Assembly: GCA_002842575.1 (NCBI GenBank)
Contig: PHDJ01000001.1
Coordinates: 186,001-250,000, forward strand
DNA length: 64,000 nucleotides
Direction: 5' to 3'
Source of the DNA: Bacteroidetes bacterium HGW-Bacteroidetes-2
GTDB lineage: Bacteria; Bacteroidota; Bacteroidia; Flavobacteriales; Flavobacteriaceae
Both the position numbers and the translations under genes were made by a program. The stretch's first letter is position 1. Every line of letters starts with the position of its first letter. Under the pieces are notes generated by a model that was not told the DNA's origin, did no database searches, and worked only from the letters and a program-made list of their open reading frames with translations. Shown here piece by piece: positions 1-64,000 of the stretch.

Positions 1-31
1 TTAAGCTCGCTACACTTTCGCTAAGCGGATG

Positions 32-62
32 CAAATATAAATTAATTTTTTTGGGATGCAAA
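32..62 (-). promoter_or_regulatory. Sigma-A-type promoter reading out of the left edge
   Basis: On the minus strand a TTTG (59-62) is followed after 19 bp by TATATTTG (32-39), a perfect match to the Bacteroidetes -33/-7 pattern (TTTG, TAnnTTTG). It would start transcription near position 25, leftward out of the window. The transcribed gene is not visible. Confidence 0.55.
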
Positions 63-162
63 TACAAACTTAAAAAAATATTCCTTTTTATTGTATTCGT
101 TGGCTTTCTGAATTGTGACTTCTATACTAGGAAATCGCACATCAAGCCTATATAATCTAAAA

Positions 163-207
163 TATGATTTAAATCATATAAAAACTTTGTTAGAAGTATC
201 ACCTTTA
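163..207 (+). promoter_or_regulatory. FNR-type operator and promoter of the flavoprotein gene
   Basis: The palindrome TATGATTTAAATCATA (163-178) contains TGAT-N4-ATCA. The -7-like element CACCTTTA (200-207; A and TTT of TAnnTTTG conserved) begins 29.5 bp from the palindrome centre. The same spacing recurs at several sites in this island, which supports an activator site upstream of the gene at 231. Confidence 0.6.
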
Positions 208-230
208 AAACTTTTAATTTATCCAAATTC

Positions 231-2021
231 ATGACTACTTTTTCACCCCACAACTTTCATATTCCTGTAATGGGAATTGCTTTTACCATTGACACCCCTC
301 TAAAAGTTGCCGCTTTCGGAATTACCTCGGCGCTCTCCATTATTGAAGACAACCTAATAGAAACCATGCGAAAGTATTATTACCAAAACTTTGGCGAAAC
401 CTACGTACCTATTACTACTAAAGAAGAAAGTTACCGCTCTAAACGCATTACCGATTATCTGAATATGATACACCGAAATGTGCAGGAGCAAATTGAAAAA
501 ATAAAAAATTCTGCTTTTGAAACTGGCTCTGATGTGGTAAAATATTTTGAAATGCTTCCAGACAACAGCCTTTTAAAAGAAAAATACTTGCAATTTAAGC
601 AAACCACAGACCTTTCAAAAAAATCCACTTTAGAAAACCACCTTCGCCATCAAGTGAAACCTGGAATAATTGAAGTGAATATCATGACCAAAGTAGATAA
701 AAATAATGTCGATAAAAATGGCAATACCATTGAAAACGGCTCCGACGCTTTGGAAGCATTAAAGGCTTATGCCGAAAGCAGTCTGAATAATTCCGCCGTT
801 ATTTTTTCAGCAGGAATGAATCCGAGATTATATAATTATTTGGAAAATTTTACTGAATTTGATGCAAAGGCTTGGGGTTGTTTTGAAAAACGAGTTGTCA
901 TAAAAGTAAGCGATTACCGCTCCGCATTAATCCAAGGAAAATACCTAGCTAAAAAGGGCATTTGGGTAAGTGAATTTCGAATTGAATCTGGATTAAACTG
1001 TGGAGGTCACGCCTTTGCTACGCAAGGATTGCTTTTAGGTCCTATTTTGGAGGAGTTTAAAATTAGAAAAACAGAACTGTCTGAAGAACTTTTTGGTCTT
1101 TATAACCCCTACTTACTCGCAAAAGGAAAACTCACTTTTGAAAAACCACACCCCATAAAAATAACAGTTCAAGGCGGCATTGGCACTTTTGAGGAAGCAC
1201 AATTTCTTCAATCACATTACGGTATGAATAGTACCGGATGGGGAACCCCATTTTTACTTTGTCCCGAAGCAACTACTGTAGATGAAGAAACCTTGCAATT
1301 ACTATGTAATGCAAAAGAAAAAGATGTATTTTTAAGCAATAACTCCCCCTTGGGAGTACGATTTAACTATTTAAAAAACACTAGTGCTGAAAAAGAAAAA
1401 TTAGAACGTATTCAAAAAGACTCTCCAGGCAGTCCTTGTACCGAAAAATATCTGGTATCAAATTCCGAATTTACTAAAGAGCCTATTTGTACCGCTTCAA
1501 AAAAATATCAAAAATTAAAGCTAAAACAACTCAAAAATGCATGTTTGCAAGACGAAGAATACAAAAAACAAATTGAAGAAGTCCTTTCCAAAGAATGTCT
1601 GTGTATTGGGCTTAGCAATGCTGCATCTAAAGCTTATAGATTTCCCTTTGTAAAAAAACTTACCGCGGTAAACATTTGCCCTGGACCCAATATTGCCAAT
1701 TACTCTAAAATAGCTACTCTTCAAGAAATGACCGATCATATTTATGGCAGAGCAAACCTGGTTACTAATGACCACCGACCACACATGTTTATTAAGGAAT
1801 TAGAATTGTATATAGATTATTTTGAAGAAATGCTAAATGCCATGCCAACCCAAGAAAAAAAGCTAGTAAGAAATTGTAATGCTTTTGGTAATAGCCTATT
1901 AGAAGGGATTTACTATTATAATGCCCTTCAAAAAACAAACTCTTTTTCTAAAAATTTTGAAAAAGAACTCATTAAAGCAGAAATAAAAGTGACTGCAATA
2001 CTACAACGATTTTCATCGTAA
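231..2021 (+). CDS. Nitronate monooxygenase-like TIM-barrel flavoprotein
   Basis: A 596-aa protein of uncertain function. The central part carries a glycine-rich QGGIGTFEEAQFL segment (about residues 310-325) followed by GWGTPFLLCPEAT and NNSPLGVRFN, resembling the FMN/phosphate-binding part of nitronate monooxygenase (2-nitropropane dioxygenase) barrels. It is much longer than classical members (about 350 aa), with extra N- and C-terminal regions. Several cysteines cluster near residues 400-470. No signal peptide is seen. It stands alone behind an FNR-type palindrome, so low-oxygen or stress induction is inferred. The substrate cannot be told from sequence; it could be a dehydrogenase or enoyl-reductase-like relative rather than a true nitronate oxidase. 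Confidence 0.6.
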   Translation: MTTFSPHNFHIPVMGIAFTIDTPLKVAAFGITSALSIIEDNLIETMRKYYYQNFGETYVPITTKEESYRSKRITDYLNMIHRNVQEQIEKIKNSAFETGSDVVKYFEMLPDNSLLKEKYLQFKQTTDLSKKSTLENHLRHQVKPGIIEVNIMTKVDKNNVDKNGNTIENGSDALEALKAYAESSLNNSAVIFSAGMNPRLYNYLENFTEFDAKAWGCFEKRVVIKVSDYRSALIQGKYLAKKGIWVSEFRIESGLNCGGHAFATQGLLLGPILEEFKIRKTELSEELFGLYNPYLLAKGKLTFEKPHPIKITVQGGIGTFEEAQFLQSHYGMNSTGWGTPFLLCPEATTVDEETLQLLCNAKEKDVFLSNNSPLGVRFNYLKNTSAEKEKLERIQKDSPGSPCTEKYLVSNSEFTKEPICTASKKYQKLKLKQLKNACLQDEEYKKQIEEVLSKECLCIGLSNAASKAYRFPFVKKLTAVNICPGPNIANYSKIATLQEMTDHIYGRANLVTNDHRPHMFIKELELYIDYFEEMLNAMPTQEKKLVRNCNAFGNSLLEGIYYYNALQKTNSFSKNFEKELIKAEIKVTAILQRFSS

Positions 2022-2031
2022 AATAAAGGTA

Positions 2032-2530
2032 TTATATATAAAAAACCTTTACTTTTTTTGCAGGTTTCAATTTTAAATCTTCTTTTTTCTGAAGGGTTAA
2101 GTGCAAAATACCATCTTTGTATTGTGCTTTTACCTCTTGGTCTTCATCTACGGTTTCTGGCAATGTCATGCTTCTTTAAAAGAAATTATAACTAAATTCT
2201 TTTTTAACTTAGCTTTCTTTCTCTTCTTCCATTTTGTGTTTTTTTTCAGCAGAAATGGTAAGTATTCCATCCTCAACCATTATGTTAAAATCTTCTTTAG
2301 TAAGACCCGGAGCAGCTATTTCTAATTCAACTTACTTTTGTTGTCTTTGATGTTTACAGCAGGAATAAACTCAACTTCTGAATTTCCACTAAAAAGGCGA
2401 TTTAAATTAAACATCTCCTTACGAGTATCTAATAAATCAGAAAAAAATGGATTTCTGAAAATAAGTGAATTGCCAACTAAGGACAATCGGCCTTTGCTTG
2501 TTGTTACTAGTGCAATGATTTTTAAAATTT
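2032..2530 (-). pseudogene. Small heat-shock protein Hsp20, broken
   Basis: Read on the minus strand in pieces, this is an alpha-crystallin/Hsp20 chaperone. The N-terminal part has NLNRLFSGNSEVEFIPAVNI, then ELEIAAPGLTKEDFNIMVED, GILTISAEKKH, and the C-terminal block GILHLTLQKKEDLKLKPAKK. A one-base loss near 2330 (codons for KSKFELE) shifts the frame. Two later in-frame stops follow: a lysine codon turned TAA near 2210, and another near 2190 in a segment that should read NSFKRSM. No ATG is obvious at the 5' end, so the upstream boundary is approximate. It lies directly downstream of the small ORF at 2640-2780 and probably shared its FNR-type promoter. Several independent lesions argue for real decay rather than one sequencing error. 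Confidence 0.8.
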
Positions 2531-2639
2531 TTGAGGTTACTATTTTCTTTTTTAAGTGGTTGAAAACAAAATCTGTTTATAGCAAAACGTTCTATAGACT
2601 TCAGAAAACGTAACAGAAATTAATCATCAAATCAAAATA

Positions 2640-2780
2640 TCAAGTAGCCATATCTTCCCATTCAGGATACATCATTTTAAAATGTTTCACCGCTTCCCGA
2701 AATTGTTTTAAATCGTCTTTAGTGATTTTCTCTTTATGTAAAATCATTTTATACCTTTCTTTGTATCTTATTGGTATCAT
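2640..2780 (-). CDS. Tiny protein A of a three-copy family
   Basis: A 46-aa ORF starting MIPIRYKERYKM and ending PEWEDMAT. It aligns with two other short ORFs at 8761-8931 and 9298-9435. Shared features are YKERYKM, a basic stretch, IT, then an acidic/aromatic helix (F..AVK.F.MM.P.W). I do not recognise a named family. The protein looks like one or two short helices with no membrane segment or cysteine. It precedes the broken Hsp20 gene, and its presumed promoter carries an FNR-type palindrome at 2917-2928. Conservation of the frame across diverged copies supports real coding. Confidence 0.6.
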   Translation of the reverse strand: MIPIRYKERYKMILHKEKITKDDLKQFREAVKHFKMMYPEWEDMAT

Positions 2781-2885
2781 CTTAAACAAGTTTATTGTTT
2801 AACTTGAGTTTCATAGGGTAAGCCACAATTAAGCTAATCTTCTTCGTATAAGACTACTAAACAAGTCCCCAACTTTTTAGTGACA

Positions 2886-2928
2886 CTAAGTTAAAAGGCA
2901 TCTGTCATAAAAAAAATGATAGATATCA
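2886..2928 (-). promoter_or_regulatory. FNR-type operator and promoter for tiny protein A / hsp20
   Basis: TGATAGATATCA lies at 2917-2928. On the minus strand the -7-like element TAACTTAG (2886-2893, 7 of 8 with TAnnTTTG counting n as match) starts 29.5 bp from the palindrome centre. It points to the small ORF that starts at 2780. Confidence 0.6.
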
Positions 2929-3002
2929 ACTTTATAAAATTTAACATATTACTTTTAAGAAGTAAAAACCTTTGAAGTTTTTAAGAGGTAATGCAATTTA
3001 TG

Positions 3003-3035
3003 AGAAACAGGAGGCTTTTGCCTCCTGTTTCTTTT
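3003..3035. terminator. Perfect 13-bp hairpin with T tract
   Basis: AGAAACAGGAGGC (3003-3015) pairs with GCCTCCTGTTTCT (3020-3032) around a TTTT loop and is followed by a short T run. The hairpin belongs to a set of three related ones (also 8574-8593 and 9154-9177), each next to similar flanking sequence. Confidence 0.65.
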
Positions 3036-3037
3036 AG

Positions 3038-3205
3038 AAAGTATCAAGAACATTGCTTAATTTTTGATGAAAACCATTTTTTTAACATCTAGTGCAAAAT
3101 CATGATTCTCTGGTTAAAGTGCATCCTTAATAACTTCCAAATCTTCATTTTTACCTTCTCCAAGGTCAAAATAGACTATACTTAAATCAAAAAAACTATA
3201 TACTC
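3038..3205 (-). pseudogene. Remnant of an unknown short gene
   Basis: On the minus strand, pieces read VYFDLGEGKNEDLEVIKDAL, stop, PENHDFALDVKKMVFIK and, after a frame change, KLSNVLDTF just before the hairpin at 3003-3032. Similar C-terminal pieces precede the hairpins at 8574 and 9154. No family was recognised. It has its own FNR-type site upstream (3249-3260). It may be a decayed member of a small repeated gene family. Confidence 0.3.
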
Positions 3206-3218
3206 ATATTGAAGAACA

Positions 3219-3260
3219 CTAAATTAATAGATTAAAAACAAAAAAAATTGATAGATATCA
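3219..3260 (-). promoter_or_regulatory. FNR-type operator, exact TTGAT-N4-ATCAA
   Basis: TTGATAGATATCAA (3248-3261) matches the classical FNR consensus exactly. The minus-strand -7-like TAATTTAG (3219-3226) starts 28.5 bp from its centre. About 70 bp around this site resembles the region around 2917-2928, so the promoter itself seems duplicated. It drives only the remnant at 3038-3205. Confidence 0.55.
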
Positions 3261-3364
3261 ACTTTCTAAAAGTTTAACACTTTTTTAATTTTTTTTTGTG
3301 GTCTGAATATACTGAGAATTGGGAATAGAATTTTTCCTATTAATGAAAAGAAAATAGCATAATG

Positions 3365-3410
3365 GTATGATATTTATCATACAAATTAAACTTTAAAATC
3401 ACTACTTTTA
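3365..3410 (+). promoter_or_regulatory. FNR-type operator and promoter of the membrane protein-ppsA unit
   Basis: The palindrome GTATGATATTTATCATAC (3365-3382) contains TGAT-N4-ATCA. The -7 element TACTTTTA (3403-3410) starts exactly 29.5 bp from the centre. The gene at 3435 begins 24 bp further on. Confidence 0.7.
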
Positions 3411-3434
3411 TTTGCTAATCAATTAATAACCATT

Positions 3435-3821
3435 ATGGAAACATCTCTTTTTCTAGCTAAATTCTGGGGTTGGTATCTAATTCTGTTCTTTTTTATTTTG
3501 AGTTTCAACCCTGGCAGAATCAAACAAATTTTTACCTTTTTAAAAGACGCAAAGTTTGTCATCCTAGTTTCCTTTTTAGCAATTATCATAGGACTTCTAA
3601 ACATCCTTTTCCACAATATTTGGGAAGCAGATTGGCGTTTTATTATCACTGCCATTGGTTGGGTTGCCTTATTTGAAGGGGTGACATTATTTATCTTTCC
3701 GGAAAGAATTATTAAAATTATGGAGTACCTCAACATGAAATTAATTCAAGTAACTTATGTTCTACTGTTTATTTGTGGTTTGTTTTTGTTGAATATGGGT
3801 TATGCAATAATTCCTTATTAA
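3435..3821 (+). CDS. Four-helix membrane protein of unknown function
   Basis: A 128-aa hydrophobic protein with about four predicted transmembrane segments: residues 8-24, 41-60, 68-87 and 104-124. There is a charged linker around residue 30. No enzymatic motif is visible and I do not recognise the family with confidence. It starts 24 bp after a promoter with an FNR-type site, and its stop lies 8 bp before the PEP synthase start, so the two are almost certainly one operon. A role at the inner membrane under the same stress or low-oxygen signal is inferred only from that arrangement. Confidence 0.7.
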   Translation: METSLFLAKFWGWYLILFFFILSFNPGRIKQIFTFLKDAKFVILVSFLAIIIGLLNILFHNIWEADWRFIITAIGWVALFEGVTLFIFPERIIKIMEYLNMKLIQVTYVLLFICGLFLLNMGYAIIPY

Positions 3822-3829
3822 AAAATGAA

Positions 3830-6256
3830 ATGGAAACACTTATTAAAAATTTTAAAGACCTCCGAATCACTGATGTGCCAATTGTTGGAGGCAAAAATGC
3901 TTCTTTAGGCGAAATGTTTAACCAATTGTCAGTAGAAGGTGTCCGTGTGCCAGATGGTTTTGCTACTACATCAAAAGCATTTTGGTTATACCTAAATGAA
4001 AATAAATTAGAACAGCCTTTGAAAGATCTCCTGAAAAGTCTAGATCGAAAAGACTTTAAAAATCTTCAGGAAGTAGGCGCAAAAGCAAGAAAACTAATTC
4101 TTGAGGGAAAATTTTCAAACGATTTTTCTAAAGCTATTGAAGATGCCTATTTGCATCTACAAGAAATACCCGACACAGAAGTTGCAGTGCGAAGTAGCGC
4201 TACCGCAGAAGACTTGCCAGAAGCTAGTTTTGCAGGACAGCACGATACTTTTTTGAATGTGCGAGGCAAAAAAGCCCTTCTACAAAGTATAAAACAATGT
4301 TTTGCTTCGTTATATACAGATCGTGCCATAAAATACAGAGAGGATAAGAGCTTTGCCCATCACGATATCGCATTGTCTGTGGGGGTACAATTGATGGTGC
4401 GTGCAGATAAAGGTTGTTCGGGGGTTGGCTTTACTATAGAACCGGAATCTGGATTTGAAAATGTAATTTTACTTTCCGGAGTTTGGGGTCTTGGTGAAAA
4501 TATCGTTCAGGGCATTGTAAATCCTGATGAATTTTATGTCTTTAAACCAACCTTAGAACAGGGAAAAAACGCAATTATTCAAAAAAAACTTGGCAATAAA
4601 GAAATGACGATGATTTATGCTGAATCAAATGGTCAGGCAGCAGTAACAAACATCCCCACCAAAATAGAAAAACAAAACCAATTTATTTTAACAGATGCAG
4701 AAGTTTTAGAGTTGGCTAAATGGGCTTTAATCATAGAAAAACATTACAAAAAGTCCATGGATATTGAATGGGCAAAAGATGGGATTACCAACAAACTTTA
4801 CATTACGCAGGCGCGACCAGAAACTGTTCATACTACAAAAACAAAAAATAAATTCACAGTATATAAGCTAAAGGAAAAAGGAGATATTTTAGCTAAAGGC
4901 AATGCCATTGGTTCAAAAATTATAGTAGGTACTGCTCGTATGTTAGACTCTCCGAAAGATGGTTATAAATTATTAAAAGGCGATATACTAATTTCAGAAA
5001 ACACAAGCCCAGACTGGGATCCTTTGCTTAAAAAAGCAGGTGGCGTTATTACCAATAGAGGTGGGCGAACAAGCCATGCTGCCATTGTAGCGCGTGAATT
5101 GGGCGTACCAGCCGTTGTGGGCACAGACAACGCAACCCAAACCATTAAAGATGGAGAAACCATAACCCTTTCATGTGCAGAGGGAAAAACCGGATTTGTA
5201 TATCGTGGAATTTTAAAATATAATCAAAAAAATATTGATTTTGGGAAAATATATTTACCACAAACCGAAGCTAAATTCATCCTTTCTGATCCTGAAAAAG
5301 CATTTCAACTTGCTATGTATCCTAATAATGGCGTTGGATTACTCCGTATAGAATTTATTGTAACCCATAAAATTAAAATTCACCCTATGGCGTTGGTAAA
5401 TTTTGATAAATTAGAAGACAAAGCTGCAAAAAAGGAAATTGAAATTTTGACAAAAAAGCATCCTAATAAACCAACTTTTTTTGTAAACCAATTAGCAGAA
5501 GGTATTGCTACAATAGCCGCTGCCTTTTATCCTAAAGAAGTTATTGTACGTATGAGTGATTTTAAAACTAATGAATATGCCAACCTTATTGGTGGTTCAC
5601 AATTTGAACCCAAAGAAGAAAACCCCATGATTGGCTTTAGGGGTGCTGCAAGATACTATAACAAACTCTACAAAGATGGATTTGCCCTAGAATGTCAAGC
5701 CATCAAAAAAGTACGTGAAGAAATGGGCTTAACTAATGTAAAAGTGATGATTCCGTTTTGTAGAACACTAGAAGAAGGGAAAAATGTGATAGAAAGTATG
5801 GCAAAAAACAAGCTGGTTCAAGGAGAAAATAATCTAGAAGTTTATATGATGGTAGAAATACCAAGTAATGTCATTCTTGCAGAAGAATTTGCCGATATCT
5901 TTGATGGGTTTTCTATAGGTTCTAATGACCTTACACAACTCACACTTGGTATAGACAGAGATTCAGAACTCATGACCTCCCATTTTGACGAAAACAATCC
6001 TGCAGCAAAAAAAATGATTGCCATGGCCATAGAGAAAGCTAACAAAAAAGGTATAAAAATAGGATTGTGCGGTCAAGCTCCAAGTGATTTTCCAGAGTTT
6101 GCTTCATTTCTTGTAAATGCTGGTATCAATAGTATTTCTTTCAATCCAGACGCACTTCTCCAAGGAATACAAAATATCAATAAAGCAGAAACCCAAAGAA
6201 ATAAATTTTTGCCTGTGGTTAGCTTTAAAGCAAAAAAGAAAACAAAAATCATTTAA
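3830..6256 (+). CDS. ppsA: Phosphoenolpyruvate synthase
   Basis: An 808-aa protein converting pyruvate and ATP to PEP, AMP and phosphate, the gluconeogenic bypass of pyruvate kinase. Three domains are visible: an N-terminal ATP-grasp PPDK domain (GGKNASLGEM; VRSSATAEDLPEASFAGQ), a swivelling phosphohistidine domain with His416 in RTSHAAIVARE, and a C-terminal PEP/pyruvate barrel with Cys747 in GLCGQAPSD. The frame stays open upstream to 3773, but that start lies inside the preceding gene; the ATG at 3830 gives the family's normal N-terminus (METLIKNFKDL). It is co-transcribed with the membrane protein at 3435 under an FNR-type site, which is unusual for a gluconeogenic gene and suggests a role during energy stress. 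Confidence 0.93.
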   Translation: METLIKNFKDLRITDVPIVGGKNASLGEMFNQLSVEGVRVPDGFATTSKAFWLYLNENKLEQPLKDLLKSLDRKDFKNLQEVGAKARKLILEGKFSNDFSKAIEDAYLHLQEIPDTEVAVRSSATAEDLPEASFAGQHDTFLNVRGKKALLQSIKQCFASLYTDRAIKYREDKSFAHHDIALSVGVQLMVRADKGCSGVGFTIEPESGFENVILLSGVWGLGENIVQGIVNPDEFYVFKPTLEQGKNAIIQKKLGNKEMTMIYAESNGQAAVTNIPTKIEKQNQFILTDAEVLELAKWALIIEKHYKKSMDIEWAKDGITNKLYITQARPETVHTTKTKNKFTVYKLKEKGDILAKGNAIGSKIIVGTARMLDSPKDGYKLLKGDILISENTSPDWDPLLKKAGGVITNRGGRTSHAAIVARELGVPAVVGTDNATQTIKDGETITLSCAEGKTGFVYRGILKYNQKNIDFGKIYLPQTEAKFILSDPEKAFQLAMYPNNGVGLLRIEFIVTHKIKIHPMALVNFDKLEDKAAKKEIEILTKKHPNKPTFFVNQLAEGIATIAAAFYPKEVIVRMSDFKTNEYANLIGGSQFEPKEENPMIGFRGAARYYNKLYKDGFALECQAIKKVREEMGLTNVKVMIPFCRTLEEGKNVIESMAKNKLVQGENNLEVYMMVEIPSNVILAEEFADIFDGFSIGSNDLTQLTLGIDRDSELMTSHFDENNPAAKKMIAMAIEKANKKGIKIGLCGQAPSDFPEFASFLVNAGINSISFNPDALLQGIQNINKAETQRNKFLPVVSFKAKKKTKII

Positions 6257-6327
6257 AAATACTTCAAAATTAGAATAACTAAGAATATCTTTTTCTTAAA
6301 ATCGCAACAATTAAATAATAATAAACT

Positions 6328-7089
6328 TTAATTCAAAAGCATGCCACCATCAATTAGCTGTGTGGTTCCTGTAATGTATTTACTATCGTCTGATGCCAAA
6401 AACAAAACCAGATTCCCAATTTCATGTGATTCGGCATACCGACCAAAAAGAATAGCTTGTTCAAATGCTTTTTTTACTTCTTCGGGTTGTTCAGGTGACA
6501 TGCCTGCTTCTATAGCACGCATCATTCTATTGTTAACTGGTCCAGGGTGTACGGTATTTACCCTAATTTTTCTGTCGGCAAACTCCAGTGCTGCTACTCG
6601 CATTATCCCAACGACGGCATGTTTGCTCGCCACATAAGCCCCAAGATTTTTAAAACCTTTTAAACCAGCTACTGAGGAGGTGATAATAACACTTCCACCA
6701 TTCGTCATTTTTGGAATTACATGTTGACATCCTAACCAAACACCTTTTAGGTTAACGGCAATCACTTTGTCAAAATCTGTTTCTGGATATTCTGCAATGG
6801 AAGATGTTTTGCCTTCAATCCCCGCATTGTTGAAAAACACATCTATTTTTCCAAATTTAGAAAGTGTTTCGGCAACATACTTTTTTGATTCTTTTAATAG
6901 AGATACATTTGCAACACAGTATGCTACATTTGGACTATGGAATTGATTTATTGCTTTTTGCAAATCGGTTTCCGAAAGATCTACAAGCATAACTTTAGCT
7001 CCTTCTTTAAGAAATAATTCTGCAGTGGACAACCCAATTCCACCTGCACCACCTGTGATTATAGCAACTTTGTTATTCAGCTTTTTCAT
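6328..7089 (-). CDS. SDR-family NAD(P)-dependent dehydrogenase
   Basis: A 253-aa classical short-chain dehydrogenase. TGGAGGIG (12-19) is the nucleotide-binding loop, NNAG (87-90) is the structural motif, and the catalytic set is Ser139, Tyr152 and Lys156 (YVASK). The C-terminal region ends with the usual YITGTTQLIDGG. Asp37 at the end of beta-2 (MLVDLSE) suggests NAD(H) preference. The substrate is unknown; glucose 1-dehydrogenase-like names are common for this type but cannot be supported here. It has its own FNR-type operator at 7157-7168 and lies downstream of the response-regulator/CRP gene in the same direction. Confidence 0.88.
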   Translation of the reverse strand: MKKLNNKVAIITGGAGGIGLSTAELFLKEGAKVMLVDLSETDLQKAINQFHSPNVAYCVANVSLLKESKKYVAETLSKFGKIDVFFNNAGIEGKTSSIAEYPETDFDKVIAVNLKGVWLGCQHVIPKMTNGGSVIITSSVAGLKGFKNLGAYVASKHAVVGIMRVAALEFADRKIRVNTVHPGPVNNRMMRAIEAGMSPEQPEEVKKAFEQAILFGRYAESHEIGNLVLFLASDDSKYITGTTQLIDGGMLLN

Positions 7090-7125
7090 GACAAACTTGT
7101 GTTAGCGATTTATTTAATGACTATT

Positions 7126-7168
7126 TAAATGTAAAGACTTAACATAACAAAAACAATGATAAAAATCA
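7126..7168 (-). promoter_or_regulatory. FNR-type operator and promoter of the SDR gene
   Basis: TGATAAAAATCA lies at 7157-7168. On the minus strand the -7 element TACATTTA (7126-7133) starts exactly 29.5 bp from the centre and about 40 bp before the SDR start codon. The site also lies just past the end of the CRP-type regulator gene. Confidence 0.65.
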
Positions 7169-7173
7169 AGGAA

Positions 7174-8220
7174 TTATCTAATGTTTTTTAATTTTTGTAG
7201 ATCCAATATTTTTATATATCTCCCTTTTAACTCAATGAGTGCTTCCTCTTTTAGGGTATAAAGACTTCTTATAAAACTTTCCGTTGAAATTCCGGCAACA
7301 CTAGCTAAATCCTTTCTAGAAATAATGATAAAATCCTTCGAATTATTTTCCATTTTTTCAACAAATTGTAGGATAGTGTTCGTTGTTTTCCGGAGCACAG
7401 AAGCATAAGCCGTTTGCAATAATTGGAACTTTAAAGTTGCCAACTTATCAGAAAGTAATTCAGCAAACTCTATTGCTAGTTCATTATTTTCTTCTAAAAG
7501 CTGGTGAAATTTTGTTTTTGAAATACGATATGCTACTGTATGTTCTATTGCCGTTGAGGTTTCAATATGTGTGGCTTCATTTTTAAAAGTTTCGAAACCA
7601 AAAAAATGGGTTTTCTTATGAATTTCAGTAATGAGTTCTTTTCCGGCATCATCTATGGTGTAACATTTAACTATTCCATGGCTAATAAAATAAACATAAT
7701 TGGCAATTTTATGTGCCTCATAAATAATATCATTCTTGTCAACTTCCAGAACTTCGCCATTTCTTTTTATGTATTCTTTTAATGCTTGCAGATTATGTAT
7801 AATTGCAACCTCTTCTTTTATTCTATTAGAAGAAACATTTTCCTTTAAAATTTTAAATTTTGCAAGTCGGCTTTCTATAGCTTTTATTAAGTCTATCTCA
7901 TCAAAGGGTTTGGGTATATAATCATCTACCCCCATATTCATTCCGAATCGAATATCCTTACTATTTATTTTAGCTGAAATAAAAATGAAGGGGATATCAC
8001 GAGTTTTTTTATTTTTGCTCAAAATTGCATAAACCTCATAGCCATTAAGCTCTGGTATTAATATATCGCACAAAATTAAATCTACTTTAAATTTTAATGC
8101 CATGGTGGCTCCCATTTTTCCATTTGGAGCAGTAATGACATTGTAATTTGCAATTTCTAGAAGTTCTTTTGTGTTTTCTCTTAAGGCAGTATCATCCTCA
8201 ATTAGTAAGATATTTTTCAT
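7174..8220 (-). CDS. Response-regulator receiver fused to CRP/FNR regulator
   Basis: A 348-aa fusion. Residues 1-122 are a CheY-like receiver with acidic pocket E8-D9-D10, phospho-acceptor Asp52, Ser82 and Lys104 (IPKPF). After a linker, about 150-260 form a cyclic-nucleotide-binding-type beta barrel, and 275-348 a winged helix (SRKDLASVAGISTESFIRSL, then ELKGRYIKIL). The recognition helix keeps Glu and Arg at the positions FNR uses to read TTGAT, while the FNR iron-sulfur cysteines are absent. This fits the TGAT-N4-ATCA palindromes before neighbouring genes and makes it the best candidate regulator. The input would be a phosphorelay; no histidine kinase is present in this window. No palindrome is seen in front of its own start. 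Confidence 0.85.
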   Translation of the reverse strand: MKNILLIEDDTALRENTKELLEIANYNVITAPNGKMGATMALKFKVDLILCDILIPELNGYEVYAILSKNKKTRDIPFIFISAKINSKDIRFGMNMGVDDYIPKPFDEIDLIKAIESRLAKFKILKENVSSNRIKEEVAIIHNLQALKEYIKRNGEVLEVDKNDIIYEAHKIANYVYFISHGIVKCYTIDDAGKELITEIHKKTHFFGFETFKNEATHIETSTAIEHTVAYRISKTKFHQLLEENNELAIEFAELLSDKLATLKFQLLQTAYASVLRKTTNTILQFVEKMENNSKDFIIISRKDLASVAGISTESFIRSLYTLKEEALIELKGRYIKILDLQKLKNIR

Positions 8221-8568
8221 TACAAAAATAATTATAGTGAAGGTTTTTTGTTAAAAAACTGCACGGTAGAGATTCCCCATTAAATATACGAGAAATATAT
8301 TAAAACTAGGGGTTATTATTTTTTTAATATTTTAATTTCTAGATATTTGAATACTTTAAATTCAAGCAAATCTTAAAGTTCCATACCGTAACCGCTCTGT
8401 TTTTTTTTAAAGCGGAACAAAATATTAGTCCCTTATAGAAGTTGGAATTAAAATGTTTTACGACTTAGCAAAGTAGTAGGAAACCGATTATTTTTTCTCG
8501 CTTTATTTGTTTGATTAAATTTATATGAGATTAGTATTGCCTAAATAACAAAACGGTTTGTTATAAAC
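8221..8568. other. Intergenic region, no gene seen
   Basis: About 350 bp upstream of the response-regulator gene. It is very AT-rich, has stop codons in all frames and no FNR-type palindrome. It must hold the promoter of the regulator, but I could not single out a convincing -33/-7 pair. Confidence 0.4.
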
Positions 8569-8573
8569 AAAAA

Positions 8574-8600
8574 CAGGAAACCTACGTTTCCTGCTCTTTT
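8574..8600. terminator. Bidirectional hairpin terminator
   Basis: CAGGAAAC (8574-8581) pairs with GTTTCCTG (8586-8593) with T tracts on both sides. It is the second of three related hairpins and lies downstream of tiny protein B on the minus strand. Confidence 0.6.
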
Positions 8601-8760
8601 TTTAAAGATGTTCATAACCTCTATAAACTTGAATAAAAATTTCTATTTCTTTCTTTAATCAAAATAAAAACATCTGGTTTATATTTGGCTTTAACATCTT
8701 CTTAATTCGATTTTCTTTCCTCTCCATCGGGATCCAAAAGTCTTTTTTTTATTGCATTTT

Positions 8761-8931
8761 CTAGGAAGCAAGTTCTTTTTCCTTACTGAAAGTATTGTTG
8801 TTTTCTTTCCAGTCTGGATTCATCATTACATAAGCTTTTACAGCATTATTAAACTCTTCAAGCTCTTCAACAGTGATATTATTTTTGCGTAACATCATTT
8901 TGTAGCGTTCTTTAAAATTTATAGTTGTCAT
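8761..8931 (-). CDS. Tiny protein B of a three-copy family
   Basis: A 56-aa ORF, the best preserved copy. It reads MTTINFKERYKMMLRKNN and later VKAYVMMNPDWKE, ending EKELAS. It has an intact ATG and aligns along its length with the ORFs at 2640-2780 and 9298-9435. It is predicted to be a basic turn followed by an amphipathic helix; no known domain was recognised. Directly upstream is copy 1 of a 128-bp direct repeat, which therefore contains its leader or promoter. Downstream (8605-8760) is untranslatable remnant sequence and then a hairpin terminator. Confidence 0.65.
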   Translation of the reverse strand: MTTINFKERYKMMLRKNNITVEELEEFNNAVKAYVMMNPDWKENNNTFSKEKELAS

Positions 8932-8952
8932 TGGTAAAAAGGTTTTAAGTTT

Positions 8953-9081
8953 TAATGCTAAAATTCTATTTTAACAAAAATTGCCATGACCATTTTTGTT
9001 ATTTCAAAGATGCACCATTTAGGAGATAGCAAACAAGAGGGTTTTTCCTGAAATTTTGTAGGGGATTTCTTCTTTTTTTGA
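8953..9081. repeat. 128-bp direct repeat, copy 1
   Basis: Nearly identical to 10149-10276, with three differences: two substitutions and one base of a T run. It lies directly upstream of tiny protein B on the minus strand. It has no terminal inverted repeats or coding capacity. Confidence 0.9.
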
Positions 9082-9153
9082 GTTTTAAGTTATTAAGCAA
9101 CCTGCCTAAAAACATATATGGCTTAATGTTGCGTAAGTTTTTATAAAAACAAA

Positions 9154-9180
9154 AGCAGAAAACCAAAGTTTCCTGCTTTC
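9154..9180. terminator. Hairpin, third of a related set
   Basis: AGCAGAAAAC (9154-9163) pairs with GTTTCCTGCT (9168-9177) with one mismatch. The flanking 30 bp resembles that beside the hairpins at 3003 and 8574, so hairpin and surroundings are a duplicated unit. Confidence 0.55.
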
Positions 9181-9263
9181 TTTCGAAGATATTAAGAACA
9201 CCTATTAACTTGTAAAATTTTTTTATTCTTTTTTCATTAATTAAACGTCAGTCAAAATAAAAA

Positions 9264-9275
9264 TGACCCATATCA
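9264..9275 (-). promoter_or_regulatory. Degenerate FNR-type site
   Basis: TGACCCATATCA with the same ATATCAACTTT context as the sites at 2917 and 3249. No -7-like element is found at the usual distance on the minus strand. It is probably a decayed copy in front of a lost gene. Confidence 0.35.
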
Positions 9276-9297
9276 ACTTTCACTATTATCCTCTTTT

Positions 9298-9435
9298 TTA
9301 GAAAACAAGTTCTTTTTTCTTACTGTTGGAGTGGCTATTTACTTTCCAGTTTGGATGCATCATTACAAAAGCCTTAATGGCATTATTAAATTCTTTCCTC
9401 TCAACAACGGTTATATTATTTTTACGTAACATCAT
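9298..9435 (-). CDS. Tiny protein C of a three-copy family, possibly truncated
   Basis: A 45-aa ORF starting MMLRKNNITVVE and containing FNNAIKAFVMMHPNWK, clearly homologous to tiny protein B. Homology continues upstream of this start (RIPKNYKERRK) in the same frame, but the position matching the start of copy A (ATG) is AGG, and a TAA lies just upstream. Either translation begins at the internal ATG pair or the gene is dead. A sequence similar to the region upstream of copy A (around a TTTCATA block) lies 50 bp further on. Confidence 0.45.
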   Translation of the reverse strand: MMLRKNNITVVERKEFNNAIKAFVMMHPNWKVNSHSNSKKKELVF

Positions 9436-9579
9436 TTTGCGCCGTTCTTTGTAATTTTTGGGTATCCTCTTTTATAGTTTTATCATTTAACTTAGGTTTC
9501 ATAACTGACTTTAAATTTATACAAAATTTTTGAATTTAACACTTATTTCGATATTGTGGTTATGTTGCGATGTTCACTG

Positions 9580-9981
9580 TTACTTTTCTTTAAACCGTTT
9601 GTATTTACCTATACACGCTTCAACGCAATCTTTGGCCCAAAGCAATAAATAATCACCATCATATTCTATTTTATGATATCCTTGAAATTGATTGTTTTCA
9701 CAATTGAATGAGATTAATAAATTATACTCTAAATTGTCTTCAACAGAATAACTGCCATTACAATTAAATAGATTACTTTCTAGGGTGTTATCCTCATTGA
9801 ATTGATAAAAATAACCATTATCAATAATTTCCCATGTTCCTTCAGCACCCTCACTACTATACCATTCAATCAATTGCCATTTACCTATAAGTGTATTTTC
9901 TGAATTTTCATTGACATCAGAGGAAGTACAAGATAGTTGCATACTAATAAGTACGGTAAGAATTAAATAAAATGTTTTCAT
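9580..9981 (-). CDS. Lipocalin-like lipoprotein
   Basis: A 133-aa protein with a lipoprotein signal: hydrophobic residues 4-16 and Cys18 (MQLSC). The mature part has the pattern of the small Bacteroidetes lipocalin-like family: LIGKWQLIEW, then NGYFYQFNEDNTLES, GSYSVEDN and a final beta region with paired cysteines (CVEACIGKYKRF). A ligand-binding beta barrel attached to a membrane is the likely fold; the ligand is unknown. It lies just downstream of a T9SS-signal gene fragment (9995-10150) that may once have been its operon partner. Confidence 0.7.
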   Translation of the reverse strand: MKTFYLILTVLISMQLSCTSSDVNENSENTLIGKWQLIEWYSSEGAEGTWEIIDNGYFYQFNEDNTLESNLFNCNGSYSVEDNLEYNLLISFNCENNQFQGYHKIEYDGDYLLLWAKDCVEACIGKYKRFKEK

Positions 9982-9994
9982 AATTATATGTTTT

Positions 9995-10150
9995 TTAGTG
10001 TTGAATAAGTAATTGCATTTGTATGATTTCTATGCCATTATAAAAATGTAGAAAATATATTCCATTTGGTAAGTCTATTGTGCTTATAGTTTTTTCAGCA
10101 TTTTGTGATTCTCCATAATACATAAGATTAGAATACATATTATAAATATA
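9995..10150 (-). pseudogene. C-terminal stump of a T9SS-secreted protein
   Basis: On the minus strand the frame reads YNMYSNLMYYGES, then KTISTIDLPNGIYFLHFYNG and IIQMQLLIQH before a stop. The pattern (S-I-x-L-P-x-G-x-Y-F) is the C-terminal sorting domain of type IX secretion cargo. The frame meets a stop exactly where the 128-bp repeat copy 2 begins at 10149, so everything upstream has been replaced. Confidence 0.7.
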
Positions 10151-10276
10151 ATGCTAAAATTCTATTTTAACAAAAATTGCCATGACCATATTTGTTATTT
10201 CAAAGATGCACCATTTAGGAGATAGCAAAAAAGAGGGTTTTTCCTGAAATTTTGTAGGGGATTTCTTCTTTTTTGA
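10149..10276. repeat. 128-bp direct repeat, copy 2
   Basis: Matches 8953-9081 with about three differences. It abuts gene stumps on both sides: a T9SS C-terminus on the left (minus strand) and a short coding-like tail on the right (plus strand). It appears to mark a recombination or replacement junction. Confidence 0.9.
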
Positions 10277-10340
10277 AGCCAGTGAGAATGCTTTTCTAGC
10301 TGCTAATACAATATTTGCTGGCAGAAAAAGCAATAATTAA
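10275..10340 (+). pseudogene. Possible C-terminal stump of an unknown gene
   Basis: Starting at the right end of repeat copy 2, an open frame reads EASENAFLAANTIFAGRK and ends SNN-stop. It has no start. It may be the tail of a gene cut by the repeat. It is too short to assign and could be chance. Confidence 0.25.
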
Positions 10341-10411
10341 TTTCATTTATAGTTAAAATTACTATTTTTACTTACCATTCCTCCCTAAGGCAACCTTTAA
10401 AATCTGAAATA

Positions 10412-12445
10412 TTGAAAAAACATATATGTACCTCTTTACTAATGGGCATTTTTATGTGTGTAAATGCACAAAACACAGATGAATTTTGTCTTAAACTATA
10501 CAAGGTCAATGCATTAATTCAAAAAAATCATTATGCCCCAAAAGCCATTAACAATTCCTTTTCTGAATATTTGTTTGATAATTTTCTGAAACAGCTTGAT
10601 CGTAATCAAACTATTTTTCTTCAGCATGAAATTGATAGTCTTAGTGCATACCGGCATCTACTTGACGATGCAATCTTTAAAACCCAATGTGGTTTTATGG
10701 CTGATTTTATGCACTATTACCAAAGGGGTTTAAAGAGAAATCTTGCGATATTGCAAGAACTAAAAGAAGAATCTTTTGAGTCAGAGCCTTCTGATACTCT
10801 TTATTTTGTGCGGGAGGAAACCCCTACCTATTTTAAAAATGCAGAACAAATCAAAAAAATATTTCGCAAGCGCCTTACCTATGAAGTACTTGAACTTGTT
10901 GCTAGATCGAGCAAAAATAAAGATTCATTGTATGGGCAGCTGCCCGTGCTTGCAGAAAAACTTCGGTTGCAACAGTTAGATAACTATATGTGTAGCTATG
11001 AAAATTTCTTAAATCCTAGTCCAAATTTAGACGGCTACATGACACATCTTTTCATCAATGAATTTTGTTCTTATTTTGATCCACATACCAATTTTTTTAA
11101 TTCTGACGATAAAACGGGCTTTGTTAATTCCATTTCGTCCAGCAACCTAGGCTTTGGTTTGATAATGGAGCTTAGCGAAAACAATGAAGTACATATTAAC
11201 GATATTCTTACCGGAAGTCCGGCTTTTCGAGACCCACTCATTGAAAAGGGAGATCGCCTTATTCGAGTAAAGTTTGGTGAGGAAGATATGGAGGTCAATT
11301 GCGTTCACATGAATGCAGTGAACACCTATTTTTTTTCTGACAATTACAAGCTGTTGGATTTAACTTTCCGAAAGAAAAGCGGAATTAATTACCAAACACG
11401 ACTTCACAAAGAAGTTTTAAAAAATTATGAAAACACCTGTTACAGCTTCCTCATCGAAGGGCAAAAAAAACTAGGTTATGTTTACATCCCAAGCTTTTAC
11501 AGCAATATTGAAGGCAACGCCACTAATGTGTATGACGATTTACTCTATGAACTCAATCACTTAAAAAGCTTAGGTGCTAAGGGATTTATTCTTGATGTCC
11601 AATTTAACGCCGGTGGTGATATGCTACAAGCTATGAATATGATAAGTCTGTTTGTGAATCAGGCTCCCGTTGCATTTTTTAACCACCGTCGCCTAGGTCC
11701 CGAATTGTTATACAATTTTAATAAGAAACCCGTATATAAAGAGCCTATAGTGCTGTTGATTAACGGCTATTCTGCATCGGCAAGTGAACTCTTTGCTTAT
11801 GCTTTACAAGACCAAAATCGCGCAGTATTGCTTGGCCAAAAAACCTATGGCAAAGGAACCATACAAACTTTTTTTCCTATGGATGAAGATACCGAAGACA
11901 GCGAATTACTTAAAATTACAATAGAAAAAATGTTCCGGATGAACGGAAAAAGCCATCAGCGATTAGGGGTTCAACCAGATATCACTACACCCGCACTGCT
12001 AGAAAACCTGTACTTACGTGAAGAAGATTATACCACTGCATTAGAAACAGAAGAAATAGAAACAGGATACATCAACAAAAATAAATTGCCAAAATCCTAT
12101 ACCAAAGCTATTGCAGTGGCTAAAGCACGTATCCCTCAAAGAAATCATTTTAAGGAAATAGCACATTTCAATGAGGAATTCATACAACAAAAGACAGGAA
12201 AAGACACCATTCCTTTAACTTTTGAGGTACTGTTTAACCAAATTGTTATAGAAAACAACCTTTTTAAAAGGTTTGATGAAGTAAGCGAAAATACCTTTCC
12301 GCTTTCTTTAAAATTACTAGACAAAGACAAAAAAAATATACAATTCAATAGCCTGCTCCAAACGATGCTGGAAACCAAAAAACAACGAGCCCTTTCAAAT
12401 CCTGATATTTTTGAAGCAGTACAAGTGCTGTATGATATGTTGTAA
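10412..12445 (+). CDS. Tail-specific (C-terminal processing) serine protease, S41 family
   Basis: A 677-aa secreted or periplasmic protease of the Prc/Tsp type. A signal peptide (residues 1-19, ending VNAQ) is followed by an all-helical N-terminal domain, a PDZ domain around residues 245-330 (SSNLGFGLIMEL; PLIEKGDRLIRV), the S41 fold with INGYSASASELFAYA (nucleophile Ser in SASASE) and the catalytic Lys in KTYGKGTIQ, and a C-terminal helical region typical of Tsp. Length matches the family. Such enzymes degrade or trim proteins from unstructured C-termini. It stands alone, between a repeat-disrupted region and an insertion-sequence remnant. A second Tsp elsewhere in the genome is likely but not visible here. 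Confidence 0.88.
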   Translation: MKKHICTSLLMGIFMCVNAQNTDEFCLKLYKVNALIQKNHYAPKAINNSFSEYLFDNFLKQLDRNQTIFLQHEIDSLSAYRHLLDDAIFKTQCGFMADFMHYYQRGLKRNLAILQELKEESFESEPSDTLYFVREETPTYFKNAEQIKKIFRKRLTYEVLELVARSSKNKDSLYGQLPVLAEKLRLQQLDNYMCSYENFLNPSPNLDGYMTHLFINEFCSYFDPHTNFFNSDDKTGFVNSISSSNLGFGLIMELSENNEVHINDILTGSPAFRDPLIEKGDRLIRVKFGEEDMEVNCVHMNAVNTYFFSDNYKLLDLTFRKKSGINYQTRLHKEVLKNYENTCYSFLIEGQKKLGYVYIPSFYSNIEGNATNVYDDLLYELNHLKSLGAKGFILDVQFNAGGDMLQAMNMISLFVNQAPVAFFNHRRLGPELLYNFNKKPVYKEPIVLLINGYSASASELFAYALQDQNRAVLLGQKTYGKGTIQTFFPMDEDTEDSELLKITIEKMFRMNGKSHQRLGVQPDITTPALLENLYLREEDYTTALETEEIETGYINKNKLPKSYTKAIAVAKARIPQRNHFKEIAHFNEEFIQQKTGKDTIPLTFEVLFNQIVIENNLFKRFDEVSENTFPLSLKLLDKDKKNIQFNSLLQTMLETKKQRALSNPDIFEAVQVLYDML

Positions 12446-12640
12446 AAGCGAGGTTTTTACTTTTTGTAAGCTTAACAGATACAGACCTCGATTGTAAGCT
12501 TCTGTAAGGGTGGATAGGTTAGTAGAAAATAAGGAATTAACCTTTGTAAAAATTGATGGGATTCGTTTATTTAGAGGATAAAGCGATTGATTTTATTAAA
12601 AAAAAGGGTATAATGATGGCGGATATTACACATAAATTAG

Positions 12641-13243
12641 TAATGCGAATTAAGGGTTAACAATTGGCTTTAAAAAACAAGCAGCAAGTTTTCCAAATAT
12701 ATGTACTATTAATCCTTGAAAAGACCCGACTTTGCTTGCATTTTGGATTTGAGTTTTTTCATTTATCCAATTAAAAAACGATTCTATAGGTTGTCTTATA
12801 GCTGATACAGCCTTTGAATAGAGGTTTTCATATGCAAAATCCCTTTGTTTAAGAGCCTCTGATTTTCCTTTAATTCCTTTGATTGGCGTTAGCATAGTTA
12901 TTTGATTTTCGGTGTATAAATTATCCGAAAATCATGGATGTCTTTTATTTTATAACGCTGCTCTTCACTCACAGAAAACAAATAAATGGTCATAATTTCT
13001 TGGTTTGTAAATTCAGGTCGATTATTATTGGTAAATCTCTGACAGTGATATTGTAATTCCTCTTCGTATTTATCACATACATATTGATATATTTTTATTA
13101 ATTTTACTGCTTTAGCCTGATTAATCATGTTGTCTATAATGTTTGAAATTCACTATAAACATACTGATTATCAGGATTTATCAAAATACTTTGATGCTTT
13201 TTATCATTGATTTCTCATTATTTTTAACCCTTAATTCGCATTA
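12641..13243 (-). mobile_element. Internally deleted insertion sequence
   Basis: A 603-bp element bounded by perfect 20-bp inverted repeats: TAATGCGAATTAAGGGTTAA at 12641-12660 and its reverse complement at 13224-13243. Inside, on the minus strand, are the N-terminal (13128-12898) and C-terminal (12895-12650) parts of one transposase with the catalytic middle missing. No clear target-site duplication is visible. It is a non-autonomous derivative that could still be mobilised by a full-length relative. Confidence 0.85.
12650..13128 (-). pseudogene. Transposase with central deletion
   Basis: The 5' piece (13128-12898) starts MINQAKAVKLIKIYQYVCDK and contains PEFTNQEIMTIYLFSVSEEQ, the N-terminal domain of a common Flavobacteria transposase. 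The 3' piece (12895-12650) has RQPIESFFNWINEKT and GLIVHIFGKLAACF, its C-terminal helix with the last acidic residue. About 150-200 residues, including most of the DDE core, are lost at the junction near 12897. I recall this type as IS982-like or IS4-like but cannot fix the family from the fragments. Confidence 0.75.
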
Positions 13244-14056
13244 ATAATAAAAGAGCAACTATAAAATTTTTTAAATATAAAAACCTATCACAAAGTTTAA
13301 ACAATCTATAAGATTTTAATTTTTATTATCCTCAATTAAATCTATTATTGCCGGAAAGCAATAAAATTTATAGGGTGCAGATGTATTATTAAAAATACAG
13401 GATAAATTTGAAACTATTAATCCTTCCTCGTTTGATAATTTCAAGTAATGCTGCCCTTTGATTTCAAAATTAATTCAAATTTTTAACAAATTTTCTAGCA
13501 ACCTACAAAACAAAATTCAAAATATCGTTTAAACAACCCATAAAAAACCTCATCTGTGCGTTAAAAGCATACCCAATGAAAATAAAATTAAAGAAACAGC
13601 CTACCTAGTGTGAAATAATTTTTTTCTACGCTTTGTTTTTATATGCTAAGACATCCTTTTTTGTTTGCTATGCTTCCGCATGTATTAAGAATAATTTTGG
13701 TTTTATTAAAGTGTGTTTGAATAGCCTATAAAAATCTATTTAATATTACACGAACTACTTGCAAAATACCTAAACCATTCAGGACGGGTTATATTTCATA
13801 GAAACTTCATAGGAATTACATAACTACGCCATTACTACGCTAACAGAGTTCATTAAAGAGTATTTCGTGTAAATTCCTTTTGTAAAAAGCTATGGTAAAT
13901 GGTGCTGCCGAATTGAACAAAAAAAACAACGCCCCCTTGCTATCCTACACTTGGAGATTGCATGCATATAGCAGGGTTTGTTGACTAAGCATTTTTTAGT
14001 TCTGAAAAAAGGCTGTTTATGCGACTTGCAGAAATACCAAGTCTTGTAGTTATAAA
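13244..14056. other. Long non-coding or degenerate region
   Basis: About 800 bp without a credible complete gene. On the minus strand 13316 to about 13473 is open for roughly 52 codons without an ATG (INFEIKGQHYLKLSNEEG and later FYCFPAIIDLIEDN), which looks like a gene remnant I cannot name. The rest is AT-rich with scattered stops; no RNA gene, terminator or operator was recognised. Confidence 0.35.
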
Positions 14057-14263
14057 TTAATTACAACAATTGCCACCTGAATTTTTAATGCCAAATTTCT
14101 TAAGGATGTCTTCCAAAAGACACCATTTGGTCAATGAAGATTGCAAAAGGTTTGCGCCTACAAAGGCAGTAAACCATAACCAATTTATGTTTACATAAAT
14201 GGCTAATAACAAACTAATTACTATAAATGCGCCAGCTATGCCGCGTACAACTCTGTTTAACAT
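14057..14263 (-). CDS. DUF2892 small membrane protein
   Basis: A 68-aa protein with two closely spaced hydrophobic segments (8-24 and 27-45) and the family signature NRVVRGIAGAF ... WLWFTAFVGANLLQSSLTKWC ... EDILKKFGI. DUF2892 domains are also found fused to rhodaneses (YgaP type) and are common in sulfur-handling clusters. It is the last gene of the predicted RND operon. Cys48 is in the usual position after the second helix, and a CC pair sits near the C-terminus. A role in sulfur or thiol handling at the inner membrane is inferred from family and context. Confidence 0.85.
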   Translation of the reverse strand: MLNRVVRGIAGAFIVISLLLAIYVNINWLWFTAFVGANLLQSSLTKWCLLEDILKKFGIKNSGGNCCN

Positions 14264-14346
14264 ATTTCTATTTTTTTAATTAATAATTCATTTGTTTGAA
14301 CTGATTTTCTGTTTTCTTCAGTGGTTAGTTTTTAAATACTTCTGCT

Positions 14347-14655
14347 TTAACTTAAAGCTTTTTCAATACTTAAAACGGCTACATGTATTTTAGAAGCAGT
14401 TTTTTGTTTGGCATTAAACGCAGTAACAATGGCAAACAAAGGATCTACAAGATCTTTTTTTACAAAAGCATAGAACAATACCGACTCGGTTTCATTCATT
14501 TCACCGGCAAACCAATTATCATCTACAGAATGCTCTGTTAAGTCCTTATATCCTATGACATTTCTGTAAGAAAAATTTTCAACATTAGCTTCTTTAAGCG
14601 TTTGTTTTATTGTTTTTTCAAACTCTTTTATGGCGGTAATAACAAGTAGTTTCAT
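14347..14655 (-). CDS. PII-like small protein of the RND operon
   Basis: A 102-aa protein beginning MKLLVITAIKEFEKTIKQTL. Its pattern (beta strand, helix, strand with SYRNVIGYKD, and a second half ending KIHVAVLSIEKAL) suggests a PII/CutA-like ferredoxin fold as in the small DUF3240-type proteins that accompany RND pumps. It does not show the full PII T-loop. It lies 52 bp after the pump gene and before the DUF2892 gene, in the same operon. A regulatory or ligand-sensing role for the pump is an inference. Assignment to a named family is tentative. Confidence 0.6.
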   Translation of the reverse strand: MKLLVITAIKEFEKTIKQTLKEANVENFSYRNVIGYKDLTEHSVDDNWFAGEMNETESVLFYAFVKKDLVDPLFAIVTAFNAKQKTASKIHVAVLSIEKALS

Positions 14656-14707
14656 AGATATTTTGTATCGCTATTTCTCCAAAAAAGAACATTGCGAATG
14701 TATTAAG

Positions 14708-17700
14708 TTAGACATTATCGTTCGTTTCATTTTCTTTTTGTATTTCATCTATTGGAATTTCTGTGGTTTCCCATTTCATTCTTTCGGTCATATAATAAAT
14801 TATAGGCACTACTGCCAATGTTAGCAGGGTAGAAACGATTGCTCCAGCCACTAAGGAAATTGCCAGACCCTGAAATACAGGATCAAATAAAATGATAGAT
14901 GCTCCTATAACCACAGCCCCTGTAGTCAATAATATGGGAGTGGTTCGCACTGCCCCGGCATCAATTATGGCTTGTTTTAAAGGAATGCCGTCATTAAGCC
15001 GAATTTCAATAAAATCAATCAGCAACACCGAATTTCTTACCATAACACCCGCCAAAGCAATCATTCCGATAAAAGATGTTGCGGTGAAAAATGCTCCTAA
15101 TAGCCAGTGCCCAAGAACAACTCCTATTAATGAAAGTGGTATCGCAACCATCATCACCATTGGGGTTTTAAAATTTTGAAACCATCCCACAATCAACATA
15201 TAAATAATGATGATGACCACTAAAAAGGAGGTGCCCAAATCACGAAAAACTTCCAGTGTTATTTGCCATTCGCCATCCCATTTCACTGTAAAATCTCTTT
15301 CGTCAGTGGGCTGTTGTGCATAGAGTTCGTTTATGGTATATCCTTCAGGCAATTTAATTTCTTTCAGTTTTTCATTCATTCCTAAAATGGCATACACCGG
15401 ACTTTCCAATTCTCCAGCCATATCAGCAGTTACATACACTACTTGTTTTTGGTCCTTGCGATAAATGGTTTTTTGTAAAGTATCTTGCCGTATATTTACC
15501 AAATCGCTTACTGGTACTAATTTGCCCTGACTTCCTTTAATTTTTAATTGCAGAATGTCTTGTAAACTCGTTTTATTGGTATCGTCTAGTGATAAAACAA
15601 TACCAATATTGTCATTAGAGGTTTCATCATACAAATTAGAAATTGGGTATTCTTGCAGTAAATAGGTCAAATTACCAACTATTTGTTGCGGTGCAATGCC
15701 TTGAAGCATGGCTTTTTCTTTGTCAACTTCCAGTTTATATTCCAGTTGATGGTCTTCTACCATCCAATCGATATCAACAATATCTACCGTATTATGAAGA
15801 ATTTCTTTTACTTGACGAGCTACTTTTATTTGTTCTTCATAATCAGGACCATATATTTCGGCAACTAGGGTGGATAATACAGGAGGTCCCGGTGGCACTT
15901 CAATAATTTTTACATTGGCGCCGTATTTTTTACCTATTTTTTGAATTTCAGGACGCACTTGTTTTGCGATGTCGTGGCTCTGAAGTGTTCTTTCTGATTT
16001 ATGCAATAAATTTACCTGAATATCGGCCATATTACTCCCGCCGCGTAAATCGTAATGACGAACCAATCCGTTGAAGGTAATGGGTGCTGAAGTGCCAACA
16101 TAATTTTGATAATCTACTACTTCCGGAACGGTGGATACATACTGTGCAATTTCTTTAGTTACCGCTGATGTACGCTCTAAAGTAGTGCTTTCGGGCATAT
16201 CAATAACAATTTGAAATTCGTTTTTATTATCAAAAGGCAACATTTTTACCACCACCGAATTTGTAAAAAACAATAGTACGGAGCCCAAAAGCAATACCAC
16301 GGTAATGCCCAACATAACAAAACGTTTTGTTTTGCTTTCTAAAAATGGTCGCTCTATTTTGTTGTATATTTTGTAAATTTTATTCGTGTGAAGTCCATCT
16401 TCCTCTTTGTCCTTTTGTTTGTCCTTTTCGCGCAATAAATGGTAGCCTAAATATGGCGTTACCGTTAATGCAACAAACAAAGACAAAATCATAGCTATAG
16501 AAGCTCCAATGGGCATCGGGCTCATATAAGGGCCCATCATCCCTGACACGAATGCCATAGGAAGAATAGCGGCTATCACCGTAAAAGTGGCTAAGATGGT
16601 TGGATTTCCTACTTCATTAATGGCATAAATGGCAGCTTGTTTAAAAGGCAAACGCTTCATTTTAAAATGCCGGTGCATGTTTTCTGCTATGATAATACTG
16701 TCATCAACTACGATACCTACCACAAAAACCAATGCAAAAAGAGTGATCCTATTTAGAGTATAATCTAGCATAAAATAACTAAATAAGGTAAGTGCAAAGG
16801 TTAATGGCACGGAGAAAAACACGACCAAACCACCACGCCAACCCATAGCAAGCATCACCAAAATCGTAACTGCAATAATAGCAACGCCTAAATGCATCAA
16901 CAATTCGCCTACTTTGTCTGACGCTGTTTCTCCATAATTTCGGGTTACTTCTACATGAACATCTTTTGGAATTAAGTTTTGTTTCAGGACTTCTACTTTG
17001 GCTAAAATTTTATCTGAAATTTTCATCGCATCGGCACCTTGCACTTTTGCGATAGATATGGTAACTGCAGGATATTCAGACGGTGCATTTTTATAATTTT
17101 CATTAGCTTTGCTATAGCCAAAGGACACATAACTTCTAGCTGTAGAAGGGCCATCTTGAATAGTTGCTACTTGCTTTAAATATACCGGCATATCTTGGTT
17201 TACTCCAATCACTAAATTTTCAACATCTTCTGCGGTTTTTAAAAACTGCCCCGTGGTAATCAAAAATTCCTGATCGTTTTGAACAAAACTACCCGATTGT
17301 GAGCTGCTATTATTGGCTTGTATCATGTGCATAATGCCCAATGCATCCACGCCATTTTCTGCCATCTTATCTAAATCTAAAATCACTTTCAGCTCCCGAT
17401 TTCTACCACCTATTTCTTTGGTAATGGCAACATCTTTTACCTTTTCTATTTCAGAGGTCACTTCTTCAGCAATCTGACGAATTTCAAAATCGTTGTAGTT
17501 TTCACTCCAAAGTGTCAAGCCAAGCATTGGCACATCGTCAATAGAACGGGTTTTGACAATAGGCGCATATACACCTTGCGGAAACATGGATTGGTGTTTC
17601 ATCAACTCGTCATAGAGCTTTACATAGGAACGCTCCACATCTTCTCCTACATAAAATTGAACAATAAGCAAGGCTTGGCCGTTCATTGCCATACTGTGAA

Positions 17701-17953
17701 TATGCTCTACCCCTTTAATATTAGAAATTACTTTTTCTAATGGTTTGATCACTCGGCTTTCCACTTCTGTAGGACTTGCACCGGGATAGCCCACCATAAT
17801 ATCTGCCATAGGCACATTTATTTGTGGCTCTTCTTCTCTTGGTATTAGAAATGAGCTATAAATGCCAATTGCCATCAATGCCACCATCAATAAAACGGTT
17901 AATTTTGAGTGGATAAAAAACCCGGCTATTTTTCCTGAAATTCCTTCTTTCAT
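14708..17953 (-). CDS. RND efflux pump, inner-membrane subunit
   Basis: A 1081-aa AcrB/CzcA-superfamily transporter with twelve predicted membrane helices and two large periplasmic loops. The N-terminus shows TM1 then IPREEEPQINVPMADI and YPGASPTEVESRV. TM4 contains VVGIVVDDSIIIAEN, the acidic pair of drug-type (HAE) pumps that carries protons. A heavy-metal signature was not identified. It is the third gene of a tight five-gene operon (TolC, adaptor, pump, PII-like, DUF2892). Its promoter carries the same palindrome as the sulfide-oxidation genes nearby, so the natural substrate may be a sulfur compound or a toxic by-product; drug or metal export remains possible. Confidence 0.9.
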   Translation of the reverse strand: MKEGISGKIAGFFIHSKLTVLLMVALMAIGIYSSFLIPREEEPQINVPMADIMVGYPGASPTEVESRVIKPLEKVISNIKGVEHIHSMAMNGQALLIVQFYVGEDVERSYVKLYDELMKHQSMFPQGVYAPIVKTRSIDDVPMLGLTLWSENYNDFEIRQIAEEVTSEIEKVKDVAITKEIGGRNRELKVILDLDKMAENGVDALGIMHMIQANNSSSQSGSFVQNDQEFLITTGQFLKTAEDVENLVIGVNQDMPVYLKQVATIQDGPSTARSYVSFGYSKANENYKNAPSEYPAVTISIAKVQGADAMKISDKILAKVEVLKQNLIPKDVHVEVTRNYGETASDKVGELLMHLGVAIIAVTILVMLAMGWRGGLVVFFSVPLTFALTLFSYFMLDYTLNRITLFALVFVVGIVVDDSIIIAENMHRHFKMKRLPFKQAAIYAINEVGNPTILATFTVIAAILPMAFVSGMMGPYMSPMPIGASIAMILSLFVALTVTPYLGYHLLREKDKQKDKEEDGLHTNKIYKIYNKIERPFLESKTKRFVMLGITVVLLLGSVLLFFTNSVVVKMLPFDNKNEFQIVIDMPESTTLERTSAVTKEIAQYVSTVPEVVDYQNYVGTSAPITFNGLVRHYDLRGGSNMADIQVNLLHKSERTLQSHDIAKQVRPEIQKIGKKYGANVKIIEVPPGPPVLSTLVAEIYGPDYEEQIKVARQVKEILHNTVDIVDIDWMVEDHQLEYKLEVDKEKAMLQGIAPQQIVGNLTYLLQEYPISNLYDETSNDNIGIVLSLDDTNKTSLQDILQLKIKGSQGKLVPVSDLVNIRQDTLQKTIYRKDQKQVVYVTADMAGELESPVYAILGMNEKLKEIKLPEGYTINELYAQQPTDERDFTVKWDGEWQITLEVFRDLGTSFLVVIIIIYMLIVGWFQNFKTPMVMMVAIPLSLIGVVLGHWLLGAFFTATSFIGMIALAGVMVRNSVLLIDFIEIRLNDGIPLKQAIIDAGAVRTTPILLTTGAVVIGASIILFDPVFQGLAISLVAGAIVSTLLTLAVVPIIYYMTERMKWETTEIPIDEIQKENETNDNV

Positions 17954-17975
17954 CTATTTGTATTTATTTGATTTT

Positions 17976-19061
17976 TTATTTAATAGCCACTTTTGCGCCG
18001 TCAAACAATTTACCTTCTGCCGAAATGATATATTTTTCATCTGCTGTTAATCCGGAAAGCACTTCTACAAGATTTCCGTAGGTTTTTCCGGTGCGCAACC
18101 ATCTTAAAATAGCAGTGTTTTCATTTCCTATGGTGTAAATTCCTGTGAGTTGTCCATAAGTTACTAATGCGCTTTCAGGTACTAAAAGCACCTCATTTTG
18201 ATTAGCACTTGCTGCAATTTTTTCTATAGGGAATCGCACATTGACAAACATTCCCGATAAAATAGACGAGTCATTTTCTTTTAAATTTATTTTTACGACA
18301 TATTGTCCGCCGGTATTTTTAGCCGAAAGGCTTACTTCAGAAACTTTTCCATCTACTTCTTTGTTCAAAGATTTTAGAAGTACTTTTACAGACATTCCGT
18401 TTTTAATTTCAGTAATATTGCCTTCGGAAACCATAGTTTTTACTTGCAATTTTGAAATACCTTCTACACTTAACAAAGGCATTCCCGGATTAGCCATATC
18501 GCCTTCTTTTACAAAAGTATTGGTTACTATTCCTGAAAATGGTGCAGTAATATTTGCATACGAAAATTGTGCAAGGACTTCATTTTTTATTTGTTTTGCA
18601 CCTTCTAATCCTGCTTTTGCCATTTCAAAACGAGAAGTCATATCGTCCAACTCTTTTTGCGAGGCACTTTGCTGCTGAAATAAATTGACAAAACGGTCGT
18701 AATCCTTTTTAGCGTTGTTGTAACCTGCGGTAGCTTGTAAAACCCCTGCCTCTGCTTGGGCTTTTTTCGCCTGTAAATCGGTGTTGTTGATGCTCACTAA
18801 TAGTTGGCCATCACGTACTTCCTGTCCAGTTTTTACGTGTACTTTGTTCACATAACCCATCATTCGGGTGCTAAGCGTTGCACTGTTTTCGGCCTCAACA
18901 GTCCCACTGGCATTTATATACTGTGAAGTGGTGCTTTCGGAAACTTCGTTTACTTGCACTAATATAGCAGGCAATTGTGTTACTGCGTTTTTTTTGTCTC
19001 CGCCACAGGAAGTGATTATTGCAGCAAATAGCAATATAAAAAGTAATTGAATTTTTTTCAT
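17976..19061 (-). CDS. RND periplasmic adaptor (membrane fusion protein)
   Basis: A 361-aa lipoprotein with a lipobox ending at Cys19 (ITSC). It has the adaptor architecture: a barrel-sandwich hybrid (GTVEAENSATLSTRMMGYVN ... VKTGQEVRDGQLLVSI), an alpha-helical hairpin rich in Ala/Gln/Lys (about 90-150), the return half (ITAPFSGIVTNTFVKEGDMA), and beta-barrel and membrane-proximal domains. It links the pump at 14708-17953 to the TolC-like channel. It ends 22 bp before the pump start and begins 4 bp after the channel gene's stop. Confidence 0.9.
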   Translation of the reverse strand: MKKIQLLFILLFAAIITSCGGDKKNAVTQLPAILVQVNEVSESTTSQYINASGTVEAENSATLSTRMMGYVNKVHVKTGQEVRDGQLLVSINNTDLQAKKAQAEAGVLQATAGYNNAKKDYDRFVNLFQQQSASQKELDDMTSRFEMAKAGLEGAKQIKNEVLAQFSYANITAPFSGIVTNTFVKEGDMANPGMPLLSVEGISKLQVKTMVSEGNITEIKNGMSVKVLLKSLNKEVDGKVSEVSLSAKNTGGQYVVKINLKENDSSILSGMFVNVRFPIEKIAASANQNEVLLVPESALVTYGQLTGIYTIGNENTAILRWLRTGKTYGNLVEVLSGLTADEKYIISAEGKLFDGAKVAIK

Positions 19062-19065
19062 TGTC

Positions 19066-20370
19066 TTATTTAGTTAAAAAGTGTACATAGGCATAGGCCA
19101 CGTTATATTCATAAATTGTTTGATAATATTCCAACTGTTTTTGGGCATATTGTGCTTCTGAAGACAATAAATCGCTTGTTTTTACTAATCCTTCTTTAAA
19201 CCTGTTGGTGCGAATACGAAAAGATTCCTCAGAAAGTTCAAGAGCTAATCCGGCTCTTTTTAGTCTGTTTTGTGCATCGTCTAGGCTACGTTTCGCTTTG
19301 TTGAACTCTAATTGACTTTTAGCTACATATTGCTCATATTGCAGCATCGATTTATCAAATTCTGCTTTACTTTTTTGCATTTTTCCGAAACGTTTGGTGC
19401 CTTGTAAAATATCCCAATTTAATTTGGCTCCAATAAAATAACTGTTAGAGGCACCGTGAAATACTTGGTTGTCATAAAGTTCATAATTGCCAAAAGCGTT
19501 TAGGGTTGGCAAAAACGCCATCTTGTCGGATTGATTTTTTATTTTATAGGCTTGCGTACCTTTTTCTATTGCCAGAATATCTGCCCTTGAAGTAGAAATC
19601 TGATCCACTTCTGTAATCGCATTAGGCACAATACCTAAACTATCTGAAGGCACGAATACCAAATTAGGAGTTTCATTTATCAAGAAATGCAAATAGTCTG
19701 ATACATTTTTTACATTGCTTTTTGCATTTTCAAGTTGGTTTTCTACCTCATTAACGCGCACTTCCACATCTAAAACATCGGACTGGAGCAATAGGCCTTG
19801 TTCAAAATATTTTCGGGTTACTTTCAGGTTTTCCAATGCTGCTTTTTGTGCTTTTTCTAGTACAGATACTGCTTTATAGGATAATTGCAGCATCATATAG
19901 GTTTTTTCACCTTCTAATAAAAGTTCGTCTTTTTTAAATGTGTTTTGATATTGGGTTGCCTCCATCACATATTTTGCGGCACTTCGCTGTTTCCAACCAT
20001 CCACATTAATAAGGGGTTGTTCAAAGGAAATGCTTGTGGTAAAATTGTCTATTGCCTTAGGATTGTTTAGGTTATCTATAGCAAAATCATTTTCAGAAAA
20101 TACGCTTTGATTTAATTTTGCCATAAAAGCATATACCGGATTGTTGGTTGATGTACTTGTATGCGAAATGGATATATTTGGTATTAATAAAGCATTTGTT
20201 TGTCGGTAATTTGAGCGTGCTTCCAAAAATTCTTGCTGTGAAATTTTAATACTTTGGTTATTCTCAGAAAGCTTGGTAAGCATTTCTTCTTTTGAAAGCG
20301 TTTTTTGTTGCTGTGCGTGCAAAAAACTTCCAGAAAAGAGTACTATAAATAATAGGATGTATGTTTTCAT
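19066..20370 (-). CDS. TolC-family outer-membrane channel
   Basis: A 434-aa protein with a signal peptide (1-19, HAQ). It has the two-fold TolC repeat of long coiled-coil helices: LEARSNYRQTNALLIPNIS, ALENLKVTRKYFEQGLLLQSD, and in the second half LELSEESFRIRTNRFKEGLV. It forms the exit duct of the tripartite pump. It is the first gene of the operon; the -7 element (20393-20400) lies 23 bp before the start and the palindromic operator at 20422-20437. Confidence 0.9.
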   Translation of the reverse strand: MKTYILLFIVLFSGSFLHAQQQKTLSKEEMLTKLSENNQSIKISQQEFLEARSNYRQTNALLIPNISISHTSTSTNNPVYAFMAKLNQSVFSENDFAIDNLNNPKAIDNFTTSISFEQPLINVDGWKQRSAAKYVMEATQYQNTFKKDELLLEGEKTYMMLQLSYKAVSVLEKAQKAALENLKVTRKYFEQGLLLQSDVLDVEVRVNEVENQLENAKSNVKNVSDYLHFLINETPNLVFVPSDSLGIVPNAITEVDQISTSRADILAIEKGTQAYKIKNQSDKMAFLPTLNAFGNYELYDNQVFHGASNSYFIGAKLNWDILQGTKRFGKMQKSKAEFDKSMLQYEQYVAKSQLEFNKAKRSLDDAQNRLKRAGLALELSEESFRIRTNRFKEGLVKTSDLLSSEAQYAQKQLEYYQTIYEYNVAYAYVHFLTK

Positions 20371-20392
20371 TTTTTATCTTCAATTTACAAGG

Positions 20393-20437
20393 CAAAAGTA
20401 CGTCGGTAAAGAAGAGGTGTCAGTAACCTTTGTTACT
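20393..20437 (-). promoter_or_regulatory. Sulfur-island operator and promoter of the RND operon
   Basis: AGTAACCTTTGTTACT (20422-20437) is a palindrome with N4 spacer. On the minus strand the -7 element TACTTTTG (20393-20400) matches TAnnTTTG fully and begins 29.5 bp from the operator centre, roughly -43 relative to the expected start: a class II activator position. Confidence 0.75.
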
Positions 20438-20549
20438 TTGAGCTACTTTATTCAACAATTGCTCCCTAGATAAAAAAATGAAGTGATTAGGATGTATTAG
20501 GAAAAGCTATTCATTGGTTTTTTATAAATTAATTGAAAATTTTATTGTA

Positions 20550-20980
20550 TTATTTTGAAAAAACTTTAGGCAAACATCTGCCAGTTTTATTTTTATAGGC
20601 AAGGTATTCTGGAAATTTAATAGCTAATTGTTTCTCTTCGTATTTAGATTTGAAGTAAAACAAAACGCCTAGAACTAGGGTTATAATTAGTTTATAAAAT
20701 GAGTTTTGATATATGCTATACCCGAGAAAAAGCATCAAGATACTTGTATAAATAGGATGCCGGATGTATTTATACAAGCCTGTTTGAATAAGTGTGCCAT
20801 CTGCTTTTGGTGTTGGAAAAGCGAAATTAAGACTAATATTCCTCCTAAAAGAAACATAAGGGTTCCGAAGGTTTTCATACTATGGAATAGCTTTAATGAC
20901 CCATCTACCTTAAAAACAAAAGCTATAAACAAAAGTAATTGCAAGCAAACAAAAATATAACCTTTTTTATTTGTCTGCAT
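20550..20980 (-). pseudogene. Isoprenylcysteine methyltransferase-like membrane protein, frameshifted
   Basis: Two overlapping frames make one gene. The 5' frame (20980-20735) has hydrophobic helices and ends in a nonsense tail; the correct continuation from about 20830 is in another frame and reads TPKADGTLIQTGLYKYIRHP, then IYTSILML and EEKQLAIKFPEYLAYK, the signature of the ICMT/DUF1295-type methyltransferase fold. A few residues expected just before TPKADG are also missing, so a small deletion with frameshift near 20815-20835 is likely. It lies between the TolC gene and the broken SQR gene, with no operator of its own. Confidence 0.75.
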
Positions 20981-21143
20981 GTTGCTACTTAGTATAGTTT
21001 ACATCTCTACTACTTCCATGACCTTTAGATACAATTTTTAAGATTTTTAGATTTAGGAGAAGGTATCTAAAAAATTGAAGTATAGGGTTTTGCATTCTTG
21101 CCCGTTTTGATTTTGATATTATTTGTGTCATTTTTTTGTTATT

Positions 21144-22599
21144 TTATTCAGGAATTAACCACCAGAAGGGTTTCATTTTTGCTTTGTAAATAAAGGCATA
21201 ATGCAGCGTCATTTTCAGCCAATGACCCGCTAAGCCAATTTCTCCAAAAGTTTTACTTAAATCCCTACCTTGGGTATTTTTATATTTTACATAATCCGGT
21301 ACTATAGGATAAGTTGTTATGCTTACGCCACTTCCTTGTGTCCTTCCATATCCGGCAGAAGCAATGCAAGCAGCTCCCATATTTGCCATAGAACCTTTGT
21401 TATCCAGTGACATTTTGCCTTTTTTAATGGCGTCAATAATATTATCTGCAACTAATTTTGCTGTTATGCCGGAAGGCATTCCGGTTCTGGGAGGGGATGG
21501 AAATATTTCCGTTCCGTTTTTACTTTTTCTAGGTTTTGATATGGTATGCGGTGGTGCAAAAGCTATTCCTGGTGCAAAAATGTTACCATAACTAGGGTTC
21601 TGATAGGTTTCCAGCCAATCTTGCGCTGTCCATTCTTCATAGGGTTTTGGCTTATAATCAGCATCCACAATCATAAATCCTTTGAACAGTTTTTCTGTTA
21701 TCTCTTGGTTATTTTTATCATACGCTTTAAAACCATGACCTGAAAAAGCTGGAATTAGCATAGCAAAATCAAAGGTTTCGGTTTTATATTCGCCCTCTAA
21801 ATTTTCATAATGCGCTAAACCATCTTCAATTTTTGTAACACCGGCACCTAAAATCCATTTAATATTTCGGTCTTCAAAAATCATTTCCATCATTTCATTA
21901 GACTTCATCGTCATACCGCCATAACTTAATAAAGCCCCATCAATACCAAAATCTCCCAATTTATATTCGTTAGAAATCCAAGTAATTTCGGCTTTGTCAC
22001 GAACGCCGTGTTTTACTAATTCTCTTTCAACATTCAAAATATATTCAAAAGCAGCCCCTTGGCAGGTTGCCTTAGGATGGCCCGTGCCTATTAAGATTTT
22101 TACATTTTTCCCCAGCTTCATCTCCTTAATTAATGTCTCTAGAGCTCTCCAGGTAGGTTCAGCATGGGTATAGGTACAAACGGAATGTGTTTTGTTTTTT
22201 TCAGGGATAAGACCCTCTGTTGCTTCAAAAATAAGTTTTGGACCGGTGGCGTTTATGAGATAGCCATAGGTTACTTTTTCTTGTTTTACTTTGTTTTGTT
22301 CTGTAACATGCTCAACTAAAACATAAGGCATGGTTTTAGAAATATCTCCTTCAGGTTAAAAGCCACTGCTTTGGCTTGTAAAAAGTCAATGTTTTTTCTT
22401 TTATAAAGAGGTGACAGTGGGAATAGATTTTTTTTGATTTAATTCTTCCAATACCTAACCATATATTTAAAGGAATCCATTGGCAATTGCTGTTTGGTGA
22501 TACCACTTCAACTTTATGTTCTTTTGAAAGTTTTCTGCGTAAATGCGCTTCTGCTACGTGACCTGAAATTCCGGCAACTAAAACGAGTACTTTTGCCAT
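21144..22599 (-). pseudogene. Sulfide:quinone oxidoreductase, broken by two frameshifts
   Basis: The parts together give an FAD-dependent sulfide:quinone reductase, which oxidises sulfide at the membrane and passes electrons to quinone. The N-terminal frame (22599-22351) begins MAKVLVLVAGISGHVAEAHL; the first Gly of the FAD-binding GxGxxG is replaced by Val. Frame changes near 22430 (an A/T run) and near 22355 are needed to join it to the 395-codon C-terminal frame (22331-21144), which has YLINATGPKL, GTGHPKATCQGAAFEY, PAFSGHGFKA and GAACIASAGYG. The altered Gly suggests true decay. The promoter with its operator (22638-22682) is still intact. Confidence 0.85.
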
Positions 22600-22637
22600 T
22601 ATTTTAAAACAAGGAAGAATATGTGCTATTCTTGTTG

Positions 22638-22682
22638 TAAATTTCTAAAAATGTATTTGGTTATACAGTAACATTTGTTACT
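22638..22682 (-). promoter_or_regulatory. Sulfur-island operator and promoter of the SQR gene
   Basis: AGTAACATTTGTTACT (22667-22682) is almost identical to the operator of the RND operon. At the same 29.5-bp distance on the minus strand is GAAATTTA (22638-22645), which keeps the A and TTT of the -7 box. Confidence 0.65.
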
Positions 22683-22738
22683 TAGGGTGTTTTTATATGG
22701 AGCAAGTTATAAAATAAAAGGCTTCTAGGTGATGCTCA

Positions 22739-23104
22739 TTATTTCCAGGCGGAATATCCTCCCTTTAAATCAAATATCTGGGTAAATCCCATTTTTAGGA
22801 GAAGTTTTGCTGCACTATTACTTCTGCCTCCAGAATGACAATAAATATAGACCGGTTGTTCTTTGTCTAAAGTTTCAAATTTTTTATTAAACTCTTCTTT
22901 TTGATAAAAATTAATATTTATTGAACCCTCAATATGACCTTTTGCATATTCTTGTGGTGTACGCACATCCACTAACTGTACTTTTTTAGAGGCTATAGAG
23001 GCTTTATAGGTTGGCACATCTAAAAGTTCAACGTGTCCCTTTTCTTGTGCAAAAGAAAAGTTAAGTAAGAAAAGAAAGGAAAACACTGTAAATATAACTT
23101 TCAT
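22739..23104 (-). CDS. Periplasmic single-domain rhodanese
   Basis: A 121-aa exported rhodanese: signal peptide 1-19 (FSFAQ), then the typical QLVDVRTPQEYAKGHIEGSI and active-site Cys89 in IYCHSGGRS, ending DLKGGYSAWK. The cysteine can carry a persulfide, so the protein probably transfers sulfane sulfur in the periplasm. It is monocistronic, with an operator/promoter at 23205-23249, and lies between the SQR gene and the MBL-rhodanese gene. Confidence 0.9.
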   Translation of the reverse strand: MKVIFTVFSFLFLLNFSFAQEKGHVELLDVPTYKASIASKKVQLVDVRTPQEYAKGHIEGSININFYQKEEFNKKFETLDKEQPVYIYCHSGGRSNSAAKLLLKMGFTQIFDLKGGYSAWK

Positions 23105-23204
23105 AGTATTTCTAAATTAAATAAGGGAGTAAAATAGGATTGTACTCCCCTTTATGAAACCAACCAATTATTAATGAAAATTATGGATTTAGATAATTTA
23201 CGTG

Positions 23205-23249
23205 CAAAATTGGTGGGTTATTTTTCTTTGTATAAGAACTTTTGTTACT
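23205..23249 (-). promoter_or_regulatory. Sulfur-island operator and promoter of the rhodanese gene
   Basis: The right half GTTACT and N4 spacer are conserved (23234-23249); the left half is degenerate (AAGAAC). The -7 element CAATTTTG (23205-23212) starts exactly 29.5 bp from the centre. Confidence 0.6.
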
Positions 23250-23270
23250 TTTAATTTGTTATATTAAAAT

Positions 23271-24710
23271 TTACGGGCAAACCTCATTGGTTACTGGAAT
23301 TCCTACTTTTTTAATATCGGCAAAACCTCCTGCTACGTCAATAAGGTTATGAATACCTCTACTTTTTAATATAGAAGCAGCAATAATACTGCGATATCCT
23401 CCCGCACAATGTAGATAAAAATCTTTATTGGAAGGAAATTCCGTTAAATAATCATTAAGGAAATCCAAAGGCGTTAATTTTGCTTTTTGGATATGAGAGG
23501 AGGCATATTCCCTTTCTTTGCGTACATCAAAAACGGGAATGTCCAAGGTTTCTATAACTTTTTTAAATTCCTCTGCTGAAATAGACGTCAGTGAATCTGT
23601 TTCCTTACCACTGCTTTTCCAAGCTGCAATTCCGCCTTGTAAAAAGCCAATTGTTTTGTCAAAACCAACTCTAGAAAGTCGGGTTATGGCTTCTTCTTCT
23701 TTACCTTGTGGACAAACCAAAAGTAGTGGTTGTTCCGTATCAGCCAGAAGTGCACCAACCCAAGGTGCAAATCCGCCTTCTAATCCAATAAATATGGATC
23801 GTGGAATATGGGCTTTCACAAAATCATTTTGATGGCGCACATCTAGGACAATGGCTCCGGATTCGTTTGCAGCTGCCTCAAAAGCCTCTGGAGAAAGTGC
23901 TTGAATACCTCTTGCAATTATAGCATCAATATCGTCATAGCCTTCTTTATTCATTTTTACGTTTAACGGAAAATATAAAGGTGGTGGCAAAAGCCCATCG
24001 GTTACTTCCTGAACAAATTCTTCTTTGGTCATATCGGCTCGTAAGGCATAATTCATTTTCTTTTGGTTGCCTAAAGTATCCACCGTTTCTTTCATCATAT
24101 TTTTTCCACAGGCAGAGCCAGCACCATGTGCCGGATATACAATAACATCATCTGCTAAAGGTATAATTTTAGTGCGTAAACTCTCAAAGAGCAATCCTGC
24201 AAGCTCTTCTTGTGTCATGGAAGCCGCTTTTTGAGCTAAATCGGGTCTACCTACATCGCCTAAAAATAAAGTATCCCCGCTAAATATGGCGAGGTCTTTT
24301 CCTTTATTGTTTTTTAAAAGATAGGTGGTGCTTTCCATAGTGTGTCCAGGAGTATGCAAGGCTGTAATTGTAAAATCACCTACTTGAAACACTTGCCCAT
24401 CATTTGCAATAATGGCATCAAAAAAAGGTTTTGCAGTGGGGCCAAAAACGATTGATGCACCAGTTTTTTTTGAAAGTGTGATATGACCACTTACAAAATC
24501 TGCATGAAAATGGGTTTCAAAAATATATTTTATTTTTGCATTGTCTTTTGCCGCTCTACTAATGTAGGGCTGCACTTCTCGTAAAGGGTCTATGATAACT
24601 GCTTCACCATTGCTTTGAATATAGTAAGCTCCTTGTGCCATACATCCTGTATATATTTGTTCTACCCCTGCAAGGGCACGAATCGAATCTTTTGAGTTTT
24701 TGTTCTTCAT
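23271..24710 (-). CDS. MBL-fold hydrolase fused to two rhodanese domains (persulfide dioxygenase-like)
   Basis: A 479-aa cytoplasmic protein. Residues 1-250 are a metallo-beta-lactamase fold with ETHFHADFVSGH (metal ligands His67, His69, Asp71), LHTPGHTMESTTYLL and FSGDTLFLGDVGRPDL, as in the ETHE1/Blh persulfide dioxygenase group. Residues about 260-350 and 375-475 are two rhodanese domains, with cysteines in LLLVCPQGKEE and YLHCAGGYRS. The fusion would oxidise glutathione or other low-molecular-weight persulfide to sulfite and trade sulfur through the rhodaneses. It is downstream of the TauE gene by 50 bp, likely one operon. Phe72 replaces the His of the usual second metal site, typical of the mononuclear-iron members. 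Confidence 0.88.
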   Translation of the reverse strand: MKNKNSKDSIRALAGVEQIYTGCMAQGAYYIQSNGEAVIIDPLREVQPYISRAAKDNAKIKYIFETHFHADFVSGHITLSKKTGASIVFGPTAKPFFDAIIANDGQVFQVGDFTITALHTPGHTMESTTYLLKNNKGKDLAIFSGDTLFLGDVGRPDLAQKAASMTQEELAGLLFESLRTKIIPLADDVIVYPAHGAGSACGKNMMKETVDTLGNQKKMNYALRADMTKEEFVQEVTDGLLPPPLYFPLNVKMNKEGYDDIDAIIARGIQALSPEAFEAAANESGAIVLDVRHQNDFVKAHIPRSIFIGLEGGFAPWVGALLADTEQPLLLVCPQGKEEEAITRLSRVGFDKTIGFLQGGIAAWKSSGKETDSLTSISAEEFKKVIETLDIPVFDVRKEREYASSHIQKAKLTPLDFLNDYLTEFPSNKDFYLHCAGGYRSIIAASILKSRGIHNLIDVAGGFADIKKVGIPVTNEVCP

Positions 24711-24760
24711 TATTTCTTTTTTAACACATTTCTAAAATAAGGCTTTGAGTGCAAATTAAC

Positions 24761-25564
24761 TCATAAATGGATAATCTCTTTCAACAAAATATAAATTGCC
24801 ATAATCAGTACAAACCAACCAAAAGTTTTTTTTAGTTTTTCACCTTGGATAAAATGGTTTAACCAAACCCCTGCAAATATACCTAAAACCGACAAAAGAG
24901 TGAATATTAAAAGAAAATTCCAATCCATAGATAAATTTTCCACATCCCCAATAAATCCGATGAGCGATTTAATGGCGATAATGAGTAAGGAAGTAGCAAC
25001 AGCCTTTTTCATTGGTAACTTTGCTAATAACACCAGCGCAGGAATAATAAGGAATCCGCCTCCTGCTCCTACAAGTCCTGTAAGAATTCCTATAACAAAT
25101 CCTTCCACAACAATTAACGGGTAGTTATACGTAATGGGCGTGTCCTCTTTTGGTTCTTCTCGCTTATTTCTTAGCATAGAATAGGATGCTAAAAGCATGA
25201 TTATCGCAAAAAACATCATGATTCCAACCCCTTTAGAAATAGCAAAATCTCCATAGTTGAAAAGGTTTTCAGGTATTGCTGGTACTAGAAATTTTCGGGT
25301 GCTATAAACTGCAATAAATGCTGGTGTAGCAAAAACAAAGGCAATTTTAAAATCTACCAATTTTTTTTTAAAATTTTGAAAAGCACCTACCAAAGCGGAA
25401 ACCCCCACAACAAACAAAGAATATGCAGTTGCTGTAACCGGATTTACTGCAAACAAATACACAAATACCGGAACAGTGAGTATGGAGCCGCCACCACCTA
25501 TTAAGCCAAGTACTACTCCTATAAGAAGAGCACCTATATAACCAAAAATTTCAATAGTTTCCAC
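24761..25564 (-). CDS. TauE/SafE-family sulfite or sulfur-anion exporter
   Basis: A 267-aa membrane protein with about eight helices and the family's repeated glycine motifs: ALLIGVVLGLIGGGGSILTV near the N-terminus and FVIGILTGLVGAGGGFLIIP in the second half. TauE/SafE proteins move sulfite, thiosulfate, sulfoacetate or related anions. It is first in the unit with the MBL-rhodanese gene, whose expected product is sulfite, so export of that product is the likely job. The promoter carries the sulfur-island operator. Confidence 0.88.
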   Translation of the reverse strand: METIEIFGYIGALLIGVVLGLIGGGGSILTVPVFVYLFAVNPVTATAYSLFVVGVSALVGAFQNFKKKLVDFKIAFVFATPAFIAVYSTRKFLVPAIPENLFNYGDFAISKGVGIMMFFAIIMLLASYSMLRNKREEPKEDTPITYNYPLIVVEGFVIGILTGLVGAGGGFLIIPALVLLAKLPMKKAVATSLLIIAIKSLIGFIGDVENLSMDWNFLLIFTLLSVLGIFAGVWLNHFIQGEKLKKTFGWFVLIMAIYILLKEIIHL

Positions 25565-25584
25565 AGATTGTTTTTATAAGACAA

Positions 25585-25629
25585 CAAAAATACTTCTATA
25601 AAATGGTTCTTATAGCAACAAAAGTTGCA
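25585..25629 (-). promoter_or_regulatory. Sulfur-island operator and promoter of the TauE-MBL unit
   Basis: AGCAACAAAAGTTGCA (25614-25629) is a perfect palindrome related to the others (C/G for T/A at one position of each arm). The -7 element TATTTTTG (25585-25592) matches TAnnTTTG fully and starts exactly 29.5 bp from the centre. Confidence 0.75.
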
Positions 25630-25632
25630 CAT

Positions 25633-26265
25633 TTATACCTCTAAAAGGTGAATGGCATTTCGTTGCAATTTTATTTTTCCTCTATTTTCAAGTGTTTTGA
25701 GTAAACGGGAAACTACTACCCTAGAAGTATGTAAATCATACGCTATTTCCTGATGGGTATTGTAAATGGTTTTGTCTTTATTTACCCGTACTTTTTCTTG
25801 GAGATATTTCCACAAACGTTCGTCCATTTTTAAAAAGGCAATACTGTCTATGGTTTCTAACATTTCGTTTAATCGTTGGTGGTAACTGTCAAAAACAAAA
25901 TTTCGCCAACTTTTGTATTTTGCGGTCCAATCTTCCATTTTTTGAATGGGTATCATCATAAGCTTTGTGTCTCTTTCGGCTACAGCACGTATCTCACTCT
26001 TTTTTTGACCTAGGCAACAACTTAATGTCATTGCACAAGTATCGCCGCGTTCTAGAAAATAAAGGAGCAATTCGTCACCTTGTCCATCTTGCCGAAGCAC
26101 TTTGATGGCACCAGAAATAAGTAGCGGCATAGACGTAACATATTGCCCTATTTCTATAAGTTGAAAGCCTTCAGAAATTTCTTTATAAATGCCAACACTC
26201 TCTATTTCCTGAAGTAGTGCTTCCTCAAAAAGATGTCCGTAATTTTCACGAAGTAATTCTATCAT
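25633..26265 (-). CDS. Crp/Fnr-family regulator with Cys77, Cys83 and Cys84
   Basis: A 210-aa protein: cyclic-nucleotide-binding-type barrel (30-110), dimer helix (110-145) and winged helix (about 150-205) with recognition helix TSRVVVSRLLKTLENRGKI. Arg182 and Arg187 correspond to the base-reading arginines of CRP, but the glutamate between them is Val, so a non-CRP site is expected. Cys77, Cys83 and Cys84 (DTCAMTLSCCLG) lie where cyclic nucleotide binds in CRP and are good candidates for persulfide or thiol sensing. It is adjacent to the TauE operon and is the natural candidate to bind the GTAAC-N4-GTTAC palindromes. No site is seen before its own gene. Confidence 0.85.
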   Translation of the reverse strand: MIELLRENYGHLFEEALLQEIESVGIYKEISEGFQLIEIGQYVTSMPLLISGAIKVLRQDGQGDELLLYFLERGDTCAMTLSCCLGQKKSEIRAVAERDTKLMMIPIQKMEDWTAKYKSWRNFVFDSYHQRLNEMLETIDSIAFLKMDERLWKYLQEKVRVNKDKTIYNTHQEIAYDLHTSRVVVSRLLKTLENRGKIKLQRNAIHLLEV

Positions 26266-26279
26266 AATTGGTTTATATT

Positions 26280-26735
26280 TTAATACTTACGCGACAGTTC
26301 ATATTGTGTTATCCATTGTGCAACTGACATTTTTTTAATAAGTTGTCCTAGTAATTCAAAAGGTATTGTCTCAGGCTTTTTAAAACGAATACAGCTTTTA
26401 CCCATATCTAGTTTGTGTTTAGAATGCTTAGGATATTCTGAAATAAACCAGTTTTTTATTTCGTTATTTGAATACAGGCAACCGGCATAAAAAGTAATAA
26501 ATTTTTTTTGAGAAGCGATTGCGGCATAAGGCAATGGTAATTTAGGGTTACAATGATAGCCCGCTGGATAAAGTGAATGTGGCACTATGTAACCTATCAT
26601 ACCATAATTCATTTCTTCTTTAAACCCTTTGGGAATGTTTTCTAAAATGGTGTTTCGCAGTCTTTTAAACGCTTCTTTCCGTTCTTCAGGCATTTCAGTG
26701 ATATAGGCTTCGGGCGAAGTAGCTTTTGATTGCAT
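26280..26735 (-). CDS. DUF1801-family protein
   Basis: A 151-aa soluble protein with the YdhG/DUF1801 pattern: SPEAYITEMPEERKEAFKRL at the N-terminus, EEMNYGMIGYIVPHSLYPAG in the middle and MGKSCIRFKKPETIP near the end. The fold is known from structures but the function is not established. It ends 14 bp before the Crp/Fnr gene and may be transcribed with it. A link to the sulfur island is not supported by anything except this closeness. Confidence 0.8.
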   Translation of the reverse strand: MQSKATSPEAYITEMPEERKEAFKRLRNTILENIPKGFKEEMNYGMIGYIVPHSLYPAGYHCNPKLPLPYAAIASQKKFITFYAGCLYSNNEIKNWFISEYPKHSKHKLDMGKSCIRFKKPETIPFELLGQLIKKMSVAQWITQYELSRKY

Positions 26736-26827
26736 ATAATATCTCGTTTGAGTACTATGCTAAAATAACCAAAAAACACCTTACTTTAAAGCAAGATGTT
26801 TCATGGTTAAAAAAAATAAATCAACAC

Positions 26828-29623
26828 TTATTTTTTGAGGAGTTTTATGGTTTGTAGGTTTCCGTTTTGCTGCACTTTTACAAAATACAATCCGCTTTTA
26901 AGTGCCTCAATAGATACAGATTCTGAAGCGGTATAGTTTTTAAATTCCTTTATTAATTTACCCGTAACATCGTAAATATGAATAGCGTCTAACGGAACAC
27001 TAAATTGAATTTTATTAGTTGCAGGATTTGGATATAGGGTTATTTTTTGAATTGGAAGTTCCTCTACATTTAATACAGAAACCCCATTAGCAAAAATTCT
27101 AAATTGCCCGGGTAATAGTGTAAAAGTCATATTGGTATTAGTCACTTCAAAGGGTGTATTGTCTATCATATCATACCAAGTACCTGTTTCTTGAAAGAAT
27201 GGCTGTGTGGTAATGGAAGAAACACCAAAATTACCAACAACAATGACATACTTAATTTGGTTTCCGGTGGCATTGTTATCTATTAAATAGATTTTCTTTT
27301 GTACATCAGCAGCAACCTCAAGCGTAAAATTAGGGGTTTGAAAAATGGGTTCTTCTCGTTTTAATTCAAGCAGTCTTCGCCAAAGATGATAAAGTTCAAG
27401 CCGTGCAGGATTATTGAGATATCCCAAATCAAAAGCAATAGGTTTTGGTGAGGTTCTACAATCGTTATTTATGGTTCCATCTTCACATCGGTTAATACTG
27501 AATTGATAACCAAGCTCGCCAAATTGCCATATCATTTTAGGACCTGGAATGGTAAAATAAAAAGCTCCCGCTGCTTTTTGTCGATCAAGTGCTGTTTCAA
27601 AATCGGTTACGGTATAACTTCCATTGCTGTTTCCAAATGCTAGGTTTTTAAACATCAAACGTTCCTCGTCATGGCTTTCCATATATCCTACAGATGAAGG
27701 AGTACTCCAGCCTCGATTAAGGTAAGAAATCCAAGAAAAGTCTGAATTATCATATCCCATTGTAGCCTGATTGTAATTAAAATTGTGATTGCTCCAAACC
27801 AACAAACCAGGCTCATTTGGGTCAGAGGTTGCTCTATGGTTAATGAGTTGCGTTTCTTCACTATTGGGGGCAAAGTGCTCTAAAATGATGTAGGCAGTTG
27901 GATCAACCGCTCTTATTTCATTGTACATTCTTGTTAGAAGGGCAATTCGGGAAGCGTCAAAACCACCTCCATCACCAACAACATTAGTAAATCCTTTGGT
28001 GAAGTCAAAACGATAGCCATCAATATTAAACTCATTTAGCCAAAAAGCGTTTATTCTATCTATATAAGTTTTTGTATCTTGAGATTCATGATTTATATCA
28101 TTAAAAAACTGAAAGGTTGTGTTTGGGTCTTCTGTATTAAAAATAGGATTTTGTGCGGTAGCTTGACCACCGTAACAGCCATTACAGTCGTTCCACATTC
28201 TATAGTAAGGGTTTTGTCCTGTGGCATGATTATACACCACATCAAGAATGACTGCGATACCTAAAGCATGACATTCATCAACAAAATTTTTAAAGCTATT
28301 TCTAGTGCCATAATATTTATCCAAAGCCATATGAAAAGCAGGATTGTATCCCCAACTTATGTTTCCATCAAATTCATTTACGGGCATAAGTTCGATGGCA
28401 TTTATGCCAAGGTTTTTTAAATAATTAAGTCTATTTATGAGTGCATCATAGGTGTGTAAGTTTACAAAATCTCGAATAAGCATTTCATAAATCACTAAAT
28501 CTTCTTGGGCTGGTCTTATAAAATTTGTTGTTTGCCAGATATAAGGTTCCTCATCTAGTTGAAAAAAGGTTGCCGCATGGTTTGTTTTACCTTGAGGATA
28601 TGCTGGTAAATTTGGATAAGTGGTTGCGTTAATAAATTCATCATTAAATTCATCTAAAATAGTTGTCGAATATGGGTCAGCAATGCGAATGTTTGCGTCA
28701 ACCACATATTGATAAAGTAAATTTTGACTGCTTTGGTTTACATTATTTAACGTAATCCAATATCGGTTTTGTGCAGTATCCTTGTTCAATAAATACGTGT
28801 TTGAAAGGCGCCAATCATTGGTAAAAAAGTTGCCAATGAGGTGCACAAAATTTTTGTTTGGTGCAAAAAGCACTAAAGTTACTGTAGAAGGATTGTTTGG
28901 GTCAAAATTTATACCATCGTGCATGCCTGAAGGCACTGGAAGTATTTGTGGGTTTGGGGTGAGTATTACATTAAAAGTTTTTACTACCACTTCACCACTT
29001 GATGTGCTTGTAGCCTCAAGTTCAAAAAAGGTATCTTGATTGATTGTTTGGTTACTTAAAAAAGTAGTGGTATTGTTTTGAGTTGCCACTTGTGTTCCGT
29101 TTGCAAATAGTTTAAAATTAGCGGCATTGCTTGCCGTGGCATTTATAGCTAGGATAGTTCCACTGTTAACTATGGTATTTGCTTGTGAAGGATTGTTTAT
29201 GGTAACTTGAAATGTGCCAATATCTATTAAATGATCCTGGGTTTTTTTATCACCAGTACCGTCTTTGGCTTTGGCAAGTACTCCAATACGCCCAATATTT
29301 GAATCGCCAAATAGTGTAGATGGTGTAAAGGTATATGAAAAAGTTCCGTTGCCATTGTTAGTGAATTTTTGTGCCTCATTTGAATTTGTCCAAGTGCCAT
29401 TCGTTGGAGAATCTCCTGCCGGATTTAAGTTAGTGTCAAAATACCATGCCCAAAGGTAAATATCTGTTACTCCCCAAAGTGCAGGGTTAACACCTGAAAC
29501 GTTTAAAGTAACCTGCTGTGTAGCATTAAAAAACTGAGGGTTAGTGGTAAATACTCCCGTTTGTTGTTGAGAATATGTATATGTACTTAAAACTAAACCT
29601 ATTAATAGTGCAATCTTTTTCAT
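26828..29623 (-). CDS. Secreted GH13 alpha-amylase with T9SS sorting domain
   Basis: A 931-aa exported amylase. Signal peptide 1-18; N-terminal beta domains (25-230), then a CBM48-like module (VTLVLFAPNKNFVHLIGNFF), then the GH13 barrel from about residue 370 with nucleophile Asp540 (GYRFDFTKG), acid/base Glu582 (IILEHFAPN) and Asp652 (MESHDEERL). The last 75 residues (LYPNPATNKIQF ... SGLYFVKVQQNG) are a type A T9SS C-terminal signal, so the enzyme is placed on the surface or released. It would cut starch or glycogen outside the cell for the Sus system upstream. A terminator at 29739-29764 separates it from susE, so it may have its own promoter. Confidence 0.92.
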   Translation of the reverse strand: MKKIALLIGLVLSTYTYSQQQTGVFTTNPQFFNATQQVTLNVSGVNPALWGVTDIYLWAWYFDTNLNPAGDSPTNGTWTNSNEAQKFTNNGNGTFSYTFTPSTLFGDSNIGRIGVLAKAKDGTGDKKTQDHLIDIGTFQVTINNPSQANTIVNSGTILAINATASNAANFKLFANGTQVATQNNTTTFLSNQTINQDTFFELEATSTSSGEVVVKTFNVILTPNPQILPVPSGMHDGINFDPNNPSTVTLVLFAPNKNFVHLIGNFFTNDWRLSNTYLLNKDTAQNRYWITLNNVNQSSQNLLYQYVVDANIRIADPYSTTILDEFNDEFINATTYPNLPAYPQGKTNHAATFFQLDEEPYIWQTTNFIRPAQEDLVIYEMLIRDFVNLHTYDALINRLNYLKNLGINAIELMPVNEFDGNISWGYNPAFHMALDKYYGTRNSFKNFVDECHALGIAVILDVVYNHATGQNPYYRMWNDCNGCYGGQATAQNPIFNTEDPNTTFQFFNDINHESQDTKTYIDRINAFWLNEFNIDGYRFDFTKGFTNVVGDGGGFDASRIALLTRMYNEIRAVDPTAYIILEHFAPNSEETQLINHRATSDPNEPGLLVWSNHNFNYNQATMGYDNSDFSWISYLNRGWSTPSSVGYMESHDEERLMFKNLAFGNSNGSYTVTDFETALDRQKAAGAFYFTIPGPKMIWQFGELGYQFSINRCEDGTINNDCRTSPKPIAFDLGYLNNPARLELYHLWRRLLELKREEPIFQTPNFTLEVAADVQKKIYLIDNNATGNQIKYVIVVGNFGVSSITTQPFFQETGTWYDMIDNTPFEVTNTNMTFTLLPGQFRIFANGVSVLNVEELPIQKITLYPNPATNKIQFSVPLDAIHIYDVTGKLIKEFKNYTASESVSIEALKSGLYFVKVQQNGNLQTIKLLKK

Positions 29624-29738
29624 ACTCCTACATTTATTTTTATTAATGCCAAGTTTTATTGTACTAAGTACTTTAATTTGTAACTACCAAGAAATAATAA
29701 TAAAATAACTTAAAGTTTATTTTGTTATAATATTTAAT

Positions 29739-29768
29739 AAAAGGGCTGGTAAAACAGCCCTTTTATTT
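29739..29768 (-). terminator. Rho-independent terminator after the susCDE unit
   Basis: AAAAGGGCTG (29739-29748) pairs with CAGCCCTTTT (29755-29764), a 10-bp stem with a 6-nt loop. On the minus strand it is followed by TTTTATTAAATATT. It lies just after the SusE-like stop codon. Confidence 0.8.
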
Positions 29769-29784
29769 TAAATTATTTTATGAG

Positions 29785-30963
29785 TTACTCTAAAATTATT
29801 ACTTTAGTTGTCTCATCTACTGTTAAGACATAGTTTCCGGTTGTTCCTATAAATCTAAAATTATTATCCCCATCTAATGCATCTTCAAAATTTGAATCTA
29901 TCGTATATCCTTCGCCAACAAACCAAGGATAGTTTCTTCCTGAATTCCAATCGCCATTTATGGTGAAGAATCTAAAGTTTGCATCACCTTCACTAGTAAA
30001 GTTTACACTTCCAGAATAAATTCCATCTCCTGTACAAAGTACTTGAACTGGAGTTGCCCAATCCCATCCTGCGTCTGGAACACCAGCTCCTACAAGCCAG
30101 TACTGATCTAATTCGCAAACACCTGTTGGTTGTGGAGCACCTAGAGTAATGGTTTTTGAATTTGCATTAACTTCTAAGAAATACAATCCTGAAACTCCTA
30201 TAAATTTAAAGTTGTTATCTCCATCAAGAGCATCCTCAAAATTTGGATCGATTGTGTATCCTTCATTAACAAACCAAGGATAATTTCTTCCTGAATTCCA
30301 ATCACCATTTATAGTGAAGAACCTGAAGTTAGCATCTCCTTCATTTGAAAAGTTAACATTACCAGATAAAATACCATCTCCTGTACAAGGTATTTCAACA
30401 GGCGTAGCCCAATCCCAACCTGCATCAGGGACTCCTGCGCCCACAAGCCAATAAGCGTCAATTTCGCATATTGGATCACCTGATACAAGTTCAGGTAAAA
30501 CAACTGTCAAGCTTTGTATGGAAGAAAAGCGTTCCTCACCTCCAGCATTTCCTACAGTTGCTCGTAGTCTAAAATGCAATTGTCCTGTATTTGGTGCTTC
30601 GGTTTCTGGAAGATTATCTAAACCTAATTGAATTGCTAAAGTTCTCATGGCTCCTATTGTAATTGCTAATTCATTTCCATTAGTGGTTGCTAATGTGGTT
30701 ACGTCACTAAAATCTCCTACTAAGGAATTTTGAAGTTCATAAACAACATTGGTTGGCACACCAAAATCTACTGAATTCCATGTAAAGCGTTCGCCTATAT
30801 TTCCAGCTGTGGCTGGTGTTAGTGTGTATTCAGGAAGGAAATTGTTAGTAAATGCTACTTCGGTAGCATCACCTATTACAAATACGATATCGTCGTCAGT
30901 TTGGCAAGCAGTAAAGCTAATGAAAGCGATACAGGCTGTTATAAATATAGATATTTTTTTCAT
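29785..30963 (-). CDS. SusE/SusF-like starch-binding lipoprotein with a duplicated domain
   Basis: A 392-aa surface lipoprotein (lipobox Cys20, ISFTAC). Residues 25-160 form an N-terminal Ig-like SusE domain. Then come two nearly identical tandem domains, residues 166-273 and 283-390 (offset 117), each with YWLVGAGVPDAGWDWATP, ANFRFFTINGDWNSGRNYPW and EDALDGDNNF. The Trp-rich sequence fits starch-binding modules of SusE/SusF. The near-identity of the two copies indicates a recent duplication or ongoing gene conversion. It is the third gene of the susC-susD-susE unit. Confidence 0.88.
   Translation of the reverse strand: MKKISIFITACIAFISFTACQTDDDIVFVIGDATEVAFTNNFLPEYTLTPATAGNIGERFTWNSVDFGVPTNVVYELQNSLVGDFSDVTTLATTNGNELAITIGAMRTLAIQLGLDNLPETEAPNTGQLHFRLRATVGNAGGEERFSSIQSLTVVLPELVSGDPICEIDAYWLVGAGVPDAGWDWATPVEIPCTGDGILSGNVNFSNEGDANFRFFTINGDWNSGRNYPWFVNEGYTIDPNFEDALDGDNNFKFIGVSGLYFLEVNANSKTITLGAPQPTGVCELDQYWLVGAGVPDAGWDWATPVQVLCTGDGIYSGSVNFTSEGDANFRFFTINGDWNSGRNYPWFVGEGYTIDSNFEDALDGDNNFRFIGTTGNYVLTVDETTKVIILE
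29794..30117 (-). repeat. Tandem domain copy 2 in the SusE-like gene
   Basis: Codes for residues 283-390. It is about 85 percent identical in protein to copy 1 at 30145-30468 by eye, including the run ANFRFFTINGDWNSGRNYPW. Confidence 0.85.
30145..30468 (-). repeat. Tandem domain copy 1 in the SusE-like gene
   Basis: Codes for residues 166-273. It is the partner of the copy at 29794-30117; both start with a Cys-Glu pair followed by YWLVGAG. Confidence 0.85.
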
Positions 30964-30985
30964 TTGTTTATTGTGTATTAAATTA

Positions 30986-32590
30986 TTAATAACCTGGGTT
31001 TTGTACTAAATTGGGGTTAACACTTAAATCGTTTGCTGGAATGGGCATCAAATCTCTAAAAGATTCTGTTGTGGTGCCTTGAGGGACGTTGCCTTTCCAA
31101 GGCCAAATACCTTGAGAAGAAAATTGACCAAAACGTATTAAATCGGTTCTTCTGTGAGCTTCCCAATGTAATTCCCTAGACCGTTCTGCCAAAATAAAAT
31201 TTAAATTTAAATCTCCCGATGTTATATTTCCATTGGTATTACCATAAGCCCGTTGTCTTAATTGGTTGATATAGTCAACTGCAGTTGCTGCGTTACCACC
31301 ACCACCTCTTAGTTGTGCTTCAGCATACATTAAATAAACATCTGCCAAACGGAACATAGGAAAATCTGTGTCTGGATGGTTATTTGGGTCTGAGCCAGGA
31401 TTACCATTAACATCAACATTTCTGAATTTTTCTATTGCATAGCCGTCATTAAATAGGGAAATACTATTAATTTCTAGGTTTTGACCATCGGTGTAAAATT
31501 GGGCTCTTCCATCAGGAGAATCTTCGGGGTTTGGAAATTGCGCTACAAAAACTTTAGTGGTTCTAACGCCAAACCATCCGCCATTAATTCCATATTGAGC
31601 AGGATCCATACTTCCGCCTACAGGTGCATGAACCAAAAAAGTCATGCCGCCGAAAGATTGTGTTTGTAATCCATCAAAAGGAATAGAAAAAATGGTTTCT
31701 ACTTGAGCTCCGTTTTGGTCATTGTCTGCTAAAAATAAATTTTTGTAAGGCACTTGTGCGATGCTATAACCTGCATTAATCACTTTAGTACAATTGTCTA
31801 AAGCTTCTGCATATCTAGCCGTGCCGGTATACACTTCAGCATTGAGATATAATTTTGCAAGTAATGTCCAAACGGCAGCTCTATCTGCTCTGCCATATTC
31901 ATTTTGTCTTGCAGGTACAATTTGGTTTTCAATATCTAAAAGCTCACTTTCCAGAAAAGTAAACAAATCTGTTCTTTGAATTTGATTTGGTAAGAAGGCT
32001 CCAATAGGGTCAGCATCGGTTACAAAAGGTGGGTTTGCATATAAATCGAGCATATGCCAATAACTTAGGGCTCTCATAAATCTTGCTTCTGCTTTAAAGA
32101 GTTCAATTTGCGCTCTTAGTGGGGCATCAACACCTCTGGAGTCAAGAAGTTCTGGAGTGGTTTGTCTTAAAAATTCATTTGTCAATGCCACTTGAAACAT
32201 AATTCTGGCATACATCGTGCTGATAAATTCATTACCTGCAGTCCAGTTTTGGAAATTTAAATCTCTGATAGTTCCATCATCCCAGCCAATTACTGCTTCG
32301 TCTGTAGGGAATTCTTGTAATTTCCAATAGAGTCTTAAATAGTTTGAAAACCCTTCATCAAGACCAAGTAAATCAGGTTGCCCTGCTGGTCCTTGTTGAC
32401 CACTTAGAGAAATTCCCGCATAAATTTTTGCAAGAAAGGCGCGGTACGATTCCGGTTCATCAAATGCATTGGCAGAGGTGAGTCTGTCATCTTCCGGTAA
32501 TAAATCTAAATCATTATCACATGAGTTCATAACAAAGCTCAGTGCAAAAAGGACTAGAATTGTGGTTACATGTTTATACATAGCTTTCAT
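30986..32590 (-). CDS. susD: SusD/RagB-family starch-binding lipoprotein
   Basis: A 534-aa lipoprotein (Cys24, FVMNSC) with the all-helical SusD fold. Visible signatures are an N-terminal TPR-rich half (RAQIELFKAEARFMRALSYW), WTLLAKLYLNAEVYTG, and the C-terminal FILAERSRELHWEAHRRTDL with NPNLVQNPGY at the end. SusD caps the SusC channel and hands over oligosaccharides. It follows susC by 6 bp. The symbol reflects family and context (maltodextrin locus), not proven specificity. Confidence 0.93.
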   Translation of the reverse strand: MKAMYKHVTTILVLFALSFVMNSCDNDLDLLPEDDRLTSANAFDEPESYRAFLAKIYAGISLSGQQGPAGQPDLLGLDEGFSNYLRLYWKLQEFPTDEAVIGWDDGTIRDLNFQNWTAGNEFISTMYARIMFQVALTNEFLRQTTPELLDSRGVDAPLRAQIELFKAEARFMRALSYWHMLDLYANPPFVTDADPIGAFLPNQIQRTDLFTFLESELLDIENQIVPARQNEYGRADRAAVWTLLAKLYLNAEVYTGTARYAEALDNCTKVINAGYSIAQVPYKNLFLADNDQNGAQVETIFSIPFDGLQTQSFGGMTFLVHAPVGGSMDPAQYGINGGWFGVRTTKVFVAQFPNPEDSPDGRAQFYTDGQNLEINSISLFNDGYAIEKFRNVDVNGNPGSDPNNHPDTDFPMFRLADVYLMYAEAQLRGGGGNAATAVDYINQLRQRAYGNTNGNITSGDLNLNFILAERSRELHWEAHRRTDLIRFGQFSSQGIWPWKGNVPQGTTTESFRDLMPIPANDLSVNPNLVQNPGY

Positions 32591-32596
32591 TTTTTT

Positions 32597-35512
32597 TTAA
32601 AATATAAAGTTAAACCCTAAAACAAAACCTCTTGGTCTTGGATAGAAATTATTGTCAATACCACTACTTATTTCAGGATCTAGTCCTTTATAGTCTGTTA
32701 TAACAAAAAGGTTTGTTCCTGTGATGCTAGCTCTAAAGTTAACGTGTTCAAAAGGAATTGTGTACCCTACGGATAGGTTATCCAATCTCACAAAATCGGC
32801 TTTTCTAATGTAATAGTCAGAAAACAATTGTGAGTTAAAGAAATTTGTTTCTAGAACATTGGTGCTACCATTAAAATAGAAATCGCCTGGAGCATCTTCA
32901 ATAAATCGGTAATTTCCAATATCAGAATATACATTATTATATACATAATTTCCTAGGCTTCCGCGAAAGGTAAATGCAAAATCTAAATTTTTATAGGTTA
33001 AACTTGAAGAAAATCCTATAAAGGCGTCTGGAGTGGCTTTTTTGTAGGCTACTCTATCCGCTTCGGTTATTTGATTATCACCATTTACATCTACATAAGC
33101 CCCTTCAATTGGGCTGCCGGTTTGGTCATATACTTGACGGAATACAAAAAAGGTGGTTGGGTCATATCCTGGTTTCCAAATTTGAATGTTGTTTCCAACG
33201 CCACCGCTAATTCCTCCTCTAGGGATGAAAAAGTTTGCATCGTCACTCAAATTTAGTTTTGTAATTTCTAAATCTTGAAGTGTGGCATTTACATTAATAC
33301 TCCATTTAAGGTTTTCAGAACGTATAATATCAACGTCAAGATTTGCTTCTAAACCTCTACTTTTGGTTTCACCTACATTGGTAGTTAAAAAGTCTGATAG
33401 GTTAGAACCTGCGGGTACGGGAACCTGTGCTAATAAATCTGTAGTTTCTCTATAATAAGCATCTACAGAAAGGTTTATTCTGTTTTTTAAGAATCCGAAG
33501 TCAACACCCACGTTATATTGTTCTGTTTCCTCCCACCTAAGATTTTCGTCAAAAGCTTGTGGACGTAAGGTGTTTACAAAAGTATCGCCAAACTGAACAC
33601 TAGCAGAGGCTTGTCCAGGAGTAAAAATACCTAGATAGCCATAATTAGGCCCTATTTCTTGATTACCAGTTACCCCATATCCTGCTCTAAGTTTTAAGTT
33701 GGAAATGGTTTGAGAGTTTACTAAAAATTCTTCATTATTTATTTTCCAACCTAAGGATACTGCGGGGAAATTTCCCCAACGGTTAGCGTCTCCAAATCTA
33801 GAAGAACCATCTCTTCTAAAACTTGCAGATATAAAATATTTTGATGCAAAATCTAAATTTAATCTTCCAAAATAGCCTTCTAAGGAGTTTCTGTTTTTAA
33901 TTGTAGGCTTGGTAATAAGCGTACCTTGCTCAGTAACTTGTTGATCTGATTCTACATAAAACTCTTGGTAAGAATGTCCAGCAGTAAAATCATAATTTAA
34001 ATTGAATCTTTCTACAAAGTTTTTATAGATAAGAAATACATCTAAATTTACATTTCTATTTAAACCAGAATAAAAATTTCTGAACTCACCGTTTAATTGC
34101 GATGCAGAGTTTTTGCTTATAAATTGTCTCCCATCTAATTCTGCATAATCATAACCCGCATTGGTGTTAATAGTAACTTTGTCGTAAAAAGGGAGTTTAT
34201 AAGAGGCGTTAAGATTAGTGATGTTTCTTTTACTTCTGGCTTTATTATCGTCTTGTTCTAGTTGAGCTACTGGATTTTTAGGTGCTAATGCAATGGGGTC
34301 GCCATTGGGTTGTACATATTCAAAAAACCCATCAAAAGGACTTCCATCGCTAAAAATAGGTTGGGTTGGGTCAAATACAATGGCGTTTCTAATGGCCCCA
34401 CGGTTTGCAAAGACATTATCATCGAAACTCCCTACGCTAGTTAGATTTAATTTTAAGTTATCTTTTAAAAGGCTACTTCCTAGGTTTAGGGTAATAGCAT
34501 TTCTTCTAAACAAATCATTGCCTAAAATTCCTTGACGCGAAGTATTGTTATAATTCACGCGATAATTAAATTTTTCAAAGCCTTCTGAAAAAGTAATGTC
34601 ATGGATTCCGCCTGTTGCAGAACGATATACTTCATTTTGCCAATCGGTAGATGCTAAACCCAATGGTTTTGCAGGATTGTTGTCTGATCGTGCATTAATT
34701 AATGTCCTGAATTCATCTCCATTAAAAACATCGATTTTGTCTGTAACATTTTCTACAGAAAACTGAAAACCATATTCAATTTGAAAAGGAGCACCTTTTT
34801 TAGTTCGTTTAGTAGTGATTAAAATTACCCCATTAGATGCTCTCGAACCATAAATAGCTGTGGCAGATGCATCTTTTAAAACCACCATTTCTTGAATTTC
34901 TGAAGGGTTGATGGCATTTAGTGCATTTCTAACACCTTGAACGCCTCTTTGGTCTAAAGGCACACCATCAATAACAATAAGCGGATTGTTGTTTGCAGAT
35001 AAGGAAGAGCCCCCTCTAATTCTTATTTCGGCACCTTCACCAGGGCCTCCACCTCCTGTGGTTATTCTTACTCCAGCAGATTTTCCTGAAAGTAATTGGT
35101 CTGCAGATACAATTGCTCCTTTATTAAATTCCTCAGAGGTTACTTTTTGAACTGCGCCAGTTACTGCTTCTTTTCTAGTAGAGCCATAACCTACTAATAG
35201 CACTTCGTCGAGAACCGAAGCGTCTTCTAGAAGTTTAATATCTAGTTTGCTTTGTCCTTGATAAACTACTTCCTGTTTTACATAACCTACATAAGAATAA
35301 GCAAGTATTTGTCCACTCGATACTTTTAGGGTATAATTTCCGTCAATATCTGTTATTGTCCCTGCTGTTGTTCCTTTAATTATTACATTTACTCCCGGAA
35401 GGGATAGCCCCGTAGCTTGGTCTGAAATTGTACCACTAACCTCTGACTGTGAGAAGGCTATAATTGGAAACAAAACAAACAATAACATATACACTTTTAA
35501 ATAATGTTTCAT
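32597..35512 (-). CDS. susC: SusC-family TonB-dependent receptor
   Basis: A 971-aa outer-membrane importer. Signal peptide 1-21; carboxypeptidase-like regulatory domain (SGTISDQATGLSLPGVNVII); plug with the SusC signature DEVLLVGYGSTRKEAVTGAV, LIVIDGVPLDQRG and KDASATAIYGSRASNGVILI; 22-strand barrel ending in Phe (RGFVLGFNFIF). It imports malto-oligosaccharides with TonB energy. It is first of the susCDE unit, and a perfect LacI-type operator lies about 110 bp upstream. Confidence 0.94.
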   Translation of the reverse strand: MKHYLKVYMLLFVLFPIIAFSQSEVSGTISDQATGLSLPGVNVIIKGTTAGTITDIDGNYTLKVSSGQILAYSYVGYVKQEVVYQGQSKLDIKLLEDASVLDEVLLVGYGSTRKEAVTGAVQKVTSEEFNKGAIVSADQLLSGKSAGVRITTGGGGPGEGAEIRIRGGSSLSANNNPLIVIDGVPLDQRGVQGVRNALNAINPSEIQEMVVLKDASATAIYGSRASNGVILITTKRTKKGAPFQIEYGFQFSVENVTDKIDVFNGDEFRTLINARSDNNPAKPLGLASTDWQNEVYRSATGGIHDITFSEGFEKFNYRVNYNNTSRQGILGNDLFRRNAITLNLGSSLLKDNLKLNLTSVGSFDDNVFANRGAIRNAIVFDPTQPIFSDGSPFDGFFEYVQPNGDPIALAPKNPVAQLEQDDNKARSKRNITNLNASYKLPFYDKVTINTNAGYDYAELDGRQFISKNSASQLNGEFRNFYSGLNRNVNLDVFLIYKNFVERFNLNYDFTAGHSYQEFYVESDQQVTEQGTLITKPTIKNRNSLEGYFGRLNLDFASKYFISASFRRDGSSRFGDANRWGNFPAVSLGWKINNEEFLVNSQTISNLKLRAGYGVTGNQEIGPNYGYLGIFTPGQASASVQFGDTFVNTLRPQAFDENLRWEETEQYNVGVDFGFLKNRINLSVDAYYRETTDLLAQVPVPAGSNLSDFLTTNVGETKSRGLEANLDVDIIRSENLKWSINVNATLQDLEITKLNLSDDANFFIPRGGISGGVGNNIQIWKPGYDPTTFFVFRQVYDQTGSPIEGAYVDVNGDNQITEADRVAYKKATPDAFIGFSSSLTYKNLDFAFTFRGSLGNYVYNNVYSDIGNYRFIEDAPGDFYFNGSTNVLETNFFNSQLFSDYYIRKADFVRLDNLSVGYTIPFEHVNFRASITGTNLFVITDYKGLDPEISSGIDNNFYPRPRGFVLGFNFIF

Positions 35513-35620
35513 ATAGTTAATTACTTATTAATAAATTAATCAATCACCTTATTTTAAACTTCCGCACCGAAATTAACATTAATTTCATATTTATTTAACT
35601 TTCTCTTTTTCTAATAGGCA

Positions 35621-35636
35621 ACGAAAACGTTTTCGT
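35621..35636. promoter_or_regulatory. LacI-type operator between susC and the regulator
   Basis: ACGAAAACGTTTTCGT is a perfect 16-bp palindrome with the central CG typical of LacI/GalR operators. It lies between the divergent susC and lacI-type genes and can serve both. On the susC side, TAATTTCG (35568-35575) is a possible -7 element, which would put the operator well upstream, as for an activator. Confidence 0.85.
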
Positions 35637-35746
35637 GTTGATAAGTTTTAAAAGTTTAACATTTAAGAGGTTATTTGTCTTTTTTATTTTATACCGTATT
35701 CTATTAAATTAGCTTTTTTTTACAAAATCTTTACTATCTTTAAAAA

Positions 35747-36808
35747 ATGTATTTACCAAACCAAATGCAAAAGCTTACCTTAAAAAGCATCGCTAAAGAA
35801 ATAGGCGTTTCTATTTCAACGGTTTCTAAGGCTCTGAAAGACAGTCCTGAAATAAGCGACGATACCCGCCAAAAAATCAAAGCATTTGCAAAACTCTATA
35901 ATTACAAACCCAACAATATAGCCCTTAGCCTTAAAAACAGAAAGACTAAAACCATTGGTGTTATAATTCCTGATATTGTTCATTATTTTTTTACTACCGT
36001 TATAAGTGGCATTGAAGAAGTGGCTAACCTAAAAGGATATAATGTAATTGTTGGGCTTTCTAATGAATCTTTTCAAAAGGAAGTAATCAACATGGAAATG
36101 CTAGCAAATGGAAGTATTGACGGTTTTATTTTATCAGTATCCAAAGAAACACAACTTTTAAAAGATTATCACCATCTTGAGGAAACCATAAATCAGGGCA
36201 TGCCCATAGTAATGTTTGATAGAACCATAAACGAAATAGTTTGTGACAAGGTAATCGTTGACGACACAGAAGGCGCTAAAAATGCGGTTTTAAAATTACT
36301 GGACTTAGGGTGTAAAAATATTGCTATTATTACTACTGAAGACCACGTGAATGTAGGAAAATTAAGAACAAAAGGATACAAAATGGCATTGGAAAGTAGA
36401 AATATTTTTAAGTCTAATCATCATATCTTACACTTAGAGGAAAAGCTTTATGACCCAATATTTATTAAGGAGTTAGAAGTTGTCATTTCCGATTTTCTTA
36501 AAATAAATCCTTCTATAGATGGTATTTTTGCGGTAAATGAAGTATATGCACTCTCTGCCATTAAAGCAGCAAAAAAATTACAAAAAGAAGTTCCTGAAGA
36601 CCTAAAAGTTATTGGTTTTACAGATGGAATTCTTTCTAAATACGCAACTCCAAGCCTCTCAACAATGAGCCAACACGGAAAAATTCTAGGAATGAAAGCC
36701 GCAGAATTACTAATACAACGTTTAGAATCTTTAGATGTTGATTTACCCTACCAAACTGTAATTATAGAAACTGAATTGATTGAAAGAGAGACCACAGAAA
36801 ATATTTAA
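35747..36808 (+). CDS. LacI-family transcriptional regulator
   Basis: A 353-aa regulator: helix-turn-helix at about residues 10-30 (LKSIAKEIGVSISTVSKALK) with the hinge helix KPNNIALSLKN, then a periplasmic-binding-protein-like effector domain (TIGVIIPDIVHYFF ... GIFAVNEVYALSAIKAAKK ... TMSQHGKILGMKAAELL). The effector is expected to be maltose or a maltodextrin. The start is uncertain: the ATG at 35747 follows a possible -7 element closely, and the ATG at 35765 (MQKLTLKSI) gives the usual family N-terminus. It faces the maltose genes downstream and the Sus genes upstream. Confidence 0.92.
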   Translation: MYLPNQMQKLTLKSIAKEIGVSISTVSKALKDSPEISDDTRQKIKAFAKLYNYKPNNIALSLKNRKTKTIGVIIPDIVHYFFTTVISGIEEVANLKGYNVIVGLSNESFQKEVINMEMLANGSIDGFILSVSKETQLLKDYHHLEETINQGMPIVMFDRTINEIVCDKVIVDDTEGAKNAVLKLLDLGCKNIAIITTEDHVNVGKLRTKGYKMALESRNIFKSNHHILHLEEKLYDPIFIKELEVVISDFLKINPSIDGIFAVNEVYALSAIKAAKKLQKEVPEDLKVIGFTDGILSKYATPSLSTMSQHGKILGMKAAELLIQRLESLDVDLPYQTVIIETELIERETTENI

Positions 36809-36848
36809 CTTTTTACTTAAAAAATTATTCTATATTTACATCCTAATT

Positions 36849-36894
36849 TATTAGACCTTATTTTTACTTCCAAATTTAATAAATAAGTCTAATA
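36849..36894 (+). promoter_or_regulatory. Inverted repeat in front of the transporter gene
   Basis: TATTAGAC-C-TTATTT (36849-36863) is mirrored by AAATAAGTCTAATA (36881-36894) with a 17-nt loop. It lies 36 bp before the transporter start, between regulator and transporter. It could be a leader hairpin, a weak terminator of the regulator transcript or an operator. Confidence 0.45.
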
Positions 36895-36930
36895 CTATTA
36901 GGCTTATCGTTTTAACTAAATATAAACGGT

Positions 36931-38304
36931 ATGCAAAAACCTAGATTAAAATTCTGGGATATTTGGAACATGAGTTTCGGATTTCTTGGAATTCAGTTTG
37001 GATTTGCCCTTCAAGGGGGCTTTATGTCCAGAATATTCCAAACACTCGGTGCTGAAAAAGATCTCATTCCTTTATTATGGCTAGCAGCCCCTCTTACAGG
37101 GCTTTTAATTCAACCCATCATTGGCTATTTAAGTGACCATACTTGGCATTCCAGACTTGGCCGTCGAAGACCTTATTTTTTAATTGGCGCAGTGTTAAGT
37201 TCGGTAACCTTATTTTTTGTTCCTCACTCTCCCGTTCTTTGGGTTGCCGCTGGCTGTTTATGGATATTAGACGCATCTATAAACATCAGTATGGAGCCTT
37301 TTCGGGCTTTAGTAGCAGACAAACTTCATGAATCGCAACGTTCCTACGGTTTCGTAATTCAAACACTAATCATTGGAATTGGAACTTGGATTGCAAGTAA
37401 TTTGCCTTGGCTAGTAAGTGAACTTGGAGTTAGTAATGATGCCGCTCCAGGTATTGTTCCAATGTCTGTTAAAGTAGCTTTTGCCATAGGAGGTCTTATT
37501 TTTATTTCTAGTATATTATTTACAATAATAAAAACAAAAGAATACCCACCAGAAGACCTTGAAGCATTTAAAAAAGAAAAAAAAGAAGCAAGTTTTTTTA
37601 AGGACTTTAAGCATGGCTTTCAATTTATGCCCAGAACCATGATAAAATTAGGCGTCATACAGTTCTTCAGTTGGTTTGCTTTTTTCACTATGTGGAGCAT
37701 GGCAACTCCCGCCCTTACAGAACATGTTTTCAACGCCCCAATGCCTGTAGAAGCCAAGTATAATTTTGAAATAGCTTCTGAAACAGAACGCTTTAGTAAT
37801 GACAATATCAATTATCAGGATGCAGCAAACCTTGTGGGCTCTGCAATGGGTGTCTATGGTTTATCTTCTATGGCTTTTGCTTTAATACTTGCTTTTTATA
37901 CGTCTAAAAGAAGAATTAACCGAAAATTTATCCATTTATCTTCCCTTATTTTAGGCGGTCTCGGCTTTTTAGCTATGTACTATATTCCCGATCCTTCCAT
38001 ATTAAAATATTGTTTTATACTTATAGGTATTTCATGGGGAAGTATCCTTTCCATGCCTTATGCTATGCTCTCTAGCTCTGTAAACCCAAAACAAATGGGA
38101 ATGATGATGGGTCTTTTCAATATGTTTATTGTTATTCCTCAAATTGTAGCCGCACTTGGTGGAATTAACATCTTATCAAGACTCATTGGTGCTGAAACAA
38201 TACACACAATGACGTTAGCAGGAATATCTTTAATTATTGCCGGTTTGTGCAACCTTTTGATTACAGACAAACACGCTATTTCATACCAACCTAAAATTAG
38301 TTAA
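36931..38304 (+). CDS. MFS/GPH-type maltose transporter
   Basis: A 457-aa inner-membrane protein with about twelve helices. It has the conserved loop SDHTWHSRLGRRRPYFLIGA between helices 2 and 3, typical of the SLC45/GPH sugar transporters found in Bacteroidetes maltose loci. The central cytoplasmic loop is charged (KKEKKEASFFKDFKHGF). It probably imports maltose made in the periplasm. Its stop is 3 bp before the beta-phosphoglucomutase start, so these genes form one operon. Confidence 0.88.
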   Translation: MQKPRLKFWDIWNMSFGFLGIQFGFALQGGFMSRIFQTLGAEKDLIPLLWLAAPLTGLLIQPIIGYLSDHTWHSRLGRRRPYFLIGAVLSSVTLFFVPHSPVLWVAAGCLWILDASINISMEPFRALVADKLHESQRSYGFVIQTLIIGIGTWIASNLPWLVSELGVSNDAAPGIVPMSVKVAFAIGGLIFISSILFTIIKTKEYPPEDLEAFKKEKKEASFFKDFKHGFQFMPRTMIKLGVIQFFSWFAFFTMWSMATPALTEHVFNAPMPVEAKYNFEIASETERFSNDNINYQDAANLVGSAMGVYGLSSMAFALILAFYTSKRRINRKFIHLSSLILGGLGFLAMYYIPDPSILKYCFILIGISWGSILSMPYAMLSSSVNPKQMGMMMGLFNMFIVIPQIVAALGGINILSRLIGAETIHTMTLAGISLIIAGLCNLLITDKHAISYQPKIS

Positions 38305-38307
38305 ATA

Positions 38308-38961
38308 ATGAAAAAAACTTGTTTCATATTTGATTTAGATGGTGTACTTGTTGACACAGCAAAATTTCATTTTATTGCTTGGCAAAATCTTGCAATGACT
38401 TTGGATATTGACTTTACCGAAACAAAAAATGAACAATTAAAAGGGGTAAGCAGAATTCAATCCTTAGAAAAAATATTAGCTTGGGGAAATAAATGCATTT
38501 CTGCAGACACCTTTAAGCAGTTATTAACAAAAAAAAACGAACACTATTTAAGGTATGTAAAAGGTATGACCACAAAAGATATTCTACCGGGAGTAATGCC
38601 TGTTTTAAACTTTTTAAAAGAAAAAGAATGTCCTATGGCATTAGGATCTTCCAGTAAAAATGCCCAAACCATTTTAAACAAAATAGAACTTACTAACTAT
38701 TTTAAAGTAATCGTTGATGGAAACTCTGTCACTAAAGCAAAACCCAATCCGGAAGTATTCATAAAAGCAGCACAACTTCTAAATTGTCTTAATAGCCAAT
38801 GTGTCGTTTTTGAAGATTCCATTGCTGGTATTCAAGCAGCCAATACGGCAAACATGCAATCTATTGGTATTGGAAGTGCAGAAATATTAAACGAAGCCCA
38901 TTTTGTTTTTCCTTCTTTTGAGGAAATTAAAATCCCTTTCATCCAGTCTTTAATGAATTAA
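38308..38961 (+). CDS. pgmB: Beta-phosphoglucomutase
   Basis: A 217-aa HAD-superfamily enzyme. Asp9 (nucleophile) and Asp11 lie in FDLDGVLVDT; the cap has the specificity loop KGVSRIQSLEKIL; then come LGSSSKN, KAKPNPEVF and VFEDSIAGIQAA. It turns beta-glucose 1-phosphate into glucose 6-phosphate. It sits directly before maltose phosphorylase, which makes beta-glucose 1-phosphate, so the pair feeds glycolysis. Confidence 0.94.
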   Translation: MKKTCFIFDLDGVLVDTAKFHFIAWQNLAMTLDIDFTETKNEQLKGVSRIQSLEKILAWGNKCISADTFKQLLTKKNEHYLRYVKGMTTKDILPGVMPVLNFLKEKECPMALGSSSKNAQTILNKIELTNYFKVIVDGNSVTKAKPNPEVFIKAAQLLNCLNSQCVVFEDSIAGIQAANTANMQSIGIGSAEILNEAHFVFPSFEEIKIPFIQSLMN

Positions 38962-38965
38962 AATC

Positions 38966-41272
38966 ATGAACCAAGATTATATTCAACCAAACCCATGGTC
39001 TATCCTTGAAGAAGGATTTAACCCAAATCATATAAAATCATCTGAAAGTATATTTAGCTTAGGAAATGCAGTAATGGGACAACGTGCAAGCTTTGAAGAA
39101 AAGTACTCTGGAAACACTTTTCAAGGCAGTTACATTGCAGGAATCTACTATCCCGACAAAACTCGTGTGGGTTGGTGGAAAAATGGGTATCCTAAGTATT
39201 TTGCAAAAGTACTAAACGCACCTTCTTGGATAGGCATAAACGTTATTATAAACAATGAAGAGCTTGATTTAAATGCTTGTGTGAACGTAAAAAATTTTAA
39301 AAGAGAACTTAATATGAAAGAAGGTATTCTCTACCGAAGTTTTAGTGCAACTTTACATAATGGAATAGAAATAGCCGTAAAATCTACACGATTTTTAAGT
39401 CTTGCCTTTGATGAATTAGGAGCTATTAAATTTGAAGTAACGCCAATAAATCAAGATGCGACCATCTCTTTTATAACCTACCTTGACAGCGGTATAAAAA
39501 ATCAAGATAGCAACTGGGACGATCAATTTTGGGACACCAAAAAAGTAAGTATAGAAAATAACCAAGCACATATCGAAGCAAACACATTGAAAACATTCTT
39601 CTTTGTGAATACCTTTATGGAAAACAAAACATTCCTTAACGGAAAAGAATTTCAAATACCTCCAGAAACAAATTCAACCCAAACCTATGCTGGATTAAGC
39701 TACACAAATAAAACATCTAAGGGGGAAACTTTTAGTGTTCAAAAACTTGGCGGCTATACCACATCATTAAATCATGACTCTGAAAAGTTAATATCCGCCG
39801 CAAAAAACACTCTAAAAACGGCAAATGCCCTAGGTTTTGAAAAGCTTAAAAAAACGCAGCTTAAAGCGTGGGAAGAAATTTGGCGCCATAGCGACATTAC
39901 TATTGAGGGTGACATAAAAGCACAACAAGGCATTCGGTTTTCCATCTTTCAATTAAATCAAACGTATTTAGGAAAAGACAGTAGGCTGAATATAGGCCCC
40001 AAAGGATTTACTGGCGAAAAATATGGGGGAAGCACTTATTGGGATACTGAAGCCTACTGCATCCCTTTTTATATGGCAACAAAAAATAAATTCGTTGCAA
40101 GAAATTTACTCGAATATAGATATAGACAATTAGACAAAGCTATAGAAAACGCTACTAAACTTGGATTTACAAATGGAGCGGCCCTATTTCCTATGGTTAC
40201 AATGAATGGCGAAGAATGTCATAACGAATGGGAAATTACCTTTGAAGAAATTCACCGCAACGGAGCCATTGCTTTTGCCATATTTAATTATGTACGTTAT
40301 ACCAATGACTATAGTTACATCCCAGAAAAAGGTTTGGAGGTACTTATCGCAATTGCTCGCTTTTGGCAGCAAAGAACCAATTTTTCAGATGCTAAAAACA
40401 AATATGTTATTTTGGGCGTAACAGGACCAAACGAATACGAAAATAATGTAAATAATAATTGGTACACAAACTATATAGCTAAATGGTGTATTAATTATGC
40501 TATAGAACAAATCAATCATATTAAACAATATTATGAAAAAGACTTTGTGCGCATAATGCACAAAGCTAAATTATCAGAAGCAGAAATCAAAAAATGGAAA
40601 CTTGTTGCAGACAATCTCTATTTCCCGTATGATGAAAATAAAAAAGTATTTTTACAACAAGAGGGCTTTCTGGATAAAGAATTGATTCCAGTAAAAGATT
40701 TAAACAAATCACAAAGACCCATCAATCAAAAATGGTCTTGGGATAGAATTTTACGTTCAGCATACATCAAACAAGCCGATGTACTTCAAGGATTTTACTT
40801 CTTTGAAGACCACTTTACTACAGAAGAGTTACAACGCCATTTTGATTTTTATGAACCCTTCACCGTTCACGAATCTTCCCTTTCACCTTGTGTACACGCT
40901 ATTCAAGCCGCTAAATTAGGCAGAATGGAGCAAGCATATCAATTTTATCTGCGTACCTCCAGATTAGATTTAAACGATTATAACCACGAAGTAGAAGAAG
41001 GGTGCCACATTACCAGCATGGCAGGCACTTGGATGAGTATTGTTGAAGGGTTTGGCGGTATGCGAATAAAAGAGAATATGCTTCATTTTTCACCAAAAAT
41101 ACCCGAACAATGGATCTCTTATTCCTTTAAAATTAATTTTAGAGGACAGGTAATTCAGGTTTATGTAACCAAGGAATGCTGCTCTTTTGAGCTTCATGGA
41201 AATACACCCCTAGAAATTGTTGTACATGAAAAAACAGTGACCTTACTTCCAAAAGAAAAAATAACCGTATGA
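38966..41272 (+). CDS. GH65 maltose phosphorylase
   Basis: A 768-aa enzyme with the GH65 layout: N-terminal super-beta-sandwich (NPWSILEEGF; GSYIAGIYYPDKTRVGWWKN), linker helices, an (alpha/alpha)6 barrel with the general acid Glu490 in TGPNEYENN, and a C-terminal beta cap. It splits maltose with phosphate into glucose and beta-glucose 1-phosphate. Specificity for maltose over trehalose or kojibiose is inferred from the locus. It follows pgmB by 4 bp and overlaps the next gene by 4 bp, indicating translational coupling. Confidence 0.93.
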   Translation: MNQDYIQPNPWSILEEGFNPNHIKSSESIFSLGNAVMGQRASFEEKYSGNTFQGSYIAGIYYPDKTRVGWWKNGYPKYFAKVLNAPSWIGINVIINNEELDLNACVNVKNFKRELNMKEGILYRSFSATLHNGIEIAVKSTRFLSLAFDELGAIKFEVTPINQDATISFITYLDSGIKNQDSNWDDQFWDTKKVSIENNQAHIEANTLKTFFFVNTFMENKTFLNGKEFQIPPETNSTQTYAGLSYTNKTSKGETFSVQKLGGYTTSLNHDSEKLISAAKNTLKTANALGFEKLKKTQLKAWEEIWRHSDITIEGDIKAQQGIRFSIFQLNQTYLGKDSRLNIGPKGFTGEKYGGSTYWDTEAYCIPFYMATKNKFVARNLLEYRYRQLDKAIENATKLGFTNGAALFPMVTMNGEECHNEWEITFEEIHRNGAIAFAIFNYVRYTNDYSYIPEKGLEVLIAIARFWQQRTNFSDAKNKYVILGVTGPNEYENNVNNNWYTNYIAKWCINYAIEQINHIKQYYEKDFVRIMHKAKLSEAEIKKWKLVADNLYFPYDENKKVFLQQEGFLDKELIPVKDLNKSQRPINQKWSWDRILRSAYIKQADVLQGFYFFEDHFTTEELQRHFDFYEPFTVHESSLSPCVHAIQAAKLGRMEQAYQFYLRTSRLDLNDYNHEVEEGCHITSMAGTWMSIVEGFGGMRIKENMLHFSPKIPEQWISYSFKINFRGQVIQVYVTKECCSFELHGNTPLEIVVHEKTVTLLPKEKITV

Positions 41273-43122
41273 AAAAACAATGGATTTTATATGTTTTTTT
41301 ACTCCATTGTGCTTTAGTAAATGCACAAATTGAGCGAATGGAACCTCCCTTTTGGTGGAGTGATATGCAACATCATACTTTAGAAATTCTTTTTTACGGA
41401 AAAAATATTGCGCAATTTGAGGTTTCATCGACCCATATACCCGTTACCAATATTAAACGAACAGAAAACCCAAATTATTTGTTTGTTTCTGTGGACACAA
41501 AAGATGTTAAACCTGGAAAATATACATTTGATTTTCTTAAAAACAACAAAAAACAATTCCGTAAAATCTATGAGTTAAAACAACGCAAAGTGGGCTCAGC
41601 ACTACGAAAAGGTTTTGACGCTTCAGACGTTATTTATTTGCTTATGCCTGACCGTTTTGCTAATGGAAACCCAGAAAATGACAGTACTCTAGATACCTCA
41701 GAAAAAGTAAATCGAGAAAATCCAGGAGGTAGACACGGTGGAGATATAAAAGGAATTATTAATCATTTAGAATATCTGGAAGACCTAGGAATTACTACCA
41801 TTTGGAGCACTCCCTTGCTGGAAGATAACGAGCCGGTTTACAGCTACCACACCTATGCACAAAGTGATTATTATAAAATTGACCCTCGTTTTGGAACCAA
41901 TGATGATTACAAACAACTTTCCTATGAAATGCAACAAAAAAACATGAAACTCATTATGGATTATGTAACCAATCATTGGGGAAGCAAACATTGGATGATT
42001 CAAGATTTACCTACAAAAGATTGGATACATTTTTGGAATGACGGTGATGAAACAGGTTTTAAACGCAGTAATTACCGAATGACCACACAATATGACCCTA
42101 ACGCTTCAAAAACAGATGCAACAGGATGTATGAACGGTTGGTTTGACAATACCATGCCAGATATGAATCAACAAAACCCACTTCTACTAAATTATATGAT
42201 TCAAAATGCTATTTGGTGGATTGAATATGCTGATTTAAGCGGATTAAGAGTAGATACCTATTCCTATAACGACAAAGAAAGTATCGCAAAATGGACAAAA
42301 GCTATAATAGAGGAATATCCTAACTTCAATATTGTAGGGGAAGTATGGATGCACAACCAAGCTGCTATTGCCTATTGGCAAAAAGATAGTAAAATAGGGG
42401 CCATTCAGGATTACAATTCAAATTTACCTTCACTAATGGACTTTACTCTTCACGACGCTATTATGGTCATGTTTAAGGAAGAAACTGGCTGGGATACAGG
42501 TTTACAAAGAGCTTATACTAATTTTAGTTTTGATTATCTTTACCCAAACAGCAACAACATATTAGTTTTTGCAGGCAATCACGACACCAATCGTATCAAT
42601 GAAATTTATAAAGACTCCATAGACGCTTATAAACTAGCAATGGCACTTATCCTTACTACTCGGGGAATTCCACAGCTATATTATGGAGATGAAATAGGCA
42701 TGCAGGGCAACAGAGATATTAAAGGTGACGGCGATATTCGCAAAGATTTTCCTGGCGGTTGGGCTGGTGATTCTAAAAATGCTTTTACTAAAGAAGGGCG
42801 CACTGCAAATCAAGAAAAATACCATAGCTTTTTAAAAACTTTGCTACAATTTAGGAAAAATACACCTGCACTACATTTTGGAAAATTAGTACATTACATT
42901 CCTCAAAATCAAGTATATGTATATTTTAGAAAACTAGAAGCCCAAACCGTAATGGTGATTTTGAACAACAGTAATACGGATCAAATAATACAATCAAATC
43001 GTTTTTTAGAAGGTATAGAAAATGCTAAAACCGGAAAAAATATATTCACAAATCAAAAAATAGACCTAACCACAACCATTACCATAACTAAAAAATCGCC
43101 ATTAGTAATTCTTTTAGATTAA
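41269..43122 (+). CDS. Periplasmic GH13 cyclomaltodextrinase/neopullulanase-like
   Basis: A 617-aa exported enzyme (signal peptide 1-19, VNAQ). It has an N-terminal Ig-like domain (about 20-105), then a GH13 barrel with DVIYLLMPDRFANGNPENDS, nucleophile Asp329 (GLRVDTYSY), acid/base Glu358 (IVGEVW) and Asp439 (GNHDTNR), and a C-terminal beta domain. The layout resembles SusA of Bacteroides, which cuts cyclodextrins and pullulan fragments to small malto-oligosaccharides in the periplasm. It overlaps the maltose phosphorylase gene by ATGA. Confidence 0.9.
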   Translation: MKKQWILYVFLLHCALVNAQIERMEPPFWWSDMQHHTLEILFYGKNIAQFEVSSTHIPVTNIKRTENPNYLFVSVDTKDVKPGKYTFDFLKNNKKQFRKIYELKQRKVGSALRKGFDASDVIYLLMPDRFANGNPENDSTLDTSEKVNRENPGGRHGGDIKGIINHLEYLEDLGITTIWSTPLLEDNEPVYSYHTYAQSDYYKIDPRFGTNDDYKQLSYEMQQKNMKLIMDYVTNHWGSKHWMIQDLPTKDWIHFWNDGDETGFKRSNYRMTTQYDPNASKTDATGCMNGWFDNTMPDMNQQNPLLLNYMIQNAIWWIEYADLSGLRVDTYSYNDKESIAKWTKAIIEEYPNFNIVGEVWMHNQAAIAYWQKDSKIGAIQDYNSNLPSLMDFTLHDAIMVMFKEETGWDTGLQRAYTNFSFDYLYPNSNNILVFAGNHDTNRINEIYKDSIDAYKLAMALILTTRGIPQLYYGDEIGMQGNRDIKGDGDIRKDFPGGWAGDSKNAFTKEGRTANQEKYHSFLKTLLQFRKNTPALHFGKLVHYIPQNQVYVYFRKLEAQTVMVILNNSNTDQIIQSNRFLEGIENAKTGKNIFTNQKIDLTTTITITKKSPLVILLD

Positions 43123-43132
43123 ATTTTAACCA

Positions 43133-45391
43133 ATGAAAAAAATAGTAGGATTATATGCCATTTTAATCAGTTTTGGATGCTCAAACTCAAAGCCAGAAAA
43201 ATTTTCTTTAGAGACAACCATTAAAGGAATGGCCTCTCCAATATATTTAATAGATGCACAAAATGAAATTCTGATTTCCGATTATTTTCTTGATGTAACC
43301 CAGATAGATTCTATTGCGCTAAATCCCAATTATAAAACAACATTAAGTGAGGATAAAAGCACAATAACGCTTTTGCAAAATGAAAAAGCCCCATATTTAA
43401 TGAATTTACGCATCTGGACCAGAAACACCCCAAATGACATTCCCCTATTAAAAGGAGAAAAAAAACAACTCCATATTTCCCTTTCTGATGAAAACAAAGC
43501 CTACAAAGAGGTTTTTGTTAAAGGTGAATTCTCTAATTGGGAAATGCTTCCACTCACCTATTCGGCAAATAAATGGATATTAGAAACTAGGGCAAACCCC
43601 GGAAGACACCAATATGTATTTGTAGTGGATGGCAAAGAAAAGCCCGACCCCTCCAATAACAACAAAATAAGTAATGGCATGGGAGGCTTCAATTCTATTA
43701 TAGAAATTGAAACAAATGAGGACAAAAAACCATTTATTCATACACAAGAAATAAAAGAAAATGCATTTACTTTTTCGTCCACCACTCCATTAAACGAAAT
43801 GCTTGTTTATTTTGACAATCGCTTATTACCAAATGAAAATATTTCAAATATAAACGAAATTTTTACTGTTACTCTGCCAAAAACAAACACAAAACGCTCG
43901 TACATACGTATATATGCTTCCAATGATTTTGGCAATAGCAATGACGTTTTAATACCGTTAAATAATAATCAAATCATTACAGACCCCTCTCTATTACAGC
44001 GCACCGATTTTCATACACAAATTATGTACTTTTTAATGGTAGACAGATTCTTAGATGGCAACCCTTCCAACACTAGAAAAGTAGATAACGATAGTATTCT
44101 TCCAAAAGCAAACTATTATGGTGGCGATTTAGAAGGTGTGTTAAAAAAACTAGAAGAAGGCTATTTCACCTCTTTAGGAATCAACACACTTTGGCTTTCT
44201 CCAATTACTCAAAATCCAGAAGGAGCCTATGGACTTTGGCCAAACCCAATAACTAAATTTTCTGGATACCACGGCTATTGGCCCATAAGCAATACAAAAA
44301 TTGACGACCGCTTTGGCAATGAAGAAACTTTTAAAAAACTCATAGCTACCGCTCATAAAAAAAATATAAATGTCCTACTAGATTATGTTGCAAATCACGT
44401 GCACGAAAAACATCCATTATACAAGGAGCATCCAGATTGGGTAACACAATTATATTTGCCAGACGGCAGCTTGAATACGGAACGTTGGGATGACCACAGA
44501 CTCACCACTTGGTTTGATACTTTTATGCCAACCCTCGATTTTAGTAAGCAAGAAGTAGTAGAAAAAATGACCGACTCTGCCGCATATTGGGTAACACATT
44601 ATGACCTTGACGGGTTTAGGCATGATGCTACAAAACACATTCAAGAAACATTTTGGCGTACTCTTACTAAAAAAATTAAAGAACGCACAAACCGTCCCAT
44701 ATTTCAAATAGGAGAAACTTACGGAAGCCCCGAACTCATAAGAAGCTATATTAGTACTGGAATGCTCGATGCTCAATTTGATTTTAATCTATATGATGCT
44801 TCTGTACAAGCATTTGCAACAGAAACCTCCTTTGAAAACCTTGCCGCAAATTTGCAAAAATCACTACAGTATTATGGCTACCACCATTTAATGGGTACAA
44901 TTTCAGGAAATCAAGACCGGGCACGTTTTATAAGCTATGCTTCAGGCGATGTGCATTTTAATGAAGATGCAAAAAAAGCGGGATGGACCCGCGAAATAAA
45001 AATGAGCGATACCTCAGCATACAACAAACTGGCTATGTTACAAGCTTTTAATTTATTCATTCCTGGAATTCCGTGCATCTATTATGGCGATGAATATGGA
45101 AGCATTGGTGGCAATGACCCTGACAATCGCAAAATGATGCAATTCGACAATTTAAATGCTAATGAACTAAAGCTTAAAAAAAGAGTAACCCAATTGGTTA
45201 CCCTTCGAAGAAATACTTTGGCTTTGCAATATGGCACCTTGGAAGTCCTAAGAGCTGATGAAAATATTCTGGTACTTCAAAGAAGTTATTTTAACCAAAC
45301 CATTAAAATTGTATTTAATAAATCTGAAAAACCTATTCTTTTGGAAAACCAAACAATCGCACCAAATGATTTTAAATTAATTACAAAATAA
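43133..45391 (+). CDS. GH13 lipoprotein with glycogen-binding module
   Basis: A 752-aa lipoprotein (Cys16, SFGCS). An AMPK/CBM48-like domain at about residues 110-200 (KEVFVKGEFSNWEMLPLTY ... HQYVFVVDGKEKPDP) precedes a GH13 barrel: IMYFLMVDRFLDGNPSN, nucleophile Asp498 (GFRHDATKH), Glu528 (QIGETYG) and Asp595. The last motif reads SGNQDRARF, with Gln in place of the usual His before the catalytic Asp. The protein is likely periplasmic or outer-membrane anchored and acts on maltodextrins; exact specificity is not clear. Confidence 0.88.
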   Translation: MKKIVGLYAILISFGCSNSKPEKFSLETTIKGMASPIYLIDAQNEILISDYFLDVTQIDSIALNPNYKTTLSEDKSTITLLQNEKAPYLMNLRIWTRNTPNDIPLLKGEKKQLHISLSDENKAYKEVFVKGEFSNWEMLPLTYSANKWILETRANPGRHQYVFVVDGKEKPDPSNNNKISNGMGGFNSIIEIETNEDKKPFIHTQEIKENAFTFSSTTPLNEMLVYFDNRLLPNENISNINEIFTVTLPKTNTKRSYIRIYASNDFGNSNDVLIPLNNNQIITDPSLLQRTDFHTQIMYFLMVDRFLDGNPSNTRKVDNDSILPKANYYGGDLEGVLKKLEEGYFTSLGINTLWLSPITQNPEGAYGLWPNPITKFSGYHGYWPISNTKIDDRFGNEETFKKLIATAHKKNINVLLDYVANHVHEKHPLYKEHPDWVTQLYLPDGSLNTERWDDHRLTTWFDTFMPTLDFSKQEVVEKMTDSAAYWVTHYDLDGFRHDATKHIQETFWRTLTKKIKERTNRPIFQIGETYGSPELIRSYISTGMLDAQFDFNLYDASVQAFATETSFENLAANLQKSLQYYGYHHLMGTISGNQDRARFISYASGDVHFNEDAKKAGWTREIKMSDTSAYNKLAMLQAFNLFIPGIPCIYYGDEYGSIGGNDPDNRKMMQFDNLNANELKLKKRVTQLVTLRRNTLALQYGTLEVLRADENILVLQRSYFNQTIKIVFNKSEKPILLENQTIAPNDFKLITK

Positions 45392-45407
45392 ATAAAACCT
45401 ATTCCCG

Positions 45408-46832
45408 ATGAAAAAATTTAGTGTACTCCTATTTGCTATCACAATAATAGCTTGCGCAAATGAAGAGAAGCAAACACAAACAAACGAAACAGCTTTATTT
45501 GTACCAATTAATGAAACCGATTATGAAAATGCGGTTATTTATGAAGCTAATATTCGCCAATATTCGCCCGAAGGAACTTTTGAAGCATTTACTAAGGACA
45601 TACCCCAACTCAAAGAACTTGGGGTTAAAATTATTTGGTTAATGCCTATTCATCCTATCTCTTTAACCAATAGAAAAGCAAAAGGTGATCTTAATGTAAA
45701 GGACATCGAAGACGAACAAGAACGAAAAAAATACCTTGGAAGTTATTATTCGGTTTCTGATTATACCGCCGTAAACTCAGATTTTGGCACAAAAGAGGAC
45801 TTTGACAAACTTGTAACAACCGCTCACGAAAACGGTATGTTTGTTATTTTAGATTGGGTTGCAAATCACACTGGTTGGGATCATACATGGATACAAACCA
45901 ATCCTGATTATTATTATAAAAACGACAAAGGAGAAGTTGTTGACCCCATTAATTACGCAACAGGCGAAAGTTGGGGATGGACAGATGTAGCACATTTAAA
46001 TTATGAAAATAAAGAATTGTGGGAAGCCATGAAAAAGGATATGCTTTATTGGGTTAAAGAGCACAATATCGACGGATTTAGATGCGATGTTGCTGGTGAA
46101 ATTCCAACCCATTTTTGGGAATTTGTAGTACCAAAACTAAATGAAATAAAACCCGTTTTTATGCTTGCAGAAAGTGAAAAGAAAGACCTTTTTTACAACG
46201 CATTTGATATGGGCTATAACTGGGAAGGTCATCACATTAAAAATGAAATAGCGCAAGGAAAACAATCTATAACTGAATGGGATTCCTATATGAAAAAGAT
46301 AGATTCTACCTTTCAAAAAGATGATTTTCTAATGAATTTTGTAACAAATCACGATGAAAATTCTTGGAATGGCACCATAAATGAACGAATGGGTAAAGCC
46401 GGAAAAGCTATGCTTGCACTCTGTTACACACTTCCCGGAATGCCATTAATTTACAGTGGTCAAGAATACGATTTGAACCACCGTCTAAAATTTTTTGAAA
46501 AAGATGAAATTCCTAAAACAAAAGGCGAAATATGGCCAATTCTTCAAAAATTAGGAAAACTAAAAAACGAAAATCCTGCACTAAATGGCGGTAAAAATGC
46601 CGCAACCTATACCCGAATTCCAACTTCTAAAGATAAAAACATTCTTGCTTTTGAAAGAAAAAAAGAAGGGAATACGATTATCTATATCGCAAACTTAAGC
46701 TCTGAAGAAATAACATTCACAATAAATTATCAAGGGGCTTTCAAAAACTATATAAATGATGAAACCATGACACTTGATAAAGTAACAACCCATAGATTTG
46801 CTCCTTGGGAATATGTTATTTTAGTAAAATAA
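45408..46832 (+). CDS. GH13 alpha-amylase lipoprotein
   Basis: A 474-aa lipoprotein (Cys16, IIACAN) with a compact GH13 barrel: VIYEANIRQYSPEGTFEAF at the start, DWVANHTGWDH, nucleophile Asp227 (GFRCDVAGE), Glu255 (LAESEKK) and Asp316 (TNHDENSW), then a C-terminal beta domain. It lacks the extra N-terminal domain of its two upstream neighbours. It is last in the gene set that starts with the transporter and acts on short malto-oligosaccharides at the cell envelope. Confidence 0.9.
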   Translation: MKKFSVLLFAITIIACANEEKQTQTNETALFVPINETDYENAVIYEANIRQYSPEGTFEAFTKDIPQLKELGVKIIWLMPIHPISLTNRKAKGDLNVKDIEDEQERKKYLGSYYSVSDYTAVNSDFGTKEDFDKLVTTAHENGMFVILDWVANHTGWDHTWIQTNPDYYYKNDKGEVVDPINYATGESWGWTDVAHLNYENKELWEAMKKDMLYWVKEHNIDGFRCDVAGEIPTHFWEFVVPKLNEIKPVFMLAESEKKDLFYNAFDMGYNWEGHHIKNEIAQGKQSITEWDSYMKKIDSTFQKDDFLMNFVTNHDENSWNGTINERMGKAGKAMLALCYTLPGMPLIYSGQEYDLNHRLKFFEKDEIPKTKGEIWPILQKLGKLKNENPALNGGKNAATYTRIPTSKDKNILAFERKKEGNTIIYIANLSSEEITFTINYQGAFKNYINDETMTLDKVTTHRFAPWEYVILVK

Positions 46833-46868
46833 TCTCAATTTTATACAAAAAAAAAGAATCTTATCAAC

Positions 46869-46926
46869 CGAAAACGTTAGAGTTTGCATAACTTTTTGCT
46901 AAAATGAGCGAATAGCCTTAGCTTTA
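46869..46926 (+). promoter_or_regulatory. LacI-like site and promoter of pfkA
   Basis: CGAAAACGTTAGAG (46869-46882) keeps one arm and the centre of the operator found at 35621-35636. Downstream, TTTG (46895-46898) and TAGCTTTA (46919-46926) are spaced 20 bp, fitting -33 and -7. The -7 lies only 5 bp before the ATG at 46932, so the transcript may be nearly leaderless or another start is used. Confidence 0.5.
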
Positions 46927-46931
46927 CCATT

Positions 46932-47918
46932 ATGATAAAAAAACTACAAAAAATTGCTGTCCTCACCAGTGGTGGGGACGCTCCAGGGATGAACGCTGCC
47001 ATAAGAGCCGTGGTTCGTTCTTGCGCTTACCACAACATTGCCTGTGTTGGGGTGTTTAGAGGACTTCAAGGACTCATTGAGGGTGATTTTAAAGATTTGG
47101 ACGCTCGCTCGGTAAAAAACATTATTAATCGGGGTGGCACTTTTTTAAAAACAGCTCGATCTAAAGACTTTTTTAAAAAAGAAGGCAGAGAAAAAGCACA
47201 CAAAAATCTTTTAAACGAAGGAGTAGATGCACTCATCGTTATTGGCGGTGACGGCACATTTACTGGCGCTTCCATCTTTATAAATGAATTTAATTTTCCC
47301 ATCGTAGGCCTTCCAGGCACTATTGATAATGACATTCACGGCACTGATTTTACTATTGGTTATGACACGGCCTTAAACACCGTTGTAGAAGCAATTGACA
47401 AGATTAGAGATACTGCAAACTCACATAACCGCCTTTTTCTGGTGGAGGTTATGGGACGAGATGCAGGACATATTGCTCTAAACGCAGGCATAGGTGCTGG
47501 TGCAGAAGAAATTCTTATACCGGAAGAAAATATGGGAAAAGACCGACTTATTGAATCGCTGCAAAGAAGTAAAAAATCTGGCAAAACCTCTAGTATCATT
47601 GTAGTTTCTGAGGGTGATCAAATAGGAAAAAATATCTTTGAATTGGCCGATTTTATTCAAAATAATTTAGAAGGGTATGATGTGCGAGTTACTGTTTTAG
47701 GACATATTCAAAGAGGTGGTTCGCCTAGTTGTTACGATCGCGTATTGGCCAGCAGAATGGGTGTTGCCGCTGTAGATGCATTAATGGAAGGAAGTAGAGA
47801 CGTAATGATTGGGATTGTACATAACCAAATGATGCAAGTGCCTTTTGAAGAAGCAATAAAAGACAAACAAAAAATAGATGCAGAACTCATTAGAGTTGCT
47901 GACATCACATCCATATAA
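46932..47918 (+). CDS. pfkA: 6-phosphofructokinase, ATP-type
   Basis: A 328-aa enzyme phosphorylating fructose 6-phosphate to the 1,6-bisphosphate. Seen are TSGGDAPGMNAAIR (12-25), GGDGTF (105-110; Gly108 at the position that marks ATP-dependent enzymes), catalytic Asp132 in TIDNDIHGTD and the substrate loop VEVMGRDAGH. Length is standard for bacterial ATP-PFK. It heads a four-gene unit with gapA, a kinase-like gene and pgi, right after the maltose genes and behind a LacI-like site. Confidence 0.95.
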   Translation: MIKKLQKIAVLTSGGDAPGMNAAIRAVVRSCAYHNIACVGVFRGLQGLIEGDFKDLDARSVKNIINRGGTFLKTARSKDFFKKEGREKAHKNLLNEGVDALIVIGGDGTFTGASIFINEFNFPIVGLPGTIDNDIHGTDFTIGYDTALNTVVEAIDKIRDTANSHNRLFLVEVMGRDAGHIALNAGIGAGAEEILIPEENMGKDRLIESLQRSKKSGKTSSIIVVSEGDQIGKNIFELADFIQNNLEGYDVRVTVLGHIQRGGSPSCYDRVLASRMGVAAVDALMEGSRDVMIGIVHNQMMQVPFEEAIKDKQKIDAELIRVADITSI

Positions 47919-47932
47919 AATAAATACTTTAA

Positions 47933-48937
<1,005 letters not shown>

Positions 48938-48940
48938 TTT

Positions 48941-49801
48941 ATGATCCTAATAGCAGACGGTGGCTCTACAAAGTGCGACTGGATTTTACTGGACGCCTCG
49001 GGAAATCCTATTGTAAAAACACGAACACTAGGCCTAAACCCTGCCGTGGTACCAGAAGAAGATCTACTGTCGCGAATTATAGAAAATTTGGATCTTCAAA
49101 AAATAGCAGCACAAGTTAAAGTGGTTGACTTTTATGGAGCTGGTTGTGGCACTGTTACTCCAAGAACCTTACTTTACAAAACTCTTAGCACTTTTTTTAA
49201 AAATGCTAAAGTAACGGTAGAAGAAGATATGGTTGCCGCAGTGTATGCAGTAACTCAAAAAGCCGGCATAGTTTGTATTTTTGGCACCGGATCAAACAGT
49301 TGCTATTTTGATGGAAAAACCATAAAAACCAATGTCGATTCGCTTGGATTTATTTTAATGGATGAAGCCAGCGGCAATTATTTTGGAAAACGCCTCATTA
49401 GAGATTATTTCTATAAAAAAATGCCCGCCCAAATTGCAGCAGATTTTGAAAAACGATTTGACCTTAACCCCGATGTTATTAAAACCAATCTGTACAAAAA
49501 ACCAAATCCAAATACCTATTTAGCCTCTTTTGCCGAATTTATTTTTACTAGAGAAGAAGTAAATGGGTATTTTTACAACCTAATAAGTGAAGGTGTTTTA
49601 AAATTTATTGAATACCGAATTTTATGTTATAAAGAAGCCCAGCAAGTACCCATACATTTTATTGGCTCTATTGCCCACTTTTCTCAGGATATTATAAGAG
49701 ATTGTTTAAACAGATACCATCTTGAGCTTGGCACCATCATTAGAAGGCCTATAGAAGGATTAATGGATTATTACAAAAACAACAAACTAAAAAAGGCATG
49801 A
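48941..49801 (+). CDS. BadF/BadG-family ATPase, N-acetylglucosamine kinase-like
   Basis: A 286-aa ASKHA-fold protein: phosphate-1 loop DGGSTKCDW (6-14), GAGCGTVTPR, phosphate-2 FGTGSNSCYFDG and the adjoining DEASGNYFGK. These are the features of the eukaryotic NAGK-like branch of the BadF/BadG/BcrA/BcrD family, which phosphorylates amino sugars or glucose. In this glycolytic unit it could provide glucose or GlcNAc kinase activity: free glucose is released by maltose phosphorylase and the hydrolases, and no classical glucokinase gene is present in the window. It overlaps pgi by ATGA. Confidence 0.82.
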   Translation: MILIADGGSTKCDWILLDASGNPIVKTRTLGLNPAVVPEEDLLSRIIENLDLQKIAAQVKVVDFYGAGCGTVTPRTLLYKTLSTFFKNAKVTVEEDMVAAVYAVTQKAGIVCIFGTGSNSCYFDGKTIKTNVDSLGFILMDEASGNYFGKRLIRDYFYKKMPAQIAADFEKRFDLNPDVIKTNLYKKPNPNTYLASFAEFIFTREEVNGYFYNLISEGVLKFIEYRILCYKEAQQVPIHFIGSIAHFSQDIIRDCLNRYHLELGTIIRRPIEGLMDYYKNNKLKKA

Positions 49802-51387
49802 GTTTTCCATCGATAAATCCAACTACAACAAAAGCGTGGGCACGATTGCAAAAGCACTTTTCTGAAAGTAAAGAAAGAAAAATGCAAGATCTATTTGCAG
49901 AAGACAGCCTTCGTGCGTCCAAGTTTTCTATCGATTGGGAAGATTTTTATTTGGACTACTCCAAAAACAGAATCACTCAAGAAACAATATCTCTATTGCT
50001 TCAACTGTCAGAAGAAGTCCAGCTAAAACAAGCTATCGAGCAACAATTTTCTGGCGAAAAAATAAATCAAACTGAAAATCGAGCAGTTTTGCATACCGCT
50101 TTGCGAAATTTTGATGCCATGCCTAAAGAAGTGAAGCAAACACTTAAAAAAATGCGTGTTTTTTCAAAAAAAATTATTGATAAAAGTTGGAAAGGATACA
50201 CCGGAAAACCCATAACAGATATCGTAAACATAGGCATAGGAGGAAGTGATTTAGGTCCAGATATGATAACCGAAGCATTGTCTTTTTACAAAAATCATCT
50301 TAATGTCCATTTTGTGTCAAATGTGGATGGTGACCATGTACAAGAAACCCTAAAAAAACTCCATCGAGAAACCACATTGTTTATCATTGTTTCCAAAACC
50401 TTTACCACTCAGGAAACCATCACCAATGCATCCACCATCAGAAATTGGTTTTTACAAAAAGCCACCATTTTAGATATTGAAAGGCACTTTGTGGCGGTCT
50501 CAACTAACATAAAAGAGGTAGAAAATTTTGGCATTGCTAAAGAAAATATCTTCCCAATGTGGGATTGGGTGGGTGGAAGATTTTCCCTTTGGAGTGCTGT
50601 AGGCCTATCAGTTTGCTGCGCTGTTGGTTATTCTAATTTTGAAAAGCTATTGCGTGGGGCACATCAAATGGATTTGCACTTTAAAAACAAACCATTTAAA
50701 GAAAACATTCCGGTTTTTCTGGCACTAATTTCTGTATGGTACAATAATTTTTATAAAGCAGAAAGTGAAGCCATTGTGCCCTATTCACAATATTTAACCA
50801 AACTAGTTCCTTACCTGCAACAAGCAATTATGGAAAGTAACGGTAAACAAATAGATAGAAATGGCAAACCAGTAACCTACCAAACAGGAACAATAGTGTG
50901 GGGAAGTACTGGCACAAATGCACAACACGCTTTCTTTCAATTGTTGCACCAAGGCACAAAATTGATTCCAGTAGATTTTATTGCTTTTGCAAAAGCATTA
51001 CACAAACAAGATGTACACCAACAAATGCTTTTGGCAAATTGTTTTGCCCAATCTGAAGCGCTTTTAAATGGAACCTTAGATGAGAAAAATGAACACCATT
51101 ATAAATTATTTGATGGTAATAGACCCTCAAATACACTGCTCATTAAACAATTAACTCCTGAAAATTTAGGTGCCTTAATTGCAATGTATGAGCACAAGCT
51201 ATTTGTACAAGGAGTTATTTGGAATGTTTTTAGTTATGACCAATGGGGGGTGGAATTAGGCAAAAAATTAGCCAAAAACACCTTATCTGCTTTAGATGAA
51301 AAAAATACGCTTCAAAATAAAAAAACCCCAACCGACTTACTGATTACAAAAACATTAGAAACAAAAAAAAACTCTAAAAATAATTAA
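49798..51387 (+). CDS. pgi: Glucose-6-phosphate isomerase
   Basis: A 529-aa enzyme with the family signatures IGIGGSDLGPDMITEAL, VSKTFTTQETITNA, MWDWVGGRFSLWSAVGLS and YEHKLFVQGVIWNVFSYDQW with catalytic residues Glu and Lys in usual places. It interconverts glucose 6-phosphate and fructose 6-phosphate, linking the beta-phosphoglucomutase product to pfkA. It overlaps the kinase-like gene by 4 nt. A Lys/Asn-rich tail of about 25 residues ends the protein. Confidence 0.95.
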   Translation: MSFPSINPTTTKAWARLQKHFSESKERKMQDLFAEDSLRASKFSIDWEDFYLDYSKNRITQETISLLLQLSEEVQLKQAIEQQFSGEKINQTENRAVLHTALRNFDAMPKEVKQTLKKMRVFSKKIIDKSWKGYTGKPITDIVNIGIGGSDLGPDMITEALSFYKNHLNVHFVSNVDGDHVQETLKKLHRETTLFIIVSKTFTTQETITNASTIRNWFLQKATILDIERHFVAVSTNIKEVENFGIAKENIFPMWDWVGGRFSLWSAVGLSVCCAVGYSNFEKLLRGAHQMDLHFKNKPFKENIPVFLALISVWYNNFYKAESEAIVPYSQYLTKLVPYLQQAIMESNGKQIDRNGKPVTYQTGTIVWGSTGTNAQHAFFQLLHQGTKLIPVDFIAFAKALHKQDVHQQMLLANCFAQSEALLNGTLDEKNEHHYKLFDGNRPSNTLLIKQLTPENLGALIAMYEHKLFVQGVIWNVFSYDQWGVELGKKLAKNTLSALDEKNTLQNKKTPTDLLITKTLETKKNSKNN

Positions 51388-51421
51388 TTTTCAGAGCTTT
51401 TATAATAAACCTTAATAAGCT

Positions 51422-51868
51422 TTACTCCATCATCATTGCCTGAAACCTTTCTTGAAGTTCAACATCACCCTCAAGAATATTGCCTATATCTTCAAAACGA
51501 TCTAAAGTAATGCCAAGTTTAGTAACCGCGTCTTCCATTTGTTTTTGAAAAATAGGCTGCATAACTTCCATACGTGCAATTACACCTTCAAATTTTTTGG
51601 TTTCGTCTTCAGTAGCATTTGCTGCGGGAAGACTTGGATTTTCTGAAGCTTCAAATAATTCATTAAAACGAACCAAATCAAAACCAGACTGTTCTACAAG
51701 AGCAATCATGTCTTTTTGTGCGGTTTGGTTTATTTCCTGAACCGCTTTTATAGATGCAACAAATTGTTTTAATTCGGTGTCTGATATTTTTTCTTGTGCA
51801 AATGAAGAAGTAATTCCTATAAAAAATAACACAAAGATGCTCTTTACTGTTTTGTTAATGATTTTCAT
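51422..51868 (-). CDS. DUF4168 exported protein
   Basis: A 148-aa protein with a signal peptide (1-24, SSFAQ). The rest is helical with the DUF4168 pattern: ISDTELKQFVASIKAVQEIN near the start and, at the end, ITLDRFEDIGNILEGDVELQ. Function is unknown. It converges with pgi (34 bp apart) and stands alone. Confidence 0.8.
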   Translation of the reverse strand: MKIINKTVKSIFVLFFIGITSSFAQEKISDTELKQFVASIKAVQEINQTAQKDMIALVEQSGFDLVRFNELFEASENPSLPAANATEDETKKFEGVIARMEVMQPIFQKQMEDAVTKLGITLDRFEDIGNILEGDVELQERFQAMMME

Positions 51869-51970
51869 TTTTATCGATTATTTAAAATTTTTGTTGTTCA
51901 AAAATACTATTTAACTTTAGATAATAAAAATACGTGCGTTAATTAATTTTTAATTGCCATTAAAAATTAA

Positions 51971-53287
51971 TTACCCAAAAATCCAGCGATACACATCATT
52001 GCCATTTGCAAATAGCACTAACGCTATTAGTAAGAAAAACCCTGCAATTTGAGCATATTCCATTACTTTTTCATTAGGTTTTCTTCCGCTTACCATTTCA
52101 TAAAGCAAAAACATAACGTGCCCACCATCTAATGCAGGTATGGGCAAAATATTCATAAATGCCAATATAATAGAAATAAAGGCCGTGGTTTGCCAGAAGC
52201 TTAACCAATTCCAAGTGTCTGGAAATAAATTGCCAATAGCACCAAACCCCCCCACTTGGGTTGCTCCTTTTTTAGTAAATACATATTTGAATTGCGCAAC
52301 ATAATCTCCTAAAACATCATAGCCATAGCCCGCTCCACTTTTAATACTCTCCAATAAAGAATACTCTTTGGTTACCACATCAAAAGGAAATTTAGGAGTT
52401 ACTCCAATAGTTCCATCTTCATTTGGTGTTATAGAAGCTTCATTATAAACTCCGTTTCTTTCGTATCCAATGGTTAAAGATAGGGTGGGATTTAATTTCA
52501 CTTTTTCGGTAAATTGATGCCAATAATTGATTTTTTCTCCATTTACCGTTACAATTTTGTCGTCCACTTGAAGGCCTGCGACATCGGCAGGACTTTCTGG
52601 CAGAATGCCACTTAATTCCGGAATTGCAATAGGAGAAAAAGGTGTCATCACCCCTTTTTCAAACATAATAGAACCAATATTTTCAGGAACCGTTAAAATT
52701 TCTTTATCTCCATTTTGACGAAGAACCTCAACGGTTTTAACATCACGCAGAAATAGATATTTATTAATATCGGTTACATTTTCAAAATGTTTGCCATTAA
52801 CTTCTAGTATTTGATCACCATCTTGAAAACCGTAGTCTTTTAAAAGATTATCAACAGCAAAACCTTGAGGCATAGTCTCGGGAGTTACAAAATCTCTTCC
52901 ATAGTAAAATAAAATCATGGCGTAAATTAGAAACCCAACAAGGATATTCACTGTTACTCCGCCAAGCATAATGATAAGTCTTTGCCATGTTGGTTTTGAA
53001 CGAAATTCCCACGGTTGAGGTGGCAATGCCATCTGCTCTTTGTCCATGCTTTCATCAATCATCCCGGAAATTTTTACATACCCCCCTAATGGCAACCAAC
53101 CAATACCGTAGGTAGTTTCTCCTATTTTCTTTTTAAACAGCGAAAATTTCACATCAAAAAATAAATAAAATTTTTCAACGCGGGTATTAAAAATTTTAGC
53201 GGGTATAAAGTGTCCCAACTCATGCAGGACAATAAGTATTGATAAGCTTAATATAAGCTGAATAGCTTTTACAAAAAATGGATCCAT
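51971..53287 (-). CDS. rseP: Site-2 intramembrane protease RseP
   Basis: A 438-aa zinc metalloprotease of the inner membrane. The HExxH motif is HELGH (22-26) in the first helix; the third zinc ligand is in the C-terminal LPIPALDGGHVMF. Two PDZ domains lie between (about 125-200 with ILEVNGKHFENVTDI, and 205-285 with GLQVDDKIVTVNGEKINYW). It cleaves anti-sigma factors or other membrane proteins after a first cut by a site-1 protease. The partner rseA/sigE genes are not in the window. Confidence 0.94.
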   Translation of the reverse strand: MDPFFVKAIQLILSLSILIVLHELGHFIPAKIFNTRVEKFYLFFDVKFSLFKKKIGETTYGIGWLPLGGYVKISGMIDESMDKEQMALPPQPWEFRSKPTWQRLIIMLGGVTVNILVGFLIYAMILFYYGRDFVTPETMPQGFAVDNLLKDYGFQDGDQILEVNGKHFENVTDINKYLFLRDVKTVEVLRQNGDKEILTVPENIGSIMFEKGVMTPFSPIAIPELSGILPESPADVAGLQVDDKIVTVNGEKINYWHQFTEKVKLNPTLSLTIGYERNGVYNEASITPNEDGTIGVTPKFPFDVVTKEYSLLESIKSGAGYGYDVLGDYVAQFKYVFTKKGATQVGGFGAIGNLFPDTWNWLSFWQTTAFISIILAFMNILPIPALDGGHVMFLLYEMVSGRKPNEKVMEYAQIAGFFLLIALVLFANGNDVYRWIFG

Positions 53288-53374
53288 AGTAACATTTGCA
53301 TTTAACGTGCAAAAGTACGTTTTTAGAACAAGGTAATAAAACTAAATTTTTACTAATATTTAGCCTTAAATAAA

Positions 53375-53980
53375 TTAAACCGCTAACTGGTGTTCTGGGC
53401 AGTCTATACGCAAATCCAATTTGTACAATGGTTTTTTTAGTAAATTACAGTAAGGGGTAGCTGGTTTAGTATCATAATATCGACACGAAATACACATGCG
53501 CTGAACGCTTAGTATATCTTGTTTATTTAAATTTTCAATAAGTGTTAATAAACTTTCCAGAAAACTTTCCTTTTGTGAGGGTGTTAATTGAAGTATGGGT
53601 GTTTCTAAAGCCTCTGAAAAGGAAGCAACTTGCCTAGCTTTTTTCTCTCCTTCTGGAGTTAAAAAAATAGTAAAACTTCTACTATCTATTGCATCTAATT
53701 CTTTTTGGATCAAGTTTTTATTCAGTAGCGATTTTACAGAGTCACTTACGGTAGCTTTGGTTATGTTAAATTCAAGTGCAAGATAACCTACTTTACAAAT
53801 ATCTCTCGAATGAAAGAGTAAGAAAATAAGAATTTGAGTTTGAATAGGACTTAGATTATTTTCCTTACTTTCATTCCAAAGCAGTACTTTAAATACTTGA
53901 GAAACTCGTTCTAAAGCCACTACAATCTTGCTTTCTATTTCACTATTTTGTTTGGTTAGGTTAAAAGGTGAAGATTTCAT
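53375..53980 (-). CDS. MarR-type regulator with a cysteine-rich C-terminus
   Basis: A 201-aa protein when started at the ATG of MKSSPFNLTKQ, whose A overlaps the stop codon of the DUF2024 gene (TAATG). The longer open frame up to 54013 would overlap it by 34 nt. A MarR winged helix spans about residues 15-150 (SPIQTQILIFLL; LEFNITKATVSDSVKSLLNKNL). The tail carries CISCRYYD, PYCNLL and DCPEH, four cysteines and a histidine spaced like a metal-binding or redox site. It may sense metal, oxygen or thiols. Translational coupling with DUF2024 suggests a shared function. Confidence 0.8.
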   Translation of the reverse strand: MKSSPFNLTKQNSEIESKIVVALERVSQVFKVLLWNESKENNLSPIQTQILIFLLFHSRDICKVGYLALEFNITKATVSDSVKSLLNKNLIQKELDAIDSRSFTIFLTPEGEKKARQVASFSEALETPILQLTPSQKESFLESLLTLIENLNKQDILSVQRMCISCRYYDTKPATPYCNLLKKPLYKLDLRIDCPEHQLAV

Positions 53981-54243
53981 TAAGTACAGTTTTCCATTTC
54001 GTAAATATAACACCCATTTTTTAAAATACTTTGTTTTATACTCTCAGTTGCTTCTTGTATATGGCAAAATTGGCATTCAGAAGAAGTTAACTTTTGCACT
54101 TCTATCTTTTTACTTAATAAGTATTTCATACCAAAGGTATATATTTTTTGTTCCTCTTTAATTGAGGCTGGCACTATAATATCAAAATGCATTATAATTC
54201 CATCTTTTTTGGTCACATAGGTATCCCAAACCGCTACTTTCAT
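53980..54243 (-). CDS. DUF2024-family protein
   Basis: An 87-aa protein starting MKVAVWDTYVTKKDGIIMHF and containing FDIIVPASIKEEQKIYTFG, a known small family of unknown function. CQFCH (59-63) is a CxxC-like pair that could bind metal or form a disulfide. It is coupled to the MarR-type gene by a one-base stop/start overlap. Confidence 0.82.
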   Translation of the reverse strand: MKVAVWDTYVTKKDGIIMHFDIIVPASIKEEQKIYTFGMKYLLSKKIEVQKLTSSECQFCHIQEATESIKQSILKNGCYIYEMENCT

Positions 54244-54275
54244 TTTTTTAAATACTTTAGGAATTTAATACGTTA

Positions 54276-54316
54276 AATTAACCCTTAAAGGAAACTCTTC
54301 CTAAAGGGGTTAATTT
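54276..54316 (-). terminator. Long imperfect hairpin after the thioredoxin-like gene
   Basis: AATTAACCCTT (from 54276) pairs with AAGGGGTTAATT (to 54315) with one bulge, and the inner AGGAA/TTCCT extends the stem. It lies 10 bp after the stop of the thioredoxin-like gene and before the DUF2024 start. Confidence 0.6.
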
Positions 54317-54325
54317 TTAAAACAA

Positions 54326-54559
54326 CTACCCTTTAACATCAGCCATAGATGCACCATAGTTAATGTGCAATACGTTTCCTGTTGGGGTAACTAAAGCTGG
54401 GACAGATTTAACACCTGCTCGTTCCGCCTCATCAATTCGGTTTCTAACTTCACCAATATTTACTACTTCAATTTCTGAAGCATTCATAAGGTTAACTAAT
54501 TCTTGTTCTGCACTTACACAAACAGGACAGCCTGCGTGATAAAAAATGGATTTTGCCAT
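54326..54559 (-). CDS. Thioredoxin-fold small protein
   Basis: A 77-aa protein with CPVC redox motif in SIFYHAGCPVCVSAEQEL at the N-terminus and cis-Pro region GVKSVPALVT. It is glutaredoxin-sized. The ATG at 54559 (MAKSIFYHAG) is preferred; the frame extends 13 codons upstream with no family support. A cytoplasmic disulfide or thiol-transfer role is likely. Confidence 0.83.
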   Translation of the reverse strand: MAKSIFYHAGCPVCVSAEQELVNLMNASEIEVVNIGEVRNRIDEAERAGVKSVPALVTPTGNVLHINYGASMADVKG

Positions 54560-54689
54560 GAGTTCTAAATTTTTATATTTTGCAATATTGCAACACAAAT
54601 ATAGTAAGGATTCCTAACTTTAAAAATATTTGTATTAATTTTAACATTTTATAATAACAGGTAGTTGCTTAAAGCTATTTGTGTTTGTG

Positions 54690-54697
54690 TAATTTTG
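54690..54697 (+). promoter_or_regulatory. -7 element of the SCO1 gene
   Basis: TAATTTTG matches TAnnTTTG fully and lies 22 bp before the ATG at 54720. A TTG at 54664-54666 is a possible -33 element at slightly long spacing. Confidence 0.55.
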
Positions 54698-54719
54698 CAA
54701 TCAAATATCTTTTTGGTTT

Positions 54720-55388
54720 ATGTTGCACTTCTTTTCCAAATTCAAATTTCTTGCTGTGGTAATGTTTATACTTTCAGCAATTGTGCTCTATTTTATTTAT
54801 GGCGCATTAAAAACCACTCCAAAATTACCAGTTTACCAGCCAAATATGGTAAATGCAGAATTGGTAGATAGTACGTTACAATACATTCGAAAATACCACA
54901 CCATTGCAGATTTTGCCCTTACCAATCAAAATGGCGAAATTATTACCCAAAACAATTACAAAAACAAAATTTATATTGCCGATTTCTTCTTCACTACCTG
55001 CCCAACGATTTGCCCCATAATGACCGATAATATGGTAAAGCTGCAAGAAATTTTGAAAAACCAAGAGGATGTTTTATTGCTTTCTCATAGCGTAACCCCA
55101 AAAATAGATAGTGTTCTGGCAATAAAAGCCTATGCGCTTAAAAAAGGAGTGAATGATGCGAAATGGAACATGCTAACCGGTGACAAAAAACAAATTTACG
55201 ACCTTGCTAGAAAATCCTATTTAGTGGCAAAAGATGAACCTTATGGAGGCGATTACGATATGATTCACACAGAAAACTTTGTTTTAGTGGACACTAAAAG
55301 GCGCATTAGAGGCTATTATGACGGTACTAATTGGGAAGAAATGGAAAAATTATTGGAGGATATTAAAATTCTTAAGATGGAAAATTAA
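54720..55388 (+). CDS. SCO1/SenC-family copper protein
   Basis: A 222-aa membrane-anchored thioredoxin-fold protein. The single N-terminal helix (about 10-28) anchors it; the copper ligands are Cys94 and Cys98 in FFTTCPTICPIM, and His183 in DYDMIHTENF. SCO proteins deliver copper to the CuA site of cytochrome c oxidase or act as thiol reductants. No oxidase gene lies nearby. It faces away from the thioredoxin-like gene. Confidence 0.9.
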   Translation: MLHFFSKFKFLAVVMFILSAIVLYFIYGALKTTPKLPVYQPNMVNAELVDSTLQYIRKYHTIADFALTNQNGEIITQNNYKNKIYIADFFFTTCPTICPIMTDNMVKLQEILKNQEDVLLLSHSVTPKIDSVLAIKAYALKKGVNDAKWNMLTGDKKQIYDLARKSYLVAKDEPYGGDYDMIHTENFVLVDTKRRIRGYYDGTNWEEMEKLLEDIKILKMEN

Positions 55389-55459
55389 TAAAATTTTTAT
55401 CTAATATACTAAACTGATTTAATTAACATAAATATCGTTTTTTACTACTGCAAATTGCA

Positions 55460-55493
55460 TACATTTGCATTATTTAAAATGAATCTAAATAAT
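55460..55493 (+). promoter_or_regulatory. feo promoter with an overlapping inverted repeat
   Basis: TACATTTG (55460-55467) is a perfect -7 element. Immediately downstream, ATTATTTA (55469-55476) and TAAATAAT (55486-55493) form an 8-bp inverted repeat with 9-bp spacer over the expected start site. This is a good place for an iron-dependent repressor (Fur or DtxR type), but the site's identity is not established. Confidence 0.55.
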
Positions 55494-55494
55494 A

Positions 55495-55722
55495 ATGCTC
55501 ACAATTGCTTCTCTCAAAATAGGACAACACGCAATTATTAAAGATATATCTATTGATGTGGTGCCTTTAAAGCTTTTAGAAATGGGCTGTCTTCCAGGAA
55601 ATGAAGTGTCATTAATTCATATTGCCCCTCTTAAAGACCCTTTATTTATAGATATAAATGGCTGTCATATGGCAATTAGAAAAGAAATGGCCAAGCTAAT
55701 TGAAGTAGAATTGATTTCTTAA
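55495..55722 (+). CDS. feoA: FeoA domain protein
   Basis: A 75-aa SH3-like protein: PLKLLEMGCLPGNEVSLIHI and PLFIDINGCHMAIRKEMAKL are typical FeoA. It supports ferrous iron uptake by FeoB, which starts 3 bp after its stop. The two genes and the Cys-rich mini-gene at 57832 form the feo operon. Confidence 0.92.
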   Translation: MLTIASLKIGQHAIIKDISIDVVPLKLLEMGCLPGNEVSLIHIAPLKDPLFIDINGCHMAIRKEMAKLIEVELIS

Positions 55723-55725
55723 TTT

Positions 55726-57825
55726 ATGGCACGACAAATTAATGTAGCCCTCATAGGAAACCCAAATACGGGCAAAACCTCTGTTTTCAATCAGCTTACT
55801 GGACTAAAACAGAAAGTAGGAAACTATCCCGGCATTACCGTTGAAAAAAAACAAGGCATTTGCTCTTTGCCCCGAGGTCTTAAAGCCACTATTTTAGATT
55901 TACCCGGCACCTATAGTCTTAATGCTTGCTCTTTAGATGAAAATGTAGTTATTGAGTTACTGTTAAATAAAAACGACAAAGATTTTCCAGATGTGGTTAT
56001 CGTGGTTGCAGATATAGAAAACTTAAAAAGAAATCTCCTGCTTTTTACACAAATAAAAGATTTAGGAATACCCACCATACTCGCCATTAATATGGCCGAC
56101 CAAATGGCTAGAAAAGCTATTTCTGTAAACATTAAAATTTTAGAAGAAAAATTACAAACAAAAATTGTGCTTATTAGCTCCAGAAAAAATACTGGGTTTG
56201 AGCAGCTAAAAGACTTAATAACCAATTACTCCTTTCTCTCCACAAAGCCTTGTATAAATGCATCCCAAATAGCACCAGATTATTTTGACCGTTTGCAAAA
56301 AGCTTTCCCCAATCAAGAATTATATAAACTTTGGCTTGTTATAAACCAAGATGTTAATTTTGGAAAATTAAACAGACAGACTCTAGTAGTCCCAACTGAT
56401 TTTAAAACGGAATCGAATGCCAATTTAAAACGCTTACAACAAAAAGAAACTATTTTACGCTACCTTTTTATTAATAAAATTTTAAAGGAAACTGTCCTAA
56501 TAGATAAAGGTAATGCCAAAGATTTTCAAAGCAAACTAGATAGAATTCTTATTCACAAATTTTGGGGTTATATAATATTTTTTAGTATCCTGATGCTTAT
56601 TTTTCAGGCCATATTTGACTGGAGTCGTTATCCAATGGACTTTATTGATGTTCAATTTGCAGCACTCAGCGAATGGACAAAAACAGCACTGCCAGAAGGT
56701 GTTTTCACTAACCTTATTGCAGAAGGCATTATCCCAGGTTTAGCAGGTGTTATTATTTTTATTCCACAAATTGCCTTCCTCTTTTTTTTTATTTCCATTT
56801 TAGAAGAAACAGGCTATATGAGCCGAGTTGTGTTTTTAATGGATAAAATTATGCGCCGTTTTGGATTAAGCGGTAAAAGTGTGGTTCCATTAGTTTCTGG
56901 CACTGCTTGTGCCATACCAGCAATAATGGCGGCCAGAAATATTGAAAGTTGGAAAGAGCGTTTAATTACCATTTTAGTTACCCCTTTAACTACTTGTTCG
57001 GCTAGGCTTCCTGTTTATTTAATTATTATTTCATTAGTAATTCCTCAGCAACGGATTTTCGGTATTTTTAGTCTTCAAGGAATAACACTAATGTTATTAT
57101 ACCTTCTTGGCTTTAGTGCTGCCATTTTTTCAGCATTCTTACTAGACAAAATATTAACCATTAAAAATAAAAGCTTTTTTGTAATTGAAATGCCAAACTA
57201 TAAATTTCCTTTACCTAAAAATATTATTTATAATGTCATCGAGAAAACAAAAGCATTTATTTTTGGTGCCGGAAAAATTATTATGGCAATTTCAATTGTA
57301 TTATGGGTATTAGCCTCCTTTGGCCCAGGTGATTTTAATAAAGCAAAAGAGATTGTAAGTGCCAAAATAGCCTCTCAAAATCTTTCGTCAGAAAATTTAG
57401 ATACTGAAATAGCCTCATTCAAATTAGAAAATTCATATATTGGTATAATGGGCAAAGCCATTGAACCAGTAGTAAAACCACTGGGTTTTGATTGGAAAAT
57501 TGGAATTGCCCTAATAAGTTCATTTGCTGCTCGTGAGGTTTTTGTAGGAACATTAGCCACCATTTACAGCGTTGGCAGTAACGAAGAAGAAACCATCAAA
57601 AATCGCATGGCTGCTGAAATAAATCCTGTTTTAGGCACTCCATTGTTTAATTTTGCAAGTGGAATTTCTCTTCTTTTATTTTATGCCTTTGCAATGCAAT
57701 GTATGAGTACTTTGGCTATTGTAAAACAGGAAACTAATAGTTGGAAATGGCCGATATGGCAATTTTTTTCGTTAACAACTATCGCTTATATTACTGCATT
57801 AATAGCATACCAACTTTTAAAATAA
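55726..57825 (+). CDS. feoB: Ferrous iron transporter FeoB
   Basis: A 699-aa inner-membrane protein. The N-terminal G-protein domain has G1 GNPNTGKTS (11-19), G3 DLPGTY and G4 NMAD; a helical spacer domain follows, then the Gate domains (PLVSGTACAIPAIMAARNI; TPLTTCSARLPVYLIII; SSFAAREVFVGTLATIY). It imports Fe2+ driven by GTP or ion gradients. Length is typical. Confidence 0.95.
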   Translation: MARQINVALIGNPNTGKTSVFNQLTGLKQKVGNYPGITVEKKQGICSLPRGLKATILDLPGTYSLNACSLDENVVIELLLNKNDKDFPDVVIVVADIENLKRNLLLFTQIKDLGIPTILAINMADQMARKAISVNIKILEEKLQTKIVLISSRKNTGFEQLKDLITNYSFLSTKPCINASQIAPDYFDRLQKAFPNQELYKLWLVINQDVNFGKLNRQTLVVPTDFKTESNANLKRLQQKETILRYLFINKILKETVLIDKGNAKDFQSKLDRILIHKFWGYIIFFSILMLIFQAIFDWSRYPMDFIDVQFAALSEWTKTALPEGVFTNLIAEGIIPGLAGVIIFIPQIAFLFFFISILEETGYMSRVVFLMDKIMRRFGLSGKSVVPLVSGTACAIPAIMAARNIESWKERLITILVTPLTTCSARLPVYLIIISLVIPQQRIFGIFSLQGITLMLLYLLGFSAAIFSAFLLDKILTIKNKSFFVIEMPNYKFPLPKNIIYNVIEKTKAFIFGAGKIIMAISIVLWVLASFGPGDFNKAKEIVSAKIASQNLSSENLDTEIASFKLENSYIGIMGKAIEPVVKPLGFDWKIGIALISSFAAREVFVGTLATIYSVGSNEEETIKNRMAAEINPVLGTPLFNFASGISLLLFYAFAMQCMSTLAIVKQETNSWKWPIWQFFSLTTIAYITALIAYQLLK

Positions 57826-57831
57826 TACCAA

Positions 57832-57978
57832 ATGCAAACTCTATTCGTAATTTTAATGTTTTGCCTTGCTGCAGGATACTTACTTAAAAAATTCATTTGG
57901 CTTCCTTTTATAGAAACACTACAAAAGAAAAAAGGAAAATCCTCCAAATGCGGAAAAAATAACTGCGGCTGCCACTAA
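57832..57978 (+). CDS. FeoB-associated Cys-rich mini-membrane protein
   Basis: A 48-aa ORF 6 bp after feoB. One N-terminal membrane helix (about 2-22) is followed by a basic stretch and a tail SKCGKNNCGCH with three cysteines and a final His. Proteins of this form follow feoB in many bacteria and are thought to be a FeoC-like accessory; the cysteines may bind iron. Its stop lies 4 bp from the convergent gene at 57982. Confidence 0.8.
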   Translation: MQTLFVILMFCLAAGYLLKKFIWLPFIETLQKKKGKSSKCGKNNCGCH

Positions 57979-57981
57979 TCT

Positions 57982-58407
57982 TTATTTTTTTTCTTTGTAA
58001 ACTAAAAGAGTGTAGGTCGTTACGTCCGTAATTTTTTCATATTCAGGATAAGGCTCTATAGAAAAGGCTTTTAACCTGTAATTTCCGTAATCAAACAAGG
58101 TTTTATTTGTAATCTCCCCTTCTTTGGTTTGTCCAAATATAATCTCTTTTTGTGAAAGTAATTTCCCTTTTTCCTTTACTTCTATAACCACTTTTGCTTG
58201 TCCAGCCCAAATGCAAGTAACTCCAGATGGGCAACGAGAATCTTCTAGTACCTCTTTAAAATATATCGTAATTCCATCAAAAGTAATTTCCTGTCCTATA
58301 CCTACTTTTGTAACAATAACTGGCGATGCAATTTGCTCGTTATCCTGTGCAGTTACCCAGCTAAATATAAACAAACAAATAAAAGTTAAAATAGTTCTCA
58401 TTTTCAA
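57982..58407 (-). CDS. Exported protein of unknown function
   Basis: A 141-aa protein with a signal peptide (1-20, VTAQ). The mature part is beta-rich and contains EDSRCPSGVTCIWAGQAKVV, a conserved pattern in a small bacterial family with a probable disulfide between the two Cys. No function is known to me. It converges with the feo operon. Confidence 0.7.
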   Translation of the reverse strand: MKMRTILTFICLFIFSWVTAQDNEQIASPVIVTKVGIGQEITFDGITIYFKEVLEDSRCPSGVTCIWAGQAKVVIEVKEKGKLLSQKEIIFGQTKEGEITNKTLFDYGNYRLKAFSIEPYPEYEKITDVTTYTLLVYKEKK

Positions 58408-58517
58408 AGATATTTATAGTCAAAAATAAGAAATATTTTCTGAGCAGTTAATCTTATAGTTACTTGATTCCATTTTCATATATTTACAATATATTTATTC
58501 CTCTTAAACAACTCACA

Positions 58518-60164
58518 ATGATTAAACATTTACTTTTTACCTTCTTTTTTGGGTTACTTTGGTTTCCATTAATTGCTCAAAACAACTACCCTACAAGTCA
58601 GGAAATAACGCAACGCCTTCAAAAACTAAACACTAACAAAGTCGCCTCTCTTACTTCGCTAACTAAATCTGAAGGCGGCCAAGACATTTGGGTGCTTAAA
58701 GTGGGCACCGGCGATTTTAACAATAAACCAGCCATTGCAGTAGTTGGGGGAGCAGAAGGTTTTCATGTATTGAGTGTTGAGCTTGCGCTTCAGTTTGCAG
58801 AAAGATTAATAAACCTGCACCCTGAAATTTTAGAAAAGACTACCTTCTATATTTTTCCAAACATGTCGCCCGATGCTTACAATCAATATTACAACAATCT
58901 AAAATATGAACGCCGAGGCAACGCAACAAAAGCAGATCAAGACAGAGATGGAAGTATTAATGAAGACCCTTATGAAGACCTCAATAAAGATGGACTTATC
59001 ACTCAAATGCGTATAGAAAGTCCGTTAGGCGATTACGTCTTGCACCCCACAGATGCCCGTGTTTTAGTAAAAGCAGACCGAGCTAAGGGTGAAGCAGGCA
59101 GCTATATTGTATATTCTGAAGGTATAGATAACGACAAAGACGGAAAATTAAATGAAGATTTAGAAGAAGGCATAGCCTTTAATACAAATTTTACCTATAA
59201 ATTCCCAGTTTTTCAACCCTTAGCAGGTGACTTTCCCGTTTCACAAAAAGAAACAAGAGCACTTGTTGATTATCTTTTTGACCAATGGAATATATTTGCC
59301 TTCGTAACATTTAGTCCAGCAAATAATCTTTCCGAACCCTTAAAATTTAATGAAGGAGATGCCAAAAAAAGAGTGTTAACCTCTATGCTCAAAAAAGATA
59401 TAGCAACAAACAAAATGGTTTCAGACCTTTATAACAAGACCGTTTCACAAAAAGCATTTCAACAAGATAACCAAGGCACCGATGGCGACTTTTTTCAATG
59501 GGCATATTTTCATTTTGGAAGATACAGTTTTAGCACTCCCGGATGGTGGATACCAGAAGTAAAAGCTGAAAAAACAGAGGAAAAAGAAGAAGAAAAAGAC
59601 AAAAAACCCGATGCCAAAGAAAAACCCATCGTTACTAAAGAATCTAATTTTATGGCTTGGGCAGACCAACAGAATTTAAAAAATATTTTTGTTCCTTGGA
59701 TTACTGTATCTCACCCCGATTTTCCTAACCAAAAAGTAGAAGTGGGCGGCATAAAACCTTTTGTAATGCAGAATCCTCCATTTAATATGGTAGATAGCAT
59801 TGCCATACAACACACCAATTTCATTTTAAAATTGGCTGCAATGCAGCCCAAACTAGAATTTCACAACTTAAAAGTAGAAAAACTCAGTGGTGGGCTTAGC
59901 AGAATTACAGCAGATTTATTTAACAATTCTCCTTTGCCTACCCATTCAGAGCTAGGTGAAAAATCAAGATGGCTTCGTAAAATAAGAATTGATATCACCA
60001 AAGATAAAAAAGAGGTTATTGCAGGAAACACCATCCATCTCATCGATAAATTAGATGCTTTTGAAACCAAAACCATGTCTTGGATTGTAAAAGGATCCGG
60101 AAATGTAGAAATCAAAGCCGGTGCTGCACATTGTGGCATTGCAACTCTTAACACAAAATTATAA
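58518..60164 (+). CDS. M14-like protein without zinc ligands
   Basis: A 548-aa exported protein (signal 1-21, IAQ). The ATG at 58518 is chosen because MIKHLLFTFFF is a proper signal peptide; the open frame begins at 58464. The fold is that of M14 zinc carboxypeptidases, but where the tandem neighbour has DGNIHSNE this protein has GGAEGFHV, and the SYHNYGG segment reads FSPANNL, so all zinc ligands appear lost. Two EF-hand-like acidic loops (DQDRDGSINED, DNDKDGKLNED) probably bind calcium. A Lys/Glu-rich insert lies near residues 350-375. It is likely a non-catalytic, substrate-binding partner of the next gene. Confidence 0.85.
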   Translation: MIKHLLFTFFFGLLWFPLIAQNNYPTSQEITQRLQKLNTNKVASLTSLTKSEGGQDIWVLKVGTGDFNNKPAIAVVGGAEGFHVLSVELALQFAERLINLHPEILEKTTFYIFPNMSPDAYNQYYNNLKYERRGNATKADQDRDGSINEDPYEDLNKDGLITQMRIESPLGDYVLHPTDARVLVKADRAKGEAGSYIVYSEGIDNDKDGKLNEDLEEGIAFNTNFTYKFPVFQPLAGDFPVSQKETRALVDYLFDQWNIFAFVTFSPANNLSEPLKFNEGDAKKRVLTSMLKKDIATNKMVSDLYNKTVSQKAFQQDNQGTDGDFFQWAYFHFGRYSFSTPGWWIPEVKAEKTEEKEEEKDKKPDAKEKPIVTKESNFMAWADQQNLKNIFVPWITVSHPDFPNQKVEVGGIKPFVMQNPPFNMVDSIAIQHTNFILKLAAMQPKLEFHNLKVEKLSGGLSRITADLFNNSPLPTHSELGEKSRWLRKIRIDITKDKKEVIAGNTIHLIDKLDAFETKTMSWIVKGSGNVEIKAGAAHCGIATLNTKL

Positions 60165-60166
60165 TT

Positions 60167-61900
60167 ATGAACAAGTCTATATATAGCTTCATTATCAGTT
60201 TTTTACTTAGCTGTTTCGCACTTTCAGAAACTAATGCACAAGAAAAATTTTTTAGAGCCATCGGCACTCCGCACCAACCTAAAGTAGAAGTAAGTTGGAA
60301 TCGTTATTATACGTATGAGGGTGTGACAGAAATAATGCAAAAAATCGCCAAAGCATACCCTAATTTAGCCCGTTTGGAAAGCATCGGAAAATCTGTAGAA
60401 GGTAGAAACATTTGGTCCATAGCCATCTCTGATTTTAAAACCGGAAATCCAGATAAAAAACCCGCTATGTATATTGACGGTAATATCCATTCAAATGAAA
60501 TTCAAGGCACTGAGTTTTCGTTGTACACAGCTTGGTACCTCACCGAAATGTTTGACGAGCTCGATTTTATAAAAGAATTACTACAAGACAAAACCTTTTA
60601 TATCGTGCCCACTATCAATCCTGACGCACGGGATAATTTTATGAAAGAACCAAACACACCACATTCTCCACGTTCAGGTATGCTCGTTTTAGATAACGAT
60701 GGCGATGGCGAGGCAGGTGAAGACAGATTTGACGATTTAAACGGCGATAACCACATTACACTTATGATTAGAAAATCAACCACAGGACGTTTTATCAAAG
60801 ATCCTTTAGACGATCGAAGATTAATGGAAGTTGGACCAGAACAAAAAGGAGAATATGAAATGCTCGGTTTTGAGGGTATTGACCGTGATGGCGATGGACG
60901 AGTAAATGAAGACGGCATAGGTTATTATGATCCTAATCGCGATTGGGGTTGGAAATGGCAGCCAGATTATGTGCAGCGAGGCGCATACAAGTATCCTTTT
61001 AGCTTACCAGAAACCAGAGCAGTAGCCGATTTTGTAATGAAACATCCTAACATTGCCGGTGCACAAAGCTATCACAACTATGGAGGTATGATTTTAAGAG
61101 GCCCCGGTGCCGAAGAAGATTTAGACACTTACAACAAAGAAGACGTTAAAATATATGATGCCATTGGCAAAAAAGGAGAAGAACTAATTCCAGGATATAA
61201 GTATTTAGTGGTGTATAAAGATTTATATTCTGTTTTTGGTGGAGAACTAGATTGGTTTTACGGTGGAAGAGGCATTTATACCTACACTAATGAACTGATG
61301 GTTTCCTATTTATATTATCATAAGAACGAAGGAAGAGCAAATCAGGAAGAAGAATTAAATGTAGATAAATACCTAACCTTTGGTGATGCCTTTGTGCCTT
61401 GGGTCGAATATAACCATCCACAATTTGGAACCATCGAAGTTGGCGGATTTAAAAAGAATTTCAGCAGAGCACATCCCGGATTTTTACTAGAACAAGATGC
61501 GCACAGAAACATGGCATTTACCATTTATCACGCTTACCATACCCCAAAATTAAGCGTGCTTAATGTACAAGAAAAAAGCTTAGGCGGTGGTTTAAAGGAA
61601 ATAACTGCAACTATTTACAACGAACGACTAATGCCTACCCACTCCAGTCAAGATTTAAAATACAACATCGAGCGACCTGATTATGTTTCCATAAGTGGCG
61701 CTAATGTAGTGGTTGGAATGGTCGTTGAAAATGAAGATTTTAATAAAGTAAAAGAACAAGTTCAAAATCCATCAAAAATATCTGTAGCAAACATTCCCGG
61801 ATTGGGAACCGTAAAAGTGCGCTGGATTATATCAGGTGGAGGCAACTATAGCATAAAAGTAGATTCTGCTAAAGGGGGTATAGTGGAGTGGAAAAAGTAA
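60167..61900 (+). CDS. M14-family zinc carboxypeptidase
   Basis: A 577-aa exported metallopeptidase (signal 1-24, NAQ). Zinc ligands are seen in DGNIHSNEIQG (HxxE) and in AQSYHNYGG; the catalytic Glu is probably that of TNELMVSY. Two calcium-loop-like insertions (DNDGDGEAGED, DRDGDGRVNED) follow the first ligands. It removes C-terminal residues from peptides outside the cytoplasm. It starts 2 bp after the inactive paralogue's stop, so the two are co-translated. Confidence 0.9.
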   Translation: MNKSIYSFIISFLLSCFALSETNAQEKFFRAIGTPHQPKVEVSWNRYYTYEGVTEIMQKIAKAYPNLARLESIGKSVEGRNIWSIAISDFKTGNPDKKPAMYIDGNIHSNEIQGTEFSLYTAWYLTEMFDELDFIKELLQDKTFYIVPTINPDARDNFMKEPNTPHSPRSGMLVLDNDGDGEAGEDRFDDLNGDNHITLMIRKSTTGRFIKDPLDDRRLMEVGPEQKGEYEMLGFEGIDRDGDGRVNEDGIGYYDPNRDWGWKWQPDYVQRGAYKYPFSLPETRAVADFVMKHPNIAGAQSYHNYGGMILRGPGAEEDLDTYNKEDVKIYDAIGKKGEELIPGYKYLVVYKDLYSVFGGELDWFYGGRGIYTYTNELMVSYLYYHKNEGRANQEEELNVDKYLTFGDAFVPWVEYNHPQFGTIEVGGFKKNFSRAHPGFLLEQDAHRNMAFTIYHAYHTPKLSVLNVQEKSLGGGLKEITATIYNERLMPTHSSQDLKYNIERPDYVSISGANVVVGMVVENEDFNKVKEQVQNPSKISVANIPGLGTVKVRWIISGGGNYSIKVDSAKGGIVEWKK

Positions 61901-61975
61901 AAAAACGCTGTTTATGCATTATAAATTCATTTTTTTTTAATAATTTTAATTTAACTAACTAACAAACTTTATATT

Positions 61976-62458
61976 ATGAAAAAACTAATGCTTATTGCTG
62001 CAATTGCAGTTTTTGGATTATCAGCTGTGCAAGCACAGGAAGAGGGTTTTAAAATTGGCGTGAACTTTGGTTTACCAGTTGGTGACATAGATGATGTGTC
62101 ATCATTTAATGCCGGCTTAGATCTTAGCTATATGTTTGATATAGTAGATTCTTTTCAAGTGGGCCCTTCTGTTGGCTATTCTCATTTTTTTCTAAAGAGT
62201 GAGTTTTCAGATTTTGACGACATTCAGTTTTTACCATTATCTGCGTCAGCCAGATTTTTTGCCTCTGAAGATTTATTTTTTGGAGCAAATTTAGGGTATG
62301 CACTTGGTATCGATGATGGAAATGATGGCGGATTTTATTATAGACCTAATGTTGGTTACAACCTTGGTCCTGTAGCTTTAATTCTTAGTTATCAAGGAGT
62401 AAGTGTTGATGGATTTACGTCTTCGTCAATTAATCTTGGAGTCGAAATTGGTTTATAA
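61976..62458 (+). CDS. Small outer-membrane beta-barrel protein
   Basis: A 160-aa protein with a signal peptide (1-20, VQAQ) and alternating aromatic beta strands (GFKIGVNFGLPVG, YMFDIVDSFQVGPSVGYSHF, FFGANLGYALG), ending SSINLGVEIGL. This fits an eight-stranded OmpX/OmpW-like porin-family barrel. It stands alone, followed by a terminator. Confidence 0.8.
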   Translation: MKKLMLIAAIAVFGLSAVQAQEEGFKIGVNFGLPVGDIDDVSSFNAGLDLSYMFDIVDSFQVGPSVGYSHFFLKSEFSDFDDIQFLPLSASARFFASEDLFFGANLGYALGIDDGNDGGFYYRPNVGYNLGPVALILSYQGVSVDGFTSSSINLGVEIGL

Positions 62459-62479
62459 ATTTTTTATAGTTCAATTCAG

Positions 62480-62506
62480 GGAGAGCTTTTGCTCTCCTTT
62501 TTTTAT
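62480..62506 (+). terminator. Rho-independent terminator
   Basis: GGAGAGC (62480-62486) pairs with GCTCTCC (62491-62497) with a TTTT loop and a run of T. It is 22 bp after the stop of the beta-barrel gene. Confidence 0.8.
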
Positions 62507-62613
62507 TTATATTCGTAATAGATTAAATCAAACATCTCTAAGTAATCATAAATTGAAATAATAATTTTGTGTTCCTGTTCCCTCGAACTTATAAAATTAC
62601 TAAATACTAACAG

Positions 62614-63036
62614 ATGAAAATCATCATCATCAACGGACCCAATCTCAATCTACTTGGAAAAAGAGAAACAGCCATCTATGGCTCAAAAAGCTTTGATGAT
62701 TTTTTTGTTGAAATGCAATTCAAATACAAAGAAATTGAACTCACCTTTTTTCAATCAAATATTGAAGGCGAACTCATTGATAAACTTCAAGAAGTGGGGT
62801 ACTCTTTTGATGGTATTGTTTTAAATGCTGCTGCTTATACCCATACCTCAGTTGGTATTGGAGACGCCGTTAAAGCCATTGAAACTCCGGTTGTGGAGGT
62901 ACACATCTCAAACACATTTTCCAGAGAAGATTACAGACATATTTCATACATCGCTCCAAACGCTATAGGAGTTATTGCTGGTTTTGGTCTCCAAAGTTAT
63001 GAGCTGGCAATTCAAAGTTTTGTATCGGGAAAATAA
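62614..63036 (+). CDS. aroQ: Type II 3-dehydroquinate dehydratase
   Basis: A 140-aa shikimate-pathway enzyme with INGPNLNLLGKRE at the N-terminus, the active-site loop (Tyr23 region YGSKSF), LNAAAYTHTSVGIGDAV and VEVHISNTFSREDYRHISY. It dehydrates 3-dehydroquinate to 3-dehydroshikimate. Length is standard. Confidence 0.95.
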   Translation: MKIIIINGPNLNLLGKRETAIYGSKSFDDFFVEMQFKYKEIELTFFQSNIEGELIDKLQEVGYSFDGIVLNAAAYTHTSVGIGDAVKAIETPVVEVHISNTFSREDYRHISYIAPNAIGVIAGFGLQSYELAIQSFVSGK

Positions 63037-63107
63037 AAGCTTGAAATCACAAACTTACACCTTCCACTTAATATTACACCCCATACTGGGTTTCTGGTCT
63101 TTGCGTT

Positions 63108-63854
63108 GTGGACTGTTGCTTAATATATTATCAAGTGCCTCTCGCAAATCTTCACTCCACTTACTTAAAAGCAAAAAACAATATCACAAAAAAGAATTTT
63201 TACTCCAATAAAGTTGATACTATTAAATTAACATTTGACTCAAAATTTAATGATATTGATGAAGAAAGCTTAATTCAAATAGAAATATTAAGACAAATGG
63301 ATAAGTCCATAAACAATTCAATTGGAACATTTCACGAACAAATATTAGGTGGAATAAATGGTTATGAAGTTGGAAATTTTAGTGGTTTTGATTTAAAGGC
63401 TACTGATGATAGTTTGTTTGCTGATATTAAGAATAAACATAACACAATGAATAGTAGTTCTGCTGAAGCTTTATTCCAAAAACTATCAAGATACGCTGAT
63501 ACTTACAAACAATCAAAATGTTATTGGGTTCAAATTTTAGCAAAGAATAGTTTTTGTGAACTTTGGAAAGGAGAAATTAATGGTAAAGAATACAGTCATA
63601 GTAGAGTTTACAAAATTTCAGGTGATCAATTTTACGCACTACTTTCAGAACAAAATAATGCTCTTTTTCAGCTTTACAAAAATCTTCCTATTGCCATAAA
63701 AGATTATCTTAATTATGTTGAAAAAAGTGAGTTGATAAAAGAAAACTTAGCTTTATTTGAAATCAAAACTGAAACCAAAACTTCAAAAAGAACAATTTTA
63801 GATCAAATAACTTTTGAAAATTACAGCTACTATTTAGGTTTTGATAAGTTGTAA
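63108..63854 (+). CDS. Eco47II-like type II restriction endonuclease, 5' end uncertain
   Basis: A 248-codon frame. From about residue 24 it resembles the Eco47II/SinI endonuclease family: TIKLTFDSKF, ILRQMDKSINNSIGTFHE, and the catalytic region GFDLKATDDSLFADIKNKHNTMNSSSAEALFQKL (split here: GFDLKATDD, then ADIKNKHNTMNSSSAEAL). The acidic/lysine set (Asp, then IKNK) fits a PD-(D/E)xK nuclease, which in this family cuts GGNCC or GGWCC. The first 23 residues (MDCCLIYYQVPLANL...) do not look like the family's N-terminus, so the gene may be truncated or start differently. It converges on the methyltransferase gene and overlaps it by 25 bp. Confidence 0.75.
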   Translation: MDCCLIYYQVPLANLHSTYLKAKNNITKKNFYSNKVDTIKLTFDSKFNDIDEESLIQIEILRQMDKSINNSIGTFHEQILGGINGYEVGNFSGFDLKATDDSLFADIKNKHNTMNSSSAEALFQKLSRYADTYKQSKCYWVQILAKNSFCELWKGEINGKEYSHSRVYKISGDQFYALLSEQNNALFQLYKNLPIAIKDYLNYVEKSELIKENLALFEIKTETKTSKRTILDQITFENYSYYLGFDKL

Positions 63855-64000
63855 TAGCTATTTAAAAATTTAATAATTGAATAACCAACTTCCTTACCTA
63901 AATTAACAGGAACAGCATTTCCAATTTGTTTATATTGTTGCGCTACAGAACCATCAAATTTCCAATCATCAGGAAAGGTTTGAATTCTTGCATATTCTCT
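63830..64000 (-). CDS. DNA cytosine-5 methyltransferase, C-terminal part
   Basis: The last 56 codons of a gene running in from the right edge. They contain REYARIQTFPDDWKFDGS and QQYKQIGNAVPVNLGKEVG, motifs IX/X of C5-cytosine methyltransferases. It protects the sites cut by the adjacent endonuclease. The start lies outside the window. Tail-to-tail overlap with the nuclease gene is 25 bp. Confidence 0.88.
   Translation of the reverse strand, partial: REYARIQTFPDDWKFDGSVAQQYKQIGNAVPVNLGKEVGYSIIKFLNSYYNLSKPK

Follow-up and report, generated by a model that had tools for sequence, protein, structure and literature searches.

A conserved palindromic operator places an RND pump operon and sulfur genes in one predicted regulon of a CRP/FNR-type protein in Flavobacteriaceae

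In a 64,000-nucleotide stretch of the genome of Bacteroidetes bacterium HGW-Bacteroidetes-2 (hereafter the window), the promoters of a tripartite RND pump operon and of nearby sulfide and persulfide genes share a palindrome, GTAAC-N4-GTTAC, set at a fixed distance from the -7 box (Table 1). Judged from sequence, a CRP-fold activator at a class II-like position very probably switches on this sulfur regulon, the pump operon included, and conservation of the motif in related genomes is the decisive support for the predicted common operator. Flavobacteriaceae are major marine heterotrophs, and tripartite RND pumps are usually discussed in connection with drugs and metals; here such a pump gains a specific, testable setting in sulfur handling. 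Searches of an open-access library returned no description of this CRP/FNR regulator, its operator or its regulon in Flavobacteriaceae, nor of any sulfide or persulfide regulator in the family.

Table 1. Genes, predicted operators and -7 boxes in the 64-kb window; positions count from the first base of the window.
Feature	Position	Strand	Evidence and remarks
YgaP-like membrane protein (DUF2892), 68 aa	14057..14263	-	PF11127, E 7.6e-12
Small protein, 102 aa ("PII-like" in the earlier note)	14347..14655	-	no Pfam/NCBIfam match
RND permease, 1081 aa	14708..17953	-	PF00873, E 5.5e-149, nearly full length
RND periplasmic adaptor	17976..19061	-	TIGR01730, above cut-off
TolC-family outer membrane channel	19066..20370	-	PF02321, E 1.1e-39
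Pump promoter -7 box, TACTTTTG	20393..20400	-	exact TAnnTTTG, spacer 22
Pump operator	20423..20436	-	exact GTAAC-N4-GTTAC, 5' of the TolC-adaptor-RND operon
Sulfide:quinone oxidoreductase (SQR), frame broken in N-terminal part in this assembly	21144..22599	-	split into ORFs 22351-22599 and 21144-22331, which are out of frame with each other
SQR -7 box, GAAATTTA	22638..22645	-	degenerate, 2/6 fixed bases wrong; 22 nt past operator
SQR operator	22668..22681	-	exact GTAAC-N4-GTTAC; exact also in near relative L055
Single-domain rhodanese	22739..23104	-	PF00581, E 5e-27
Rhodanese -7 box, CAATTTTG	23205..23212	-	one mismatch; 22 nt past operator
Rhodanese operator	23235..23248	-	2 mismatches, second arm weak; exact in near relative L055
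Metallo-beta-lactamase (MBL) with two rhodanese domains, persulfide dioxygenase-like	23271..24710	-	PF00753 and PF00581 (2 stretches)
TauE/SafE-family transporter	24761..25564	-	PF01925, E 2.3e-46
TauE -7 box, TATTTTTG	25585..25592	-	exact; 22 nt past operator
TauE operator	25615..25628	-	variant GCAAC-N4-GTTGC, 2 mismatches
CRP/FNR-type regulator, 210 aa	25633..26265	-	PF00027 (cNMP_binding) and PF13545 (HTH_Crp_2), above cut-off

An earlier note on this DNA had described palindromes at the pump, SQR, rhodanese and TauE promoters, and all four were found where it had placed them. At each, 22 nt separate the end of the palindrome from the -7 box, equivalent to 29.5 from the palindrome center. 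The claim that the box keeps this spacing in every case is true of its position (4/4 promoters) and not of its quality, since the box is exact for the pump and TauE and imperfect for the rhodanese and SQR. Degenerate elements in HGW-Bacteroidetes-2 are the TauE site, the rhodanese site and the SQR -7 box. Counted from the transcription start that the -7 box predicts, the operator would be centered near -41.5, and its distance to the -7/-10 element is constant, as in class II promoters. Aligned with the intact gene of the near relative L055, the SQR of the window has two one-base gaps in its N-terminal part; the L055 orthologue matches 3hyv (E 1.3e-36) and 3sz0 (E 2.8e-35), as expected of an SQR, and the NCBIfam SQR_III model is matched below its cut-off only. 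No second SQR was detected in the genome at E 1e-10. The MBL-rhodanese protein has 3tp9, 3r2u and ETHE1 (4chl) as PDB relatives. In a sister species (G042), a single operon of SQR and TolC was rejected: an exact palindrome separates the two genes (positions 1447-1460 of L062), and the scan of pump promoters recovers this site.

Within its own genome, the bare palindrome is not rare. With up to two mismatches it occurs 34 times in the window against 22.1 expected, a mild enrichment reached by 2 of 100 shuffles, and with up to one mismatch it is unenriched across the whole genome (90 sites versus 176 for the reversed pattern). Genome-wide, the full motif of palindrome plus -7 box is also unenriched when up to three mismatches are allowed (27+25 versus 49+28). 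The sole perfect full motif (spacer 22) of the 3.0-Mb genome is the pump promoter. Seven full-motif sites have up to two mismatches, and the five outside long ORFs are those of the pump, SQR, TauE, a DUF302-rhodanese-rhodanese operon (C66) and a YgaP-like gene (C75) whose site is a GTGAC variant; the other two fall inside ORFs that run on the opposite strand. One more exact palindrome in this genome, the third (C77:32060), is contained in a 115-aa ORF and is absent from the listed full-motif sites. The earlier note had proposed motif frequency as a check, and the composite motif withstood it, common though the bare palindrome is. Enrichment of the bare palindrome is weak or absent; it is the composite motif, with the comparative data, that carries the argument.

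We searched 149 Flavobacteriaceae genomes for the composite motif, GTAAC-N4-GTTAC plus the TAnnTTTG box, with 31 spacers permitted. This returned 253 matches compared with 57 for a reversed control, and among the 150 matches listed the spacer was 22 in 114, 21 in 12 and 23 in 6, a fixed spacing that supports the class II-like operator position claimed previously. When 5-nt palindromes of any sequence followed by a -7 box 21-23 nt away were counted at 56 regulator loci, 61 of 73 were GTAAC; the regulator loci L056-L060, which are more distant, yielded no palindrome of this length with an exact box at that spacing. Of the 54 other genomes compared, 51 carry the site at the pump promoter (45 exact; spacer 22 in 47 of the 51), and each of four control palindromes is found in 0/54. 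The three pump operons without it are L195, L213 and L235. Conservation in relatives, the other check that had been suggested, thus holds for the composite motif. Upstream of TauE the site is exact in 27/35 genes and within one mismatch in another 4 (0/35 for the four control palindromes), and it is exact upstream of 27/41 MBL genes, only 11/30 rhodanese genes, 2/5 SQR genes (3/5 have one mismatch) and only 4/55 copies of the regulator gene itself. A common palindrome arising by chance or from base composition would fit the bare motif being only weakly enriched in the window and unenriched in the genome; set against the pump promoters and their controls, together with the spacing, reversed control, census and upstream scans, the probability of this explanation is negligible. 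An operator so tightly defined makes the regulon of any sequenced member predictable.

At 25 of 59 other full-motif sites examined, the next three ORFs include a homologue of TauE, MBL, rhodanese or SQR, and representatives of the other recurring target types belong to sulfur families in Pfam. Targets with no evident sulfur role include a PruA-like gene (L265) and a fatty acid hydroxylase gene (L246). The list also contains CydA and cytochrome genes, and in two genomes of another family of the same class, genes for hybrid cluster protein-like products stand behind the motif. Both would be accounted for by a regulator that senses oxygen, NO or redox state, perhaps by way of a metal or Fe-S center held by its three cysteines, with the sulfur genes following a respiratory switch; FNR and DNR also turn up when the fold of the regulator is compared. 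However, the targets that recur serve sulfur transport, persulfide metabolism and sulfur transfer, the regulator has three cysteines only and no N-terminal FNR arrangement, and bd oxidase is also known as a sulfide-resistant oxidase; we consider a respiratory switch unlikely.

The motif is present in 100 of 117 genomes with a regulator orthologue versus 4 of 32 without (Fisher 1.4e-14), and the pump in 57 of 117 versus 2 of 32 (Fisher 4e-6). Nine paralogues carry a CRP-like REV helix; five of them adjoin GTGAC-N4-GTCAC at the same spacing, none of these adjoins GTAAC, and the remaining four have no site nearby; only 1/9 RVV paralogues has GTAAC nearby. Given the co-occurrence, and given that helix and operator change together in some paralogues, the CRP/FNR protein encoded beside TauE is likely the binder of the operator, in agreement with the earlier proposal. 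Genome G088 (87% complete) has the pump and its site, and G147 has two motif matches; no regulator was detected in either. These two genomes would be explained if an unlinked factor bound the palindrome and the neighboring CRP-type gene were a passenger, as would the finding that only 29 of 59 genomes have the pump within 40 kb of a regulator copy on the same contig; in one of the 29 (G126) that copy is a 34% paralogue only. Co-occurrence and the paired helix and operator changes speak against such a factor, and we regard it as highly improbable.

The candidate binder belongs to the CRP/FNR superfamily, having a cNMP-binding-like domain and a Crp-type helix-turn-helix. The best Foldseek matches of its AlphaFold model (mean pLDDT 86.4) are 4ev0, 3dv8 and CAP, and the model is poorest around the cysteines (block pLDDT 67 and 59). 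Its only cysteines, C77, C83 and C84, are placed at the cyclic-nucleotide pocket of CRP, and in an alignment of homologues the Cys-x5-CysCys arrangement is kept (Cys77 in 57/57, Cys83 in 56/57, Cys84 in 55/57). E. coli CRP contacts cAMP through E72, R82 and S83; the aligned residues are M79, K89 and S90, so that one contact of three is kept, and against the cAMP-CRP equivalog NF008732 the regulator scores 47 bits versus a cut-off of 266, which argues against a cAMP-dependent CRP. The FNR oxygen sensor holds its [4Fe-4S] cluster with four cysteines, three of them near the N-terminus, and with C77, C83 and C84 alone the regulator does not qualify. Nor is it a BigR/SqrR persulfide sensor, its fold being CRP/FNR and not ArsR, although it may function like one. 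With the cAMP-CRP residues and the FNR cysteine set both missing, and Cys-x5-CysCys conserved at the ligand site, we propose a sulfane-sulfur sensor, and lean slightly toward Cys77, Cys83 and Cys84 sensing persulfide or polysulfide at the position of the CRP cAMP site. Cysteine conservation alone does not tell which ligand the regulator binds. Cysteines replacing the cAMP pocket would, if true, be an uncommon way of sensing for a CRP-type protein.

In the proposed mechanism, persulfide or polysulfide would react with the highly conserved Cys77 and Cys83/Cys84 and set the active form of the regulator, which would bind GTAAC-N4-GTTAC ~41-43 bp before the predicted transcription start and activate TauE, MBL-rhodanese, rhodanese, SQR and the TolC-adaptor-RND-small protein-YgaP-like operon. 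We infer activation from the operator position and from the lack of a conserved -33 element. The pump would then export a surplus sulfane-sulfur compound or a toxic product of sulfane-sulfur chemistry.

That the sulfide genes and the RND pump appear to share one activator points to a role of the pump in how the cell handles reactive sulfur. The earlier note had placed it in a sulfide/persulfide response, of which membership in the regulon stands through the shared conserved operator. The permease is of the AcrB type (PF00873, with adaptor and TolC partners), and a CusA/CzcA heavy-metal pump was rejected on a TIGR00914 score of 233.7 bits versus a cut-off of 701.45. Homologues of the 102-aa protein lie within 1.5 kb of the RND gene in all of the 30 best pump loci (L102-L131, own included), as do YgaP-like homologues. 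In other phyla, homologues of this pump often occur together with ArsR regulators, FAD oxidoreductases and rhodaneses; of 13 annotated plasmid contexts, all of homologues of this pump, 12 include a DUF2892/YgaP-like gene, 10 an ArsR gene, 8 a FAD oxidoreductase gene and 6 a rhodanese or sulfurtransferase gene. The fatty acid hydroxylase gene with a site had raised the idea of lipid-related export, a reading that was set aside.

Alternatively, the pump may answer a side effect of sulfide, exporting for example metal-sulfide complexes, quinones, damaged lipids or ordinary drugs in place of a pathway sulfur compound; we give this a little less than an even chance. The permease matches the AcrB/AcrD/AcrF family, a class that usually moves organic amphiphiles, and an HMA-domain gene is among the motif targets. 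Further, PMC5358917 describes an operon of Azospira suillum (Dsui_3440-3443) that combines an efflux pump, SQR and an RND adaptor and is strongly expressed while H2S is oxidized; its authors suggest metal sulfide export by the pump, and deletion of the operon left the sulfide oxidation rate unchanged. Against a side effect stand the low heavy-metal score and the recurrence of this pump lineage beside sulfur genes in Bacteroidota, Cyanobacteria and Alphaproteobacteria. That the substrate itself contains sulfur we put forward only tentatively. The novelty of the pump-sulfide link had been overstated, the Azospira operon being already published and RND pumps and TauE being named in PMC12423496 among likely targets at sHdrR-related ArsR regulator loci. 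More speculative still, and improbable in its entirety, is a picture in which a CRP-fold sulfane-sulfur sensor, its cysteines substituting for the cAMP pocket and its type absent from the literature searched, would govern sulfur oxidation and detoxification as master activator in Flavobacteriaceae and further Bacteroidia, and the pump a dedicated persulfide/polysulfide exporter whose lineage is ArsR-controlled in Proteobacteria and Cyanobacteria.

Compared with known systems, the regulator resembles E. coli CRP in fold, helix-turn-helix, palindromic operator and class II-like position, and differs in having M79/K89 for E72/R82, an RVV helix for REV and GTAAC for GTGA in the operator; unlike FNR, it lacks the FNR cysteine set. 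Its best PDB sequence match is 3dv8, a Crp/Fnr protein of Eubacterium rectale (24% identity) with cysteines that align with C77 and C83, and is not known to have an assigned function. The Azospira operon also brings together an efflux pump, SQR and an RND adaptor, and belongs to another phylum. A Crp-like protein of Acinetobacter baumannii, reported as 50% identical to E. coli Crp, is persulfidated under sulfide (PMC7315123), a link between CRP fold and persulfides that is proposed for the regulator described here as well. Finally, the ArsR repressors of the BigR/SqrR/YgaV/SoxR type control sqr, persulfide dioxygenase and rhodanese genes and respond to sulfane sulfur through two conserved cysteines, but theirs is an ArsR fold acting by repression, whereas the regulator described here is CRP-folded, has an operator placed as for a class II-like activator and carries Cys-x5-CysCys.

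The earlier note proposed that one palindrome, GTAAC-N4-GTTAC, at a fixed distance from the -7 box unites the sulfide genes of the window with an RND pump. All four palindromes are present, and the fixed position of the box, TAnnTTTG, which we take to be the Bacteroidetes -7 element, holds for all four promoters, but the box sequence ahead of SQR (sulfide:quinone oxidoreductase) is poor. The pump promoter is a perfect copy of the full motif (palindrome, 22-nt spacer and -7 box), and the 3.0 Mb draft genome has no other. The bare palindrome is common there, with 90 sites when one mismatch is allowed versus 176 for the reversed pattern, and therefore the claim had to be decided by comparison with other genomes. 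The SQR gene calls for caution, as its first part shows two one-base gaps and several substitutions against the intact gene of a near relative (L055), the C-terminal part matching at 94%, and no second SQR was found in this genome; the frame break may reflect a sequencing error in the draft assembly or a young pseudogene. Elsewhere in the genome, a DUF302-rhodanese-rhodanese operon preceded by a two-mismatch motif copy is likely a further regulon member.

Coordinates of the features discussed (in the window unless a contig is named)
Feature	Position	Strand	Remark
YgaP-like/DUF2892 gene	14057-14263	-	pump operon, with TolC and RND adaptor
102-aa protein gene	14347-14655	-	pump operon
RND permease gene	14708-17953	-	pump operon
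Pump site	20423-20436	-	full motif perfect
SQR gene	21144-22599		split over two frames
SQR site	22668-22681	-	2 full-motif mismatches
Rhodanese site	23235-23248	-	3 full-motif mismatches
TauE site	25615-25628	-	2 full-motif mismatches
CRP/FNR-type regulator gene	25633-26265	-	210 aa
Motif copy, DUF302-rhodanese-rhodanese operon	contig C66, near 36398		stretch L164
CRP-type paralogue	contig C75:14713-19297		bounds of stretch L298, which holds the paralogue

Orthologues of the RND permease (E 1e-200) occur in 59 of 149 family genomes, our own included, with one match per genome. Setting aside three of the other 58, in which the gene is partial or at a contig end (G062, G015 and G089), left 55; a locus without a recognised TolC (L239, from G033) was also left out, so that 54 loci were scored. 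Allowing up to one mismatch each in the palindrome and the -7 box, a site lies ahead of TolC in 51 of the 54 (45 exact), versus 0 of 54 for each of four control palindromes; it was not found in L195, L213 and L235. The spacer is 22 in 47 of these sites and 23 in 4, and the palindrome begins 58-94 nt ahead of where TolC is estimated to start in 50 loci and 172 nt ahead in one. On these counts the pump's predicted place in the regulon holds family-wide and is not peculiar to the window. All 30 best-scoring pump loci have a homologue of the 102-aa protein and one of the YgaP-like protein next to the permease; the former has no Pfam or NCBIfam match although it is conserved beside the pump.

With spacers of 12 to 42 permitted, the motif matches in 104 of the 149 genomes, with 253 matches in all compared to 57 for a reversed control. 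Among the 150 matches listed of these 253, the spacer is 22 in 114, 21 in 12 and 23 in 6. An agnostic search for any palindrome of 5-nt half-sites lying 21-23 nt from an exact -7 box, in 56 regulator loci (two of them, L048 and L064, on one contig), returned GTAAC in 61 of 73 cases. Across 166 distinct sites each of the 22 spacer positions carries at most 0.33 bits, with the maximum just behind the palindrome, and hence the spacers hold no conserved -33 element. Such a layout of site and spacer would be expected for an activator-dependent promoter.

At the same 56 loci, TauE genes have the palindrome upstream in exact form in 27 of 35 cases and with one mismatch in a further 4; four control palindromes score 0 of 35. 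The exact form also precedes 27 of 41 MBL genes (metallo-beta-lactamase plus rhodanese), 11 of 30 genes for rhodanese, 2 of 5 SQR genes (one-mismatch form in the other 3) and 4 of 55 regulator genes; some of the genes counted are second in an operon. We also inspected 52 stretches around other full-motif matches (L240-L291), a non-random sample hand-picked among the matches listed and mostly not close to pump or regulator. Sites with a spacer of 21-23 numbered 59, in 51 of the stretches, and at 25 of them a homologue of the window TauE, MBL, rhodanese or SQR is among the next three ORFs. Other recurring target types, by Pfam assignment of representatives, include YeeE/YedE (PF04143), SulP (PF00916), DsrE (PF02635), DoxX, thioredoxins, a SoxA/TsdA-type cytochrome, an NrfD-type protein with ferredoxin domains, YgaP-like (PF11127), Tll0287-like, HMA and CydA. 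Targets without an obvious sulfur role are a fatty acid hydroxylase (L246, PF04116), a second RND (L289) and, as we read their sequences, a PruA-like dehydrogenase (L265) and a plastocyanin-like protein (L288). Hydroxylase-like genes lie behind or near an operator in L246, L280 and L325, the likeness of the last two to that of L246 or to each other being judged by BLAST or by eye. In L261, L262, L276, L280 and L291 a recurrent operon behind the motif encodes three proteins: one of 117-121 aa, one DoxX-like (PF07681 in L262) and one of 138-141 aa.

In a phylum-wide draw, the motif with a spacer of 21-23 was present in 26 of 247 genomes. The family accounts for 15 of these (27 genomes drawn), the class outside the order for 9 (31 drawn) and other parts of the phylum for 2 (186 drawn); the 3 genomes from elsewhere in the order had none. 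At nine of 13 sites in class genomes outside the order, what follows the site has a BLAST match to TauE, MBL, YeeE, TolC or the regulator. Two more (L320 and L344, from another family of the class) precede genes read as hybrid cluster protein, a hint of a nitrosative-stress branch.

Which protein binds the operator was approached in two ways. Of 117 genomes carrying an orthologue of the regulator (E 1e-50 or lower, own genome included), 100 have the motif, versus 4 of 32 others (Fisher 1.4e-14, kinship among genomes ignored). Independently of co-occurrence, 20 stretches around regulator paralogues were compared. Nine paralogues carry the CRP-like helix REV, of which five (L298 of our own genome, L299, L307, L308 and L309) adjoin GTGAC-N4-GTCAC at the same spacer and four have no site alongside. 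Nine carry RVV, the helix of 50 of 57 proteins from regulator loci; one adjoins GTAAC (L305, a stretch that also holds an REA paralogue), one an unrelated palindrome (L304), and the others have no site. Among these stretches no REV protein lies beside GTAAC and no RVV protein beside GTGAC. In CRP, the REV-helix glutamate reads the G of GTGA, and a helix that lacks it thus fits an operator with GTAAC in place of GTGAC. Because the helix change matches the operator change, the regulator itself is the likely binder of GTAAC-N4-GTTAC. The L298 paralogue, which retains Cys77, lacks Cys83/84 and adjoins a YgaP-like gene, perhaps governs a sister regulon under an operator of its own.

The regulator has just three cysteines, conserved in 57 (C77), 56 (C83) and 55 (C84) of 57 homologues; in an alignment with CRP they fall at its cyclic-nucleotide pocket. 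In that alignment E72 of CRP is replaced by M79 and R82 by K89, whereas S83 is kept as S90. The structural model, at its least certain here, gives the cysteines a short helix spanning residues 77-85. Two of the three are kept in 3dv8, the closest solved relative, and most of the paralogues compared above retain C77, while most are without C83, C84 or both. Given that the regulon is sulfur-related, the simplest reading is a putative thiol sensor of persulfide or polysulfide.

Plasmid records gave 54 matches to the permease, the best 30 at 38.5-59.1% identity. Fifteen of the 30 were viewed, picked so as to cover different genera, and 13 with annotation were counted, all homologues of this pump. 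Within 6-9 kb, DUF2892/YgaP-like genes occur in 12, an ArsR regulator in 10, an FAD-dependent or FAD/NAD(P) oxidoreductase in 8 and a rhodanese or sulfurtransferase in 6. No such gene lies near the Flammeovirga pump, the most similar in sequence, and the Vibrio pump has DUF2892 alone. All four oxidoreductases tested match the SQR_III model at scores under its cut-off, as do four of five ArsR proteins the BigR model; for one ArsR protein the nearest PDB entries are HlyU, NolR, another ArsR protein and BigR. The association with sulfur genes thus recurs in several phyla under differing regulators, an argument for placing the pump as such in sulfide biology. A CusA/CzcA-type permease was rejected, the NCBIfam cut-off not being reached. 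The substrate may be a sulfane-sulfur compound, a damaged molecule or a metal sulfide, the last having been suggested as the export of the Azospira operon. According to PMC5358917, that operon is highly expressed during H2S oxidation, but sulfide was oxidised at the same rate after it had been deleted. This tells against the pump being needed for oxidation as such, and its role may lie in tolerance or export.

A link between RND pumps and sulfide genes is already published (PMC12423496, PMC5358917). A CRP/FNR-type regulator of sulfide genes in Bacteroidota was not found in the full-text library searched, which mostly excludes subscription papers and preprints. Persulfide-type regulons are known under ArsR and other regulators; what we rate as new, judging from sequence, is that a cysteine-bearing protein of the CRP fold, unlike the ArsR proteins that run such regulons elsewhere, would be in charge.
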